Source of the DNA: Propionibacteriales bacterium
GTDB taxonomy: Bacteria; Actinomycetota; Actinomycetes; Propionibacteriales; Nocardioidaceae
Direction of reading: 5' to 3'
NCBI GenBank assembly: GCA_026392415.1
Contig: JAPLCC010000040.1
Span: 32,998 to 96,997 of the forward strand
Length of the DNA stretch: 64,000 nucleotides
Shown here: piece after piece, positions 1 to 64,000 of the stretch
How positions within the stretch are numbered: the first letter of the stretch is position 1
Layout of the letters: each line of letters begins with the position of its first letter
Program-made: the position numbers and the translations under genes
Notes under the pieces: model-generated
Databases searched by the model: none
What the model saw: only the letters and a program-made list of their open reading frames with translations
Told to the model about the DNA's origin: nothing

Positions 1-2788
<2,788 letters not shown>

Positions 2789-2796
<8 letters not shown>

Positions 2797-3694
2797 CACC
2801 ACGGCCCAGCCCGTTCGTGAGGAGCTCCCGCTCCGTCCGCCGTCGGCCGACAACGGCCTGCTGGCGGTCTTCCAGCGCCGCTACCTGCTGCGGCTGCTCG
2901 TGCGCCGCGAGATCAGCGCGCGCTACCAGGGCTCGTTCCTGGGCCTGCTGTGGTCCTACATCAACCCGCTGACCCAGTTCTTCATCTACTGGTTCGTCAT
3001 CGGCGTGCTGTTCCAGCTGCACAAGGACGTCCCGAACTTCCCGATCCACCTGTTCGCCGGCCTGATCCTGGTCCACTTCTTCGTCGAGACCTTCGGCGCC
3101 GGCACCCGGTCGATCATGCGCAACAAGGCGCTCGTGGTGAAGATGGCGATGCCACGGGAGATGTTCCCCGTGGCCACCATGCTCGTCTCGCTCTACCACG
3201 TCGGTCCGCAGGTCGTGATCCTGATGGCGGCCTGCCTGCTCAACGGCTGGACCCCCGACCTGACCGGAATGGTCAGCCTGGTGCTCGCCCTGCTCATCAT
3301 CGCGTCGATCGGGCTGTCGGGGGCGCTGCTCTTCAGCGCTGCCAACGTCTTCTTCCGCGACTTCGGCAACATCGTCAACGTGCTCACGCACTTCGTCCGC
3401 TTCGGCGTACCGATGATGTACCCCTACGCGATGGTGCACGAACGGTTCGGCCGGTTCGCCGACTACTACCTGCTCAACCCCCTCGCCGATGCCGTGATCC
3501 TCTTCCAGCGTGCGTTCTGGATCGGCACCGTCTCGGACGAGGAGCAGGCGAAGTTCGCGGCCAAGGGCGAGGTGCTCATGCCCGACCACCTGCTGCTGCA
3601 CGGCGTGGCCGCACTGGCCGGATGCCTGGTCATCCTCGGCATCTCGCAGCTGGTCTTCAGCCGGCTCGAGAACAAGATCCCGGAGCGTCTCTGA
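2789..3694 (+). CDS. ABC-2 type polysaccharide exporter permease (Wzm-like)
   Basis: Multi-TM protein with ISARYQGSFLGLLWSYINPL; overlaps upstream gene and precedes the matching ATPase. Confidence 0.9.
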
Positions 3695-3695
3695 G

Positions 3696-4463
3696 ATGGC
3701 CTCGTCGATCGTGGTGGACAACGTCACCAAGGAGTTCACCCTTCGCTACCACCGGACCTTCAAGGAGGTCACGGTCGCGAAGGCCAAGGGACACAAGACC
3801 AGCGAGAAGTTCAACGCCGTCGAGGACGTCTCGTTCAAGGTCGAGCAGGGTGAGTCCATCGGCCTGATGGGACTCAACGGCTCCGGCAAGAGCACCCTTC
3901 TCAAGATGATCAACGGCGTCATGCGTCCCGACCAGGGCTCCCTGCTGACCCGGGGCCGGATCGCCGGACTGATCGCCACCGGAGCCGGCTTCCACCCGCA
4001 GCTGAGCGGCCGGGAGAACCTCGTCCTCAATGCCGCGATCCTCGGGATGAGCGAGCGCGAGCTGAAGCGGAAGTACGACGACATCGTCGAGTTCGCCGAG
4101 CTGGGTCGCACCCTCGAAGCGCCCGTGGGTCACTACTCGTCCGGCCAGCGGGCCCGCCTGGGCTTCGCTGTCGCGATCCACGTCGACTCCGACATCTTCC
4201 TCGCCGACGAGGTCCTCGCCGTGGGGGACAAGCCCTTCCGGGTCAAGTGCGTCGCGAAGATGAAGGAGATCCGCGCCAGCGGACGGACCCTCGTCTACGT
4301 CAGCCACTCCGCCGGATCCGTCAAGCGCATGTGCGACCGCGTCCTGATCCTCGAGAAGGGCCGCCTCGGTTTCGACGGCGACCCCGACGAGGCGATCCGC
4401 TACCTGCACTACGACAGTGCGGACGAGCAGGAGATCGACGACGAGATTGGCAACGACATCTGA
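3696..4463 (+). CDS. ABC polysaccharide exporter ATP-binding protein (Wzt-like)
   Basis: Walker A GLNGSGKST, signature YSSGQRARLGFAVA, Walker B IFLADEVLAVGD. Confidence 0.93.
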   Translation: MASSIVVDNVTKEFTLRYHRTFKEVTVAKAKGHKTSEKFNAVEDVSFKVEQGESIGLMGLNGSGKSTLLKMINGVMRPDQGSLLTRGRIAGLIATGAGFHPQLSGRENLVLNAAILGMSERELKRKYDDIVEFAELGRTLEAPVGHYSSGQRARLGFAVAIHVDSDIFLADEVLAVGDKPFRVKCVAKMKEIRASGRTLVYVSHSAGSVKRMCDRVLILEKGRLGFDGDPDEAIRYLHYDSADEQEIDDEIGNDI

Positions 4464-4470
4464 GTCGTGA

Positions 4471-4606
4471 GCGGCGTTGGTCGAGGAGGTTGCGCAGCAA
4501 CCGTCTCGAGGAGCGAAGCGGCGTTGGTCGAGGAGGTTGCGCAGCAACCGTCTCGAGGAGCGAAGCGGCGTTGGTCGAGGAGGTTGCGCAGCAACCGTCT
4601 CGAGAC
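4471..4606. repeat. Three tandem copies of a 47-bp palindrome-containing repeat
   Basis: gcgttggtcgaggaggttgcgcagcaaccgtctcgaggagcgaagcg recurs at 4474, 4521 and 4568; each contains GGTTGC-gca-GCAACC. Confidence 0.97.
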
Positions 4607-4772
4607 CTGCTCAGCCATGCCCCGACCCAGCCGATAAATCAGAGCGTCATCGGCGTGTCGAGTGGAAATTACAGCGTTGTAGTTACTCACGAACTCTTTC
4701 CAACTCGTGTGACGCATGTGAAAGTTGCTACTCGTGTGACAACTTCCCCGCACACACGGTTGGAGCAAAATC

Positions 4773-6902
4773 ATGTCGTCGTACTCTTCGGAGACACCTG
4801 GAAACGGGCGTCGGGTCCGGTTCGTGACCCTGTGCCAGCAGTTGCTGGCGCTGGCCGTGGTCGTGGCCGTGCTGACTCCCGCGGCGCGCACGGTCACCAT
4901 GGAAGTTCGTCCGGTCCAGCCTGTTGACGTCGTCCCGGGCGACGTGTCGCTGCGTGCGGCCGAGTTCCCGTCGACGGTGCCCACCGGCGAGGTGGACTCC
5001 GAGGTCGACCAGTACCTGTTGACCCCGCCCCGTGCGAAGGCCCAGAAGCTCGTCAGCGTGCGCGCCACCGAGAAGAGTGTCGGCAAGGGTGAGGCGATCA
5101 CCAGCGACGTGCTGCCCGTCGACGGCTACGGCACGGTCGGCGTCACCTGGGCTCCCGCCGCCGCGGTCGGCGAGGACGAGATCGGCATCAAGGTCCGGAC
5201 CCGGACCGACGGGGAGTGGTCGGACTGGACCGAGGCGGAGTACCACGACGACCACGGACCGGACCCGTCGACCGAGGAGGGCAAGAAGGCGCGTCCCGGC
5301 ACGGACGCCCTGCTCATCGGTGACGTCGACGCCGTCCAGGTCAAGGTGGCCACCGACGACGAGGCACCGGCAGACATGAAGCTCGCCGTGATCGACCCGG
5401 GCACCGCGTCCGACACAGCGAAGCAGGCCCCGGCCATCGACACCGCCCGGGTCGCGACCGAGGGCGACCCCGTCGTGGAGCCGCCGGCGACCGAAGACCC
5501 GAGCGGGGACGACGCGATCGCGCTGCAGGCCGGCTCGTCGACGCCCAAGCCGAAGATCTACTCGCGGGCCCAGTGGGGAGCCGACGAGAAGCTCCGGGAC
5601 AAGAGTTCGCTCAGCTACTACGAGGTCCACGGCGGCTTCGTCCACCACACGGTCAACGCCAACAACTACACGGCCGACCAGGTGCCGGGCATCATCCGCG
5701 GCATCTACAACTACCACGTGAAGACGCGGGGCTGGAGCGACATCGGCTACAACTTCCTCGTCGACAAGTTCGGCCGGATCTGGGAAGGCCGCGCGGGTGG
5801 TGTCGACCGTCCTGTCGTCGGCGCGCACACGCAGGGCTACAACAACTACTCCTTCGCGATGTCGGCCATCGGCAACTTCGACGTCGCCGGGGCACCCACC
5901 GCGATGGTCAACGCCTACGGCGCCCTCTTCGCCTGGAAGCTCTCGCTGCACGGCGTTGCCGCAGCCGACACGTCACAGAAGATCGGCTCGAAGTACTTCC
6001 CGGCCATCAACGGCCACCGTGACGCCGGCTCGACCGCCTGCCCGGGGCGCTACCTGTACGCCAAGATCCCGACGATCCGGTCGTTGGCCAGCGCGGCGCA
6101 GAAGAGCTTCGCGAGCCGCGAGGCCGAGGGCAACTTCGTCGGCGGGGGCACCAATGACCTGCTGGTACGCCGTACCAGCGACGGGCGGCTGTTCGCCCTC
6201 AACCTGGGCAATGTCGACGGCACGTGGAAGGTCGTCTCGCGCGTGGACACGGGCGTCAACGTCGCCAACGCCGTCAAGATCTACAAGGCCGGCGACTGGG
6301 ACAGCGACGGCTACGCCGACATGATCTCGCGCCGCAAGAGCGACGGTGTGCTCTTCCTCTACCGCGGCACGGGCGAGGGCAGGTTCGCCGCACCCGTCGT
6401 GCTCACCAACCTGCTCAAGAACATCGGCCTGCTCGCGGCCGTGGGTGACGTCACTGGCGACGGGCGCCCCGACCTGATGGCCCAGCCGACCGGCGGATCG
6501 ATGCGGATCTACCCGGGCAAGGGTGCTGCGGGCCTCGGCACGAGCTCCCACAACCTGGCGCAGAGCTACGCGGCGTACAGCCCGGTCAAGGGCTCGGCCC
6601 ACGTCCCCGCCGGCATGCTGAACGAGGACGGGGCGCCGGACAGCATCATCCGGGACGGCAACACGATCCGCCTGTACGCCGGCAACGGCCCGGGCGGCTG
6701 GGCAGCCAGCCGCACGCTCGAGGTCAAGGCCACCGGCTACGACTGGCTGCTCGGTGTCGGTCGCCTCGGCGGCAACCGGCAGCCGGACTTCATTGCTCGG
6801 GACAAGGCGACCGGACGGGCCTACATCCTGCCCGGCACGACCAATGGCTGGACCGGCCGGATCTGGCTGGGACAGCTCGGCGGGTACGACCTGGCGGCCT
6901 AG
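4773..6902 (+). CDS. Secreted N-acetylmuramoyl-L-alanine amidase (PGRP/amidase_2) with C-terminal FG-GAP/VCBS-like repeats
   Basis: Hydrophobic N-terminus; YSRAQWGADE...GFVHHTVNANNYT...GYNFLVDKFGRIWEGR...NGHRDAGSTACPG; repeated AGDWDSDGYADMISRR / VGDVTGDGRPDLMAQ. Confidence 0.93.
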   Translation: MSSYSSETPGNGRRVRFVTLCQQLLALAVVVAVLTPAARTVTMEVRPVQPVDVVPGDVSLRAAEFPSTVPTGEVDSEVDQYLLTPPRAKAQKLVSVRATEKSVGKGEAITSDVLPVDGYGTVGVTWAPAAAVGEDEIGIKVRTRTDGEWSDWTEAEYHDDHGPDPSTEEGKKARPGTDALLIGDVDAVQVKVATDDEAPADMKLAVIDPGTASDTAKQAPAIDTARVATEGDPVVEPPATEDPSGDDAIALQAGSSTPKPKIYSRAQWGADEKLRDKSSLSYYEVHGGFVHHTVNANNYTADQVPGIIRGIYNYHVKTRGWSDIGYNFLVDKFGRIWEGRAGGVDRPVVGAHTQGYNNYSFAMSAIGNFDVAGAPTAMVNAYGALFAWKLSLHGVAAADTSQKIGSKYFPAINGHRDAGSTACPGRYLYAKIPTIRSLASAAQKSFASREAEGNFVGGGTNDLLVRRTSDGRLFALNLGNVDGTWKVVSRVDTGVNVANAVKIYKAGDWDSDGYADMISRRKSDGVLFLYRGTGEGRFAAPVVLTNLLKNIGLLAAVGDVTGDGRPDLMAQPTGGSMRIYPGKGAAGLGTSSHNLAQSYAAYSPVKGSAHVPAGMLNEDGAPDSIIRDGNTIRLYAGNGPGGWAASRTLEVKATGYDWLLGVGRLGGNRQPDFIARDKATGRAYILPGTTNGWTGRIWLGQLGGYDLAA

Positions 6903-6934
6903 CCGCACGACACAACTCCATACGGCCTGGTGGT

Positions 6935-7678
6935 TCAGGCGGGGAAGCGGGCAGTGGCGCGCTCGGCGGCATACGTCGCCTCGAGTTCGCCCGGCACGGC
7001 CTGAGCCACCAGGACGAGCGAGCCGCCCTGGGTGAGCGGCTCGCTGAAGGTCGCGGGCACCACGACGGGGTTCGCGACCGAGAGGAGGCGGCCGCCGCCC
7101 ACCAGCGTGCTGGCGGCTGCCTCCCCCCACAGTTCGGCCTGGGTGACCTCGTGGTCGCCGACCAGGATCGCGACGTCGTCAGCAGTCGGCGGATCGAAGG
7201 GCGTGAAGGCGTCGGGCTGGGACCAGATCTCCACGCCGACGTCGTGGACGCCGGCGGGCAGGGGATCGCTGAACCGGACGCCGAGCGGCAGCAGCGCGCA
7301 CGCGAGGACCACGAAGTCGGTGGCCCGGGTCGCCCACCGAGCGAGGGTGTCGGGTCCGCAGACGACCGCGGCGACCTCCACCGGGGTGCCCTCCCCGGGC
7401 GGGGGTACGACGACCAGACCGCCGCTCCAGGCCGCACCGAGGAACACGGTGCCCAGCCAGTGCGGAGGCAGGTCGAGACAGATCCGGTCGCCGCGCTCGA
7501 GCCCGAACTCGTCGACCAGGAGTGCGGCGGCCTTGGCCACCCAGTTGGCCCACGTGGTGCCGGACAGCTCGACCCGCTCGCCGGTGCCGTGGTCGTAGAA
7601 CGTGACGAGAGGCTGGCCCGGATCGTTACGGAGTCTCTGGGCGAGGACGGCAGCAAAGGTGGTCGCGGTCGGAGTCAT
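6935..7678 (-). CDS. TIGR03089 family protein (AMP-ligase N-terminal-like)
   Basis: MTPTATTFAAVLAQRLRNDPGQPLVTFYDHGTGERVELSGTTWANWVAKAAALLVDEFGLERGDRICLDLPPHW. Confidence 0.85.
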   Translation of the reverse strand: MTPTATTFAAVLAQRLRNDPGQPLVTFYDHGTGERVELSGTTWANWVAKAAALLVDEFGLERGDRICLDLPPHWLGTVFLGAAWSGGLVVVPPPGEGTPVEVAAVVCGPDTLARWATRATDFVVLACALLPLGVRFSDPLPAGVHDVGVEIWSQPDAFTPFDPPTADDVAILVGDHEVTQAELWGEAAASTLVGGGRLLSVANPVVVPATFSEPLTQGGSLVLVAQAVPGELEATYAAERATARFPA

Positions 7679-7705
7679 CACTTCGACAAAGATAGGGTGC
7701 CGCGC

Positions 7706-8785
7706 ATGGGCGCTGACGAGATCCCCGGTTTCTGGGCGGTGGTTCCCGCTGGTGGTGCCGGTACGCGGCTCTGGCCGCTCTCGCGTGCCGCTTCGCCGAA
7801 GTTCCTCCACGACCTCACCGGCTCCGGCCGGTCCCTGCTCGAGCAGACCCACGATCGGTTGGCTCCGATCGTCGGCGACCGGGTCCTGGTCGTCACCGGA
7901 GCCGCCCACCGCGACGCGGTGCGCCAACAGCTCGCTGCCCTGCCTGACAGCGCAGTCCTCGCCGAACCGTCCGCGCGCGACTCGATGGCCGCGATCGGTC
8001 TCGCGGCCGCCGTGCTCGAGCGGCGCGGGGCCGAGGTGATGGGCTCGTTCGCCGCCGACCACGTCATCACCGAGCCCGATCTCTTCCGCGAAGCCGTCGT
8101 CGCAGCCGTGGATGCTGCGCGTGACGACTGGCTGGTCACCATCGGCATCCAGCCGACCTTCCCGTCCTCGGCGTTCGGCTACATCCACCAGGGCGAGCCG
8201 CTCGAGGGCCATCCGTCGGTGCGCCGCGTGGTGGAGTTCGTGGAGAAGCCGTCGGTGCCCGTGGCCGAGGAGTACCTCGCCACTGGCCGCTACCGCTGGA
8301 ACGCCGGAATGTTCGTGGTCCGCCCCACGGTCCTGCTGGACCTGCTGGCCGAACGCGACGCCGACTTCGCGGCCACCCTGCGCACGATCGCAGCAGATCC
8401 CGACCGGCTGCCCGACCTGTGGGAGCACCTGCCGCGGATCGCCATCGACCACGCCATCGCAGAACCCGCTGCCGAGAGTGGGCGGGTGGCGACGGTGCCC
8501 GGCACGTTCGGCTGGGACGACATCGGCGACTTCGACTCCCTGGCCAACCTCCTCGGTGAGCAGGAGACCTGCAGCATCCTCGGTGACGCGTCGCTGGTGC
8601 ACCGCTCTGCGGCGACCGGACTCGTCGTACCCGGCTCCGGGCGCGTGGTCGCGGTGATCGGCCTCGACGACGTGGTCGTCGTGGACACGCCCGACGCCCT
8701 CCTGGTGATGACGCGGGAACGCGCCCAGGACGTCAAGGCGATCGTCGCGGCCCTGAAGGACCAGGGCCGGACCGATCTGACCTGA
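7706..8785 (+). CDS. Mannose-1-phosphate guanylyltransferase
   Basis: AVVPAGGAGTRLWPLSRAASPKFLHDL nucleotidyltransferase motif; FVEKPS; WNAGMFV; FGWDDIGDFDSL. Confidence 0.95.
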   Translation: MGADEIPGFWAVVPAGGAGTRLWPLSRAASPKFLHDLTGSGRSLLEQTHDRLAPIVGDRVLVVTGAAHRDAVRQQLAALPDSAVLAEPSARDSMAAIGLAAAVLERRGAEVMGSFAADHVITEPDLFREAVVAAVDAARDDWLVTIGIQPTFPSSAFGYIHQGEPLEGHPSVRRVVEFVEKPSVPVAEEYLATGRYRWNAGMFVVRPTVLLDLLAERDADFAATLRTIAADPDRLPDLWEHLPRIAIDHAIAEPAAESGRVATVPGTFGWDDIGDFDSLANLLGEQETCSILGDASLVHRSAATGLVVPGSGRVVAVIGLDDVVVVDTPDALLVMTRERAQDVKAIVAALKDQGRTDLT

Positions 8786-8798
8786 CGTTCGCGAACGA

Positions 8799-9548
8799 CT
8801 ACGGGACGAAGGGCTCGGGGGAGTCGGTGAACGGGTAGTCGAGCATGAACTGGTCGAGTGCCGCACCGCTCGCCTCGGAGCAGTACTGCCACACGCCGAG
8901 CTGCTCCTGCGTCGTCGCGTTCGAGGTCCAGTGCGTGAAGGCGATGTGCTGGCCCTTCGGGAAGGCCTTGCCGTCCTTCTTCGTCCACGGCACGGCCTTG
9001 AACTTCAGGCGCCCGTTGGTGTCGTCGTCATCGAGGGTCGCGGCGATCGCCTTGATCGCGGCGACCTCCGAGGAGTCGTCGGCGGCGGTCTCGTCGTACC
9101 AGAGGATCGTGTAGCCGTGCTCGAGGTTGTGGACGAGCGACTCGAGCTCGGGACGACCGGCGGCGGTGTAGTAGCGGTTGGCCGCGGGGTCCGGCGCGAC
9201 GCCGGCCTCGTTCCAGTGCTGCCCGAAGGCCGGCGGGGCGTCCGGGTAGGTCACCTGGGTGCCGGTCGGGACGTGCTCGCTGCTGCCGGTCGCGGTCTTG
9301 GTCTCGACCTTGCCGCAGACGCTGGCCTTCGCGCCGATCTCGTCCAGGGGCGTGCCGGAGTAGCGCGCCTTCTGGATCGCGGTCTTCACCGGGTTGTATG
9401 CCGCGACGCCGACGATCAGCAGGGCAACGGCGATGCAGGCCCCCACGATGACCATGCCCTGGCGCTTTTCGGCGCCCTTCTGCTTCCGCCGGATGTCGTC
9501 GATGACTTGGCGGCGGTCCGACTTCTCGGACTTGCTGGACTTGGCCAC
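8799..9548 (-). CDS. DUF3105 domain protein
   Basis: Single N-terminal TM; PPAFGQHWNEAG...LVHNLEHGYTILWYD typical of DUF3105. Confidence 0.85.
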   Translation of the reverse strand: MAKSSKSEKSDRRQVIDDIRRKQKGAEKRQGMVIVGACIAVALLIVGVAAYNPVKTAIQKARYSGTPLDEIGAKASVCGKVETKTATGSSEHVPTGTQVTYPDAPPAFGQHWNEAGVAPDPAANRYYTAAGRPELESLVHNLEHGYTILWYDETAADDSSEVAAIKAIAATLDDDDTNGRLKFKAVPWTKKDGKAFPKGQHIAFTHWTSNATTQEQLGVWQYCSEASGAALDQFMLDYPFTDSPEPFVP

Positions 9549-9595
9549 GGTGTGGGGTACCTCGTCTGGTGAGTACGGCGCGGAACGCGGTGAGT

Positions 9596-10555
9596 CTACG
9601 GACTCGATGGTCGATAGCGCAGGTCGGTGTCCCCGGAGTCCGTCTCGGTCCGGTTCCAGCCGTGTGCGAACGCCACGATGTCGGACGCCACCGTGTGCCC
9701 GTCGGCGCTGCGCACCTCGTGCTCAGCGGTGACCTCGGCGGCGAGTCCGGCCGCACCGAGAGCGCTCACGAGCTCCTCGGCCGACACCGGCCGGCCGAAC
9801 GGCGCGCGGTCGGCGGGTGCGCCGCCGACGGCACGGATGACGGCCTCGCGGGCGCCGTAGCCGAAGAGGTCGGCGCCGTCCTCGCGGATCAGTGCGACCG
9901 CACCGGTGCCGTGGTCGTGGGGCGGCAGCACCAGGTCGGGGCGCCCGCGCAGCACGGCGCACGGGCGCGCACCGAGCTTGCCCTGGGCGAGTTCGACGGC
10001 GGATGCGATCTCGTCGGCGACCGCGGGTGCGGTGACGGCGAGCTCGTTGCCGTGGGCGTCGACCCGGCCCGCGAACGACTCGAGCACCACCACGCCGGCG
10101 GCACCGATGGCGATGTCGGTCTGCCCCTCGCGCCAGGCCCGGCCGGCTGTGTCGGTCACGAGGACGCCGACGTTGGCGCCGGTGCGTTCGGCGACCGCGA
10201 TCCGCAGGGCACGTGCCGATGCATCCGGGTCGAGGGGCAGCAGGACGGCAGCGCCCGCTGCGACGTTGGACGCATCGACGCCGGCCGCGGCCATGGTCAG
10301 GCCCAGCCGGTTGCGGACGATCCGGGTCAGTCCGCGGCGCGCGACCAGGCGCACGGCCTCGACGTCGATCCAGCGCTCGCGATCGCCGGAGACGACCCGG
10401 CCCTCAGCCTTGCTGACGACCTTGCTGGTGACGACGAGGATGTCGCCGTCGACGAGGCCCTCGCTGCCGAAGGCGCCGAGGACGGCGGCGGCGAGGTCGT
10501 CGCCCGCGGTGATCTCCGGTACGCCGTCGGGTGCGATGACGGTCAGCGGGCCCAC
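9596..10555 (-). CDS. fbiB: Coenzyme F420-0:L-glutamate ligase (FbiB, CofE-type)
   Basis: VTSKVVSKAEGRVV...VTDTAGRAWREGQTDIAIGAAG CofE motifs; GTG start overlaps fbiA end. Confidence 0.9.
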   Translation of the reverse strand: MGPLTVIAPDGVPEITAGDDLAAAVLGAFGSEGLVDGDILVVTSKVVSKAEGRVVSGDRERWIDVEAVRLVARRGLTRIVRNRLGLTMAAAGVDASNVAAGAAVLLPLDPDASARALRIAVAERTGANVGVLVTDTAGRAWREGQTDIAIGAAGVVVLESFAGRVDAHGNELAVTAPAVADEIASAVELAQGKLGARPCAVLRGRPDLVLPPHDHGTGAVALIREDGADLFGYGAREAVIRAVGGAPADRAPFGRPVSAEELVSALGAAGLAAEVTAEHEVRSADGHTVASDIVAFAHGWNRTETDSGDTDLRYRPSSP

Positions 10556-11613
10556 GGTGTCACCAGGGAGATCGCGGCGGCAGCCATCGCGGCGGTCGCG
10601 TCGTGGTCGGTCATCATCAGCGGCACGGCTGCGGTCGGGAGCCCGGCCGCCTCCAGTCGGGGGACCTGGTCGGCGTCCCGAGTGTCGATCAGCCAGCCGT
10701 CGAGGACCCCGCCGTTGCTGCGGGCGCCGTAATTGAGGCCGACTCCGGCCGCGCTCACCTCGACCCCCACGGAGTTGAGCATCTGCTCGGCCATGCCGCG
10801 GACGTGGGAGGCGCCGACGATGGGGGAGAGGCCGACGACGCGTGCGTTCGTCGCGCGCACGGCGTCGCGGATGCCGGGCACACCGAGGATCGTGCCCACC
10901 GAGACGACCGGGTTGGACGGCGGCAGGATGACCAGGTCGGCGTTCGTGATCGCGTCGAGGACCCCGGGCGCGGGGCTGGACTGGTCGAGGCCGACGAAGA
11001 CGACCGTCTCGGCCGGCACCTCGGCGTGCAGGCGCACCCAGTACTCCTGGAAGTGGACGACCCGCTTTCCGCTCGCCGCGTCGGCATCGGCGATGGCGAC
11101 ATGGGTCTCGACCCGGTCGTCGGTCATCGGGAGCAGGGTCAGCCGGTCGCCGTACGTCGGGGTCAGCCAGCGGCGGCACAATGCTTCGGTGACGGCCGAG
11201 AGCGGATAGCCCGCGTCGAGCATCTGCGTGCGGACCAGGTGGGTGGCGATGTCGCGGTCGCCGAGACCGAACCACGTCGGCTCCACGCCGTACGCCGCCA
11301 GCTCCTCCTTGGCGCTCCACGTCTCCTCGCGGCGTCCCCAGCCCCGCTCCAGGTCGATGCCCTCGCCGAGGGTGTACATCACCGTGTCGAGATCGGGGCA
11401 CACCTTGAGGCCGTGGATCCACCAGTCGTCGCCGGTGTTGGCGAGCACGGTGACGTGCGCGTCGGGGTCCACACCGGGCAGCGAACCCGAGGCGATACCG
11501 TTGAGCAGGCCCTGGAGGAACCGGGCGCCGCCCATGCCGCCGGACAGCACGGTGATCCGTCGCAGCGTGGACGCGCGGGATGTTCGGGCGGGCGATTCAA
11601 GTGTCGATTCCAC
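10543..11613 (-). CDS. fbiA: 2-phospho-L-lactate transferase / CofD family (FbiA)
   Basis: RRITVLSGGMGGARFLQGL, ANTGDDWWIHGLKVCPDLDTVMYTL, ILPPSNPVVSVGTIL; GTG start at 11613 chosen. Confidence 0.93.
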   Translation of the reverse strand: MESTLESPARTSRASTLRRITVLSGGMGGARFLQGLLNGIASGSLPGVDPDAHVTVLANTGDDWWIHGLKVCPDLDTVMYTLGEGIDLERGWGRREETWSAKEELAAYGVEPTWFGLGDRDIATHLVRTQMLDAGYPLSAVTEALCRRWLTPTYGDRLTLLPMTDDRVETHVAIADADAASGKRVVHFQEYWVRLHAEVPAETVVFVGLDQSSPAPGVLDAITNADLVILPPSNPVVSVGTILGVPGIRDAVRATNARVVGLSPIVGASHVRGMAEQMLNSVGVEVSAAGVGLNYGARSNGGVLDGWLIDTRDADQVPRLEAAGLPTAAVPLMMTDHDATAAMAAAAISLVTPWAR

Positions 11614-11677
11614 AAGGGGCAACTCTGCCGTGCGCGTCTTGCGACACGCCCGGCGGGTGTCCATAGCAGATTCGGCC

Positions 11678-11705
11678 TTGACTCTTTGGGTATGACACGT
11701 ATGTA
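11678..11705 (+). promoter_or_regulatory. Candidate sigma70-like promoter for whiB2
   Basis: TTGACT - 16 nt - TATGTA, about 50 bp upstream of the GTG start of the WhiB gene in the fbiA/whiB divergent gap. Confidence 0.45.
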
Positions 11706-11754
11706 ATTCCACAAGTGTCGTTCGGGCACGGGTCGAGTTGTAAGGGGCTAAATC

Positions 11755-12009
11755 GTGAGGGAACTGTTCCTGGTCGAAGCAGAGTCCGAAGAGCTGGGGT
11801 GGCAAGAGCGTGCGTTGTGTGCGCAGACCGATCCCGAGGCGTTCTTCCCTGAGAAGGGCGGATCGACCCGGGAGGCCAAGAAGGTCTGCCAGACGTGCGA
11901 GGTGCGCAACGACTGCCTCGAGGCGGCGCTCGGCAACGACGAGCGTTTCGGTATCTGGGGTGGTCTGTCGGAGCGCGAGCGTCGGAAGTTGAAGAAGCGC
12001 GCGGTCTGA
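11755..12009 (+). CDS. whiB2: WhiB-family iron-sulfur transcriptional regulator (WhiB2-like)
   Basis: Four conserved Cys (ALCAQTD...VCQTCEVRNDCLEAAL), GIWGGLSERERRKL; divergent from fbiA as in mycobacteria. Confidence 0.92.
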   Translation: MRELFLVEAESEELGWQERALCAQTDPEAFFPEKGGSTREAKKVCQTCEVRNDCLEAALGNDERFGIWGGLSERERRKLKKRAV

Positions 12010-12064
12010 CCCGACGCGACGACGGTTCGCCCCCCTCGGACCGTCGCACGTAGGGTTTGATCTC

Positions 12065-14950
12065 GTGTCGCAAGATCCCGAGGTCGCCGTCCTCCTCGTG
12101 AGTCATGACGGTGCCTCGTGGCTCCCGACTGTCCTCGACGGCCTGCTGGCCCAGACGGCCCCTCTCGGCTCAGTCGTCGCGGTCGACACCGGGAGCAAGG
12201 ACGACAGCGTCACGCTGATCCGCGATTCCCTCGACGGCCGGGTGCCCGCCCTCACGCGCACCCTGCCCGGCAGCGCCGGCTTCCCCGACGCCGTCGCCGA
12301 CGGACTCGACGCCCTCGCCGACGACGGCCAGGAGCCGGAGTGGATCTGGATCCTGCACGACGACTCCACCCCTGCGCCCGACGCGCTCGCGAACCTGCTC
12401 GCGGCCTCGGCCGCTCGTCCGGACGCCGACATCCTCGGACCGAAGCTGCGCGAGTGGCCCTCGCTGCGGCGGCTGCTCGAGCTCGGCGTCACCATCAGCG
12501 GCACCGGGCGTCGCGAGACCGGCCTCGAACGAGGCGAGTACGACCAGGGCCAGCACGACGAGGTCCGTGAGGTCTTCGCGGTCAACACCGCCGGCATGCT
12601 CGTACGCCGTACCGCGCTGGAGGAGCTGGGCGGCTTCGACGCCGCGCTCCCGATCTTCGGCAACGACATCGACCTCGGCTGGCGCGCCGCCGCCGTCGGT
12701 CGTACGACGCTGATCGTGCCGAACGCCGTGGTCTTCCACGCCGAGGCGGCGCACCGCGGCGTGCGGCGGACCCCGCTGACCGGCCGGCACACCCACTACC
12801 AGGAACGCCGCGCCGCCCTGTTCACGTTGCTGGCCAACGCCCGCGGCTCTGCCCTGCCCTTCATGGTGGTCCGGCTCGCGCTCGGCTCCGTGCTGCGGAT
12901 GCTGGGCCTGTTCTGCGTGCGCGCCGTGGGGGAGGGGCTCGACGAGATCGCCGCGCTGGTGGGCGTCGTGCGCCACCCGGGCCAGCTGGTCCGGGCACGT
13001 CGCTCTCGCGCCGCGGTCGTCGCCCGGGCACGGGGCGGGGCCGGTGTCGACCGCGACCGGGTCCGCCGCCTGCTGGCGCCGTGGTGGCTGCCCTATCGTC
13101 ACGGACTCGACTTCTTCGGCGACCTGGTCGCCGCTGCCACGAACCAGGCTGCCGACGTCGCCGAACGCCGGCGAGCGGCAGCGGCCGATCGCGCCGAGGG
13201 ACCGCCGCCGGCCCGCCACCGCGACGAGGACGACGAGTTCGCCGACACGGGTCTGGCCGTGCGCTTCTTCACGAGCCCCACGGCGGTCGGTACGGCAATC
13301 ACGGTGATCGCCCTGCTGATCGGGGTGCGCGACGTGATCGGTGGCGTGAGCGGTGGGGCACTGTCGCCGACCCCGGAATCTGCTGGCGCCTGGTGGGGGC
13401 TGCACCTCGAGGGCTGGCATGCGATCGGCTTCGGAAGCGAGGTCCCGGCGCCGCCGTACGTCCTGCCCCTGGCCGTGCTGGGCGTGGTCTTCGGGCCGAC
13501 CCTGCTGATGTCGTTGTTGATGGCGCTGGCAGCGCCGATCGCCCTCTGGGGAGCCTGGCGGTTCCTTCGGGTGGTCGGCCGACTGGTCACGCCGTACGGC
13601 GCCCCGCGCTGGCTGCTGCTCTGGGGATCGGTGACCTGGGCGCTCGTGCCGCTGGTCGCCGGCGCGTGGGGTGGAGGCCGCTGGGGCATCGTCGTCGCGG
13701 CCGCCGTCCTGCCGTGGCTCGCCCATGCCGCACTCGGCTTCGCCGACCCCGATGCCGACCACCGCTGGCGCGCTGGTTGGCGGACCGGCCTCGCGCTGGC
13801 GCTGCTGACGGCGGTGGCGCCGTCCGCGTGGCTGGTCGTCGCGGTGCTGATCGGCGCGCTGCTCGCCAGCGCTGTCCGGTTGATCCCGAACGAGGTCCAG
13901 GAGCGTTCGGTGTGGGGCCCGCCGGTCGCAGCTCTCGTCGTGCCGTTGCTGGTGCTCGTACCCTGGTGGATGCCGTCGCTCTTCGAGGGGGGCTTCGCGG
14001 CCGTGGTCCTCGACATCGGCCGCTGGCCGACGGCGGCCACGTCCGGGTGGGACCTGCTGACGGGCCGGCTCGCCGACCTGGGCGCACCGCCCGCGGTCGG
14101 GCTCGTGCTGCCCGTGCTCGCGGTGTTCGCCCTCCTGCCCACCAGGACCCGGATCCCTGTCGTCATCTGCTGGCTGGTCGCCGCGGTGACCGCCGTGGTG
14201 GCGATCCCGCTCTCCATTCCGTCCGTCGACCTGCCCGGCACGGCTGCGCAGCAGCCCGGCGTCGGCGCGGTCCTGCTCGTGCTGCAAGGGGCCTGGCTCA
14301 CCGCCGCGGTCCTCGGCGGCCTGTCCCTGCACCACCTCGGCGACCAGCCGCGCCCGGTCCAGGCGGGCCTGGCGATCGGTGGTGTCGCGGCGATCGTGGC
14401 GCCGCTGGTCGGCCTTGTCTGGTTCGCCGGCTGGGGCGGCGAGGACCTGACCGACGACCCCGCCTCCGACGTGCCGGTCTACATGGCGCAGCGGGCCGAG
14501 CAGGCGCCCGAGGACGGCGTCCTGGTGCTGCGTGGTTCGGTCGGCACCGGCATCCGGTACGACGTCCACCGCGGCGACGGACCGACGATCGGCGAGGACG
14601 AGGTCGCCGCGCTCACCCCCGAGGACGACCAGGTCACGGAGATCATTCGTTCGCTGGTGACTGCGCCGGACGCCGAGGCGGTCGCCTCGCTGTCCGATCG
14701 CGGCATCCTCTACATCGTGCAGGCCGCTCCGGCCGACGGCGCCGTCGCCGCGAGCCTCGACGCCACGTCCGGCCTCGTCCAGGCCAGCTCCGAGCGCGGC
14801 ACCCGTGCCTGGCAGGTGACCCCGGAGCCGGCGCCGCTGCCCGGGCACCACGCCTGGCTGCGTTGGCTGCTGCTGATCGTCCAGGGCTGTGCGATCCCCG
14901 TGCTCGTGGTCCTTGCCCTGCCCCCGCTGCGAAGGAATCGCGATGAGTGA
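12065..14950 (+). CDS. Large membrane GT2-family glycosyltransferase
   Basis: N-terminal GT-A domain (VAVLLVSHDGASWLPTVLDGLL..., WIWILHDDSTPAPDAL, FGNDIDLGWRAAAVG) followed by many TM segments. Confidence 0.88.
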   Translation: MSQDPEVAVLLVSHDGASWLPTVLDGLLAQTAPLGSVVAVDTGSKDDSVTLIRDSLDGRVPALTRTLPGSAGFPDAVADGLDALADDGQEPEWIWILHDDSTPAPDALANLLAASAARPDADILGPKLREWPSLRRLLELGVTISGTGRRETGLERGEYDQGQHDEVREVFAVNTAGMLVRRTALEELGGFDAALPIFGNDIDLGWRAAAVGRTTLIVPNAVVFHAEAAHRGVRRTPLTGRHTHYQERRAALFTLLANARGSALPFMVVRLALGSVLRMLGLFCVRAVGEGLDEIAALVGVVRHPGQLVRARRSRAAVVARARGGAGVDRDRVRRLLAPWWLPYRHGLDFFGDLVAAATNQAADVAERRRAAAADRAEGPPPARHRDEDDEFADTGLAVRFFTSPTAVGTAITVIALLIGVRDVIGGVSGGALSPTPESAGAWWGLHLEGWHAIGFGSEVPAPPYVLPLAVLGVVFGPTLLMSLLMALAAPIALWGAWRFLRVVGRLVTPYGAPRWLLLWGSVTWALVPLVAGAWGGGRWGIVVAAAVLPWLAHAALGFADPDADHRWRAGWRTGLALALLTAVAPSAWLVVAVLIGALLASAVRLIPNEVQERSVWGPPVAALVVPLLVLVPWWMPSLFEGGFAAVVLDIGRWPTAATSGWDLLTGRLADLGAPPAVGLVLPVLAVFALLPTRTRIPVVICWLVAAVTAVVAIPLSIPSVDLPGTAAQQPGVGAVLLVLQGAWLTAAVLGGLSLHHLGDQPRPVQAGLAIGGVAAIVAPLVGLVWFAGWGGEDLTDDPASDVPVYMAQRAEQAPEDGVLVLRGSVGTGIRYDVHRGDGPTIGEDEVAALTPEDDQVTEIIRSLVTAPDAEAVASLSDRGILYIVQAAPADGAVAASLDATSGLVQASSERGTRAWQVTPEPAPLPGHHAWLRWLLLIVQGCAIPVLVVLALPPLRRNRDE

Positions 14951-16403
14951 GTCCCCGAGCCCGGAAGCCGGTTCCGGCCGCCGTTCCACACCGACCCCGG
15001 AACGCCGCGTCGACATCCTCGTCGCGCTGGGGATCATCCTGCCGGTCGTGGTGGCGCTGTCCGTCGCGCTCATCGGTCGCGAGGACGACCCGCTCGCAGG
15101 ATCACTGCCGCCCGCGACCTCGACCCTCACGTCCGCGACCGTGGTGTGTCCGGCCGGACTCGACGCGGCCGCTGGCCCGGTGCGTGCGGTCCGGGTGCCC
15201 GACGTGCCCGGCGGGAAGGTGGCGATCCGCACGGGCCGCGCTCCCGTGGACGCCGAGAGCAACGGCACGACCGAGGGCGTCACCCGCAAGGGTGCGGCGG
15301 TCACCGTCGAGGCGGAAGCGGGCGTCGTCGTGCCGTCGAGTCGCGGGGTGACCGTGCTCGAGGGACGCGGTGACGCCGCCCCCGGCCTCGTCGCCGGCCG
15401 TGGTGACCGGCTGGCCGTGCCCGAGTGCCGCGCTCCGGCGTACGACGAATGGCTGGTCGGTGTGAGTGCCTCGGCTCGCTATGCGACGACTCTCGAGCTG
15501 GTCAACCCCGACGACGGCGACGCCGTCGTCGACATCGAGCTCCTCGGCGCCGCGGGCCCGGAGGACGAGCCGGCACTCCGGGGCATCCAGGTCCCCGGAC
15601 ACAGCATCAAGCGGATCGAGCTCGCGAAGGCTGCGCCCCGGGCCACCTCGACCGCCGCGCACCTGACCGTGACCCGCGGTCGGGTGACCGCGACGACCCG
15701 CAACACCTGGGACCCGCTCGGTCGGGGCCGCATCACGACCGACTTCCTGCCGACCGTCGCGGAGCCCGCGACCAGCAGCCTGATGCTCGGCATCCCCGAG
15801 AAGTCCGTCAGCCCGACGCTGTTCGTGGCCAACCCGGGCGACGACGAGGTCCGCGTGACCACCCGGCTGGTGACGGCCGAGGCGGTGTTCACGCCGACCG
15901 ACGCCAAGGAGATCGCGGTCGCACCCCACTCGATGAAGGCGGTCCGGCTCGACGCGATCCTCTCCGACGACACCGCCAAGGGCGCCGTCGGTCTCGCCCT
16001 CGAGTCGACCGGCCCGGTCGCTTCCTCGCTGCGGCTGATCTCCAACGACGACCTGGTGCTGCTGGCCCCCGTGCCCGAGCTGCGCGATCCCGCGGCGGTG
16101 GTGGTGCCCGCGGGCGCCAAGACGCTGCTGCTGGGCGGGGCGACCCGCACCGGCGTCGTCCACGTGAAGTCCTACGACGCCGCAGGCAAGGCGCTCGCAG
16201 AGAAGCGGGTCGAGGTCGGACCCGATCGGGCGGCCAGCGTCACACTGCCCCCGAAAGCCGTCACCGTGGAGATCGAGGCCCGCAACACCCGCATCTCCGC
16301 GGTCGTGTCGATCCCCGTCAAGGGGCGGCAACCGGGGCTCGCGACGATCCGGGTGCGGCCGGCGGAGCTCCGGTCGCGGATCCCGGTGGTCGTCCCGCAG
16401 TAG
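14943..16403 (+). CDS. DUF5719 family protein
   Basis: N-terminal TM, SLMLGIPEKSVSPTLFVANPGDDEVRVTTRL; follows the GT gene with ATGA overlap. Confidence 0.75.
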   Translation: MSESPSPEAGSGRRSTPTPERRVDILVALGIILPVVVALSVALIGREDDPLAGSLPPATSTLTSATVVCPAGLDAAAGPVRAVRVPDVPGGKVAIRTGRAPVDAESNGTTEGVTRKGAAVTVEAEAGVVVPSSRGVTVLEGRGDAAPGLVAGRGDRLAVPECRAPAYDEWLVGVSASARYATTLELVNPDDGDAVVDIELLGAAGPEDEPALRGIQVPGHSIKRIELAKAAPRATSTAAHLTVTRGRVTATTRNTWDPLGRGRITTDFLPTVAEPATSSLMLGIPEKSVSPTLFVANPGDDEVRVTTRLVTAEAVFTPTDAKEIAVAPHSMKAVRLDAILSDDTAKGAVGLALESTGPVASSLRLISNDDLVLLAPVPELRDPAAVVVPAGAKTLLLGGATRTGVVHVKSYDAAGKALAEKRVEVGPDRAASVTLPPKAVTVEIEARNTRISAVVSIPVKGRQPGLATIRVRPAELRSRIPVVVPQ

Positions 16404-16412
16404 ACCGACGGG

Positions 16413-16886
16413 TCAGTCGGTGTCGCTCGGGTAGCGCGGGTCGACCTCGCTCGGATCGATGCCGAGCAGTTCGGCGACCTGCTCGACCACGACGGTCAGC
16501 AAGATCGCCTCCAGGTCCGCGCGGTCACCGGCCCGGTGCTCGAGCGGGCGCCGGAACACCACGAGCCGGGTCGGTGTGGTGCCCGTGCCACGCACCAGCG
16601 AGGACAGCGGCACCCGCCCGGAGTCCCAGTCGTCGGGCAGCTGCGGCGTGTCCTCGACGGCGTACTCGACCAGGCCGAGGCGCTCGGACCAGCGGCCGTC
16701 GATCTCGGTGACGACGTCGAGCATGATCCGGTCGAAGACCTCGCGCCGACTCCGGGGGCGCGGCGGCCGCGGCGTGCCCAGTGGACCCGACAGCGGCTCG
16801 ACGACCGGGCCCCGGGTGCCACGCCCGCGCCGATCCCGGCGGGGGCGCGGACGGGGTTGGTCGCTGCCCGACGGTTCTGGCTCCAC
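16413..16886 (-). CDS. Zincin_1/DUF1025-type 'metallopeptidase family' protein with degenerate active site
   Basis: RREVFDRIMLDVVTEIDGRWSERLGLVEYAVEDTP...LVVFRRPLEHRAGDRADLEAILLTVVVEQVAELLGIDPSEVDP; GTG start at 16886. Confidence 0.78.
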   Translation of the reverse strand: MEPEPSGSDQPRPRPRRDRRGRGTRGPVVEPLSGPLGTPRPPRPRSRREVFDRIMLDVVTEIDGRWSERLGLVEYAVEDTPQLPDDWDSGRVPLSSLVRGTGTTPTRLVVFRRPLEHRAGDRADLEAILLTVVVEQVAELLGIDPSEVDPRYPSDTD

Positions 16887-16937
16887 GATCCGCGAGCCTA
16901 TCCATCGCAACCGGGTGCGAGCGGTAGCGTCTGCGCC

Positions 16938-17315
16938 GTGAGCGCGATTCCGGCCCAGCAGGGACTCCGTACCTGCTCCCGCACGGCCTGCGCCCGGCGC
17001 GCCGTGGCGACACTGACCTATGTCTACGCCGACTCGACGGCGGTCCTCGGTCCGCTGGCGACGTTCGCGGAACCGCACGCCTACGACCTGTGCGAGACAC
17101 ACAGCGAGCGGCTGTCGGCGCCCCGTGGCTGGGAGGTGCTGCGCCTCGCGCTCGGCAGCCAGCAGTTCGGCCCGAGCGGCGACGACCTGCTCGCCCTGGC
17201 CGACGCCGTCCGCGAGGCCGCCCGCCCGGTCCGTCAGGTCGTCGAGCAGCCCAGGGAGACCGGCCGTGAGACCGGCCGCAAGGGCCACTTGCGCATGTTG
17301 ACGAGCGACGACTGA
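16938..17315 (+). CDS. DUF3499 family protein
   Basis: RTCSRTACARRAVATLTYVYADSTAVLGPLATFAEPHAYDLCETHSERLSAPRGWEVL; GTG start. Confidence 0.85.
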   Translation: MSAIPAQQGLRTCSRTACARRAVATLTYVYADSTAVLGPLATFAEPHAYDLCETHSERLSAPRGWEVLRLALGSQQFGPSGDDLLALADAVREAARPVRQVVEQPRETGRETGRKGHLRMLTSDD

Positions 17316-17361
17316 TCGAGCGACTGCTGAGCGTCGCGGGGCGTGCACTAGTGTCCCGTTC

Positions 17362-18747
17362 ATGGCCAGTGCCACGACTTCACCGGACAACCTGAGCAAG
17401 ATCTTCAAGGCCTACGACGTTCGCGGCATCGTCGGTGAGCAACTCGACGAGGAGCTGGCCCGCGCTGCGGGTTCGGCGTACGTCGAAGTGCTCGGTGTCG
17501 ACGCCCTCGTCATCGGCTACGACATGCGGCCCTCGTCCCCGTCCCTGGCGGGTGCCTTCGCCGACGGCGCGACGACGGCGGGTGCCGACGTCACGATGAT
17601 CGGGCTCGCGTCGACCGACCAGCTCTACTTCGCTTCGGGACACCTCGGCCTGCCGGGCGCGATGTTCACCGCGAGCCACAACCCCGCGCAGTACAACGGG
17701 ATCAAGATGTGTCGCGCCTACGCCCAGCCCGTCGGAGTCGAGAGCGGCCTCGCCGAGATCCGTGACCGGGTCGCGGCCGGGGCCTCGACGGGCTCCGACA
17801 GCGACGGGCGCGCGGGCTCGGTCGACAACCTCGACGTCCTCCAGGCGTACGCCGCCCACCTGCTGTCGCTCGCCCCGGTCAAGGGACGCAAGCTCAAGGT
17901 CGTCGTGGACGCCGGCAACGGCATGGCCGGTCACACCGCTCCGGCCGTGTTCGAACGGCTCGCGGACCAGGTCGACATGGTGCCGATGTACTTCGAGCTC
18001 GACGGCACGTTCCCGAACCACGAGGCGAACCCGATCGAGGAGGCCAACCTCGTCGACCTGCAGAAGCGGGTGCTCGTGGAGCGGGCCGACATCGGCCTCG
18101 CCTTCGACGGCGACGCCGACCGCTGCTTCCTGGTCGACGAGCGCGGTGAGCTGGTCTCGCCGTCGACGCTGACGGCGCTGATCGCGGCCCGCGAGCTCGC
18201 CAAGGAGCCCGGCTCGACGATCATCTACAACCTGATCACCTCGCGTGCTGTGCCGGAGATCGTGACCGAGCTCGGCGGCACCCCCGTGCGCACCCGCGTC
18301 GGCCACTCCTACATCAAGGCCACGATGGCCGAGACCGATGCCATCTTCGGTGGCGAGCACAGCGGCCACTTCTACTTCCGCGACTTCTGGCGCGCCGACT
18401 CGGGCATGCTGGCCGCGCTGCACGCCATGGCCGCGCTCGCCGAGGCCGACGTGTCCCTCTCGCAGCTGCTCAAGGAGTACGAGCGTTACCCGCTCAGCGG
18501 CGAGATCAACAGCACCGTGGCCGACCAGGGAGCTGTCCTGGTCGCCCTCGAGAAGGAGTACGACGCCCGCGACGGCGTCACCATCGACAAGCTCGACGGG
18601 CTGAGCATCAGCCACGCCGACTGGGCGTTCAACGTGCGCGCCTCCAACACCGAGCCGTTGTTGCGGCTCAATGCCGAAGGGAAGGACGAGTCCACGATGG
18701 CCCGAGTCCGAGACGAAGCACTGGCGATCATCCGGAGCGGCAAGTGA
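17362..18747 (+). CDS. manB: Phosphomannomutase/phosphoglucomutase
   Basis: FKAYDVRGIVGEQL, TASHNPAQYNGIKMC (catalytic Ser), DGDADRCF, GGEHSGHFYFRDF. Confidence 0.95.
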   Translation: MASATTSPDNLSKIFKAYDVRGIVGEQLDEELARAAGSAYVEVLGVDALVIGYDMRPSSPSLAGAFADGATTAGADVTMIGLASTDQLYFASGHLGLPGAMFTASHNPAQYNGIKMCRAYAQPVGVESGLAEIRDRVAAGASTGSDSDGRAGSVDNLDVLQAYAAHLLSLAPVKGRKLKVVVDAGNGMAGHTAPAVFERLADQVDMVPMYFELDGTFPNHEANPIEEANLVDLQKRVLVERADIGLAFDGDADRCFLVDERGELVSPSTLTALIAARELAKEPGSTIIYNLITSRAVPEIVTELGGTPVRTRVGHSYIKATMAETDAIFGGEHSGHFYFRDFWRADSGMLAALHAMAALAEADVSLSQLLKEYERYPLSGEINSTVADQGAVLVALEKEYDARDGVTIDKLDGLSISHADWAFNVRASNTEPLLRLNAEGKDESTMARVRDEALAIIRSGK

Positions 18748-18929
18748 GCACCCCGGAGATCTCGCCCGAGCTGCTGGCGATCATCGTGTGCCCCGCTTGC
18801 AAGGGCGAGCTCACGCTGACCGCCGGTGCCGGCGCCGACGAACTGGTGTGCGGCGGCTGTGGTCTGGCCTATCCGGTCCGCGACGGCATCCCGGTGCTGC
18901 TCGTCGACGAGGCTCGTTCCCCGGCCTGA
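18744..18929 (+). CDS. Trm112 family protein
   Basis: LLAIIVCPACKGELTL...ELVCGGCGLAYPVRDGIPVLLVDEAR; 61 aa, ATGA overlap with preceding gene. Confidence 0.9.
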   Translation: MSTPEISPELLAIIVCPACKGELTLTAGAGADELVCGGCGLAYPVRDGIPVLLVDEARSPA

Positions 18930-18947
18930 TCGGGTCCGGTCACCGTC

Positions 18948-19973
18948 ATGGTCTGGTTCGACGAGTCCCGCCTGGATGACCAGAGCGCCCTGGGCAGCGC
19001 CGACCTGCGTCTGCGCACCCTGGCCGAGTCCGGCGCGCGCGTACGACGCGAGTTCACTGCTGCTGCGGGCGCGATCGCCGAGGCGGTCGCTCGATCCAGC
19101 GACACCCGGCCGCGCGCGGTGATCGCCGCTGGCCCTGATTCCCGGTTGCTGCGGGCGGTCCTCGAACCGTTCTGTCCGGTGCCGTTCGTCGCCTGGCCTT
19201 CGCCGGCGCTCCCCGGCTGGGCCGGCAGTCTCGACCTGGTCGTGGTGCTCGCCCCCGAGGGATCCGACCCCGGCACGGCCTCGGCTGTCGCCGAGGCAGC
19301 GCGCCGCGGCTGTCAGCTCGTGGTCGCCACGCCGTCGGAATCGCTGGTGGCCGAGCACGCCACGGGGCGCTGGACGACCGTGCTGCCCACCGACACCGCC
19401 GACCAGCTCGCGACCGCGGTCGCGATGCTCTCCTTCCTCGACCAGGTCCAGCTCGGCCCGGACGCCGATCCCGACGCGGTCGCGGACGCCCTCGACGTGG
19501 TCGCCATCGCGTGTTCGCCCAACCGCGACATCTCGATCAACCCAGCGAAGATGCTCGCCATCTCGCTGGCCGATGCCAGCCCGCTGGTCTGGGGCGGTTC
19601 GGTGCTGGCCGCGCGGGCCGCACGACGCGTTGCGGAGTCGATTCGTCGTACCTCCGGACGTACGGCGCTGGCCGGTGACGCCGAGCATCTCCTGCCGGTC
19701 ATCGAGGCGGCGCGGGCGCGCAACGTCTTCGCGGACCCGTTCGCCGACGACGCGGGCGACCGCCGACCGGTCCTGGTCATCCTCGACGACGGTGTCGACG
19801 ACCCTGTCGTCCGCGATCAGCGGGTGCGGCTCGAAGAGGCTTGCCTGGGCCACGACGTACGCATCGAGCACGTCGCCTCCGAGGCGGCCGGCGAGGTCGG
19901 TCGCTACGCCTCGCTGCTGCTCAACGGCACCTACGCGGCGGAATATCTCCGGCTCGGTCTGGTCCCTGACTGA
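18948..19973 (+). CDS. SIS-domain / phosphomannose isomerase-like protein
   Basis: VWFDESRLDDQSALGSADLRLRTLAESGARVRRE; follows manB and Trm112 as in mycobacterial Rv3256c synteny. Confidence 0.8.
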   Translation: MVWFDESRLDDQSALGSADLRLRTLAESGARVRREFTAAAGAIAEAVARSSDTRPRAVIAAGPDSRLLRAVLEPFCPVPFVAWPSPALPGWAGSLDLVVVLAPEGSDPGTASAVAEAARRGCQLVVATPSESLVAEHATGRWTTVLPTDTADQLATAVAMLSFLDQVQLGPDADPDAVADALDVVAIACSPNRDISINPAKMLAISLADASPLVWGGSVLAARAARRVAESIRRTSGRTALAGDAEHLLPVIEAARARNVFADPFADDAGDRRPVLVILDDGVDDPVVRDQRVRLEEACLGHDVRIEHVASEAAGEVGRYASLLLNGTYAAEYLRLGLVPD

Positions 19974-20045
19974 CCCCGTCGGCTCCGCCTTGTCGGGTTG
20001 TCCGACACTTGGACTTCTTTCGGCGATCTCGGGTACCAAGGAGTG

Positions 20046-21137
20046 ATGGCCTCCTCGAAGCGGGATCCCTGGCTCGACAACGCGAAGATGGCGCTCGTCG
20101 CGCTGGTGGTGCTCGGCCACACCTGGGCACTGCTGCCCTCGGACGGTCCGGGAGGCGGTCTCTACGACTTCCTCTACCTCTGGCACATGCCGGCGTTCGT
20201 GTTCGTCTCGGGCTACCTGTCGCGTGCCTTCACGTGGGCTCCCGGCCGCATGTGGCAGCTGGTCACCACCCTGGCCGTTCCCTACGTGCTGTTCGAGGCG
20301 ACCCTCGCGTTGTTCCGGATCCAGGTCGGTGGCGAGCAGCTCGTCGACCTCTTCACCGACCCGCACTTCCCGCTCTGGTACCTCCCGGCACTGATCGTGT
20401 GGCGGCTGCTGACGCCGCTCTTCCGGCCGCTGTGGGGTGGGCTCGTGGTCGCAGTCGGCATCAGCCTCGCCAGCGGCTTCATCGACGGTGAGTTCTCGCA
20501 GTTCCTCGACTTCGCGCGGATCCTCGGTCTGCTGCCGTTCTTCGTGCTCGGCCTGAAGGCGACCCCTGAGCGGCTCGAAGCGTTGCGCTCCCGCGCGGCG
20601 ACCGTGCTCGGCCTCGCGCTCTTCGCGGTCATCGGCCTTCTGGCACTCACCCTCGACCGCTGGGCCAGCGGCGACTACCTCTACTTCAAGCCGTACTCCT
20701 TCCTCGACGCGACCGACCAGACAGCCGTGCTCACCCGGCTGTTCGTGCTCGGCGTCGGGATGGCCGGCGCGCTCGCCTGGCTGGCCGTGGTGCCGCGCGT
20801 GGACGGTTGGTTCGCCCGGATGGGGGCAGCGACCATGGTCGTCTACCTGTTCCACGGCTTCGTCGTGAAGGGGCTCCAGTACGCCGGCTTCCCGGAATGG
20901 GCCGAGGGTCGACCGTGGCTCGGCCTCCTGGCCGCCACCGTGATCGGATTCGCGATCGCGCTGGGCCTGGCCGCTCCGCCGGTCCGACGGCTCCTCGAAC
21001 ACTTCGTCGACCCATTCGCATCCGCCCGCAAGAAGGTCGATGACGCCGTCGCGCTGACGGTCGTCGTCCAGGAGCAGGAGCGGGCCCTCGAGCAGGAGTC
21101 CGCACGCGTGGACGAGCCGGTCACCGCTGGCCGGTAG
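20046..21137 (+). CDS. Acyltransferase family (acyltransferase_3) membrane protein
   Basis: RDPWLDNAKMALVALVVLGHTW, FLYLWHMPAFVFVSGYLSR, multiple TM helices. Confidence 0.87.
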   Translation: MASSKRDPWLDNAKMALVALVVLGHTWALLPSDGPGGGLYDFLYLWHMPAFVFVSGYLSRAFTWAPGRMWQLVTTLAVPYVLFEATLALFRIQVGGEQLVDLFTDPHFPLWYLPALIVWRLLTPLFRPLWGGLVVAVGISLASGFIDGEFSQFLDFARILGLLPFFVLGLKATPERLEALRSRAATVLGLALFAVIGLLALTLDRWASGDYLYFKPYSFLDATDQTAVLTRLFVLGVGMAGALAWLAVVPRVDGWFARMGAATMVVYLFHGFVVKGLQYAGFPEWAEGRPWLGLLAATVIGFAIALGLAAPPVRRLLEHFVDPFASARKKVDDAVALTVVVQEQERALEQESARVDEPVTAGR

Positions 21138-21175
21138 CCTTCGGCCATGCCCATCACGATGAATGGACAGGCGGC

Positions 21176-22174
21176 GTGAGCGCCGGACTCTTCGGCCTGC
21201 TCGACGACGTTGCTGCCATCGCCAAGCTCGCCGCCGCATCGATCGATGACGTCGGTGCCGCGGCCGGTCGTGCCACGACCAAGGCCGCCGGGGTGGTCAT
21301 CGACGACACTGCCGTCACCCCGCAGTACGTCCACGGCCTCGCCGCGGACCGTGAGCTCCCGATCGTCAAGCAGATCGCGATCGGCTCGATCCGCAACAAG
21401 CTGCTGATCATCCTCCCGGCCGCGCTGCTGCTCAGCGAGTTCCTTCCGGACCTCATCCCGGTCATCCTGATGGCCGGTGGCACGTTCCTCGCCTACGAGG
21501 GTGCGCACAAGGTCTGGCACATGCTCGCGCATGACGAGGACCACGACACCCCGGTCGCCGAGGTCGGCCCCGAGGCCGAGAAGGCGATGATCGCCGGTGC
21601 CGTCCGCACCGACCTGATCCTGTCGGCCGAGATCATGGTGATCGCCCTCGCCGACATCGACGACGACGCGAGCTTCTGGTCGAAACTCGCGATCCTCGTC
21701 GTGGTCGCCTTCGTCATCACGATCGCCGTCTACGGCGTGGTCGCGCTGATCGTCAAGATGGACGACGTCGGGCTGAACCTTGCACAGCGCAAGGCCGCCT
21801 TCGTGCAGAAGGTGGGCCGCGGCCTGGTCGCCGGCATGCCGAAGCTGCTCTCGTTCATCTCGATCGTCGGCACCGTCGCCATGCTCTGGGTCGGCGGTCA
21901 CATCCTGCTCGTCAACGTCGCCGACAGCCACGGCGACGGACTCGACCTGTGGAACGCGCCGTACGACTGGGTCCATGGCATCGAGCACGACATCAAGCAC
22001 GCGATCCACGGTTTCTTCGGCAGTGTCCTCGCGTGGCTCGCCAACACCGGCATCTCCGCCGTGATCGGTCTTGTCGTCGGTCTCGTCGTCGTCGCCGTCG
22101 TCCGGGTGCTGCCTTTCGGCGGCGACAAGGATCCGATCGAGCAGTACGACGTGGACGAGTCGGCCGAGGCCTGA
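21176..22174 (+). CDS. DUF808 family membrane protein
   Basis: GLFGLLDDVAAIAKLAAASIDDVGAAAGRATTKAAGVVIDDTAVTPQYV...LAADRELPIVKQIAIGSIRNKLLIILP. Confidence 0.92.
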   Translation: MSAGLFGLLDDVAAIAKLAAASIDDVGAAAGRATTKAAGVVIDDTAVTPQYVHGLAADRELPIVKQIAIGSIRNKLLIILPAALLLSEFLPDLIPVILMAGGTFLAYEGAHKVWHMLAHDEDHDTPVAEVGPEAEKAMIAGAVRTDLILSAEIMVIALADIDDDASFWSKLAILVVVAFVITIAVYGVVALIVKMDDVGLNLAQRKAAFVQKVGRGLVAGMPKLLSFISIVGTVAMLWVGGHILLVNVADSHGDGLDLWNAPYDWVHGIEHDIKHAIHGFFGSVLAWLANTGISAVIGLVVGLVVVAVVRVLPFGGDKDPIEQYDVDESAEA

Positions 22175-22179
22175 CGACC

Positions 22180-22716
22180 TTGCCGGACGACACCGCCGTC
22201 GCCCGTCTCCGCCCGCGCCGACTGCTGGTGGCGGCAGGCGCGGTCCTGCTTGTGGGGCTGGCCGTTCTTGGTGCGCTCCTGGTGCGGACCATCGACGGTT
22301 ACCGTGACTGGCCCGCGGACTCGGCGGTGCCGCAGGACAACGAGAGTCATCTCGTGCGTGTCGAGCCCGACCGCACCTTCTATGTGTGGGTCCTCGCCAT
22401 CGACGACAGTGCCGACTGCACGATCACCGATGGACGGTCGGGCGAGCCGGTGCCGCTCGAGACGGTGTCGTCCGGGCCGACCCGTCAATCCGGGGTCATC
22501 AACTACTCCGCGCGACTGTCGGGCACTGCATCGAGCGATCAGGTCCGGGTCACGTGCCTGGCATCGGATGACGAGCCGGTGTACGTCGATGCCCTGACCG
22601 GGCCGGATTTCTTCGACCCCCTCGGCCCGTTGTGGCCGATCCCCGTGCTGCTGGGTGGGGTGGGTGCGGCGCTGCTCGTCGCGGCCGGCGGGATCCGCAT
22701 CCTTCGACGGTCCTGA
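22180..22716 (+). CDS. Hypothetical protein with two TM segments
   Basis: TTG start just after the DUF808 gene; TM (LLVAAGAVLLVGLAVLGALLV) at N-terminus and TM at C-terminus. Confidence 0.65.
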   Translation: MPDDTAVARLRPRRLLVAAGAVLLVGLAVLGALLVRTIDGYRDWPADSAVPQDNESHLVRVEPDRTFYVWVLAIDDSADCTITDGRSGEPVPLETVSSGPTRQSGVINYSARLSGTASSDQVRVTCLASDDEPVYVDALTGPDFFDPLGPLWPIPVLLGGVGAALLVAAGGIRILRRS

Positions 22717-22758
22717 CGGCACGCCATCCGATCTGCGGTCAACGGATCACGCGATGGG

Positions 22759-22849
22759 GGTCTCGATACGTCGCCTCGTTCCTCGGCGCCTACTCGACCG
22801 TCTTGGTCGGCGGGCTCGAGACGGTTGCTTCGCAACCTCCTCGACCAAC
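22759..22849. repeat. Dispersed palindromic (REP-like) repeat pair
   Basis: GGTCTCGATACGTCGCCTCGTTCCTCGGCGCCTACTCGACC followed by GGCTCGAGACGGTTGCTTCGCAACCTCCTCGACCAACG; the second half is the reverse complement (with changes) of the 4471-4606 unit. Confidence 0.85.
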
Positions 22850-22986
22850 GGGTGCCTCGTTCTCCGATGATTCCCCGGACCTCCAACACCGCTTGTAAGG
22901 TGTTCTACGTCATGCGCGGGAGACCCCGGCAGAGCGCAGATGCGCCGCATGACCACAACACACTTGAACCTCGAGGATCCCCTTTC

Positions 22987-24429
22987 ATGGACTACAAGGT
23001 TGCTGACCTGAGCCTGGCCGAGTTCGGCCGCAAGGAGCTCACCCTCGCCGAGCACGAGATGCCCGGCCTCGTTTCGCTGCGGACGTCGTACGGCGACGCC
23101 CAGCCGCTGAAGGGCGCCCGGATCGCCGGCTCCCTGCACATGACCATCCAGACCGGTGTGCTCATCGAGACCCTGGTCTCCCTCGGCGCCGACGTGCGCT
23201 GGGCGACCTGCAACATCTTCTCGACCCAGGACCACGCGGCCGCCGCGGTCGTCGTCGGCCCCAACGGCACCGTCGACAACCCGCAGGGCACCCCCGTCTT
23301 CGCCTGGAAGGGCGAGTCGCTGGAGGAGTACTGGGACGAGGCCGAGAAGGTCTTCGACTTCAAGGACGAGGCGGGCAACCTGATCGGCCCGAACATGCTC
23401 CTCGACGACGGCGGCGACATCACGCTGCTCGTCCACAAGGGCGTCGAGTTCGAGAAGGCCGGCGCTGTCCCCGGACAGGACTCGACCGACAACGAGGAGT
23501 ACAAGGAGGTCCTCCGGGTCCTCGCTCGTTCGCTCGAGAACAACCCGACGCGCTGGACCAACATCGCCAACAACATCAAGGGCGTCTCCGAGGAGACCAC
23601 CACCGGTGTGCTGCGCCTGTACGACCGCTTCAAGGAGGGCTCGCTCCTCTTCCCGGCGATCAACGTCAACGACTCGGTCACCAAGTCGAAGTTCGACAAC
23701 AAGTACGGCTGCCGGCACTCGCTGATCGACGGCATCAACCGCGGCACCGACGTCATGATCGGCGGCAAGGTTGCCGTCGTGTGTGGCTACGGCGACGTCG
23801 GCAAGGGCTCGGCCGAGTCGCTCCGCGGCCAGGGCGCCCGCGTCATCATCACCGAGATCGACCCGATCTGCGCGCTGCAGGCAGCGATGGACGGCTACGA
23901 GGTCAAGCGCCTCGAGACCGTCGTCGAGTACGCCGACATCTTCATCACCACGACCGGAAACTTCGACATCATCACCGTCGACCACTTCCAGAAGATGAAG
24001 CACCAGGCCATCGTCGGCAACATCGGCCACTTCGACAACGAGATCAACATGGCCGGTCTGGCCAAGATCCCGGGCATCGTGAAGGACGAGATCAAGCCGC
24101 AGGTCCACCAGTGGATCTTCGAGGACGGCAAGAAGGTCATCGTGCTGTCCGAGGGCCGTCTGCTCAACCTCGGTAACGCGACCGGCCACCCGTCGTTCGT
24201 CATGTCGAACTCCTTCACCAACCAGGTGCTCGCCCAGATCGAGCTCTTCACCAAGATCGAGGAGTACCCCGTCGGCGTCTACGTGCTGCCGAAGCACCTC
24301 GACGAGGAGGTCGCCCGTCTCCACCTCGACGCCCTCGGTGTCGAGCTGACGATCCTCACCCAGGAGCAGGCCGACTACCTCGGCGTTCCGGTCGAGGGTC
24401 CGTTCAAGTCGGACGCCTACCGCTACTGA
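22987..24429 (+). CDS. ahcY: Adenosylhomocysteinase
   Basis: [70 protein letters not shown]-terminal PFKSDAYRY. Confidence 0.98.
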
Positions 24430-24443
24430 GTTCACGGTCAGGG

Positions 24444-24468
24444 GCCCCGCACCGACTCGGTGCGGGGC
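24444..24468 (+). terminator. Rho-independent-type terminator hairpin after ahcY
   Basis: GCCCCGCACCGA-c-TCGGTGCGGGGC perfect inverted repeat, 15 bp after the ahcY stop. Confidence 0.8.
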
Positions 24469-24499
24469 TTCTGCCATGTTCACACCTAGGATCTTGTAC

Positions 24500-25210
24500 A
24501 TGACCCCCTCCGCCGGCACGACGTCGTACCCCACCCGGGGACGCGTGCTCGTCGTCGACGACGACGCACCCCTGGCGGAGATGCTCAGCATCGTCCTGTC
24601 CCAAGAGGGCTTCGAGAGCCGCGTGTGTCCCCGCGGGGACCTCGCACTGGCCGACTTCCGTGACTACCGGCCCGACCTGGTCCTGCTCGACCTGATGCTG
24701 CCCGGCAAGGACGGCATCGACGTCTGCAAGGAGATCCGGGCCGAGTCCGGCGTGCCGATCGTGATGCTGACGGCCAAGGGCGACACCGTCGACGTGGTGG
24801 TCGGGCTCGAATCAGGCGCCGACGACTACGTCGTGAAGCCGTTCAAGCCCAAGTAGCTCGTCGCCCGCATCCGCGCCCGGGTACGCCGTACCGACGGAGT
24901 GCCGCAGGAGACCTTGACGATCAAGAACCTCGAGATCGACGTCGCCGGCCACTCGGTCATCCGCGACGGGGTCGAGATCTTCCTGACCCCGCTGGAGTTC
25001 GACCTGCTGCTGTGCCTGGCCCGCAAGCCGGGCCAGGTCTTCACCCGGCAGCTCCTGCTCGAAGAGGTCTGGGGCTACCACCACGCCGCCGACACCCGTC
25101 TGGTCAACGTCCACGTCCAGCGGTTGCGGTCGAAGGTGGAGCACGATCCGGAGCACCCGGAGATCGTCCTGACCGTTCGTGGAGTCGGCTACAAGGCCGG
25201 CTCGGCCTAG
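24500..25210 (+). pseudogene. mtrA: MtrA-type response regulator interrupted by an in-frame TAG (24854-24856) between receiver and wHTH domains
   Basis: Frame 24500-25210 is continuous except one TAG: ...VLVVDDDAPLAEML...DYVVKPFKPK*LVARIRARVRRTDG...LTPLEFDLLLCLARKPGQVFTRQLLLEEVWGYHHAADTRLVNVHVQRLRSKVE; followed by mtrB and lpqB. Confidence 0.9.
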
Positions 25211-25224
25211 GCCGACCGACGGCG

Positions 25225-26925
25225 ATGAGCGGAACCGACCGATCCCTGTGGCTGCGCAGCCTGTGGGCCCGCGTCGTGCCGGAGGTACGCCGCGGGCTGA
25301 CCTTCTGGCGTCGGTCGATCCAGGCTCGCGTCGTGATCAGCACGGTGGTGCTGTCGGCGGTGATCGTCAGTGGTGTCGGCTGGATCCTGCTGCAACAGAC
25401 GCGGCAGGGACTGCTCGAGCACCGGGTCGACGTGGTGCTCGGGGAGGTCGACGCCGAGGTCACCGATGCCCGTGACCGGCTGGCCGCTGCATCCGGGACC
25501 GAGGTCAACGCGAGCCGGCAGCAACGCGACCTCGTCGACCCGATCATCGAGCGTGGACTGAGCCGCGGCTACAGCGTCGTGCTCGGCGGCCCCGAGGGGG
25601 AGGACCTGCCGTTGAGCGAGGGTGGCGGGGAGTACACCAGCGGCCTCGACCTGGCCAGCGTGCCGGAGAGCCTCGAGGCGCACTTCGACGGCGTCAACCG
25701 GGCGACCGCCTGGACCTACACCGACATCGTGCGCGACGACGGCGGTGGAGGCGAGGTCAGTTCGGAGGCCGGGATCATCGTCGGCGCCCAGATGCCGTTG
25801 CCCTCCGACGGCAAGACCTACACGCTCTACTTCCTCTTCCCGTTGACCGAGGAGGAGGAGACCCTGGGCCTGGTGACGCGGGCCCTGCTGACCGCAGCCG
25901 GTCTGCTGCTCGTGCTTGTCGCTGCGCTGACCGGCCTGGTGACGCGCCAGGTGGTCACCCCGATCCGGATGGCACGTCGCGTCGCCGAGCGACTGGCCTC
26001 CGGGCGGTTGCAGGAGCGGCTCCAGGTCCGTGGTGAGGACGACATCGCCCGTCTGGCGTACTCCTTCAACCAGATGGCCACGAACCTGCAGCGGCAGATC
26101 CGTCAGCTCGAGGAGCTCAGCTGGGTCCAGCGTCGCTTCGTGTCCGACGTGTCCCACGAGCTGCGTACGCCGCTCACCACGGTGCGGATGGCGTCCGACG
26201 TCCTCCACGACGCCCGCGACGGGTTCGATCCGACGACGGCGCGCTCGGCCGAGCTCCTGCAGGCCGAGCTGGACCGCTTCGAGAACCTGCTCGTCGACCT
26301 CCTCGAGATCAGCCGCTTCGACGCCGGCGCCGCGATGCTCGCGACCGAGGACGTCAACCTCGTCGAGATCGCCGAGCGGGTGATCGCGGCTGCGCAACCG
26401 CTGGCCGACCAGCGCGGCGTCCGGGTCGTGATCGAGAACCCCGACGACGAGGTGCGTGCCGAGGTCGACGTACGACGGGTCGAGCGCATCGTGCGCAACC
26501 TGGTCACCAATGCGATCGACCACGCGATGGCCGACGACCCGACGGAATCGGTCATCGTCCAGCTGGCGTCCGACGCGGACGCGGCCGCGATCACCGTGCG
26601 TGACCACGGCATCGGCCTCGCGCCCGGCGAGGCCGCGATGGTGTTCAACCGCTTCTGGCGATCGGACCCGGCGCGCGCCCGCACCAGCGGGGGCACCGGG
26701 CTCGGTCTCGCCATCGCCCAGGAGGACGCCCACCTGCACGGCGGCTGGCTGCAGGCGTGGGGCCGGACCGGCCAGGGCGCCCAGTTCCGGCTCACCGTGC
26801 CGCGGTACGCCGGTGCGACCCTGCGCAACAGCCCACTCCCGCTGGTGCCCGAGGACGCAGCGTCCAGCGATGCCGGCGTCGTCACCGGGCCGGTCGCGGT
26901 CCCGACCCCGGACGGCGCCCGATGA
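25225..26925 (+). CDS. mtrB: MtrB-type sensor histidine kinase
   Basis: Two TMs, HAMP, H-box FVSDVSHELRTPLTTVRMASDVL, N-box RNLVTNAIDHAM, GTGLGLAIAQEDAHLHGG; frame intact. Confidence 0.95.
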   Translation: MSGTDRSLWLRSLWARVVPEVRRGLTFWRRSIQARVVISTVVLSAVIVSGVGWILLQQTRQGLLEHRVDVVLGEVDAEVTDARDRLAAASGTEVNASRQQRDLVDPIIERGLSRGYSVVLGGPEGEDLPLSEGGGEYTSGLDLASVPESLEAHFDGVNRATAWTYTDIVRDDGGGGEVSSEAGIIVGAQMPLPSDGKTYTLYFLFPLTEEEETLGLVTRALLTAAGLLLVLVAALTGLVTRQVVTPIRMARRVAERLASGRLQERLQVRGEDDIARLAYSFNQMATNLQRQIRQLEELSWVQRRFVSDVSHELRTPLTTVRMASDVLHDARDGFDPTTARSAELLQAELDRFENLLVDLLEISRFDAGAAMLATEDVNLVEIAERVIAAAQPLADQRGVRVVIENPDDEVRAEVDVRRVERIVRNLVTNAIDHAMADDPTESVIVQLASDADAAAITVRDHGIGLAPGEAAMVFNRFWRSDPARARTSGGTGLGLAIAQEDAHLHGGWLQAWGRTGQGAQFRLTVPRYAGATLRNSPLPLVPEDAASSDAGVVTGPVAVPTPDGAR

Positions 26926-28667
26926 GCCGGCACACGGTCGTGATCCGGCTGCTGGTCGGTCTGGTGCTCGCCGTGCTCCTCGGCGGCTGTGTCGCCCTGC
27001 CGACCGAGGGACCGGTCGTCGAGCGCAACCTCACCGATGCGGAGGACGCCCGACAGGCGAGCGACATCGATGCGCGCCCCCCGATCAAGGGTGCTTCGCG
27101 CACCGAGGTGGTCAGCGGGTTCCTCGACGCGATGACGGCGTGGCCGATCCAGACCAGCATCGCCAAGAAGTACCTCACGGACGCTGCCGCGGCGCAGTGG
27201 AACCCTGAGCGGGAAACCATCGTCTACGGCGACACCCTGCCCGTGCGCGAGGTCGGCGGCGCGGTGTCGGTCGAGCTGACGGCAGCCGACAGCCTGGACG
27301 CCGTGGGCGGGTGGCGCGGGCCGATGCCGGCCGACCAGCTCACCATGGACTTCCGGGTCACCGTCGAGGACGGCGAGTACCGCATCGCCGACCCCCAGGA
27401 CGCACTGGTCGTCCCGGCGACGTGGTTCCAGCAGCGCTACCGCCAGGTCTCGCTCTACTACTTCGACCCGCTCGCCCAGATCCTCGTCCCGGAGCCGGTG
27501 TTCGTGCCGGAGGGTGACCAGCTCGCCACCAGCCTGGTGTCGGGCCTGCTGGCCGGACCGCCACCGTTGTCGCGTGGCGTGGTCCGTTCCTTCCTGCCCT
27601 CGGGTCTCAGCGTCGGCCTGTCGGTGCCCGTCGACAAGAACGGGGTCGCGCAGATCACTCTCCTCGGCGACGCCCCGAAGGTGACCACGGAGGAGGCCGA
27701 GCTCATGCTCGCCCAGCTGGCGTGGACCCTGCGCCAGGACGGCGACATCACGGCCCTGCGGGTCACCGTCGGCGGCTTCGACCTGCCGCTGCCCGGCGGC
27801 GCGTCGCAGTACCCGGTCACCGGCGGCCAGGTGTTCGACCCGGCCGGCGGCCAGGCCTCGACCCTGCTCTTCGGACTCTCCCGCGGACGACTCATCTGGG
27901 GCACGCCCGGGAACCTCGTCCCGGCGACCGGTCCCTTCGGCGACGCCGCGGCCGGAGTCGTCGCCGTTTCGGCACGGCTCGACGCAGAACGGGTCGCCGT
28001 TGTCGATCGCGGCGGCAGCCGGGTCCGGATCGGTCCGGTCCGCCAGACGGCCAACGACGTCCCCACCCGGACCGTGCTGAGCGGCGGCACCTACGCACGA
28101 CCCTCTTGGGACGCTTCCGGTCGTCTGTGGGTCCTGGAGCGTCGGAGCTCCGGCGCGGTGGTGTGGCTCGTCGAAGGCACCCGGGTCCGTCAGGTCCGGG
28201 TTCCCGGGGTGACGGGCGAACGCGCCCAGCAGCTGATGGTCTCGCGTGACGGCACGCGTCTGGTGGCTGTGGTGCGCACCGGTCGGGGCGACGAGGTCGT
28301 GGCCGCCCGGGTCGTCATCAACGGTGGCGGCGGGGTCGCGCGCGCCCGTTCGGCGTACGTCGTCCACGCGGCCGCCGGCGGGCGGATCATCGACATGACG
28401 TGGACCAGCCCCATCCGGATCGGCCTGCTGACGCCCACCGCGCCGGGCGCCCTCTCCGAGGTCGACGTCGTCGCGGCCGACGGCGCGACCGTCGGCGTCG
28501 ACGAGCTCTCGACCGTCGTGTCGGGCGAGTTGATCGGCCTGGCCGGGTCAGCGACCGAGGGCTCGCCGCTGCTCGCCGTCTACGCCGACCGCTACGTCGA
28601 CATCGTCGCTCAGGACGAGTACGACGCGGGGACCGCGATGCTCGGACAGCTCGACTACGCCGGCTAG
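26922..28667 (+). CDS. lpqB: LpqB family lipoprotein (GerMN domain)
   Basis: Lipobox VLLGGC, PTEGPVVERNLTDAEDARQ, GerMN-like region LVSGLLAGPPPLSRGVVRSFLP; overlaps mtrB. Confidence 0.93.
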   Translation: MSRHTVVIRLLVGLVLAVLLGGCVALPTEGPVVERNLTDAEDARQASDIDARPPIKGASRTEVVSGFLDAMTAWPIQTSIAKKYLTDAAAAQWNPERETIVYGDTLPVREVGGAVSVELTAADSLDAVGGWRGPMPADQLTMDFRVTVEDGEYRIADPQDALVVPATWFQQRYRQVSLYYFDPLAQILVPEPVFVPEGDQLATSLVSGLLAGPPPLSRGVVRSFLPSGLSVGLSVPVDKNGVAQITLLGDAPKVTTEEAELMLAQLAWTLRQDGDITALRVTVGGFDLPLPGGASQYPVTGGQVFDPAGGQASTLLFGLSRGRLIWGTPGNLVPATGPFGDAAAGVVAVSARLDAERVAVVDRGGSRVRIGPVRQTANDVPTRTVLSGGTYARPSWDASGRLWVLERRSSGAVVWLVEGTRVRQVRVPGVTGERAQQLMVSRDGTRLVAVVRTGRGDEVVAARVVINGGGGVARARSAYVVHAAAGGRIIDMTWTSPIRIGLLTPTAPGALSEVDVVAADGATVGVDELSTVVSGELIGLAGSATEGSPLLAVYADRYVDIVAQDEYDAGTAMLGQLDYAG

Positions 28668-28736
28668 GGCACCAGGTTCTCCACAGGGCGCCGCTCGGCA
28701 GTTGATGCGAACGGCACCGATTGATGGGCTGGCCGG

Positions 28737-29498
28737 ATGCGCCTGCTGCCCACGCTCGCCGACGGGTTCCTCGATCTCGTCCTCGGGTCCGTGTGCGTGG
28801 GGTGCACCGCACCCGGTCGCGCCCTGTGCGTCGAGTGCCGCGCGGAGCTGCCCGGCGACGCCACGGTGCGGTGGCCGACCCCGACACCGTCCGGGCTCCG
28901 GCCGCCGTACTCCCTGGGCGAGTACGACGGGGTCCTGCGCGCCCTCGTCCTGGCCCACAAGGAGCGGCGGGTGTTCGCGCTGACCCGGCCGCTGGGTGAT
29001 CTCCTCGCTCGGGCCGTTGCTGCAGCACTGGACGGCGCGCACTGCCACCTGGAGGCTTCCGTCGTCCTGGTGCCCGTCCCGTCGCGTCCGACCGCGGTAC
29101 GCCAGCGCGGCCACGACCCGACCTTCACGATGACCACCGCCGCGGCCCGCCTTCTCGCGGCCGAGGGTCGCGCGGTCCACGCCGTCCGGTTGTTGCACCT
29201 GCGCCCCGGCGTCGTCGACCAGGCCGGCCTCGACACGCGCGAGCGCGCAGCGAACCTGACCGGATCCATGGCGGCGCCCACTGCCGTCGTACGACGACTG
29301 GGGGAGCGGTTCTCCCACGCCCATGTCGTCCTGTGTGACGACGTCCTGACGACAGGATCCACGCTCCGCGAGGCGCAACGCGCACTGGAGGCCGCAGGCG
29401 TCACCGTCCTCGCCGGGGTCACCGTGGCGGCCACCCGACGGCGGGACGCACGGCCCAACTTGGGGCCAAGCCTTTCGTCGGAACCCGCGACGGACTAA
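28737..29498 (+). CDS. ComF family phosphoribosyltransferase
   Basis: LDLVLGSVCVGCTAPGRALCVECRAEL Cys motif, PRT loop HVVLCDDVLTTGSTLREA. Confidence 0.92.
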   Translation: MRLLPTLADGFLDLVLGSVCVGCTAPGRALCVECRAELPGDATVRWPTPTPSGLRPPYSLGEYDGVLRALVLAHKERRVFALTRPLGDLLARAVAAALDGAHCHLEASVVLVPVPSRPTAVRQRGHDPTFTMTTAAARLLAAEGRAVHAVRLLHLRPGVVDQAGLDTRERAANLTGSMAAPTAVVRRLGERFSHAHVVLCDDVLTTGSTLREAQRALEAAGVTVLAGVTVAATRRRDARPNLGPSLSSEPATD

Positions 29499-29892
29499 CG
29501 TCTCTACATGGAGTCCGCCCGGGTCCGTGGTTGCGCCGCACAGGCCGGGCAGTCGCCCGACCAAGTGCGGCAAGCCGATGCCAGTCGCAGGCGAAACGGT
29601 CCACGTAAGTCGGCCCCCGGGTCGACGATCACGGTGCGGCTTAGTCGTAAGTCCTGCCTTGGACCGGACGTCAGATGCGTCCGAATCCGGGAGAAGGCCA
29701 GTAGTGGCATCAAGCTGCGGAAGCCTCAGCAGGCGATTGTGGGGGAGAAGACCAGGTCGGCCGGGCGGACTCCACCTGCGGCGTTCACTACGCACTCCGG
29801 CGGCGTTGTCGGCGGTCGGCGATCGCTTCGCTCCCAAGATCGCCTTCCCTCCTCCGCCTTGCCGGAGCACGCATTGAACGCCGCAGGAACGT

Positions 29893-29929
29893 TGGTCGAG
29901 GAGGTTGCGCAGCAACCGTCTCGAGACCC
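29893..29929. repeat. Solo copy of the palindromic repeat
   Basis: GGTCGAGGAGGTTGCGCAGCAACCGTCTCGAGACC, matches the core of the 4471-4606 array. Confidence 0.92.
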
Positions 29930-29997
29930 CCAACACCCATGAACTCCCCGCCCCTTGCGGCGGGAGCACCCATCACCCAATCCCCTGGAGGTAACTG

Positions 29998-30627
29998 ATG
30001 GACGTTGTGGTCACCGGTAGGCACTGCGAGATCTCGGACCGTTTCCGGGAGCATGCGACCGAAAAGCTCGCGAAACTGGAGAAGCACGACCACCGCATCA
30101 TGCGGGTGCACGTCGAGGTCGACTCCGAACCCAATCCGCGCCAGCACGACCACGCCGTCCACGTGGAGCTCACCGCCTACTCGAAGGGTCCGGTGATCCG
30201 GGCCGAGGCGGCAGCCGACGAGAAGATGGGCGCCCTCGACCTCGCCATGGACAAGATGGCGGCGCAGATGCGCAAGGCCGCCGACCGTCGGCGGGTGCAC
30301 AAGGGCCGTCCGGAGCGGGTGTCGGTCGGCCGGGCGCTCTCCGACCTGGAGATCGCCACCGAGGCCGAGGTCGACGAAGCCGACGTCTCCATCGAACGTC
30401 AGGTCGGCCCGATCACGGTCACCGGCGACGGGCCGCTGGTGGTCCGTGAGAAGACGCACCCCGCGAGTCCGATGACCCTGGACCAAGCGCTCTACGAGAT
30501 GGAGCTGGTCGGGCACGACTTCTACCTGTTCGTCGACAAGGAGAGCGAGCGGCCGGCGGTCGTCTACCGTCGTCGCGGCTACGACTACGGTGTGATCTCC
30601 CTCGATCTCGCCGCTGGCGAAGGCTGA
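29998..30627 (+). CDS. hpf: Ribosome hibernation promoting factor, long form
   Basis: MDVVVTGRHCEISDRFREHATEKLAKLEKHDHRI; C-terminal MTLDQALYEMELVGHDFYLFVDKESERPAVVYRRRGYDYGVISL. Confidence 0.95.
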   Translation: MDVVVTGRHCEISDRFREHATEKLAKLEKHDHRIMRVHVEVDSEPNPRQHDHAVHVELTAYSKGPVIRAEAAADEKMGALDLAMDKMAAQMRKAADRRRVHKGRPERVSVGRALSDLEIATEAEVDEADVSIERQVGPITVTGDGPLVVREKTHPASPMTLDQALYEMELVGHDFYLFVDKESERPAVVYRRRGYDYGVISLDLAAGEG

Positions 30628-30648
30628 GGTACGCCCTCGACGACCCGG

Positions 30649-30674
30649 CCCACGCCGGCCTAGACCGGCGTGGG
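30649..30674 (+). terminator. Terminator hairpin after hpf
   Basis: CCCACGCCGG-cctaga-CCGGCGTGGG perfect 10-bp stem. Confidence 0.8.
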
Positions 30675-30700
30675 CACGGAAGTCGTGCCATGATGCCTGA

Positions 30701-31402
30701 GTGACAAGTGGGACAGGGCCGAGTGGGGCAGGGGGGCAGCTTGTGAGTGGACCGGTTCGCGTAGCAGTGGTCGACGACCAGGAGCTGTTCCGCCGCGGCC
30801 TCACCATGCTGATGGGCATCGAGCCGGGCATCGAGGTCGTCGGCGAGGCCGGTGACGGCGCCGAAGGGGTGGCGATCGCCATCAGCACGGTGCCTGACGT
30901 CGTCCTTCTCGACGTACGCATGCCGAAACAGTCAGGGATCGAGGCCTGCGTCGCGATCAAGGAAGCGGTCCCGATGACGAAGATCATCATGCTGACCGTC
31001 TCCGACGACGAGGCCGACCTCTACGAGGCGGTCAAGAGCGGCGCCTCCGGCTACCTGCTCAAGGACTCCTCCATCGAGGAGGTCGCCCAGGGCATTCGGG
31101 TCGTGGCCGACGGCCAGTCCCTGATCAGCCCGTCCATGGCGGCCAAGCTGATCGACGAGTTCAAGACCATGTCGACTCCGGACCGCTCGGCAGGCACCGC
31201 CCTGAAGCTGACCGAGCGCGAGCTCGAGGTGCTGCGGCTGGTCGCCCGCGGCCTCAGCAACCGCGACGTCGCCTCACAGCTCGCCATCAGCGAGAACACC
31301 GTGAAGAACCACGTCCGCAACATCCTCGAGAAGCTGCAGTTGCACTCGCGCATGGAGGCCGTCATGTACGCCGTCCGTGCCAAGCTGGTCAACCTGGACT
31401 GA
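30701..31402 (+). CDS. NarL/LuxR-family response regulator
   Basis: VRVAVVDDQELFRRGL receiver; LTERELEVLRLVARGLSNRDVASQLAISENTVKNHVRNILEKL HTH. Confidence 0.95.
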   Translation: MTSGTGPSGAGGQLVSGPVRVAVVDDQELFRRGLTMLMGIEPGIEVVGEAGDGAEGVAIAISTVPDVVLLDVRMPKQSGIEACVAIKEAVPMTKIIMLTVSDDEADLYEAVKSGASGYLLKDSSIEEVAQGIRVVADGQSLISPSMAAKLIDEFKTMSTPDRSAGTALKLTERELEVLRLVARGLSNRDVASQLAISENTVKNHVRNILEKLQLHSRMEAVMYAVRAKLVNLD

Positions 31403-31475
31403 CGCTGCTCAGGGCAGATCCGCCCTCAGCAGCAGGCCCTTGGGTCATCGGTCGCGCGCTGCCACGCTCGGCTGC

Positions 31476-32099
31476 ATGAACGCACCCACCGCGAGCTTCC
31501 TCGACGACGACCTGGCCCGGCGCCTCCTCGAGCAGCGCACGATCCTGCTGGGCACTGAACTGGACCAGACCCTCAGCAATCGCCTCACGACGGCGCTGTT
31601 GATGCTGGCCGCCGATGACGAGAAGGCGCCCATCTCGCTCTGGATCAACTCGGTCGGTGGTTCGGTGCCGGGCATGCTGGCGATCCGCGACGCCATGCGG
31701 CTGATCCCCAACACGGTCACGACCGTCAACCTCGGCATGGCCTACAGCGCCGGCCAGTTCCTGCTCAGCGCCGGTACGCCGGGCCACCGCTACCTGTTGC
31801 CGCACTCGAAGGTGTTGCTGCACCAGGGATCCGCCGGCTTCGGTGGCACGGCGGGCGACATCGCGATCCAGGCAGAGACCCTGCGCGACAACCGCGACAC
31901 CGTGCTCGGTCTGATCTCCGCCGACACGGGCCAGCCGGTCGGGACGGTCGAGAAGGACTCGCGCCGCGATCGGTGGTTCAACGCTGAGGAGGCCATCGCC
32001 TACGGGTTCGCTGACCACGTCGTCCAGTCGCTGGCGCAGATCAGGCCGGCCCCGCAACGGTCCCTCGGCCTGGGACTTCGCCCGGCGGTGTCGGCATGA
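31476..32099 (+). CDS. ClpP-family protease subunit (catalytic triad apparently intact)
   Basis: INSVGGSVPGMLAIRDAM, GMAYSAGQFLLSAG (Ser), LLPHSKVLLHQG (His), DSRRDRWFNAEEAIAYG (Asp). Confidence 0.93.
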   Translation: MNAPTASFLDDDLARRLLEQRTILLGTELDQTLSNRLTTALLMLAADDEKAPISLWINSVGGSVPGMLAIRDAMRLIPNTVTTVNLGMAYSAGQFLLSAGTPGHRYLLPHSKVLLHQGSAGFGGTAGDIAIQAETLRDNRDTVLGLISADTGQPVGTVEKDSRRDRWFNAEEAIAYGFADHVVQSLAQIRPAPQRSLGLGLRPAVSA

Positions 32100-32710
32100 C
32101 GACCTACCCGATTCCTTACGTCACCACACAGACCCCGCGTGGCGAGCGGACCACGGACATCTACTCGCGCTTGCTGGCCGACCGCGTCGTCTACCTCGGC
32201 ACGCCGATCGACGACGGCGTCGCCAACGCCCTGATCGCCCAGCTGGTGCACCTGGAGTCGGAGAACCCCGATGCGCCGATCAACCTCTACATCAACTCGC
32301 CGGGCGGATCGATCCCGGCGATGCTGGCCGTCTACGACGCCATGCAGTTCGTCCGGCCGCCGGTCGAGACCACGTGCGTCGGCCAGGCAGTGGCGACCGC
32401 CGCAGTGCTCCTGGCCGGAGGCGAAGCCGGCCACCGACAGATCCTGCGCCACGGCAGGGTCGTGCTGCACCAGCCGGCGGCGGAGTCCCGCGGCACCATC
32501 CCTGACCTGATCCTGGAGACCGAGGAGATCGAGCGGGTGCGTTCACTGCTGGAACAGCTGCTGGCCACGCACACCGGACGTACCCCGCTCCAGGTGCGCG
32601 AGGACACCGAGCGGGACCTGGTGCTGACGGCCGATGCGGCCCTTGACTACGGAGTGGTCGACGCGGTGATCACGCAGCGAGGCACAACGGGCCTGTCGGC
32701 GTACTCCTGA
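32096..32710 (+). CDS. ClpP-family subunit lacking the catalytic serine
   Basis: LYINSPGGSIPAMLAVYDAM, GQAVATAAVLLAGG (Ala where Ser is expected), GRVVLHQP, DTERDLVLTADAALDYG; ATGA overlap with the upstream clpP. Confidence 0.92.
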   Translation: MTTYPIPYVTTQTPRGERTTDIYSRLLADRVVYLGTPIDDGVANALIAQLVHLESENPDAPINLYINSPGGSIPAMLAVYDAMQFVRPPVETTCVGQAVATAAVLLAGGEAGHRQILRHGRVVLHQPAAESRGTIPDLILETEEIERVRSLLEQLLATHTGRTPLQVREDTERDLVLTADAALDYGVVDAVITQRGTTGLSAYS

Positions 32711-32957
32711 TCGCCTGTGAGGCAACCTCGCGCACGCTGCTGCCGAGGGCGCCCGCGATCGCGGCGAGGAGTTCGGAGCTCGGGTCCTTGAGACCGCGTT
32801 CGAGCTCGGAGAGGTACTGGGTCGACACGCCGGCGCGCTCAGCGACATCGCGAAGTCGCCAACCCGCGGCCAGGCGCTGCCTGCGCAACTGCGTGCCGAC
32901 CTGCTCGCGCCACAGCGGCTCGGGAGTTGCCGGCTTGAATGCGATGACCTGACCCAT
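32670..32957 (-). CDS. XRE/Cro-type HTH regulator (PopR/ClgR-like)
   Basis: LRRQRLAAGWRLRDVAERAGVSTQYLSELERGLKDPSSELLAAIAGALG; C-terminus GPLCLAA; convergent overlap with clpP. Confidence 0.88.
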   Translation of the reverse strand: MGQVIAFKPATPEPLWREQVGTQLRRQRLAAGWRLRDVAERAGVSTQYLSELERGLKDPSSELLAAIAGALGSSVREVASQAIRSTPTGPLCLAA

Positions 32958-33048
32958 GACGAACACGGTAGGTCGGTGATCGGGGCCGCGACGAACCGTT
33001 CTGCTGTCAGCAGAACGGCCTGTCGGCGGGGTCACCTAGGTTGGTCGG

Positions 33049-34254
33049 GTGACCACCCAGACGCTGTCGCGCGCGCAGGCTCGTCGCATCGCCCTGGCCG
33101 CCCAGGGCTTCCTGGATCCGCCCCACGCGGTGCCCACGCTGCGCACCTTCGACCGCACGCTCGCCCGCACCGGGGTCCTCCAGGTCGACAGCGTCAACGT
33201 CCTGCAGCGGGCGCACTTCATGCCGCTCTACTCGCGGATGGGTTCCTACGACGTCGACCTGCTCGCGCGGGCGGCGGCCGGCCGACAGCGCCGGGTCGTG
33301 GAGTACTGGGCCCACGTGCAGGCCTTCATGCCGGTCGAGCTGTGGCCGGCCATGCGGCACCGGATGGACGCCCACCGCGCGAAGCGGGGCAAGTGGTCGT
33401 TCGTGGCCGAGGACGACGAGCTCGAAGCCGCTCTGATCGCGGAGATCGGCGACCGCGGCGCCAGCACCGCGCGCGAGCTCGATGACGACCTGCCGCGCGA
33501 CAAGGTGCACTGGGGCTGGAACTGGTCGCGCACCCGACGGATGCTCGACTATCTCTTCACCGTGGGCGACCTCGCCATCGCTGGACGCAACAGCCAGTTC
33601 GAGATCCGCTACGACCTGCCGGAGCGCGTGCTGCCTGCGTCCGCCCTGAACGCGCCGGCGCTGTCCGAGGCCGACGCGCACATCGAGCTGGTCCGTCGCG
33701 CGGCGCGCTCCCACGGCGTCGCATCAGCGCACTGCCTGGCCGACTACTACCGGATCCGGATCGGCGAGGCCAGGGTCGCGGTCGATGCCCTGGTCCATGC
33801 CGGCGAGCTCGAGCCGGTCGAGGTCGAGGGTTGGCGGCGCCCGGCGTACCTCCATCACGACGCCCGGCTCCCTCGGCGGGTGGGGGCGCGAGCCCTGCTG
33901 AGCCCGTTCGACCCGGTCGTGTGGGAGCGTGACCGCGCCGAGGCGCTGTTCGACTTCTTCTACCGGATCGAGATCTACGTGCCCGCCGACCAGCGGGTGC
34001 ACGGCTACTACGTCCTGCCCTTCCTGCTCGGCGACCGGATCGTGGGTCGCGTCGACCTCAAGGCCGACCGTCCCCGGTCGCGCCTGCTGGTCCAGTCAGC
34101 GTGGTCCGAGCCCGGCGCTCCGGCAGACACCGCTGCCGAGCTGGCCGCAGAGCTGCGCCGGCTGGCCGGCTGGCTGGGGCTGGACGACCTCGTCGTCGCG
34201 CCGAAGGGTGACCTGGCGCCCTCGCTGGCGGGCGAACTCAGCGCTCAGGGGTAG
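33049..34254 (+). CDS. YcaQ-like winged-helix DNA-binding/glycosylase family protein
   Basis: LSRAQARRIALAAQGFLDP, VLQVDSVNVLQRAHFMPLYSRMGSYD, VEYWAHVQAFMP, LLSPFDPVVWERDRAEALFDFFYRIEIYVPADQRVHGYYVLPFLLGDRIVGRVDLKADR. Confidence 0.88.
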   Translation: MTTQTLSRAQARRIALAAQGFLDPPHAVPTLRTFDRTLARTGVLQVDSVNVLQRAHFMPLYSRMGSYDVDLLARAAAGRQRRVVEYWAHVQAFMPVELWPAMRHRMDAHRAKRGKWSFVAEDDELEAALIAEIGDRGASTARELDDDLPRDKVHWGWNWSRTRRMLDYLFTVGDLAIAGRNSQFEIRYDLPERVLPASALNAPALSEADAHIELVRRAARSHGVASAHCLADYYRIRIGEARVAVDALVHAGELEPVEVEGWRRPAYLHHDARLPRRVGARALLSPFDPVVWERDRAEALFDFFYRIEIYVPADQRVHGYYVLPFLLGDRIVGRVDLKADRPRSRLLVQSAWSEPGAPADTAAELAAELRRLAGWLGLDDLVVAPKGDLAPSLAGELSAQG

Positions 34255-34284
34255 GGATCGCGGCACCGGCTCTCGGGCCGACGA

Positions 34285-35430
34285 CTACTGCCGAGGGACC
34301 GCGCCGGACCCGCGGCCCTGGGTGCCGCGGGGCGGGTCGGTGCAGTGCACGTCGGTCACGGGTGCGCGATGACTGGTGTCCTGGATGTCGCGCTGGACCG
34401 AGGTGTCGTAGACGCAGTTCTTGAGGATCCGGGGGACCAGTGAGACCCGGCCGCTGCCGGCTCGGGTGCTGCCGGCCATCACATCGGCCTGCATCGGCAC
34501 CCAGTCCAGCCAGTGCTGGAGACCGCGGAGATGGCGTGCGGCCATCTCGGTCACCGGCACACCGGACCGCAGCATCCGGCGCAGCTCGGGCGAGGTCTCG
34601 CGCCACCAGCGGTCCAACCGTGGCAAGAGGTCGAGCGCGGTCGTCACGGTACGGCGGATGTCGGGTGTCGCCTTCGCGAGCGAGGCGGCGATCAGCTCGA
34701 GGTCACGCGACATCTGGCGGATCTCGGGAGAGAGCTCGGCGACGCTCGCCAGCGGCTTCTCGGCGCGCCGGGCGAGCAGGGTGAGGTCCGGCTCGAGACG
34801 CCGCAGCATGGCGAAGGCCGTCTCCATCTCGATGGCGAGGGCCCGCAGGTCGACGTCCTCCTCGGCGTTCCCGAAGACGGCAGCCGTCTCGTCGGCGATG
34901 GTGCGGATGTCCGCGACGTCGAGGTGGGACATCAGCCCCTGGGCGTGGGCGAGGACGTCGGGCACGTTGACCGGGACCGAGGTGTCGGCGACGGCGACGG
35001 TTGCTCCGTGGGCAAGGTAGGGGCCGCCGTCGCTCCGGGGCCGCACGTCGAGGTACTGCTCGCCGACGGCAGAGAGGTTGCGCACCTCCATCGCGCTGTC
35101 CTCGGGTACGTCGACCTCCGACTCGATCTCGAGCAACGCGACGGCCCCGATGCCGGGCTCGGTGCCGAGGTTCACCTCGATGACCTCGCCGATGCGCTGA
35201 CCGCGGTAGGTCACCACTGAACCCTCGTGGAGCCCTGCGGCCTGCGGGAGCTGGACAGTGAGGTGGTACGGATTGCGGAACAGGGATCCACCGACGACCG
35301 TGTCGGCGACGTAGAGCACGCCGGTGATGAGGATGAACAGGATCAGCGCCTGCGCGAGGTGGCTGCGTCGCTTCCAGGCGCGGGCCGTGTCGGCGACCTG
35401 GTCCGCCGGGGTGCGTCCAGTCGTGGTCAC
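34285..35430 (-). CDS. MCE family protein (sixth mce gene, MceF position)
   Basis: N-terminal TM then MCE domain (YHLTVQLPQAAGLHEGSVVTYRGQRIGEVIEV). Confidence 0.88.
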   Translation of the reverse strand: MTTTGRTPADQVADTARAWKRRSHLAQALILFILITGVLYVADTVVGGSLFRNPYHLTVQLPQAAGLHEGSVVTYRGQRIGEVIEVNLGTEPGIGAVALLEIESEVDVPEDSAMEVRNLSAVGEQYLDVRPRSDGGPYLAHGATVAVADTSVPVNVPDVLAHAQGLMSHLDVADIRTIADETAAVFGNAEEDVDLRALAIEMETAFAMLRRLEPDLTLLARRAEKPLASVAELSPEIRQMSRDLELIAASLAKATPDIRRTVTTALDLLPRLDRWWRETSPELRRMLRSGVPVTEMAARHLRGLQHWLDWVPMQADVMAGSTRAGSGRVSLVPRILKNCVYDTSVQRDIQDTSHRAPVTDVHCTDPPRGTQGRGSGAVPRQ

Positions 35431-36395
35431 GGGGTTCCCTCCTTCGCCAGCGCAGCCATGTCGACCAGGAAGGTCAGGTCGAAGTTGGCGTAGTCACCGG
35501 GGGCGGCGAGGTCGCTGCCCGAGGCGAAGGCGACCAGACCTTCCATCACGCCTTCGATGTTCTTGCGGCCGCGCAGGAGGGTGCGCACGACCGGAACCAT
35601 GTCCTCGAGCTGGTGGATCAGGTCGTCGCGCACCGCGCGTGTCAGGGGTGTCGCCACGACATCGAACTGGCGCAACGACTCCATCGCAGTGACCAGGTCG
35701 GCGCGCTGCGCGTCGAACGACACCACCAGGTCGGTCAGGTCGGTCAGCGACCGGGTGATGTCGGGCAGGTCGCCCGCCAGTCTGCGGGTGAGCCGGTCCA
35801 GGGCGCGGGTGAGCCGGTCGATGCGCGGGAACTCCGTGTTGAGATCGGTGACCGTGGTGTCGAGACGACCGAGCAGGTTGCGGACGTCCTGCGCACTTCC
35901 GGTCAGGGCGACGTTCAGCTGCTTCACGATGGTCGAGATGTCGGCGAAGCTGCCACCGGTCACGACCGTCGACAGGGCCGACAGCAGGTCGGTCACGTCG
36001 GGTGCGGAGCTCGTCGCAGCCACCGGCAGGGAGTCGCCCGCACGCAGTCGCTCGCCCCTGGCGCTGGGGAACAACTGGACGAACGCCGTTCCCATCGGCG
36101 AGGTGAGCCGGATCTCGGCACGGGAGGTGTCGCGGAGCTCGACCGTGGTCGACAGGGCCATCTCGACCTCCGCGACGTACTCGCCGGCGTTGACGGCGCT
36201 GACCTGCCCCACGGTTGCGCCGTCCAGCTTGACCGGAGCATCGACCGGCAGGTTGAGGGCGTCGTCGAACTCCACCGTGATGGTGTACGTCGGTCCGCTG
36301 ACCAGGCTCGGCATGGGGACGTCTTCCAGGCTCAGGCCGCAACCGGAAGCGAGCGCACCCATGGCGAGGACCAGTGCGGCCGCTGTGGCTCTCAT
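35427..36395 (-). CDS. MCE family lipoprotein (MceE position)
   Basis: Lipobox LASGC, MCE domain YTITVEFDDALNLPVDAPVKLDGATVGQV. Confidence 0.9.
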   Translation of the reverse strand: MRATAAALVLAMGALASGCGLSLEDVPMPSLVSGPTYTITVEFDDALNLPVDAPVKLDGATVGQVSAVNAGEYVAEVEMALSTTVELRDTSRAEIRLTSPMGTAFVQLFPSARGERLRAGDSLPVAATSSAPDVTDLLSALSTVVTGGSFADISTIVKQLNVALTGSAQDVRNLLGRLDTTVTDLNTEFPRIDRLTRALDRLTRRLAGDLPDITRSLTDLTDLVVSFDAQRADLVTAMESLRQFDVVATPLTRAVRDDLIHQLEDMVPVVRTLLRGRKNIEGVMEGLVAFASGSDLAAPGDYANFDLTFLVDMAALAKEGTP

Positions 36396-37540
36396 CCGGC
36401 AGCTCCTGCCACGCCGTTGAAGACCCCGTCGAGGAGGGGATCGAGGAGGCCGGTGCCGTCGGTGGCGAACAGCCGGTCACAGAGATCAGGGCCCAGGGAG
36501 CCGCCCAGAGCCTGGGTGAACACGTTGCAGGAATGACTGCGGAAGGCCGCCGCGAACGGCCCGACCGCGAACGAGAACTGGACGCGCAGCCGACCCCGGT
36601 CCCAGTCGTAGGCCCGTGCGAAGTTCTCGGCCATGGTCGGCATCACGTCGAAGGCCTCCGACAGCGAGTCCTGGTTGTCCCTGACGATGCCGACGACGTC
36701 CGCCAGGCCCGCCAGGTCCTCGCCGAGGATGTCCCCGTTGTCCTTCAGGAACTGGTTGGTGAGCCGGGTCAGCTGGTCGAGGCTGTCGAGCGTGGCCACC
36801 AGTTCGTCGCGCTCACCGGCGAGGACGCTCGTCGTGCCCGCCGCCGCACGGATGAACGTGCGCAACTGTCGATCGCGCTTGCCCAGTGTGGTCACCAGGT
36901 CGAGCAGGTTGGCCGTCACGGCGGTGAGGTCGGCGTCCTTGCCGTTGATCGCAGCGAGGGCGTCGCGGCTCTCGGCGAGCGCGCTGCGCAGGTGGGGACC
37001 ATTGCCCTTGAGTGCGGCCGCAGTGGTGGACAGGGCCTCGCCCAGTCCCTTGCCGCCCTTGCCGTCGCCGAGGTCGGCGTCGAGGGCCAGCACCAGGTCG
37101 TCGATCGCCTTGGCGATCTCGTCGACCGTGGCGGGGGAGCGGGTGTGGTCGGCTTCGATGCGCGCGCCGGACGCGAGCTTCGGCCCTCCGGTGTAGGCCG
37201 GCCCCAGCTCGATGAACCGGTCGGTGACCAGCGATCCCTGCAGGATCTGTGCGCCGGCGTCCTTCGGCAGCTCGGTTCCGGGCTCGAGGTGCATGACGAC
37301 CCGCATCGAGGTACCCCGCGGTTCGACGTCGACGATCTCGCCGATGTGTACGCCGAGATAGGTCACCTCGTTGCCGACGTAGACACCGGTCGTGTCGACG
37401 AAGTCGGCGCTCACGACGAGTGCGTCGGGGTCCTCGCCGTCGAGCCAACCGAGCATGCGGCCACCGGAGACGGCAAGCGCCAGCACGAGGGCGCCAGCCA
37501 GCAGTCCGAAGACCTGACGACGGTAGGTGCGCGCGTTCAC
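36392..37540 (-). CDS. MCE family protein (MceD position)
   Basis: GTG start at 37540 overlapping the upstream stop; VSADFVDTTGVYVGNEVTYLGVHIGEIVDVEPRG. Confidence 0.9.
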   Translation of the reverse strand: MNARTYRRQVFGLLAGALVLALAVSGGRMLGWLDGEDPDALVVSADFVDTTGVYVGNEVTYLGVHIGEIVDVEPRGTSMRVVMHLEPGTELPKDAGAQILQGSLVTDRFIELGPAYTGGPKLASGARIEADHTRSPATVDEIAKAIDDLVLALDADLGDGKGGKGLGEALSTTAAALKGNGPHLRSALAESRDALAAINGKDADLTAVTANLLDLVTTLGKRDRQLRTFIRAAAGTTSVLAGERDELVATLDSLDQLTRLTNQFLKDNGDILGEDLAGLADVVGIVRDNQDSLSEAFDVMPTMAENFARAYDWDRGRLRVQFSFAVGPFAAAFRSHSCNVFTQALGGSLGPDLCDRLFATDGTGLLDPLLDGVFNGVAGAAG

Positions 37541-38529
37541 TGGCAGTCCTCGGGGGTGATCGAGCAGACCAGGTCGTCCGGGAAGATGGCCCAGGGAGCA
37601 TTGACGCCGAGCCAGGGACCGTCGCCGGTGGCGTTGGTGAACACCCGCATGGTCGGCCCGGCCAGCTCCAGGGTGCGGTCGAGCAGTTTGCGGTGCTTGT
37701 TGAGCACCTTCACCACCGAGCGGAGGTCGCGGAGCGCCGGCTTCAGCTGCGGCGCAGTCTTCCGTACGACGGCGGTGAGGCCCGTGACGAACCGTTGGGC
37801 GTCCCTCAGCAGCGCCTGGATGGTGTCCTTGCGCTGCTGGACCATGAGCATCACCGCAGTGCCGTTGCTGAGGATGTCGTCGAGCTCGTCGGTCTGGTCG
37901 AGCACGAGGCTGGTGACGGCGCGGGTCGAGGTGAGCAGGTCGTCGATCTGCTGTTCGCGGTCGTTGACGATGGCGGAGACGCCGGCGATCCCGTCGAGCG
38001 CGTCGCGGATGGCGGTCGGCGCGATGTCGAGATCGGTGGCGAGGACGTCGACCGCCTGCTGGATGCGGTCGAGATCGAGCGCTTCGACCTGCGGGGTCGC
38101 CTCGAGCCAGAACCGTTCGATCGTGTAGCTGTCGCGGGCGTGCTCGACGGCGATCGTGGCGTCGTCGGCCAGCGGGCGACCGTCGCCGGGGGTCAGGGAC
38201 AGGAACCGCTCGCCCAGGATCGAGAGGAGCTTGACCTCGGCGTTGCTGTCGTCGGTGATCCCGAGATCCTCGGGTGACTGGGTGAGCGCGAAGGTCACGT
38301 CGACCTCGTCGCGGTCGGCGCTGACATCGGTGACCTTGCCGACCTTCAGCCCGGCGACCCGGACGTCGTCGCCCGCATCGATGCCCGCGGCATGGTGCAG
38401 GCGGACGTGGTAGGCGGGCTCCCCGCCGATGCTCCTGACGCCGAGCAGGAGGAGTCCTGCCACCGCGGCCAGTGCCATCACACGCAGTGGCCAAGCCATC
38501 GAACCCCACGCAGTGCTCATCATCGGCAC
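37537..38529 (-). CDS. MCE family protein (MceC position)
   Basis: YHVRLHHAAGIDAGDDVRVAGLKVGKVTDVSAD; overlaps neighbours. Confidence 0.9.
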   Translation of the reverse strand: MPMMSTAWGSMAWPLRVMALAAVAGLLLLGVRSIGGEPAYHVRLHHAAGIDAGDDVRVAGLKVGKVTDVSADRDEVDVTFALTQSPEDLGITDDSNAEVKLLSILGERFLSLTPGDGRPLADDATIAVEHARDSYTIERFWLEATPQVEALDLDRIQQAVDVLATDLDIAPTAIRDALDGIAGVSAIVNDREQQIDDLLTSTRAVTSLVLDQTDELDDILSNGTAVMLMVQQRKDTIQALLRDAQRFVTGLTAVVRKTAPQLKPALRDLRSVVKVLNKHRKLLDRTLELAGPTMRVFTNATGDGPWLGVNAPWAIFPDDLVCSITPEDCQ

Positions 38530-39572
38530 CTCTTCGAGTGCCGGTCGCCGGCGACGCCCAGGTCGATGGACGGTCCGCCCGCGAGCTTGAGGACGTGGGT
38601 GCAGACGAAGACGTTGAGGTAGCTGCCGTACCCGAGCGTGCGGAGGTAGACCTCGAGCTGTTGCGGGAGGGCCGCTCCGGTGCGGGCCAGGAGGTCCTTC
38701 TTGTCGGCGAGGAAGCCGAACCAGGGCTGCGCCAGTCCGGTCACGTCGATGACCGGTCCGCTGACGCCGTCCACCAGGTCCGCGGTGGTGGCGGAGAGGC
38801 GGGCGATGCCGTCGAGGCTCGCCGCCATGCGATCCCGGTCGGAGGCGAGGCCGCTCGTCAGCGAGTCGAGTCCGCGGACGAGTTCGGTGAACTGGGCGCG
38901 GTGGTCGTTGGTCGTCTGCAGCACGAGCGTGACGTTGTCGACGACCCGAGCCAGGGTGTCCTCGCGGTCGACGAGACCCGAGGTGAGGTCCGCGGTCTGT
39001 TCGAGGAGGTGCTCGATCGTGGGGCCCTGCCCCTGCAGCACCTGGACGATGTTCGTCGCCAGCTGGTTGAGGTCGCCGGGCTGCAGCAGTTCGAAGATCG
39101 GCTCGAACGCGTTGAACATCGCGGTCAGGTCGAGGGCCGGGCGGGTCCGGTCCAGCGGGATGCGGTCGCCGTCGGCGAGGCGCGCAGCGTCGGTCGTGCG
39201 ATCGGCGCGGGTCAGTGCGACGTAGCGCTGGCCCATCAGGTTGAGGTAGTCGATGGTGGCCGTGATGTCTTCGTGGAGGACCTGGTCGGAGGACACGTTC
39301 ATCGTGACCACCGCGAGACCTCGTTCCTCGCCCGTCCCGACGCGGGTCTCGGTCACCCGTCCGATCCGCACACCCGACACCCGGACGTCGTCGCCGGCCC
39401 GGAGGCCGGTGGCGTCGCGGAAGACCGCAGACACGGTGATCGTGTCACCGCGCTGGGCCCGCGACAGGGTCCCGGAGACCATGGCGGTCAGGACGACGGC
39501 CACCAGTGTGAACACCGCGACGCCCGCCACTGCGCTCTTGTGGCGGCGCAGCTCGCTGAGTTGCCTACCCAT
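38520..39572 (-). CDS. MCE family protein (MceB position)
   Basis: Start MGRQLSELRRHKSAVAG within ORF 38520..40145; VSAVFRDATGLRAGDDVRVSGVRIGRVTETRVG. Confidence 0.9.
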   Translation of the reverse strand: MGRQLSELRRHKSAVAGVAVFTLVAVVLTAMVSGTLSRAQRGDTITVSAVFRDATGLRAGDDVRVSGVRIGRVTETRVGTGEERGLAVVTMNVSSDQVLHEDITATIDYLNLMGQRYVALTRADRTTDAARLADGDRIPLDRTRPALDLTAMFNAFEPIFELLQPGDLNQLATNIVQVLQGQGPTIEHLLEQTADLTSGLVDREDTLARVVDNVTLVLQTTNDHRAQFTELVRGLDSLTSGLASDRDRMAASLDGIARLSATTADLVDGVSGPVIDVTGLAQPWFGFLADKKDLLARTGAALPQQLEVYLRTLGYGSYLNVFVCTHVLKLAGGPSIDLGVAGDRHSKRCR

Positions 39573-40669
39573 CAGCCGGCACCTCCGCAGTTGCCCGTGA
39601 GCCCGCGGTAGGTCGGGCAGTCCGCTGGATCGGTCGCGTCGTAGGGGTTCAGCATCTCGGTGGCGATCTCGCCCTCCATCTGGATCTTGCCGCCCCTGAC
39701 CGCCTGGGCGCCGTTGCGCAGCAGCACCGGGACCTTCTGCAGGAGCTGGGCGAAGGCGGGGTGGCGCTGGGCGAAGACCTCCAGGTTGGCCGCGGTGGCG
39801 TTCAGCAGGCGTGCGGTCTCCTCGCCGTTCGCCCGCAGGAAGGCGGTGACGCCCTCCTCGCCTGCGAGCAGGTTCGACAGGCCACGCGTCAAGGTCGTGG
39901 TGCCCTGCTGCTCCTCGACCAGCGTCTTCGCGAGGGGCCGGGTGTCGCGCAGCGCCGAGATCAGCTGTGGCTCGATGTCGGCCATCAGGTCGGAGTCGTC
40001 GGTGAGCAGGTCGAGATCGCGCTGGACCTGGGGCTGCAGCTCCTCCCAGCGACCGAGGAAGGCTTCGCTGTCGCGGATCATCGCCGCGAGCTCGGTGCCA
40101 CGGCCGTCGAGGGCGTCGGCGAGCTGCGACAGGGCGAGATCCCACTGGTCGGGGTCGACGGAGGCCAGCAGCCGCTGGGTCGCCGAGAACGTGTCCATCA
40201 GGCGCAGGGTGGTCGTGGACTCGTCGGCGCGGACGACGTCGCCGTCGCTCAGGTGTGTGGCGCCTGCTCCCGTCGCGACCTGGTCGGTTCCGGCCGCGGC
40301 GACCAGGTCGACGTACTCGTTGCCGAAGAGCGTTCCGGGCAGCACGCGGGCCGTGACGGCCGCCGGGATGAGCTGGGCGTGCTCGGGCGCCACGAGCACC
40401 TGAGCCTCGGGGCCGGCCGGGTCGACCGAGACGACGCGACCCACCCGCAGGCCGTTGTACTTCACGTCGGAGTTGATGCCGAGGGTGTCGCCGACGGTCG
40501 GCAGGAGAACCCGAACCCGGACGTCGCCGCTCAGCACGCCGAGCGTCTGCAGGGCAAGGAAGCCACCGAGCAGGCCGAGCAGCAGGGCGCCGGCCAGGCC
40601 CACCCCGGCCAGGCGCAGACGCAGGGTCCGCGGCGGGACCTGGGCGTGCGGATAGAGGAATTCGCTCAT
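39572..40669 (-). CDS. MCE family protein (MceA position)
   Basis: VRVLLPTVGDTLGINSDVKYNGLRVGRVVSVDP; first mce gene after the YrbE pair. Confidence 0.9.
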   Translation of the reverse strand: MSEFLYPHAQVPPRTLRLRLAGVGLAGALLLGLLGGFLALQTLGVLSGDVRVRVLLPTVGDTLGINSDVKYNGLRVGRVVSVDPAGPEAQVLVAPEHAQLIPAAVTARVLPGTLFGNEYVDLVAAAGTDQVATGAGATHLSDGDVVRADESTTTLRLMDTFSATQRLLASVDPDQWDLALSQLADALDGRGTELAAMIRDSEAFLGRWEELQPQVQRDLDLLTDDSDLMADIEPQLISALRDTRPLAKTLVEEQQGTTTLTRGLSNLLAGEEGVTAFLRANGEETARLLNATAANLEVFAQRHPAFAQLLQKVPVLLRNGAQAVRGGKIQMEGEIATEMLNPYDATDPADCPTYRGLTGNCGGAG

Positions 40670-40673
40670 CGGG

Positions 40674-41510
40674 TCACCCGGAGATCTGGACCTGCTGGTC
40701 GGCGCCCCAGAGCAGGAGCGTGAGCAGGATGTCGACGAGGGTCAGGGAGATGATGCTGGCCCGGATGGCGCGGCCGGTGGCCCGGCCGACTCCTTCGGGG
40801 CCGCCGCTGGCGGTGAAGCCGTGGTAGCAGTGGATGAGGGTGACGACGGTGGTCAGGACGACCACCTTGATGGCGGAGTAGAAGACGTCGATCGGTGCGA
40901 CGAAGGTGCGGAAGTAGTGGTCGTAGGTGCCGGCGGACTGGCCGTAGAACGTGGTGACCATGAAGTCGGTCGCGACGTAGGTGCCGACCAGGCCGATGAG
41001 GAAGAGGGGCAGGACGATGACCCACGCCGCGATGAGGCGGGTGCTGATCAGGTAGGGGATGGGCCGGATGGCCATCGCTTCGAGGGCATCGATCTCCTCG
41101 CTGATCCGCATGGCTCCGATGCGGGAGGTGAAACCGCAGCCGATCCGGGCCGCGAAGCCGAGCGAAGCCACCATCGGAGCGAGCTCGCGGGTGTTGGCGT
41201 AGCCGGAGATGAAGCCGGTCAGCGGGGCCAGTCCGATCACGTCGAGACCCTGGTAGCCCTCGAGCCCGACCTCGGTGCCGGTCAGGGTCGACAGCAGGAG
41301 CACGACGCCGACGACGCCGCCGCCGACCAGGAAGATGCCCGAGCCGAGGGTCACCTCGGCGAGCACACGGGCGACCTCGCCCCGGTAGCGCGTCACCGCC
41401 AGCGGCAGTCCGGCCACGGCGCGCCAGGCCATCACCAGCTGCAGGCCGATCCCGGCGAGCGGGCCGACGACCGCCTGGTCGGCGATCTCCGAAGGTCTGT
41501 GCATGGTCAT
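40674..41510 (-). CDS. MlaE/YrbE-family ABC permease (YrbEB)
   Basis: ARIGCGFTSRIGAMRISEEIDALEAMAIRPIPYLISTRLIA; ATG at 41510. Confidence 0.92.
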   Translation of the reverse strand: MTMHRPSEIADQAVVGPLAGIGLQLVMAWRAVAGLPLAVTRYRGEVARVLAEVTLGSGIFLVGGGVVGVVLLLSTLTGTEVGLEGYQGLDVIGLAPLTGFISGYANTRELAPMVASLGFAARIGCGFTSRIGAMRISEEIDALEAMAIRPIPYLISTRLIAAWVIVLPLFLIGLVGTYVATDFMVTTFYGQSAGTYDHYFRTFVAPIDVFYSAIKVVVLTTVVTLIHCYHGFTASGGPEGVGRATGRAIRASIISLTLVDILLTLLLWGADQQVQISG

Positions 41511-41517
41511 CGGTGGC

Positions 41518-42327
41518 TCATCCGATCGGTCCTCCCGCAAAGGTGCTGTGCACCTGCGAGATCACGAAGTTGGCAGCGAACAGCAGGACGAAGTTGGTGA
41601 CGACCGCGCTCGTGACCGCCTCACCCACGCCGGTCGGTCCGCGGTCGGCATTGAGGCCCTTGTACGACGAGACGACTGCGCAGATCACCGCGAAGATCGC
41701 TGCCTTCGCGAGGGAGAGGTACAGGTCCGAGAGCTGCGCCAGTGTGGTCACCGAGGCGAGGTAGCTGCCGGGGGGAAGGTCCTGGATCACGACGCTGACC
41801 GAGAGCGTGGTGATGATCGTGAAGAACATGACCACGCCGTTCAGCAGCACGGCCACGGCGATCGTCGCGAAGAGCCGCGGCACCACCAGGCGTTCGATGA
41901 CCGGAAGCCCCATGACCTCCATGGCGTCGAGCTCCTCCCGGATCCGGCGTGAGCCGAGGTCGGCGCAGATGGCCGAGCCGGCCACGCCGGAGAGCATCAA
42001 CGCCGTGATCAGCGGCGAGGCCTGCCGGACGACGGCGAGCGTGTTGCCGGCGCCGGTGAACGAGACCGCGCCGACCTCCTGCGCCAGGACACCGACCTGG
42101 AGGGCGAGGATGATGCCGAACGGCACCGAGACGGCCAGGGCCGGCAGGGTGCAGACCCGGATCGTGTACCAAGTCTGGATGACGGTCTCTGCGACCGGGA
42201 AGCGTCGACCGGTGATCGCGTTGACCGTCGAGGTGAACATCCTGCGGGCGAAGGTGAGCATCGCGACCAGCTCGACGAGCGGCTTGCGCAGTGCGGGGAG
42301 CACCTTGCCCGGGCTGGTTGCCGACAC
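41518..42327 (-). CDS. MlaE/YrbE-family ABC permease (YrbEA)
   Basis: SGVAGSAICADLGSRRIREELDAMEVMGLPVIERLVVPRLFA; first gene of the operon. Confidence 0.92.
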   Translation of the reverse strand: MSATSPGKVLPALRKPLVELVAMLTFARRMFTSTVNAITGRRFPVAETVIQTWYTIRVCTLPALAVSVPFGIILALQVGVLAQEVGAVSFTGAGNTLAVVRQASPLITALMLSGVAGSAICADLGSRRIREELDAMEVMGLPVIERLVVPRLFATIAVAVLLNGVVMFFTIITTLSVSVVIQDLPPGSYLASVTTLAQLSDLYLSLAKAAIFAVICAVVSSYKGLNADRGPTGVGEAVTSAVVTNFVLLFAANFVISQVHSTFAGGPIG

Positions 42328-42370
42328 GGGTGCTCCTCTGCTCGCTCGATGGTGTGACGGGCGTCATGAA

Positions 42371-42468
42371 TGACAGTGGTACTGTCACACTTGCCACTGT
42401 CCACTGCACGCAGCATCCACGTCAACCCCGACATTGTCAGACTGAAATCGCAGTTGTACTGTGACAGT
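42371..42468. promoter_or_regulatory. Candidate operators in the yrbE-mce / MerR divergent region
   Basis: TGACAGTggtACTGTCA at 42371-42387 and ACTGTgACAGT at 42458-42468, sharing GTACTGT(C/G)AC. Confidence 0.5.
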
Positions 42469-42469
42469 C

Positions 42470-43228
42470 ATGAGCGCGCTATCGGTGACTGACCCGGACC
42501 GGGACCCCGATGAAGATGCGCTGCGCACCATCGACGAACTAGCCACGGCAGCTGGCCTCACGGTGCGGACGACGCGCTACTACGCGAGCCTCGGCCTGCT
42601 GCCGCCGCCCGCGCGCCGCGGCCGGATGGCCTGGTACGACGACACCCACCTCGCCCGGCTCGAGATGATCCGCGCGCTCCAGGGCCACGGCTTCACGCTG
42701 CAGGCAGTGGAGGGCTACCTCTCCTCGCTGCCGGACGACGCCGGTGTCGAGGATCTCGCCGTGCAGCGCGCGATGCTCACCTCCTGGACCGTCGGAGCGC
42801 CGCAGGAGCTCAGTCGACGACAGCTCGACCAGCACGCCGGACGCAAGCTGAGCGACGACGAGATCGCCCTCATCGAAGAGCTCGGGATGGTGCGCCGCAC
42901 CCAGGGCGACGGTGCGGACCGGTTCACGCCCGTCCACGGTTTCGACGTGGCCGTGGCGCTCCTCGACCTCGACATCCCCGTGAGTGGCATGCGGCTCGCC
43001 GGGGAGTCGATCTCCCACCACATGTCCGCCCTTGCCGTCGACCTGTCCGGGATCCTTCTCCATGAGGTGATCGAGCCCTGGCGTCGCGAGCAGCACCACT
43101 CGCGTGACGAGGCAGCCCAGCTCGAGGGCACCCTCGCGCGGCTGCGTCAGCTGACCCTGGAAGCGATCGTGAGCGCCTTCCGCCGCTCGGCCAACGACGT
43201 GATCACCCGCTCGCTCCACCGGAGGTAA
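42470..43228 (+). CDS. MerR-family transcriptional regulator
   Basis: TIDELATAAGLTVRTTRYYASLGLLPPPARRGRMAWYDDTHLARLEMIRALQGHGFTLQAVEGYL. Confidence 0.93.
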   Translation: MSALSVTDPDRDPDEDALRTIDELATAAGLTVRTTRYYASLGLLPPPARRGRMAWYDDTHLARLEMIRALQGHGFTLQAVEGYLSSLPDDAGVEDLAVQRAMLTSWTVGAPQELSRRQLDQHAGRKLSDDEIALIEELGMVRRTQGDGADRFTPVHGFDVAVALLDLDIPVSGMRLAGESISHHMSALAVDLSGILLHEVIEPWRREQHHSRDEAAQLEGTLARLRQLTLEAIVSAFRRSANDVITRSLHRR

Positions 43229-43232
43229 CCCG

Positions 43233-44069
43233 ATGACCGCCCAGCCCCACGACGTCCAGCCGAGCGCCACCCGGTCGGCGTACTCCGGCCCGTCGGCGTA
43301 CGCCGCCATCGCCTCGGAGCAGGGAATGCTGCTGGCAGCGGGCTCGGCCGTGATGTACCAGCTCGCGGTGAAGGGGGTCGGTCTCGGCGTCGCCGAGCAC
43401 AGCACGACACTGCAGCGTCCGGTCGACCGGCTGCGCACCACGCTCACCTACGTCTACGTGATGACGCTCGGCACGCCCGAGGAGCAGAAGTCGATCGCGC
43501 GCATGGTCAACAAGGCCCACGGGCCGGTGCGCGACGCCGGGCGCTACAGCGCCTTCGACCCCGACCTGCAGCTGTGGGTCGCGGCGACCCTGTTCCAGCA
43601 GGGCGAGTTCATCTACGAGAAGCTGTTCGGCCGGCTCCCCGACGATGTCCGGGAGGGCTACTACCGCGCGTCGTGGATCTACGGCACCGCCCTGCAGGTC
43701 AAGGACGAGCAGTGGCCGCCGACCCGGGCCGACTTCCAGGTCTACTGGGACGCGACCATCGCGGGGCTGGAGAGCGAGCCGTCGGTGCAGGACTACGCCC
43801 GGCGCCTGCTCTCGACCGAGGACGCGCCGCTGTTCAGCAAGCTCGTGATCCCGCTGCAGGACCTGATGACCCGGGGCAACCTCGACCCCCGGACCCGCGC
43901 GGCCCTCGGGCTCACCTGGTCCGCGAAGGAGCAGCGTCGCTACGACCTGTTCTGGAAGGTCTTCCCCCGGTTGTACCGGCTGGTTCCCCGCAGGCTGCGT
44001 CACCTCCACGCCCACCTGATCCTGCGTGACATGCGACGCCGGATGCGCAAGGGAAAGCGCGTGATCTAG
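43233..44069 (+). CDS. Oxygenase MpaB-family (DUF2236) protein
   Basis: MLLAAGSAVMYQLAVKGVGLGVAEHSTTLQRPVDRLRTTLTYVYVMTLGTPEEQKSIARMVNKAHGPVRDAGRYSAFDPDLQLWVAATLF. Confidence 0.88.
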   Translation: MTAQPHDVQPSATRSAYSGPSAYAAIASEQGMLLAAGSAVMYQLAVKGVGLGVAEHSTTLQRPVDRLRTTLTYVYVMTLGTPEEQKSIARMVNKAHGPVRDAGRYSAFDPDLQLWVAATLFQQGEFIYEKLFGRLPDDVREGYYRASWIYGTALQVKDEQWPPTRADFQVYWDATIAGLESEPSVQDYARRLLSTEDAPLFSKLVIPLQDLMTRGNLDPRTRAALGLTWSAKEQRRYDLFWKVFPRLYRLVPRRLRHLHAHLILRDMRRRMRKGKRVI

Positions 44070-44079
44070 GGTCACGGGC

Positions 44080-44487
44080 GTGACCCAACGCACTCTCGTC
44101 CTCCTCAAGCCCGACGCGGTCCGCCGTGGCCTGGTCGGCAACGTGCTCGCGCGGTTCGAGGCCAAGGGCCTGACCATCGTGGCCCTGGAACACCGTCACA
44201 TCGATGCTGCGCAGGCCGATGCCCACTACGTCGAGCACGTCGAGCGCGACTTCTACCCGCCGTTGCGCGACTTCGTGACCAGCGGTCCGCTCGTGGCGCT
44301 GGTGCTCGAGGGTGACGAGGCGATCGACGTCGTGCGTGCGATCAACGGCTCGACCGACGGCCACAAGGCCGCGCCCGGCACGATCCGGGGCGACCTCTCG
44401 CTCTCCAACCGCGAGAACCTCGTGCACGGCTCGGACTCACCCGAGTCGGCTGCGCGCGAGATCGCGCTCTGGTTCCCCTCGCTCTGA
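44080..44487 (+). CDS. ndk: Nucleoside diphosphate kinase
   Basis: QRTLVLLKPDAVRRGLVG, NGSTDGHKAAPGTIRGDLSLSNRENLVHGSDSPESAAREI (active-site His). Confidence 0.97.
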   Translation: MTQRTLVLLKPDAVRRGLVGNVLARFEAKGLTIVALEHRHIDAAQADAHYVEHVERDFYPPLRDFVTSGPLVALVLEGDEAIDVVRAINGSTDGHKAAPGTIRGDLSLSNRENLVHGSDSPESAAREIALWFPSL

Positions 44488-44593
44488 CCGGCGTGCCTCC
44501 GCGCTGATCCGGCCTCGCTTACCTACTCTCACAAGCGGAGGCCGTCGGACCGTGCGCCCGGTGGCCGCCCCGGTTCAGGCCGGCTTCCCCTAG

Positions 44594-45682
44594 ATGCGCA
44601 CGAGCGGGCTCGCCGATTTCGGCTGGTCCGGCGACGTGTTGCGAGGAATCGTGAGGGCGAACTCCATCATCGGCCGGGACATGGCCGTGGATCTCGGTAC
44701 CGCCAATACGCTCGTCTATGTCCGCCGCCGCGGGATCCTGCTCGACGAACCGAGCGTCGTCGCACTCAATGACGCCACCGGCGAGGTCATCGCCGTGGGG
44801 CACCAGGCCAAGCAGATGCTGGGCCGCACCCCTGACAACATCACTGCCCTTCGCCCGCTCCGTGACGGCGTCATCGCCGACTTCGAGGCGACCGAGCAGA
44901 TGCTGCGCCACTTCATCGCCCGGGTGCACCGCCGCCGCTACTTCGCGAAGCCGCGGATGGTCATCTGTGTGCCGAGCTCGATCACCCCGGTCGAGCAGCG
45001 CGCCGTGAAGGAGGCGGGCTACCAGGCCGGAGCCCGACGGGTCTACGTCGTCGAGGAGCCGATGGCCGCCGCGATCGGCGCCGGGCTCCCGGTCCACGAG
45101 GCCACCGGCAACATGATCGTCGATGTCGGCGGCGGCACCACCGAGGTCGCCGTGATCTCCCTCGGCGGCATCGTCACGTCCCTGTCGATCCGCACGGCTG
45201 GCGACGACCTCGACGCCTCGATCATCGCGTGGATGAAGAAGGAGCACGGCGTGATGCTCGGTGAGCGCACGGCCGAGGACGTCAAGATCACGCTCGGCTC
45301 CGCGTTCCCGCGTCCCGGCGAGCCCGAGGGCGAGGTGCGCGGCCGCGACATGGTCACCGGCCTGCCGCGCACCGTCGTCGTCTCGAGCGCCGAGATCCGC
45401 CAGGCACTCGAGGAGCCGTTGCACGCGATCGTCGACGCGGTGCGGGTCACCCTCGACCAGACCCCGCCCGAGCTCGCCGGCGACATCATGGACCGCGGCA
45501 TCGTGCTCACGGGCGGAGGAGCGTTGCTCCGCGGCCTCGACGAGCGGATCCGCCACGAGACCGGCATGCCGGTGCACGTCGCCGACGACCCGCTGGTCTC
45601 GGTCGCGATGGGTGCCGGCCGCTGCGTCGAGGAGTTCGAAGCCCTCCAGCAGGTGCTGGTCACCAACCCCCGGCGCTTCTGA
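44594..45682 (+). CDS. mreB: Rod shape-determining protein MreB
   Basis: DMAVDLGTANTLVYVRRRGILLDEPSVVAL, DVGGGTTEVAVISLGGIV, LTGGGALLRGLD; alternative GTG start at about 44651. Confidence 0.97.
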   Translation: MRTSGLADFGWSGDVLRGIVRANSIIGRDMAVDLGTANTLVYVRRRGILLDEPSVVALNDATGEVIAVGHQAKQMLGRTPDNITALRPLRDGVIADFEATEQMLRHFIARVHRRRYFAKPRMVICVPSSITPVEQRAVKEAGYQAGARRVYVVEEPMAAAIGAGLPVHEATGNMIVDVGGGTTEVAVISLGGIVTSLSIRTAGDDLDASIIAWMKKEHGVMLGERTAEDVKITLGSAFPRPGEPEGEVRGRDMVTGLPRTVVVSSAEIRQALEEPLHAIVDAVRVTLDQTPPELAGDIMDRGIVLTGGGALLRGLDERIRHETGMPVHVADDPLVSVAMGAGRCVEEFEALQQVLVTNPRRF

Positions 45683-46644
45683 TGACGCTCGACACGCGCC
45701 CCGTCCGCTCCTCCGCCTCCGCGACCGGGAGCAGTGCTCGTCGTACTCCTGCGCGTGACGGCGAGGACCGCGGCCGCCCGTCGCGCTCACTCGTCGTGGC
45801 GCTGGTGCTGGCCTGTGCGGCGCTCATGGTCGTCGACAAGGCCGGCGGTGACGACTCCCCGGTCGCGCCCGTACGCCGTGTGGTCGGCGAGGTGATCGGG
45901 CCGGTCCAGGCAGGCGTGGCGACCGTGGTCCGTCCGGTCGCCGGCATCCCCGGGGCCTTCCGGACCAATGACTCGCTCCGCACCAAGGTCGAGGACCTCG
46001 AGGCCGACAACGCGGGCCTGCGCAACCAGCTCGACAAGGCCGGCTACGACGACCAGCGGCTCCAGGACCTCGAAGGCCTTCGCGCCGTGGCCGGTGACCT
46101 CGGCTACGCCCTGGTGCCGGCGCGCGTGATCGCGATCGGCGCGGCCCAGTCCTTCTCGAGCACCGTCACCCTCGACGCCGGCTCGGACGCCGGCCTGCGC
46201 CCCGACCTGACCGTCGTGGCCGCCGAGGGCCTCGTCGGCCGGATCATCTCGGTGACCAGCCACACCGCGACCGTGCTGCTCATCGTCGACAACTCCTCCG
46301 CCGTCGGCGGCCGGATCGGGGACAACGCCGAGCTCGGCTTCGTCAACGGCCACGGCACCCTCGGCGACGACGACCGCCTCGAGATGGAGCTCGCCGACCG
46401 CAACGTCGTGCCGAAGGTCGGCCAGGAGATCGTGACCTGGGGCAGCGAGAACGGTTCGCCGTACGTCGCAGGCGTGCCGATCGGCAAGGTCGCGAAGGTC
46501 TACGAGTCGCTGCGCGAGACGTCGTACCGCTCGGTCATCGTGCCGGCCGTCGACTTCACGGCGCTCGACATGGTGGGCGTGGTGGTGCCCTCGGGCACGG
46601 CCGGTCGCGTGATCGAGGCCGACGGGGGAGTGAGTCTGCGATGA
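45682..46644 (+). CDS. mreC: Rod shape-determining protein MreC
   Basis: N-terminal TM, coiled coil (TKVEDLEADNAGLRNQLDKA), VTLDAGSDAGLRPDLTVVAAEGLVGRIISV. Confidence 0.95.
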   Translation: MTLDTRPVRSSASATGSSARRTPARDGEDRGRPSRSLVVALVLACAALMVVDKAGGDDSPVAPVRRVVGEVIGPVQAGVATVVRPVAGIPGAFRTNDSLRTKVEDLEADNAGLRNQLDKAGYDDQRLQDLEGLRAVAGDLGYALVPARVIAIGAAQSFSSTVTLDAGSDAGLRPDLTVVAAEGLVGRIISVTSHTATVLLIVDNSSAVGGRIGDNAELGFVNGHGTLGDDDRLEMELADRNVVPKVGQEIVTWGSENGSPYVAGVPIGKVAKVYESLRETSYRSVIVPAVDFTALDMVGVVVPSGTAGRVIEADGGVSLR

Positions 46645-47231
46645 GGACCAACTCCGCTGGCCGACTGCTCGCCGTCATGCTCGCCGTGATCGGCGCACTG
46701 ATGCTCCAGGTGACCGTGCTGCCGCACTTCGCGTGGCGCGTCGGCGGGTTGGGCGTCGTGCCCGACCTGGTCCTGCTCGTCGTGGTCGCCGTCGCGCTGG
46801 CCACCGACACCCGGTATGCAACGCTCACCGGCTTCTTCGCCGGTCTGGTGCTCGACATCGCGCCACCCGCCGACCATCTCGCCGGACGTTGGGCGCTCGC
46901 CCTGACCATCGTCGGCTATGTCATCGGCCGCCTCGCGCACGACAACACCGCAGAGGTCGCCCGCTTCGAACCTGACGGCGCTCGCCGCCCTGCGCTGGCG
47001 CTCGTCCTCGTTGCTGCCGCCGGTGGATCGTTCGTCGGGACCTCCGTGTTCGCGCTGACCGGCGTGTTCCTGAACGACGCCTCGGCGGGCGTCGGTGACC
47101 TGTTGCCGGTCGCCCTGGTGGCGCTGCTGCTCGACGTGATCGCTGCCCTGGTCGTCGTCCCGGTGGTGTGGTGGCTGTTGCGCCGCCTCGGTGCGGACCG
47201 CGCTGCGCAGGCTCTGTGGGCGCGGGTCTGA
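46641..47231 (+). CDS. mreD: Rod shape-determining protein MreD
   Basis: Small multi-TM protein between mreC and PBP2; TGFFAGLVLDIAPPADHLAGRWAL. Confidence 0.92.
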   Translation: MRTNSAGRLLAVMLAVIGALMLQVTVLPHFAWRVGGLGVVPDLVLLVVVAVALATDTRYATLTGFFAGLVLDIAPPADHLAGRWALALTIVGYVIGRLAHDNTAEVARFEPDGARRPALALVLVAAAGGSFVGTSVFALTGVFLNDASAGVGDLLPVALVALLLDVIAALVVVPVVWWLLRRLGADRAAQALWARV

Positions 47232-49369
47232 TGGCTCCCACACGGGGCGGCGCCTCGCACCGCAGCCGACTGCGGCTGATCGTCATCCAGACCCTCGTCT
47301 TCTCCCTGCTCGCCACCCTCGGCGCCCGGCTCTACTACCTCCAGGTCATCTCGGGGGAGCAGTACCAGGGCCAGGCTGCGTCGCAGTCGGTCCGCGAGAT
47401 CGTCGTGCAACCCCAGCGCGGGCTGGTCGTCGACGCGATGGGTCGGCCGTTGGTGACCAACCGGCTGACGTGGGTCGTGTCCCTGGACCGCACCCTGCTC
47501 GGCAAGATGAGCGACGCCGACCGCACCGAGCTGCTGCGCCGTACCGGCAAGGCGATCGGCATGCGGGTCAAGCGGATCGAGGGCAAGTTGCTGCTGTGCG
47601 GCGACAGCACCGCGGTCGCCGGCGAGTGCTGGAACGGCTCGCCCTTCCAGCCCGTTCCGGTCGCCTTCGACGTCAAGGAGTCCGCGGCCCTGCGGATCCT
47701 CGAGCAGCCCGAGGACTTCCCGGGCGTGGTCGTGGACCGGCAGAGCGTGCGGCAGTACCCCGCGCCGTACGGCGTGAATGCCGCGCACCTGCTGGGCTAC
47801 GTCAGCCCGATCACCAAGGAGGAGCTCGACGCCGCGGAGGAATCCAGCGACAGCTCGGTCAACGGTGCCTCGGTCGTCGGCCGGGCCGGCGTCGAGAAGG
47901 AGTACGACGAGTGGCTGCGCGGGCAGCCGGGCCACCAGCAGGTCGCCGTCGACTCCAAGGGCCGGGTCCGCGAGGACGTGTCCGACCTCGAGGCACAGCC
48001 CGGCGACACGCTCGTCACCACCATCGACGCGAAGGTGCAGTCGGTCGTGGAGGAGCAGCTCCACAAGATGATCATGACCCAGCGCGCGACGACCGACCCG
48101 GTCACCGGCCGGAAGTTCGAGGCCGACTCGGGTGCCGCGATCGTGATGGAGGCGAAGACCGGCCGGATCGTCGCGATGGCCAGCCAGCCGACGTACGACC
48201 CCTCGGTGTGGGTCGGCGGCATCACCGACAAGCAGCTCGCCCGCCTCTACTCCGAGGCCGCCGGCACGCCGCTGCTGTCGCGGGCCTTCCAGGGGCAGTT
48301 CGCTCCCGGCTCGACGTGGAAGCCGTTCATGACGGTCGGCGCGTTGACCAACGGCTACACCCGCGACACCGTGCTGAGCTGCCCTTCGGCCGTGCAGATC
48401 GGCAACCGCGCGTTCCACAACCACGAGTCCCACGCCTACGGTTCGATCGGCTTCGCCCAGGCGCTCGCGGTCTCCTGCAACACCTTCTTCTTCCAGGTCG
48501 GCATGAAGTTCTGGCAGAAGTTCGGCTCCGACCCCGATGACGTCGACGCACGCGACCCCCTCGTCGAGGAGGCGGAGGCCTTCGGCTTCGGTGACCAGAC
48601 CGGGATCGACCTGCCGGGCGAGGCGTCGGGCCGCGTCGCGGACCGCAAGTGGAAGCTCGCCTACTACAAGTCGATGAAGGACTACTACTGCGGGATCGCG
48701 GGCAAGCCACAGGACGCCAAGACCTCCGACTTCGTCTACAAGTTCTCCCGCGAGTTCTGTGTCGAGGGCTGGAAGTACCGCCTGCCTGACGCGGCGAACT
48801 TCGCGATCGGCCAGGGCGACACCATCGTCACGCCCCTCCAGCTCGCCCGCGGCTACGCCGCGATCTCCAACGGCGGCACGCTGTGGGAGCCCCGCGTGGC
48901 CAAGGCGATCGTGTCGCCGGAGGGTGAGCTGGTGCGCGAGATCGCGCCGAAGAAGGAACGCAAGCTCGACATCCCGCCGCGGGTGCTCAAGTACCTCGAC
49001 GACGCGCTCCTCAGCGTCGCGCGGCCGGGCGGCACCATGGCGTGGAAGCTCGGCGGATTCCCGATCGACGACGTCCGGATCCGTGCCAAGACCGGCTCGG
49101 CCGAGGTCTACGGCAAGCAGTCGACCGGCTGGGTGGCGTCGTACACCAAGGACTACGTCGTCGTGATGATGATGACCCAGGGCGGCACCGGCTCCGGCTC
49201 GACCGGTGACGGCATCCGGGCGATCTGGGAGGCGCTGTACGGCGTCGTCGGTGACCAGGTGCGTCCCGCCAAGGCGGCGATCCCCGGGGTCACGCCGCCG
49301 ACCGCACTTCCGACCTTCGACGAGGACGGCTCGATCCTTCCTCCGGCCCGAAAGGACGACGGGTCATGA
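47231..49369 (+). CDS. mrdA: Penicillin-binding protein 2 (MrdA-type)
   Basis: SxxK FAPGSTWKPFM, SxN VSCNTFFFQVG, KTG RAKTGSAEVYG all intact. Confidence 0.95.
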   Translation: MAPTRGGASHRSRLRLIVIQTLVFSLLATLGARLYYLQVISGEQYQGQAASQSVREIVVQPQRGLVVDAMGRPLVTNRLTWVVSLDRTLLGKMSDADRTELLRRTGKAIGMRVKRIEGKLLLCGDSTAVAGECWNGSPFQPVPVAFDVKESAALRILEQPEDFPGVVVDRQSVRQYPAPYGVNAAHLLGYVSPITKEELDAAEESSDSSVNGASVVGRAGVEKEYDEWLRGQPGHQQVAVDSKGRVREDVSDLEAQPGDTLVTTIDAKVQSVVEEQLHKMIMTQRATTDPVTGRKFEADSGAAIVMEAKTGRIVAMASQPTYDPSVWVGGITDKQLARLYSEAAGTPLLSRAFQGQFAPGSTWKPFMTVGALTNGYTRDTVLSCPSAVQIGNRAFHNHESHAYGSIGFAQALAVSCNTFFFQVGMKFWQKFGSDPDDVDARDPLVEEAEAFGFGDQTGIDLPGEASGRVADRKWKLAYYKSMKDYYCGIAGKPQDAKTSDFVYKFSREFCVEGWKYRLPDAANFAIGQGDTIVTPLQLARGYAAISNGGTLWEPRVAKAIVSPEGELVREIAPKKERKLDIPPRVLKYLDDALLSVARPGGTMAWKLGGFPIDDVRIRAKTGSAEVYGKQSTGWVASYTKDYVVVMMMTQGGTGSGSTGDGIRAIWEALYGVVGDQVRPAKAAIPGVTPPTALPTFDEDGSILPPARKDDGS

Positions 49370-50604
49370 GCAACCGCATCCAGGCCACCCGGGCTTCGGC
49401 CGGCGGCCGCCCGCACCGCACGACCGCTTCACGGCGCGTCTCCTTCCTGCGCTGGGGCGACGTCGACCAGGTGCTGCTCGGGGCGGTCGTGCTGTTGTCG
49501 CTTCTCGGGTGCCTGCTGATCTGGTCGGCGACCCTGGAGCGCGACGACCTCACCGGCGGCGACACCCGCGCGTTCCTGGTCAAGCAGGTCATCAACGTCG
49601 GTATCGGGCTGGGCCTGATGGCGATGGTGGTGATGACCGACCATCGCTGGGTCCGGATCCTCGCCCCGATCGGCTACCTGTTCGCCATCGGCGGGCTGGT
49701 GCTGGTGCTGGTGATGGGGTCGACCATCAACGGTTCGCGCTCGTGGCTGATCGTCGGCGGGATGTCGTTCCAGCCGTCCGAGCTGGCCAAGCTCGCCGTG
49801 GTGGTCGGCATGGCCCTCGTCGTGGCCGAGCGCAGCGAGGGTCGATGGCGCGACCGGGTCGGCACGGTCGACGTACTCCTGATGCTCGCGGTGGCCGGCA
49901 TCCCCGCTGTCCTGATCCTTGCTCAGCCCGACCTCGGGACGATGCTGGTGCTGACCGCGACCGTGTTCGGGGTGATCGCCGCGTCCGGCGCGCCGCGTCG
50001 CTGGCTGTTGATCCTTGGCGGCGGTGGTCTCGCTGCCGCGGCCTTCGCCGTCGTCAGTGGTCTGCTCGAGCAGTACCAGATCGACCGGTTCCTCGCGTTC
50101 ACCAACCCGGAGCTCGACCCGAAGGGTGCTGGCTACAACGTGGAGCAGGCGCGGATCGCGGTCGGCAACGGCGGTCTCTTCGGTCAGGGCCTGTTCGAGG
50201 GTTCCCAGACCCAGTCCGGCTTCGTGCCCGAGCAGCACACCGACTTCGTGTTCACGGTCGCCGGCGAGGAGCTCGGGCTTCTCGGTGCGGTGCTGATCGT
50301 CGCGCTGCTCGGCGTCGTGATCTGGCGTGCGCTTCGGATCGCGTCGCGCACCGATGACGTGTTCGGCCGAATCGCCGCTGCGGGCATCGCCTGCTGGTTC
50401 GCCTTCCAGGCCTTCCAGAACGTCGGGATGTGCCTCGGGATCATGCCGGTCACGGGTGTGCCGCTGCCGTTCGTCTCGTACGGCGGCTCGTCGATGTTCG
50501 CCGGCATGCTCGCGATCGGGCTGCTCCAGAACATTCATCTGCGGACCCTGACCGCGCCGGCGTCGCGGATGGCTCCGCAGCAGCGGGTGCTGGTCCGTTC
50601 CTAG
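49366..50604 (+). CDS. rodA: RodA (SEDS family peptidoglycan polymerase)
   Basis: INGSRSWLIVGGMSFQPSELAKL, LAQPDLGTMLVL, FVPEQHTDFVFTVAGEELGLLG, PVTGVPLPFVSYGGSS. Confidence 0.96.
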   Translation: MSNRIQATRASAGGRPHRTTASRRVSFLRWGDVDQVLLGAVVLLSLLGCLLIWSATLERDDLTGGDTRAFLVKQVINVGIGLGLMAMVVMTDHRWVRILAPIGYLFAIGGLVLVLVMGSTINGSRSWLIVGGMSFQPSELAKLAVVVGMALVVAERSEGRWRDRVGTVDVLLMLAVAGIPAVLILAQPDLGTMLVLTATVFGVIAASGAPRRWLLILGGGGLAAAAFAVVSGLLEQYQIDRFLAFTNPELDPKGAGYNVEQARIAVGNGGLFGQGLFEGSQTQSGFVPEQHTDFVFTVAGEELGLLGAVLIVALLGVVIWRALRIASRTDDVFGRIAAAGIACWFAFQAFQNVGMCLGIMPVTGVPLPFVSYGGSSMFAGMLAIGLLQNIHLRTLTAPASRMAPQQRVLVRS

Positions 50605-51155
50605 CCGGCGGTGTTGACGCCGAGGATCTGTTCGCGCTCGTCGTCCGCCAGGCCGGCCTTGCCCAGGATCCGCTGCAGGATGTCGTTCTTTCCGTCGATG
50701 TACTCGTCGATGCTCTCGACGTCCTGCTCCGCCAGGTCGAGCTTCACGGCGGCATAGGCGTCCCGGAGCACGTCGTCGGCGCGGAGCGTGTCACGGACCG
50801 CTAGGTGGTTGCGCAGCGACAGGGAGCCCTCGACGCAGACGTACACGTGGCGGTCGACCTCGGCGTACTCACCGATGGGGGAGGCCCGCATGAAGTGGCG
50901 ATCCGGCACGCCCTTGTCGCCCTCGTGGCCGTAGCCGGCGGCGACGAGGGCGGCGATGGCGTCCTCGAGCGCAGGGCGCTCCACGACGACGTCGATGTCG
51001 AGGATCGGCTTGGCGGCCAGGCCCGGCACCGACGTACTGCCGACGTGCTCGATCGCCAGGATCGGTACGTCGACCAGGGCCGCGACGAGGTGGGTCCTGA
51101 TCGTCTCGAACGTGATCGGCCAGGAAGGGTCGTAAGGAGTCACAGCGACACGCAT
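50601..51155 (-). CDS. GrpB family (UPF0157) protein
   Basis: VTPYDPSWPITFETIRTHL, IEHVGSTSVPGLAAKPILDIDVVVE, RHVYVCVEGSLSLRNHLAVRDTLR. Confidence 0.92.
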   Translation of the reverse strand: MRVAVTPYDPSWPITFETIRTHLVAALVDVPILAIEHVGSTSVPGLAAKPILDIDVVVERPALEDAIAALVAAGYGHEGDKGVPDRHFMRASPIGEYAEVDRHVYVCVEGSLSLRNHLAVRDTLRADDVLRDAYAAVKLDLAEQDVESIDEYIDGKNDILQRILGKAGLADDEREQILGVNTAG

Positions 51156-51269
51156 GGTTCCATCCTGCAGGGCCGAACCGCACCGGCGCATGCCGCCGCT
51201 CGGCCTCGATCAGTCCGCGGGTAGGAATTGAGTGGGGAGCCCTCGCGCTCGGAGGGTCAACTCTGGTGG

Positions 51270-52070
51270 TCAGCAGGTCAGGGTCAGGGTGAAGTTGTTG
51301 GGCAGCGCTGACCCGGCGGCCCTGACGCCCCAGGCGTTGGGTGTCGGGATGGCGCTGAACGCGATCGGTGCCGAGTTGGACGTGACCTGGGGCGCGCACT
51401 CGAGAACGTCGTACTCGGTCGACCAGAGCTCGAAGATTCCGAAAGCTGGGAGGTAACTGATCTGCAACGTGCTCGCTTGGTCGCTCGATGCGGTCAGTTG
51501 GCCCTGGTTGTCGATCTTGAACCAGTGCACGTTCGATGCCTTCGACTGCGCTTCGTTGGAGTAGCCGGTGATGACGACGCTGACCGTGGCCGAGGTTGCG
51601 CTGCTGTTGTTGAGCCGCACCTGGTTCTTCTGCCCGGGGCGGATCCAGCCGGAGAAGGTCACGGTGGAGGTGGTGTCCCACGAGGTGGCGAAGTCGCCGC
51701 CCTGTGCCGTCGTGCCGGGCACGTTGGGAGTGAGCCACAGGGTGCCTTGTTTGGTGCCGGTCTTGACCGTGACGGTCAACTTCACGAGCGTCGCGTTCGT
51801 CGGCACGGGGGTCGGTGAGCCGCTGATGGTGACGAGCTTGGTCGTGTTGGCGCCGACCACGGTCGAGGCCAGGGCCTTGTAGCCCGGAGTGACGGTGTCC
51901 CATGCGGTGTTGCTCGGGGGGTCGCCCCCGGATGCATCGGCATAGCTGGTGCTCAGCAGACCCAGGGCGAGGAGCCCGGTGACCAGGGCGGCAAGGGTGC
52001 GTCGGCGCCGTGGGCGGGCTTCACCAGCGGGGCGGATGGTGCGCTCGATGCGGATGGTCAGTGCGGGCAT
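51270..52070 (-). CDS. Hypothetical secreted protein
   Basis: Signal peptide (LAALVTGLLALGLLSTSYADA), beta-rich module VPTNATLVKLTVTVKTGTKQGTLWLTP...VSVVITGYS, Cys-containing C-terminal domain. Confidence 0.8.
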   Translation of the reverse strand: MPALTIRIERTIRPAGEARPRRRRTLAALVTGLLALGLLSTSYADASGGDPPSNTAWDTVTPGYKALASTVVGANTTKLVTISGSPTPVPTNATLVKLTVTVKTGTKQGTLWLTPNVPGTTAQGGDFATSWDTTSTVTFSGWIRPGQKNQVRLNNSSATSATVSVVITGYSNEAQSKASNVHWFKIDNQGQLTASSDQASTLQISYLPAFGIFELWSTEYDVLECAPQVTSNSAPIAFSAIPTPNAWGVRAAGSALPNNFTLTLTC

Positions 52071-52262
52071 GCTTCCTCCGTGGGTGACCCTCCCGCGGGG
52101 ACCTTATCGCTGCCATCCACCGTGTGGAAGGGCACCCGGTCGTTCAGGTCACCGGCAACGAGCGCAGACAAAGCACGTGCTGAGCGCGCACCAGACTTCT
52201 GTTCAGGTGCGGAGTCGGGTGGTAGTTTCTTGCGCGCGGGGAGGCCGATTTGAAGGATTGCC

Positions 52263-53198
52263 ATGCGATTTTCCTCCCCTTTCACTCGTGAGCGACGTAC
52301 CCGAATCGGGCGGCTCGGCGCCCTGGCCATCGGGGTAGCGGTAGGCGGCCTCCTCGCCGGTGCGATTGCCGTTGCGTCCCCGGACAACCCGGACACCACT
52401 GACGTCAGGTTCACAGCTCTGACGCCTGAGAAGGTTCTCGCCAGCAACGCCTACATCGGACCCAACGCGACCGTGTCCTACCTGGCGATCGGTGGCACCT
52501 CGACCGTGCCGTCCAACGCGACCAGCCTTCGGCTCGAGGTCACCGCGACCGGTAACACGACTGGTTCGCTGAAGGTGTACCCGATGGGCGACACGACCCG
52601 GACCCGGTCCTTCCCCTACTCCGTGGACGGGCCCGCCACGGGCACGGCGTTCATGAGTGTGGGAATGAACGACAAGGTCAGCTTCACCAACCAGGCCACC
52701 AAGGCCGGGAAACTGACCGTCAAGATCACCGGGTATTCCACCCAGGTCACCGCGGATGCCATCAACGGCTCCGGTGGCGTCAGCGGTCAGGTCCTCACCA
52801 ACACCGGCGGCGGCAACGTCGAATGGCGCAACAGCACGGGCGGCGGCACAGGTACCACCGTTCAGGAGTACTCCGTGCACGTTGACGGCCCAGTCACGGC
52901 GTTTTCCTTTTCGCCAAAGGTTGCACAGGTCACGGCCCCAGCGGGCGTCTACGCAATCTCGGTTCGGGGAACTGTTACGAGTGGAGGTGATCCCAGTTGC
53001 ATCGTGCGGAACGGCGGCAACGCGTCGGACCCCGAACTCTTCGACCTAGGAGTTGGGCTCGGAAACCTCGTCGGCAAGAAGACCGAGGTGGCCGTGATTT
53101 CAGGTCCGGCGATCAGCCTCACCTGCCACAGTCAGAACTTTGCTGTGCTGACGGACGTGACCATCGTCGCAACACGGCTCGGGAACTCCGCCTACTAA
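52263..53198 (+). CDS. Hypothetical secreted protein with GQVLTNTGGGNVEW hinge and beta-rich C-terminal domain
   Basis: Signal peptide/TM, module VPSNATSLRLEVTATGNTTGSLKVYP...LTVKITGYS, Gly-rich linker, C-terminal domain. Confidence 0.82.
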   Translation: MRFSSPFTRERRTRIGRLGALAIGVAVGGLLAGAIAVASPDNPDTTDVRFTALTPEKVLASNAYIGPNATVSYLAIGGTSTVPSNATSLRLEVTATGNTTGSLKVYPMGDTTRTRSFPYSVDGPATGTAFMSVGMNDKVSFTNQATKAGKLTVKITGYSTQVTADAINGSGGVSGQVLTNTGGGNVEWRNSTGGGTGTTVQEYSVHVDGPVTAFSFSPKVAQVTAPAGVYAISVRGTVTSGGDPSCIVRNGGNASDPELFDLGVGLGNLVGKKTEVAVISGPAISLTCHSQNFAVLTDVTIVATRLGNSAY

Positions 53199-53211
53199 CG
53201 CAGCGAAAGAC

Positions 53212-53244
53212 GGGTCTGGGGCGGGCACCGCCCGCCCCAGACCC
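53212..53244 (+). terminator. Strong hairpin terminator
   Basis: GGGTCTGGGGCGGGC-acc-GCCCGCCCCAGACCC, perfect 15-bp stem 13 bp after the stop. Confidence 0.85.
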
Positions 53245-53381
53245 ATTGGGCGCGCGAGCGCAATGCCTGTTTCGGCTCACCAACTTGGCGGGTGACCTGA
53301 CAACTTGCGAGGTTCCTGCTGAGGGTGGCTTGTGAGGGGCCAGCGGATTCAACACGCTGGGCGCAGATTCTCCGGGTGCGG

Positions 53382-53927
53382 TCAGGACCACGTGGTGTTT
53401 CTGGCCCATTCAGCGACGCTTGCGATGCGCTGTTCGAAGTAGGGCACCCATGGAACTGGGGTCGTTGTGCCGGGAGCGTGGTGCCACCAGTTTCCGCTGT
53501 GGTCCCGGGCTGGAATGCAGCCACGGCCCACCGGATCGAATCCGAGTTCCGGGATCCCGAGTGGCGCCACGAGATACTTACACCTTTGGATGGCTCCACG
53601 TCCGTTGGTCTTCCCAACGCCGTGGATCGTGTCGCTCATTGCACCGTTCTCAAAGATGACCGGTCCCATCGACCACATGTCGTAGGTGAGGTCCGAACTC
53701 TTGTCAGGGTCGGCTTGGGTTGGTGTCCCCAAGAGCCAGGCTCTGCCGAGTCGTCGAGCGCCGAGGACTTGTCCTTGCCTGACCTCATGTCCGTGATAGC
53801 CCTGCTGATGAAGCCAGACGGTCGCTGCAACGATGCGTGACCGGAGCAGGATCAGGTCCTGTTCGAGACCGACCGCTGTTCGGGCGTTGTCTGCACTCGC
53901 GCGTCGCGCCGCCCCGTCGAAGTCCAC
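53382..53927 (-). CDS. Hypothetical protein
   Basis: 182-codon ORF with ordinary amino-acid composition in a lower-GC pocket; no family recognised. Confidence 0.5.
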   Translation of the reverse strand: MDFDGAARRASADNARTAVGLEQDLILLRSRIVAATVWLHQQGYHGHEVRQGQVLGARRLGRAWLLGTPTQADPDKSSDLTYDMWSMGPVIFENGAMSDTIHGVGKTNGRGAIQRCKYLVAPLGIPELGFDPVGRGCIPARDHSGNWWHHAPGTTTPVPWVPYFEQRIASVAEWARNTTWS

Positions 53928-54061
53928 ATCCTCAGCATAGGGTCCACGACTTGCCAGGGACGTGAGGCCGTAGACGGATCGAGAGGAGGGGTCACCCGGC
54001 GGCGCACGGGGGGCTGACCAGCCCCTGGCCAGGTTGCCGGGGAGGACTTGTCGCCCAGGGC

Positions 54062-54094
54062 GTGGGTGGGGTGGGGTGGGGTGGGGTGGGGTGG
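54062..54094. repeat. G-rich (GGGGT)n microsatellite
   Basis: gtgggtggggtggggtggggtggggtggggtggt. Confidence 0.95.
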
Positions 54095-54375
54095 TCGGCG
54101 GCGGAAGGCACCGAACTCCTGAGCCGGCTCTCCAGTCCGACGAACCATCGCTTCACTGGCGTCGGTCGCGACGACCTGCATGCCGAGACCGAGTCCGACC
54201 GCCAGTTGCCTCTGCCAGCGCACCGTAGTCCGTCACCGAGACCACCTCCGTCAGCCTGTCGTCCCCAGACGTACATCCAGTACAGCCGTGGGGTGGTGCG
54301 CTCGCCGCTGCTTTGTCAGGGCCATCTCCCGCCCCGCGGGAACGGTGGACTGGACCGGTCGGGCAAGATGATGCC

Positions 54376-54921
54376 GTGCTGACCGTCCGCCGTACGCCGC
54401 GCTCGCGCGTGACCGTGCCGGCGACGATTGCCAGCCTGGAGAGTGTCGCGGCGCTCGCCCTGGCCCACGTGGCGGCCGGGGGAGAGGTGCCGGGAGCCCT
54501 CTGGCTGAGCGCCTTCGGCGTCCTCGTGTACGCCGCCAGCGTCGTCGTGCTGCGCCGCAAGGCCGGGATCCGGGTGGTCCTGCCGGTGCTGCTCGGAGCG
54601 CAGGTCCTCGGCCACGCGTGGCTGGTCGCCCTCACTCCGGGCGCGCACGCGACCCACGGCCACGAGGCCGGCGGATTCCTCGGCCTGACGGGCTCGATGC
54701 TCGTCGCGCACGCCGTTGCCGCGGCTGTCACGGGCGCGATGTGGGCCGTGCGGCGCCGCGCGGTCGTCGTACTGCTGCGCTGGTCGGACCTGGGGTGCCT
54801 GCCGGCTCCGACGCTGCGGACCGCGGCGGCCCCTGTGTCCGGGCCTTCCTTCGTCTCCCGCCGCTTCGTCGCGGCCGCCCCCACGCGCGGTCCGCCCCTG
54901 GCGGCCCTCGCGATCGCCTGA
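54376..54921 (+). CDS. Hypothetical membrane protein next to copper genes
   Basis: GTG start; several hydrophobic segments (VLLGAQVLGHAWLVALTPG..., SMLVAHAVAAAVTGAMWAV). Confidence 0.75.
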   Translation: MLTVRRTPRSRVTVPATIASLESVAALALAHVAAGGEVPGALWLSAFGVLVYAASVVVLRRKAGIRVVLPVLLGAQVLGHAWLVALTPGAHATHGHEAGGFLGLTGSMLVAHAVAAAVTGAMWAVRRRAVVVLLRWSDLGCLPAPTLRTAAAPVSGPSFVSRRFVAAAPTRGPPLAALAIA

Positions 54922-54996
54922 CTCCGTTCCCTGTCGTGGGTGGGAGGCGGGCTGTCGCTCGCGCGCCCGCACCACTTCCACAGACAGAGAGAACTC

Positions 54997-55728
54997 ATGA
55001 ACATCCGACGCTTCACCCTGCCCGCCCTCAGCGGCACCGCTGCCCTGGCCATCGTCGCGCTCAGCGCCGGCGCCGCCAGTGCCCACGTCACCGTCACGCC
55101 GAACACGACGGCCGCCGGCTCCTACGCCGTCCTCACATTCAGCGTGGGGCACGGCTGCGAGGGCTCTCCGACCACGAAGATGGCCATCGCCATGCCCGAG
55201 GAGATCCCGAACGTCACGCCGACCGTGAACCCGAACTGGACCGTCACGAAGGTCACCGGAAAGCTGACGGAGCCGATCACCGACGAGGACGGCAACGAGA
55301 TCACCGACCGGGTTGCCCAGGTCGTCTACACGGCCAAGACCCCCTTGGCCGACGGCTTCCGGGACACCGTCGAGCTCTCCGTGCAGCTGCCCGAGACCGA
55401 GGGCGAGACGCTCGCCTTCCCGGTCGTGCAGACCTGCGCCAAGGGCAAGACCGCGTGGACCGAGACGGCTGCCGACGGCCAGGACGCCGAGGAGCTCGAG
55501 CACCCTGCTCCCACGGTGACGATCACCGAGGCCACGGGTGAGGGCCACCACGGTGGCGCCGGAGCCGATGACGCCGAGGACCACGCCGACGAGGACGCCG
55601 ACCACGACGCGAAGGCAGCCAAGGACGACGACGGTGACGGCAACGGCCTCGCCATCGGCGGCCTGGTCGCCGGCATCGGTGGCCTCGCCCTCGGCGGCGC
55701 TGCTCTCGCCCGCAGCCGCAAGGCCTGA
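54997..55728 (+). CDS. YcnI family (DUF1775) copper-binding protein
   Basis: Signal peptide ending ASAHVTVTPNTTAAGSYAVLTFSVGHGCEGSPTTKMAI; acidic/His-rich linker and C-terminal TM. Confidence 0.93.
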   Translation: MNIRRFTLPALSGTAALAIVALSAGAASAHVTVTPNTTAAGSYAVLTFSVGHGCEGSPTTKMAIAMPEEIPNVTPTVNPNWTVTKVTGKLTEPITDEDGNEITDRVAQVVYTAKTPLADGFRDTVELSVQLPETEGETLAFPVVQTCAKGKTAWTETAADGQDAEELEHPAPTVTITEATGEGHHGGAGADDAEDHADEDADHDAKAAKDDDGDGNGLAIGGLVAGIGGLALGGAALARSRKA

Positions 55729-55731
55729 TCG

Positions 55732-57375
55732 ATGAGGCGTGTGCCGACTCTGCTGTTGGCCCTCCTGGTTGCCGCTTTCGCGGTGATCGGGATGGCGGCT
55801 CCGGCGTCGGCACACGCCAGCCTCGTCTCCACCGACCCTGCCGAGGGGGCCGTCCTCGCGGCGGCCCCCGAGGAGGTCACCTTCACCTTCGACGAGTCGG
55901 TCCAGCTGGTTCCTGACGGACTGCTGGCGTTCGACGCGTCGGGTGATCCCGTCGAGATCGACGCATCCGCCAGCGGCAAGGTCGTCACCGGTGACCTGCC
56001 GAGCGACCTCGACGACGGCACCTACGTCCTCACCTGGCGGGTGGTCTCGGCCGACGGCCATCCGATCGCCGGATCGCTGACCTTTCACATCGGTGCGCCC
56101 AGCGCGAAGGTCGAGCCACCGAAGACCGGTCCGACCGACCCCGGTGCGCTGCCGACCATCCAGGCGGTGGTGCACGGCGTCGACTACGTCGCCCTGCTGC
56201 TGGCGGGCGGGCTGGCCTTCTTCCTCGCCTGGACCTCGCGAGGGGTGCGCCTCGCTGATTCCGTACGCCGCCGCCTGGTCCGCATCCTGCGCGGCTCGGC
56301 CGTCGTGGCGGTCGTGGCTGCCGCGATCGCCGTACCGCTGTCGGGGGCGTATCAGCTCGGCTCCGGCCCGAGCGGGCTCTTCGACCTGTCGTCCCTCGAC
56401 CCGGACCTGGTGCGGGAGGACCTGATCGTCCTGGCCCTGCAGGCGCTGGGCCTCGGGGCCGCGGCCTGGTCCGCGACGCGAGCGAGATCCGCCCTGACCG
56501 CGGACCTGGCCACCGCTGCCGCGGTCTGGTCGCCGGCCCTCGTCGGTCACACCCGTGCCTACGAGCCCGGCACGCTGCTCGTCGTCACCGATGCCCTCCA
56601 CCTGACAGCGGGCGCCGTGTGGCTGGGCGGACTCGCCGGGCTGGCGATCGCCTTGCCGGCCGTCGCGGGCCGTCCGCGCGACGCCGTCCAGCTGCTCACT
56701 CGCTTCTCGACCGTGGCGGCCGGACTGCTCGCCCTGCTCTCGGCCACCGGCCTGCTGCTCGGCTGGCGGATCGTCGGCTCCTGGTCACGCCTGTTCGGCG
56801 AGACCTACGGTCGGCTGCTCCTGGTCAAGGTCGCGCTCGTGATGGTCGTCGTGGCGATCGCGGCGTACAACCGCTACCGGCTGGTGCCGCAGGTGACCGC
56901 GGGGATCGGCCACGACCAGCAGCGACGTGCGGCCGGACTGGTCCGCCGCACCGTCGTGGCCGAGGCAGCGCTGCTCGTCGTCGTGCTGGCCGTCACCGGC
57001 TTCCTCACCCAGAAGCCCCCGGGCGGGGAGCCGCTGGCACAGCCCACGACGGCCGAGACCGGCGTGGTCACCGGCATCGCGGACGACGACCTCAAGGTGC
57101 TCGCCGTCCTCGAACCGGGACCCGGCCTCCAGCGGCGCCTCATCGTGCAGGTGCAGGACGCGGCCGGCGAGCCGCTCGACCTGTACGACGCCCCGGCGGT
57201 CGCGCTGCGCTCCGAGACCGTCGACCTCGGCGAGATCCCGGTCGTGCCCTCGGCGACCGGCACCTACGTCGCGGACGTCGTGTTCCCGACGACCGGCACC
57301 TGGACGTTGCAGGTCAGCGTCCGGGTCGACGAGTTCACCAGCCCGGTGACGGTCATCGACCTCCGCGTCGACTGA
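55732..57375 (+). CDS. CopC-CopD fusion copper transport/resistance protein
   Basis: APASAHASLVSTDPAEGAVLAAAPEEVTFTFDESVQ (CopC) followed by multi-TM CopD region and a soluble C-terminal tail. Confidence 0.93.
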   Translation: MRRVPTLLLALLVAAFAVIGMAAPASAHASLVSTDPAEGAVLAAAPEEVTFTFDESVQLVPDGLLAFDASGDPVEIDASASGKVVTGDLPSDLDDGTYVLTWRVVSADGHPIAGSLTFHIGAPSAKVEPPKTGPTDPGALPTIQAVVHGVDYVALLLAGGLAFFLAWTSRGVRLADSVRRRLVRILRGSAVVAVVAAAIAVPLSGAYQLGSGPSGLFDLSSLDPDLVREDLIVLALQALGLGAAAWSATRARSALTADLATAAAVWSPALVGHTRAYEPGTLLVVTDALHLTAGAVWLGGLAGLAIALPAVAGRPRDAVQLLTRFSTVAAGLLALLSATGLLLGWRIVGSWSRLFGETYGRLLLVKVALVMVVVAIAAYNRYRLVPQVTAGIGHDQQRRAAGLVRRTVVAEAALLVVVLAVTGFLTQKPPGGEPLAQPTTAETGVVTGIADDDLKVLAVLEPGPGLQRRLIVQVQDAAGEPLDLYDAPAVALRSETVDLGEIPVVPSATGTYVADVVFPTTGTWTLQVSVRVDEFTSPVTVIDLRVD

Positions 57376-57384
57376 CCGTTCTGG

Positions 57385-58251
57385 TCAGCCCTGCCCGATG
57401 CCGAGTGAGGAGAACGGGACGGTGTCGGAGTCCTTCGGCGTGACGATGTCGAGGTCTGCGCCGTAGTCGAAGTACGTCTGCTCGGTCGAGGACGTGGTGC
57501 CGCCGATGTCGAAGGACACCGTGAACTTCACCGGCCGGTTGTCCTCGTCGATCCACATGTCGAAGGGCAGCTTCGCCGGCAGGAACTTGGCCGTCTCGGC
57601 GGGCAGGCCGAGCGCGTCGGCGTAGGTTTCGGTCTTCATGACGGCGCGGTAGTGGCTGGCGTCGACGCCGCCGACCTTCTCGCTGCCGACGAGCTCGAGT
57701 GAGTCGAGATCGCCCATCGCTGAGAGCGCTACTTCCGGGTCGGCGGCCGCGGCGAGACCGGCCAGCGGGTTGTCGGCGTTCTTGGGGTCGTTCGGGTCGA
57801 GCTTGACCCACTTCCCCGCAGGGATGCCCAGGCCGTCGCCCTTGAGGTAGAGCACGCCGCTCGCGATGACGGTCTCGACCTGCTGGGCGCTGCCGGGGGC
57901 GCTCTTGCCGTGCCCCAGGAACTCGCCGTCCTCGTAGACCGCCTCGGAGTTGAGGACGACCTTCATGCCGGCGGCGGTCGTGGTCGTGGTGGACCGGAAG
58001 CTGCCGGTGTCCTGCTGCGCGCGGACGATGGTCTCGAAGAACTCGTTCTTGTCGAGCCCCGAGGCGCCGTCGTCGGACCCCTCCGAGGTGCTGGCCCCGG
58101 TCGGGGCGTCGCTGGTCGCGTCGCTCGACGAACCGCCGAGCGGAGTGCTCTTGGCGTCGCCGTCGCCGCCGTCGCCGTCATTGCAGCCTGCGAACAGCAA
58201 CGTGGATGCGAGCAGTGCGGCGATCGCGGTACGGGCAGGCCTGGCGTTCAT
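57385..58251 (-). CDS. Lipoprotein, LppX/LprAFG-like
   Basis: Lipobox LLFAGC; GSFRSTTTTTAAGMKVVLNSEAVYEDGEFLGHG...LYLKGDGLGIPAGKWVKLDPND. Confidence 0.78.
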   Translation of the reverse strand: MNARPARTAIAALLASTLLFAGCNDGDGGDGDAKSTPLGGSSSDATSDAPTGASTSEGSDDGASGLDKNEFFETIVRAQQDTGSFRSTTTTTAAGMKVVLNSEAVYEDGEFLGHGKSAPGSAQQVETVIASGVLYLKGDGLGIPAGKWVKLDPNDPKNADNPLAGLAAAADPEVALSAMGDLDSLELVGSEKVGGVDASHYRAVMKTETYADALGLPAETAKFLPAKLPFDMWIDEDNRPVKFTVSFDIGGTTSSTEQTYFDYGADLDIVTPKDSDTVPFSSLGIGQG

Positions 58252-58283
58252 GGGTCTCCTGAAGTCGGGGTCTGGCGAGAAAT

Positions 58284-59168
58284 CTACGGTGCGTCGACCG
58301 TGGCGGTCACGGCCAGCTGGTGCAGCAGGCCGTCGACCCGCACCTGCACGAAGAGGCGGTAGTCGCCGGCCTTCGTGAAGGTGGTGTGGAAGGTCAGCAC
58401 CGTGCCGTCGTCGGTGATCTCGGGTGCGCCGTAGGGGTGCACGTGGATGAACCCGCGTGACTCGAGCGCGAACCCGGTGAGGTGCGCAGCGGCGCCGAGG
58501 TAGCTGCCGAGGGTCAGTGGCTCGCCGTCGAGGTTCGTGATCGCCAGCCGCAGGCGACCGTTGTCGCTCACCGTGCCCTCGCCGAGCAGGCGGGCCTGGA
58601 CCACGCCGTCGTCGCCGGCGATCGCCTGCTCGCCGCGGGGCACCGTCACCGGTTCCCAGTCGCCCGGGACCTCGACCGTCTTCCCGAGGACGATCGGCTG
58701 CGCCGTCCCTTCGGGTGTGAACTCCGCGACCACCCGCCACGGCCCGGCTTCGCCAAGGTCGGCGCGTGCGCGCCAGGTGCCGTCGTCGCCCAGGGCCGGG
58801 TGCAGGTGGCGGAAGCCGCTGAGGTCGGACCGCACGACGTAGAGGTGCAGCAGCTTGGTCTGCTCCTCGACGTAGTCCTTCACCAGGGCGCCCGACTTGT
58901 CGAGGATCCGGAAGGAGACGTCGCCGGGCTTCCCCGCAGCGGGCACCGCGACGTCGGTCATCCGGTAACCGCCTGCGGTCGCAGTTGTGCCGTCGCCGAC
59001 CGGTGCGACGGCGGCGTGCTCCTGCCCGGGTGCGTGGGTGTGGTCGGCGCCCTCGGAGGGAGGGGAGAGCACGATCCGGTCCGAGTCGGCGGGGTCCGGA
59101 TCGTCGGAGCAGCCGGCCAGGCTCAGCGAGAGGGCGGCGGCAACCGCACCGGCAACCAGTCGGCTCAT
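58284..59168 (-). CDS. Hypothetical lipoprotein, possibly metal-associated
   Basis: Lipobox LSLAGC, His-rich HTHAPGQEHAA, LHLYVVRSDLSGFRHLHPALGDDGTW, GFIHVHPYGAPE. Confidence 0.75.
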   Translation of the reverse strand: MSRLVAGAVAAALSLSLAGCSDDPDPADSDRIVLSPPSEGADHTHAPGQEHAAVAPVGDGTTATAGGYRMTDVAVPAAGKPGDVSFRILDKSGALVKDYVEEQTKLLHLYVVRSDLSGFRHLHPALGDDGTWRARADLGEAGPWRVVAEFTPEGTAQPIVLGKTVEVPGDWEPVTVPRGEQAIAGDDGVVQARLLGEGTVSDNGRLRLAITNLDGEPLTLGSYLGAAAHLTGFALESRGFIHVHPYGAPEITDDGTVLTFHTTFTKAGDYRLFVQVRVDGLLHQLAVTATVDAP

Positions 59169-60286
59169 GGCGCCACCGTCAGCAACAGGAAGGCTGCGAG
59201 CAGCACGAGGTGCACGATGCCGTTCAGCGGCTTGGCGCGGCCGGGGACGACGGTCAGGACACCGACCACGGTCGAGAGCGCGAGCAGCACGAGCTGCAGT
59301 GGCTCGAGCCCCAGTGCGAGCTCGTCATCGATCCAGATCGAGGCGAGGGCGAGCGCGGGAATGGTGAGTCCGATGGAGGCCATCGCGGAGCCGTAGGCGA
59401 GGTTGAGGCTCGTCTGCACCCGGTCCAGGAGTGCGGCGCGAACGGCGGCGATCGTCTCGGGTGCCAGCACCAGCATGGCGATGACGACGCCGACCACCGC
59501 GTGCGGGAAGCCGAGCCAGTCGACGGCGTCCTCGATCGAGTAGGACTCCACCTTCGCCAGGCCCACCACCGTGACCAGGGAGACCACGAGGAGCCCGACG
59601 CTGGTCCACGTCTGCCTGTCGGTGGGCGGGTCTGCGTGGCCGTCGCCGTCGGCGTCCTCCTTGGTCGTCCAGCCGCCCGGGCTCGCCGTGGCTGTGCCGG
59701 GGAGGAAGAAGTCGCGGTGGCGCACGGTCTGGGTGAAGACGAAGGACCCGTAGAGCGTGAGCGAGGCCAGCGCGGCGAAGGTGAGCTGCGACCCGGTCAG
59801 CACCGGACCGGCCTCGCTGGTGGTGAACGTCGGGACGACGAGTGTCAGACCCGCGAGGGCGATGACGGTGGCCAGCGCCGAACCAGTGCCCTCCGGGTTG
59901 AACACCGCGAGGTGGTGACGCAGGGCCGCGACCACGAGCGTCAGGCCGACGATGCCGTTGACGGTGATCATCACGGCCGCGAAGACGGTGTCGCGCGCCA
60001 GCGTGGCGGTGTCGCCGTTGCCGGATGCCATCAGCATCAGGATGAGACCGACCTCGATGACCGTGACTGCCACGGCGAGGAGCAGCGACCCGAACGGTTC
60101 TCCGACCTTGTGGGCGACCACCTCGGCGTGGTGCACACCTGCCAGGACGGCGCCGATCAGGGCCACCCCGATGAGGGCAGCGACCACCGGTTCCGGATGC
60201 GTGCCCCAGCTGAAGATCAGCACGATGGCAGCGAGCGGCGGCGTGAAGACCGTCCACCCGAGTCGTCCCGTGGTGGAGGCACTCAT
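59165..60286 (-). CDS. Ca2+/H+ antiporter, ChaA-like (CaCA family)
   Basis: HHAEVVAHKVGEPFGSLLLAVAVTVIEVGLIL and VIAMLVLAPETIAAVRAALLDRVQTSLNLAYGSAMASIGLTIP alpha-repeats. Confidence 0.92.
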   Translation of the reverse strand: MSASTTGRLGWTVFTPPLAAIVLIFSWGTHPEPVVAALIGVALIGAVLAGVHHAEVVAHKVGEPFGSLLLAVAVTVIEVGLILMLMASGNGDTATLARDTVFAAVMITVNGIVGLTLVVAALRHHLAVFNPEGTGSALATVIALAGLTLVVPTFTTSEAGPVLTGSQLTFAALASLTLYGSFVFTQTVRHRDFFLPGTATASPGGWTTKEDADGDGHADPPTDRQTWTSVGLLVVSLVTVVGLAKVESYSIEDAVDWLGFPHAVVGVVIAMLVLAPETIAAVRAALLDRVQTSLNLAYGSAMASIGLTIPALALASIWIDDELALGLEPLQLVLLALSTVVGVLTVVPGRAKPLNGIVHLVLLAAFLLLTVAP

Positions 60287-60357
60287 GGTCCGGATCCTAC
60301 GGGTGCGACCCAGCGACGATGACGGGCCCGTCCGCGCGCGGCCGTAGAATCAGCGCC

Positions 60358-62298
60358 ATGTCCGTCGAGTCCGTCTTCCCCCGGCTGGAGCCCCACCTGC
60401 TGTCGGTCGCCAAGCCGATCCAGTACGTCGGTGGCGAGCTCAACATGGTCTCGAAGGAGTGGGACGACGCCGAGGTGCGCTGGGTGCTGATGTACCCCGA
60501 CGCCTACGAGATCGGCCTGCCCAACCAGGGTGTCCAGATCCTCTACGAAGTGCTCAACGAGCGCGAGTGGATCCTGGCCGAGCGCACGTACGCCGTCTGG
60601 CCGGACATGGAGAAGCTGCTGCGCGAGCAGCAGATCCCGCAGTTCACGGTCGACAACCACCGTCCCGTGGGCGCTTTCGACCTCTTCGGCATCAGCTTCT
60701 CGACCGAGCTGGGTTACACGAACATGCTCACCGCGCTCGACCTGGCCGGCATCCCGCTGCACGCCGTCGACCGCACCGAGGACCACCCGGTCGTCATCGC
60801 CGGCGGTCACGCGGCGTTCAACCCCGAGCCGATCTCCGCGTTCATCGACGCCGCCGTGCTCGGTGACGGCGAGGAGGTCGTGCTCAAGATCTCCGAGGTC
60901 GTGCGCGAGTGGAAGGGCGAGGGCAGCCCGGGAGGGCGTACCGAGCTGCTGCGTCGACTGGCCGTCAGCGGCTCTGTCTACGTGCCCCAGTTCTACGACG
61001 TGGACTACGACGATGCCGGCGCGATCGCGGCCGTCGTACCCAATCACCCCGACGCTCCCGAGCGCGTCCGCAAGCACACGCTGATGGACCTCGACCAGTG
61101 GCCGTACCCGCGCAACCCGCTGGTTCCGCTCGCCGAGACGGTCCACGAGCGGTTCAGTGTCGAGATCTTCCGCGGCTGCACGCGCGGTTGCCGGTTCTGC
61201 CAGGCCGGGATGATCACCCGCCCGGTGCGCGAGCGCTCGATCGAGACGATCGCCGCGATGGTCGACAACGGCGTGAAGAAGACCGGCTTCGAGGAGGTCG
61301 GGCTGCTTTCGCTTTCGAGCGCTGACCACACCGAGATCGGTGAGGTGGCCAAGGGCCTGGCCGACCGCTACGAGGGCACGAACGTCTCGCTCTCCTTGCC
61401 GAGCACGCGCGTCGACGCCTTCAACATCACCCTCGCCAACGAGTTCTCCCGCAACGGTCGACGCTCCGGCCTGACGTTCGCGCCCGAAGGTGGCAGCGAG
61501 CGGATGCGCAAGGTGATCAACAAGATGGTCACCGAGGACGACCTGATCCGCACCGTCGCGGCGGCGTACAGCCACGGCTGGCGCCAGGTGAAGCTCTACT
61601 TCATGGTCGGCCTGCCGACCGAGCAGGACGAGGACGTCCTGCAGATCGCCGAGCTCGCCAAGCGCGTCATCGCGACCGGCCGCGAGGTCTCGGGCCGCAA
61701 CGACATCCGTTGCACCGTGTCCATCGGCGGGTTCGTGCCGAAGCCGCACACCCCGTTCCAGTGGGCCGGCCAGCTCGACGTCGAGACCACCGACCGGCGT
61801 CTTCGCGAACTGCGCGACACCGTGCGCGCCGACAAGCGCTACGGTCGCGCGATCGGCTTCCGCTACCACGACGGCCAGCCCGGCATCATCGAAGGACTTC
61901 TGTCGCGCGGTGACCGCCGCGTCGGCAGGGTCATCGAGGAGGTGTGGCGTGACGGCGGCCGTTTCGACGGCTGGAGCGAGCACTTCTCCTACGAGCGCTG
62001 GGCCGCTGCGGCCGAGCGCGGCCTCGAGGGCACTGGCGTCGACCTCGCCTGGTTCACCACCCGTGACCGCGAGTACGACGAGATCCTGCCCTGGGACCAC
62101 CTCGACTCGGGCCTCGACAAGGACTGGTTGTGGGCCGACTGGGAGGACGCCCTCGCTGTCGGCGACGGAACCTCCGATGTCGAGGTCGAGGACTGCCGCT
62201 GGACCCCTTGCTACGACTGCGGCGTCTGCCCGGAGATGGGGACCGAGATCCAGATCGGCCCGACCGGCAAGACGTTGTTGCCGCTCAGCGTCGTCTGA
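60358..62298 (+). CDS. TIGR03960 family B12-binding-domain radical SAM protein
   Basis: RYVGGELNMV-like N-terminus (IQYVGGELNMVSKEWDDAEVRW), radical SAM FRGCTRGCRFCQAGMITRPVRERS, Cys-rich C-terminus CRWTPCYDCGVCPEMGTEIQ. Confidence 0.95.
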   Translation: MSVESVFPRLEPHLLSVAKPIQYVGGELNMVSKEWDDAEVRWVLMYPDAYEIGLPNQGVQILYEVLNEREWILAERTYAVWPDMEKLLREQQIPQFTVDNHRPVGAFDLFGISFSTELGYTNMLTALDLAGIPLHAVDRTEDHPVVIAGGHAAFNPEPISAFIDAAVLGDGEEVVLKISEVVREWKGEGSPGGRTELLRRLAVSGSVYVPQFYDVDYDDAGAIAAVVPNHPDAPERVRKHTLMDLDQWPYPRNPLVPLAETVHERFSVEIFRGCTRGCRFCQAGMITRPVRERSIETIAAMVDNGVKKTGFEEVGLLSLSSADHTEIGEVAKGLADRYEGTNVSLSLPSTRVDAFNITLANEFSRNGRRSGLTFAPEGGSERMRKVINKMVTEDDLIRTVAAAYSHGWRQVKLYFMVGLPTEQDEDVLQIAELAKRVIATGREVSGRNDIRCTVSIGGFVPKPHTPFQWAGQLDVETTDRRLRELRDTVRADKRYGRAIGFRYHDGQPGIIEGLLSRGDRRVGRVIEEVWRDGGRFDGWSEHFSYERWAAAAERGLEGTGVDLAWFTTRDREYDEILPWDHLDSGLDKDWLWADWEDALAVGDGTSDVEVEDCRWTPCYDCGVCPEMGTEIQIGPTGKTLLPLSVV

Positions 62299-62863
62299 GG
62301 AGCAGGGTCGCGCCCAGCGCGGCCCAGAGCGCGCCCGCGCCGGCGTACGCGATGCTTCCGAAGATCCGGTAGCCGCCGAAGTCGTCGGAGGTCTCCTGTG
62401 GGATCAGTGCGATCGCCAGGCCGACGCAGTAGGCAGCCGCGAGCAGACTGAGGAACGCCCGGATCGCGCCGTGTTGCCGCGTGGTCATTGCAACGACCAC
62501 CGAGGCTGGTGCCAGCAGGAACAGGTCGACCGGCGGTCCGAGGGCACGGAAGGCGAGGTTCATCGTCGCGAAGAGGGACATCGCCACGCAGATGACGGTC
62601 AGGGCGCGGAAGGCAGCGCGCCTCCCACCGGCGAGGTGGAGCCGCAGCGACCAGAGTCCGGTGGCGACCAGGAGCGGTGGAAGCACGCCCAGCAGGAAGC
62701 CCCAGTCGTGCATGTCCCAGCCGAGGACCTCGCGCTCGAGGTTGTACGACGTCGGGCCGTGGGCCGCGGTGAAGGGGACGAAGGAGACGACCGCGATCAG
62801 CCCGCCTGCGACCAGGGCCGCGGCAGCCCGCGTGCTCGGCGTCGGATCGGTCGAGGCGTCCAT
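62285..62863 (-). CDS. Hypothetical membrane protein
   Basis: Several TM segments, 193 codons from ATG at 62863; convergent 14-bp overlap with the TIGR03960 gene. Confidence 0.72.
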   Translation of the reverse strand: MDASTDPTPSTRAAAALVAGGLIAVVSFVPFTAAHGPTSYNLEREVLGWDMHDWGFLLGVLPPLLVATGLWSLRLHLAGGRRAAFRALTVICVAMSLFATMNLAFRALGPPVDLFLLAPASVVVAMTTRQHGAIRAFLSLLAAAYCVGLAIALIPQETSDDFGGYRIFGSIAYAGAGALWAALGATLLLRRR

Positions 62864-63258
62864 GCTCGAACAGTAGGACTGTCGGGTCCTCGTGGGGATC
62901 CCTCGGTTCAGCGTCCTAGCTGGCCCGCAGGTCGGCGAACTGGCGCAGGGCATCGAGGAGCAGGACCGTCGATGGCGTGTCGTCGTCGGCTCGGCGCGGG
63001 CGCACCGGCGACCGAGACCCGGAAGAACGCCGACACCACGGCCCTCGCCGCCAACAACATCCCGATCACCCGGCTCGACGGCGACTGGACGATGCCCGAG
63101 CAGGGCGGACTGCTCGCCCTGATGATCAACCTGTTCGGCTAGGTGTGATGTCCGGGAAGGTTGTCCCGCCCTCCGGCGGTGAGTCGGCCTGACAGGTGAA
63201 GGCCCCCGGTTGTGAAGTGGAGCTGTCTAGTTCAACGCTTCACTGACCGGAGGCCCTC

Positions 63259-64000
63259 GTGTCCCACGCTAACGCTGCCCTGACCCCACGCGCCCGTTTG
63301 CGGCTAGCCCGACTCGTCGTCGACGGCGGCTGGACCCACGCCGCGGCCGCCAAGATGTTCATGGTCGCCCCGAAGACCGCGAAGAAGTGGGCTGATCGCT
63401 ACCGCTCCGAAGGCCCGGCCGGTATGACCGACCGCAGTTCGCGGCCGCACACCTGCCCGAACAAGACCAGCCCCGCGGTGGTTCGACAGATCGTCCGGCT
63501 GCGGTGGCGCCAACGCCTCGGGCCCGTCCAGATCGCCGGGCGACTCGGAATGCAGGCCTCCACAGTCCACGCCGTGCTCGTGCGATGTCGCGTCAACAGG
63601 CTCTCCCACATCGACCGTGTCACCGGCGAACCCTTGCGCCGCTACGAACATGACCACCCGGGCTCGCTGATCCACGTCGACGTCACGAAGTTCGCCAACA
63701 TCCCCGACGGCGGTGGCCACAAGTTCCTGAGCCGGCAGCAGAGCAAACTCAACGCTGGGGCCACTGCCCGCCGCACCGGACAACGCGGCAAGGACTACCG
63801 CCCTGCGATCGGCACCGCATACGTCCACACGGTCATCGACGACCACTCGCGTGTTGCCTACGCCGAGATCTGCACCGACGAGAAGGCCGCCACCGCGATA
63901 GGGGTCCTGCAACGTGCAGTGGCTTGGTACGCCGAACACGGCGTCACCGTCGAACGCGTGTTGTCCGACAACGGATCGGCTTACCGGTCATACGCCTGGC
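63259..64000 (+). mobile_element. IS481-family transposase, 3'-truncated by window edge
   Basis: GTG start; SHANAALTPRARLRLARLVVDGGWTHAAAAKMFMVAPKTAKKWADRYRSEGPAGMTDRSSRPH...HIDRVTGEPLRRYEHDHPGSLIHVDVTKFANIPDGGGH...VIDDHSRVAYAEI (DDE region). Confidence 0.94.

Follow-up and report, generated by a model that had tools for sequence, protein, structure and literature searches.

An in-frame TAG in an otherwise conserved Nocardioides mtrA, probably a very recent single-base lesion or a base error

Organization of the mtrA locus

The window, a stretch of 64,000 nucleotides analyzed as a whole, comes from a Nocardioides-type draft genome (60 contigs, 4.19 Mb), whose nearest named match is N. carbamazepini. 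It carries the response regulator gene mtrA followed by mtrB and lpqB. The features of the locus, in window coordinates, are listed below.

24488..24493, + strand: TAGGAT, a -10-like element 6 nt before ATG 24500, in a CTAGGATC block common to the closest sister genome (G161)
24500..24853, + strand: mtrA codons 1-118, the receiver up to β5 and the first α5 residues (PF00072, 1-103 of 111 positions)
24854..24856, + strand: in-frame TAG at residue 119, within receiver helix α5; it takes the place of a conserved Glu codon
24857..25210, + strand: mtrA codons 120-236 and its own TAG terminator, covering the remaining α5, the linker and a complete winged helix-turn-helix (wHTH) domain (PF00486)
24899..24901, + strand: possible restart GTG, codon 134, without Shine-Dalgarno (SD) pairing; GTG is also present in 10 other Nocardioides mtrA genes
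24914..24916, + strand: possible restart TTG, codon 139, exclusive to this genome (1 of 53), with AGGAG at 24906-24910 upstream at a spacing of 3 nt
25225..26925, + strand: mtrB sensor kinase gene, intact, ATG start, beginning 14 nt past the mtrA stop
26922..28667, + strand: lpqB, intact, open from ATG 26922, in an ATGA overlap with the mtrB stop

The mtrA frame runs from ATG 24500 to TAG 25208-25210 with a lone internal TAG, codon 119 of 237, as the initial annotation had described. Its further statement that no frameshift is present holds for the window, to which our frameshift check was confined: mtrA stays in one frame over 24500-25210. When the frame is read through, the receiver model PF00072 scores 98.5 bits, and the stop cuts this match to 103 of 111 positions. 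The downstream half retains a complete wHTH, as previously proposed, matching PF00486 (Trans_reg_C, C-terminal winged helix) with 92-95 bits over profile positions 3-76 of 77. A regulator of the MtrA / OmpR-PhoB type would be expected as one uninterrupted polypeptide; this frame is broken by TAG at codon 119. The N-terminal part shares 97% amino acid identity with the nearest sister. The read-through protein also resembles Mycobacterium tuberculosis MtrA, a member of the OmpR/PhoB family (2gwr, 3nhz), with a phmmer E-value of 7e-101 to 2gwr over residues 13-234, and the operon order mtrA-mtrB-lpqB is the same; the Nocardioides gene differs by its one in-frame stop at the conserved α5 Glu.

The two downstream genes are intact and overlapping, in agreement with the initial annotation. 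MtrB contains HAMP, HisKA and HATPase_c domains, and the name lpqB is taken from gene position and from that annotation. A search of the genome for a second full mtrA, which had been recommended, returned no better copy: the next OmpR-type match (locus L002) is 68% identical at the DNA level over 535 bp and 48.6% identical as protein. Relatives of the MtrA C-terminal half were also sought in viral contigs, and none was found.

Upstream of mtrA, the placement of the TAGGAT element suggests that the mRNA may be leaderless; a consensus promoter scan did not call this element. The interval 24443-24500 also holds a perfect 10-bp GC hairpin, GCCCCGCACC-GACTC-GGTGCGGGGC, located after sahH (which ends at 24429) and before TAGGAT.

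Position of the stop within the receiver

The stop had been placed exactly between the receiver and DNA-binding domains, and this proved wrong. Codon 119 lies inside the last receiver helix, as the PF00072 receiver model extends to residue 125 and residues 13-132 of our query are matched by 3nhz, the MtrA receiver construct that was crystallised. In an AlphaFold2 model with the stop read as Glu (mean pLDDT 76.5; 74-84 in the α5 region), helix α5 comprises residues 117-127, and the stop is thus predicted to remove nearly all of it. This helix packs on the receiver core and is part of the α4-β5-α5 face. Counting from the DDY motif, residue 119 appears to correspond to Glu107 of RegX3, which belongs to the α4-α5 pair used in PhoB, TorR and YycF dimers (PMC4511772). 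Because the stop falls inside α5 at a conserved Glu, truncation would leave the receiver damaged.

Distribution of the stop among relatives

Comparison with sister genomes, one of the checks suggested at the outset, covered 53 distinct Nocardioides mtrA genes. The codon is GAG in all 52 others and TAG in this genome alone, which bears out the proposal of a single GAG to TAG substitution. Eighty further actinobacterial loci have GAG or GAA at this codon, with one GTG exception and zero stops. The TAG junction pattern was found in 1 of 220 genus genomes, namely the window's own, and in 0 of the 219 others. Similarly, in all 57 other genus genomes detected via the receiver half, the stop-to-stop frame spans 234 codons or more. 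By this alignment the stop site is not chance noise, since every compared MtrA but one has Glu at this codon.

Selection on the two halves of mtrA

Relative to the closest sister (G161), dN/dS of mtrA is 0.031 upstream of the stop and 0.065 downstream. Upstream of the stop, 8 synonymous changes and 1 nonsynonymous change are polarised to this branch. The downstream counts are 13 and 3 by single sites, which become 14 and 2 after correction at codon 139, because TTG versus CTC is a synonymous Leu change. The two halves do not differ in the ratio of synonymous to nonsynonymous changes (Fisher p = 1). Neutral evolution after the stop over more than ~15% of the branch leading from the nearest sisters is rejected at the 5% level, and the neighboring mtrB, with a dN/dS of 0.09, has no sign of decay. 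Strong purifying selection thus acted on each half up to very recent times, and the lesion is therefore either very recent or an error.

Use of UAG as a stop codon

Release factor RF1 is present and intact in this genome. None of the 51 tRNA matches in the genome has a CUA anticodon; the single match missed by ARAGORN has the anticodon UCC by position. No PylS was found. TAG terminates mtrA itself and likewise its sisters, and it terminates 48 of the 257 coding-like ORFs sampled. The signs of stop-codon recoding that we looked for in this genome (a CUA tRNA, pyl genes or a missing RF1) are absent. With RF1 intact, neither a CUA tRNA nor PylS found, and TAG in normal use, UAG is an ordinary stop here.

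Among the tRNA genes, one with the anticodon UAA that was called Leu (L159:167-242; G000:C46:19916-19989) has only 76 nt and lacks the long variable arm that a tRNA-Leu should have.

Other lesions and assembly quality

Comparison of the window with four relatives revealed no other conserved gene that is interrupted, and the remaining stops flagged there lie in antisense frames or upstream of a true start. We also scanned 464 kb for coding potential, consisting of the window and 400 kb from two other contigs (two 200-kb stretches); mtrA was the single clear case, with the limit that the scan is blind to stops with a start codon ~7 codons away or closer. The TAG site is located mid-contig, with no assembly break nearby. 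The assembly is therefore not generally bad, and a single wrong base is still compatible with these results.

Four weaker interrupted-gene candidates from the search were rejected as pairs of unrelated ordinary neighboring genes.

We found no 16S rRNA gene in the 4.19-Mb assembly, while 21 of the 31 genomes searched (the relatives and this one) gave one. A metagenome bin is a possible origin of the draft; the missing 16S is a weak hint of this, because 10 of the 31 genomes, this one included, likewise lack it.

Origin of the in-frame stop

The locus is very probably an ordinary Nocardioides mtrA in which one base has very recently changed from G to T to give a nonsense codon, either by mutation or as a base error, as judged from sequence comparison. 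If the stop is real, translation would start at ATG 24500 and terminate at UAG 24854 via RF1, giving a 118-residue receiver without helix α5. The DNA-binding half would essentially not be made; mtrB and lpqB would persist, and MtrA output would presumably be lost. The initial annotation had listed four options, of which base-call error and recent loss both stand. The pattern of selection rules out a loss of older date: under neutrality along the entire branch, ~38 nonsynonymous changes would be expected downstream of the stop and only 2 are observed, so that, with the stop itself as the sole point in its favor, an old pseudogene is almost certainly not the explanation.

For a base error in the consensus, with mtrA uninterrupted in the organism, we see close to an even chance. 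The change is a single substitution, neither side has decayed, the stop is unique to this genome, and in this draft of 60 contigs no 16S was found, which is common for metagenome bins, although a third of the genomes searched share that lack. G to T is the change that oxidised guanine typically yields. Against an error stand the mid-contig position and the lack of a rash of further nonsense lesions in the window or the additional 400 kb. A real, very recent nonsense mutation leading to a null or nearly null mtrA, for instance one from isolation or culture, is backed by the identical sequence evidence and is a serious possibility, if a somewhat less probable one. We lean slightly towards the error, since so constrained a regulator should be costly to lose and M. 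tuberculosis cannot do without MtrA (PMC5487470). A real loss is nevertheless possible because mtrA is dispensable in some actinobacteria: it is non-essential in Corynebacterium glutamicum, and a mutant of Streptomyces coelicolor has been reported (PMC5487470). The title of PMC5650626 also indicates that loss of mtrA is tolerated in some actinobacteria.

The remaining readings take the stop to be real and fixed, with MtrA made either in two separate pieces or through leaky reading of UAG, and with the TTG restart supplying a free constitutive wHTH; on the sequence evidence this is very unlikely. A split gene, in which a receiver-only protein and a separate wHTH from TTG 24914 or GTG 24899 would both be functional, is improbable. 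The wHTH half is complete and conserved, and the new TTG at codon 139, located where the wHTH begins and downstream of AGGAG, gives a small hint, the sole positive one. However, AGGAG and TTG are 3 nt apart, and AGGAG itself belongs to Gln-Glu codons that the closest sister also has. The earlier suggestion of two polypeptides starting from GTG 24899 is unlikely because that codon has no SD pairing, as had already been remarked, and because the N-terminal piece would lack α5, leaving one of the two halves short of a complete domain. Selection on both halves is no argument for a split, since it predates the stop.

Programmed or tolerated UAG readthrough into full-length MtrA is the least likely of these. 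Conservation does run on past the stop, and in-frame stops with maintained selection are known in prokaryotes (PMC7918605); these resemble the mtrA case in that a single nonsense substitution is flanked by conserved sequence on both sides. They differ in being shared by two or more species, whereas the mtrA stop is common to no relative, and a stop in a single genome would there count as a possible artefact. No positive evidence emerged for the readthrough that the initial annotation had considered: neither an amber suppressor tRNA nor PylS was found in the genome, RF1 is intact, and the RNA structure downstream of the stop is not unusual (z = +0.66).

No observation points to a new type of split or recoded gene. 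Should the stop be real, this organism would offer a naturally mtrA-null actinobacterium that keeps mtrB and lpqB intact, useful for learning what Nocardioides needs MtrA for. If it is an error, the case is merely a caution on single-base calls in draft genomes. Neither outcome alters our knowledge of gene expression.

A tRNA-like gene beside an orphan ORF

While seeking suppressor tRNAs, we met a tRNA-like gene (G000:C7:198481-198552) that lies ~33 nt upstream of an orphan ORF of 747 aa. The coordinates are as follows.

G000:C7:198481-200826 (L244:6482-8830; L163:182-253): tRNA-like gene and 747-aa ORF; homologues in L247-L276

The tRNA-like gene scores 47 bits against the Rfam tRNA model and is uncalled by ARAGORN; its D loop lacks GG, and its T loop lacks TTCGA. 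The 747-aa ORF has no relative in Pfam, NCBIfam, PADLOC or PDB, and its homologues (37-55% identity) have a patchy distribution, occurring in 32 of 397 genomes of the order. As far as the sequences indicate, RNA and protein look like a conserved pair in which one loop varies; the pair seems more interesting than the mtrA stop and merits its own study. About 28 of the 30 loci that we read carry a single tRNA-like gene or two of them just upstream of the ORF homologue. The tRNA-like body is conserved across these loci and the anticodon-loop insert varies, being TCCT, ATGG, AGGA, CTGG, GTAG, CTTC, AGGG, GCTT, TCGG, CTCA, CAGG or TCTC, or only 2-3 bases.
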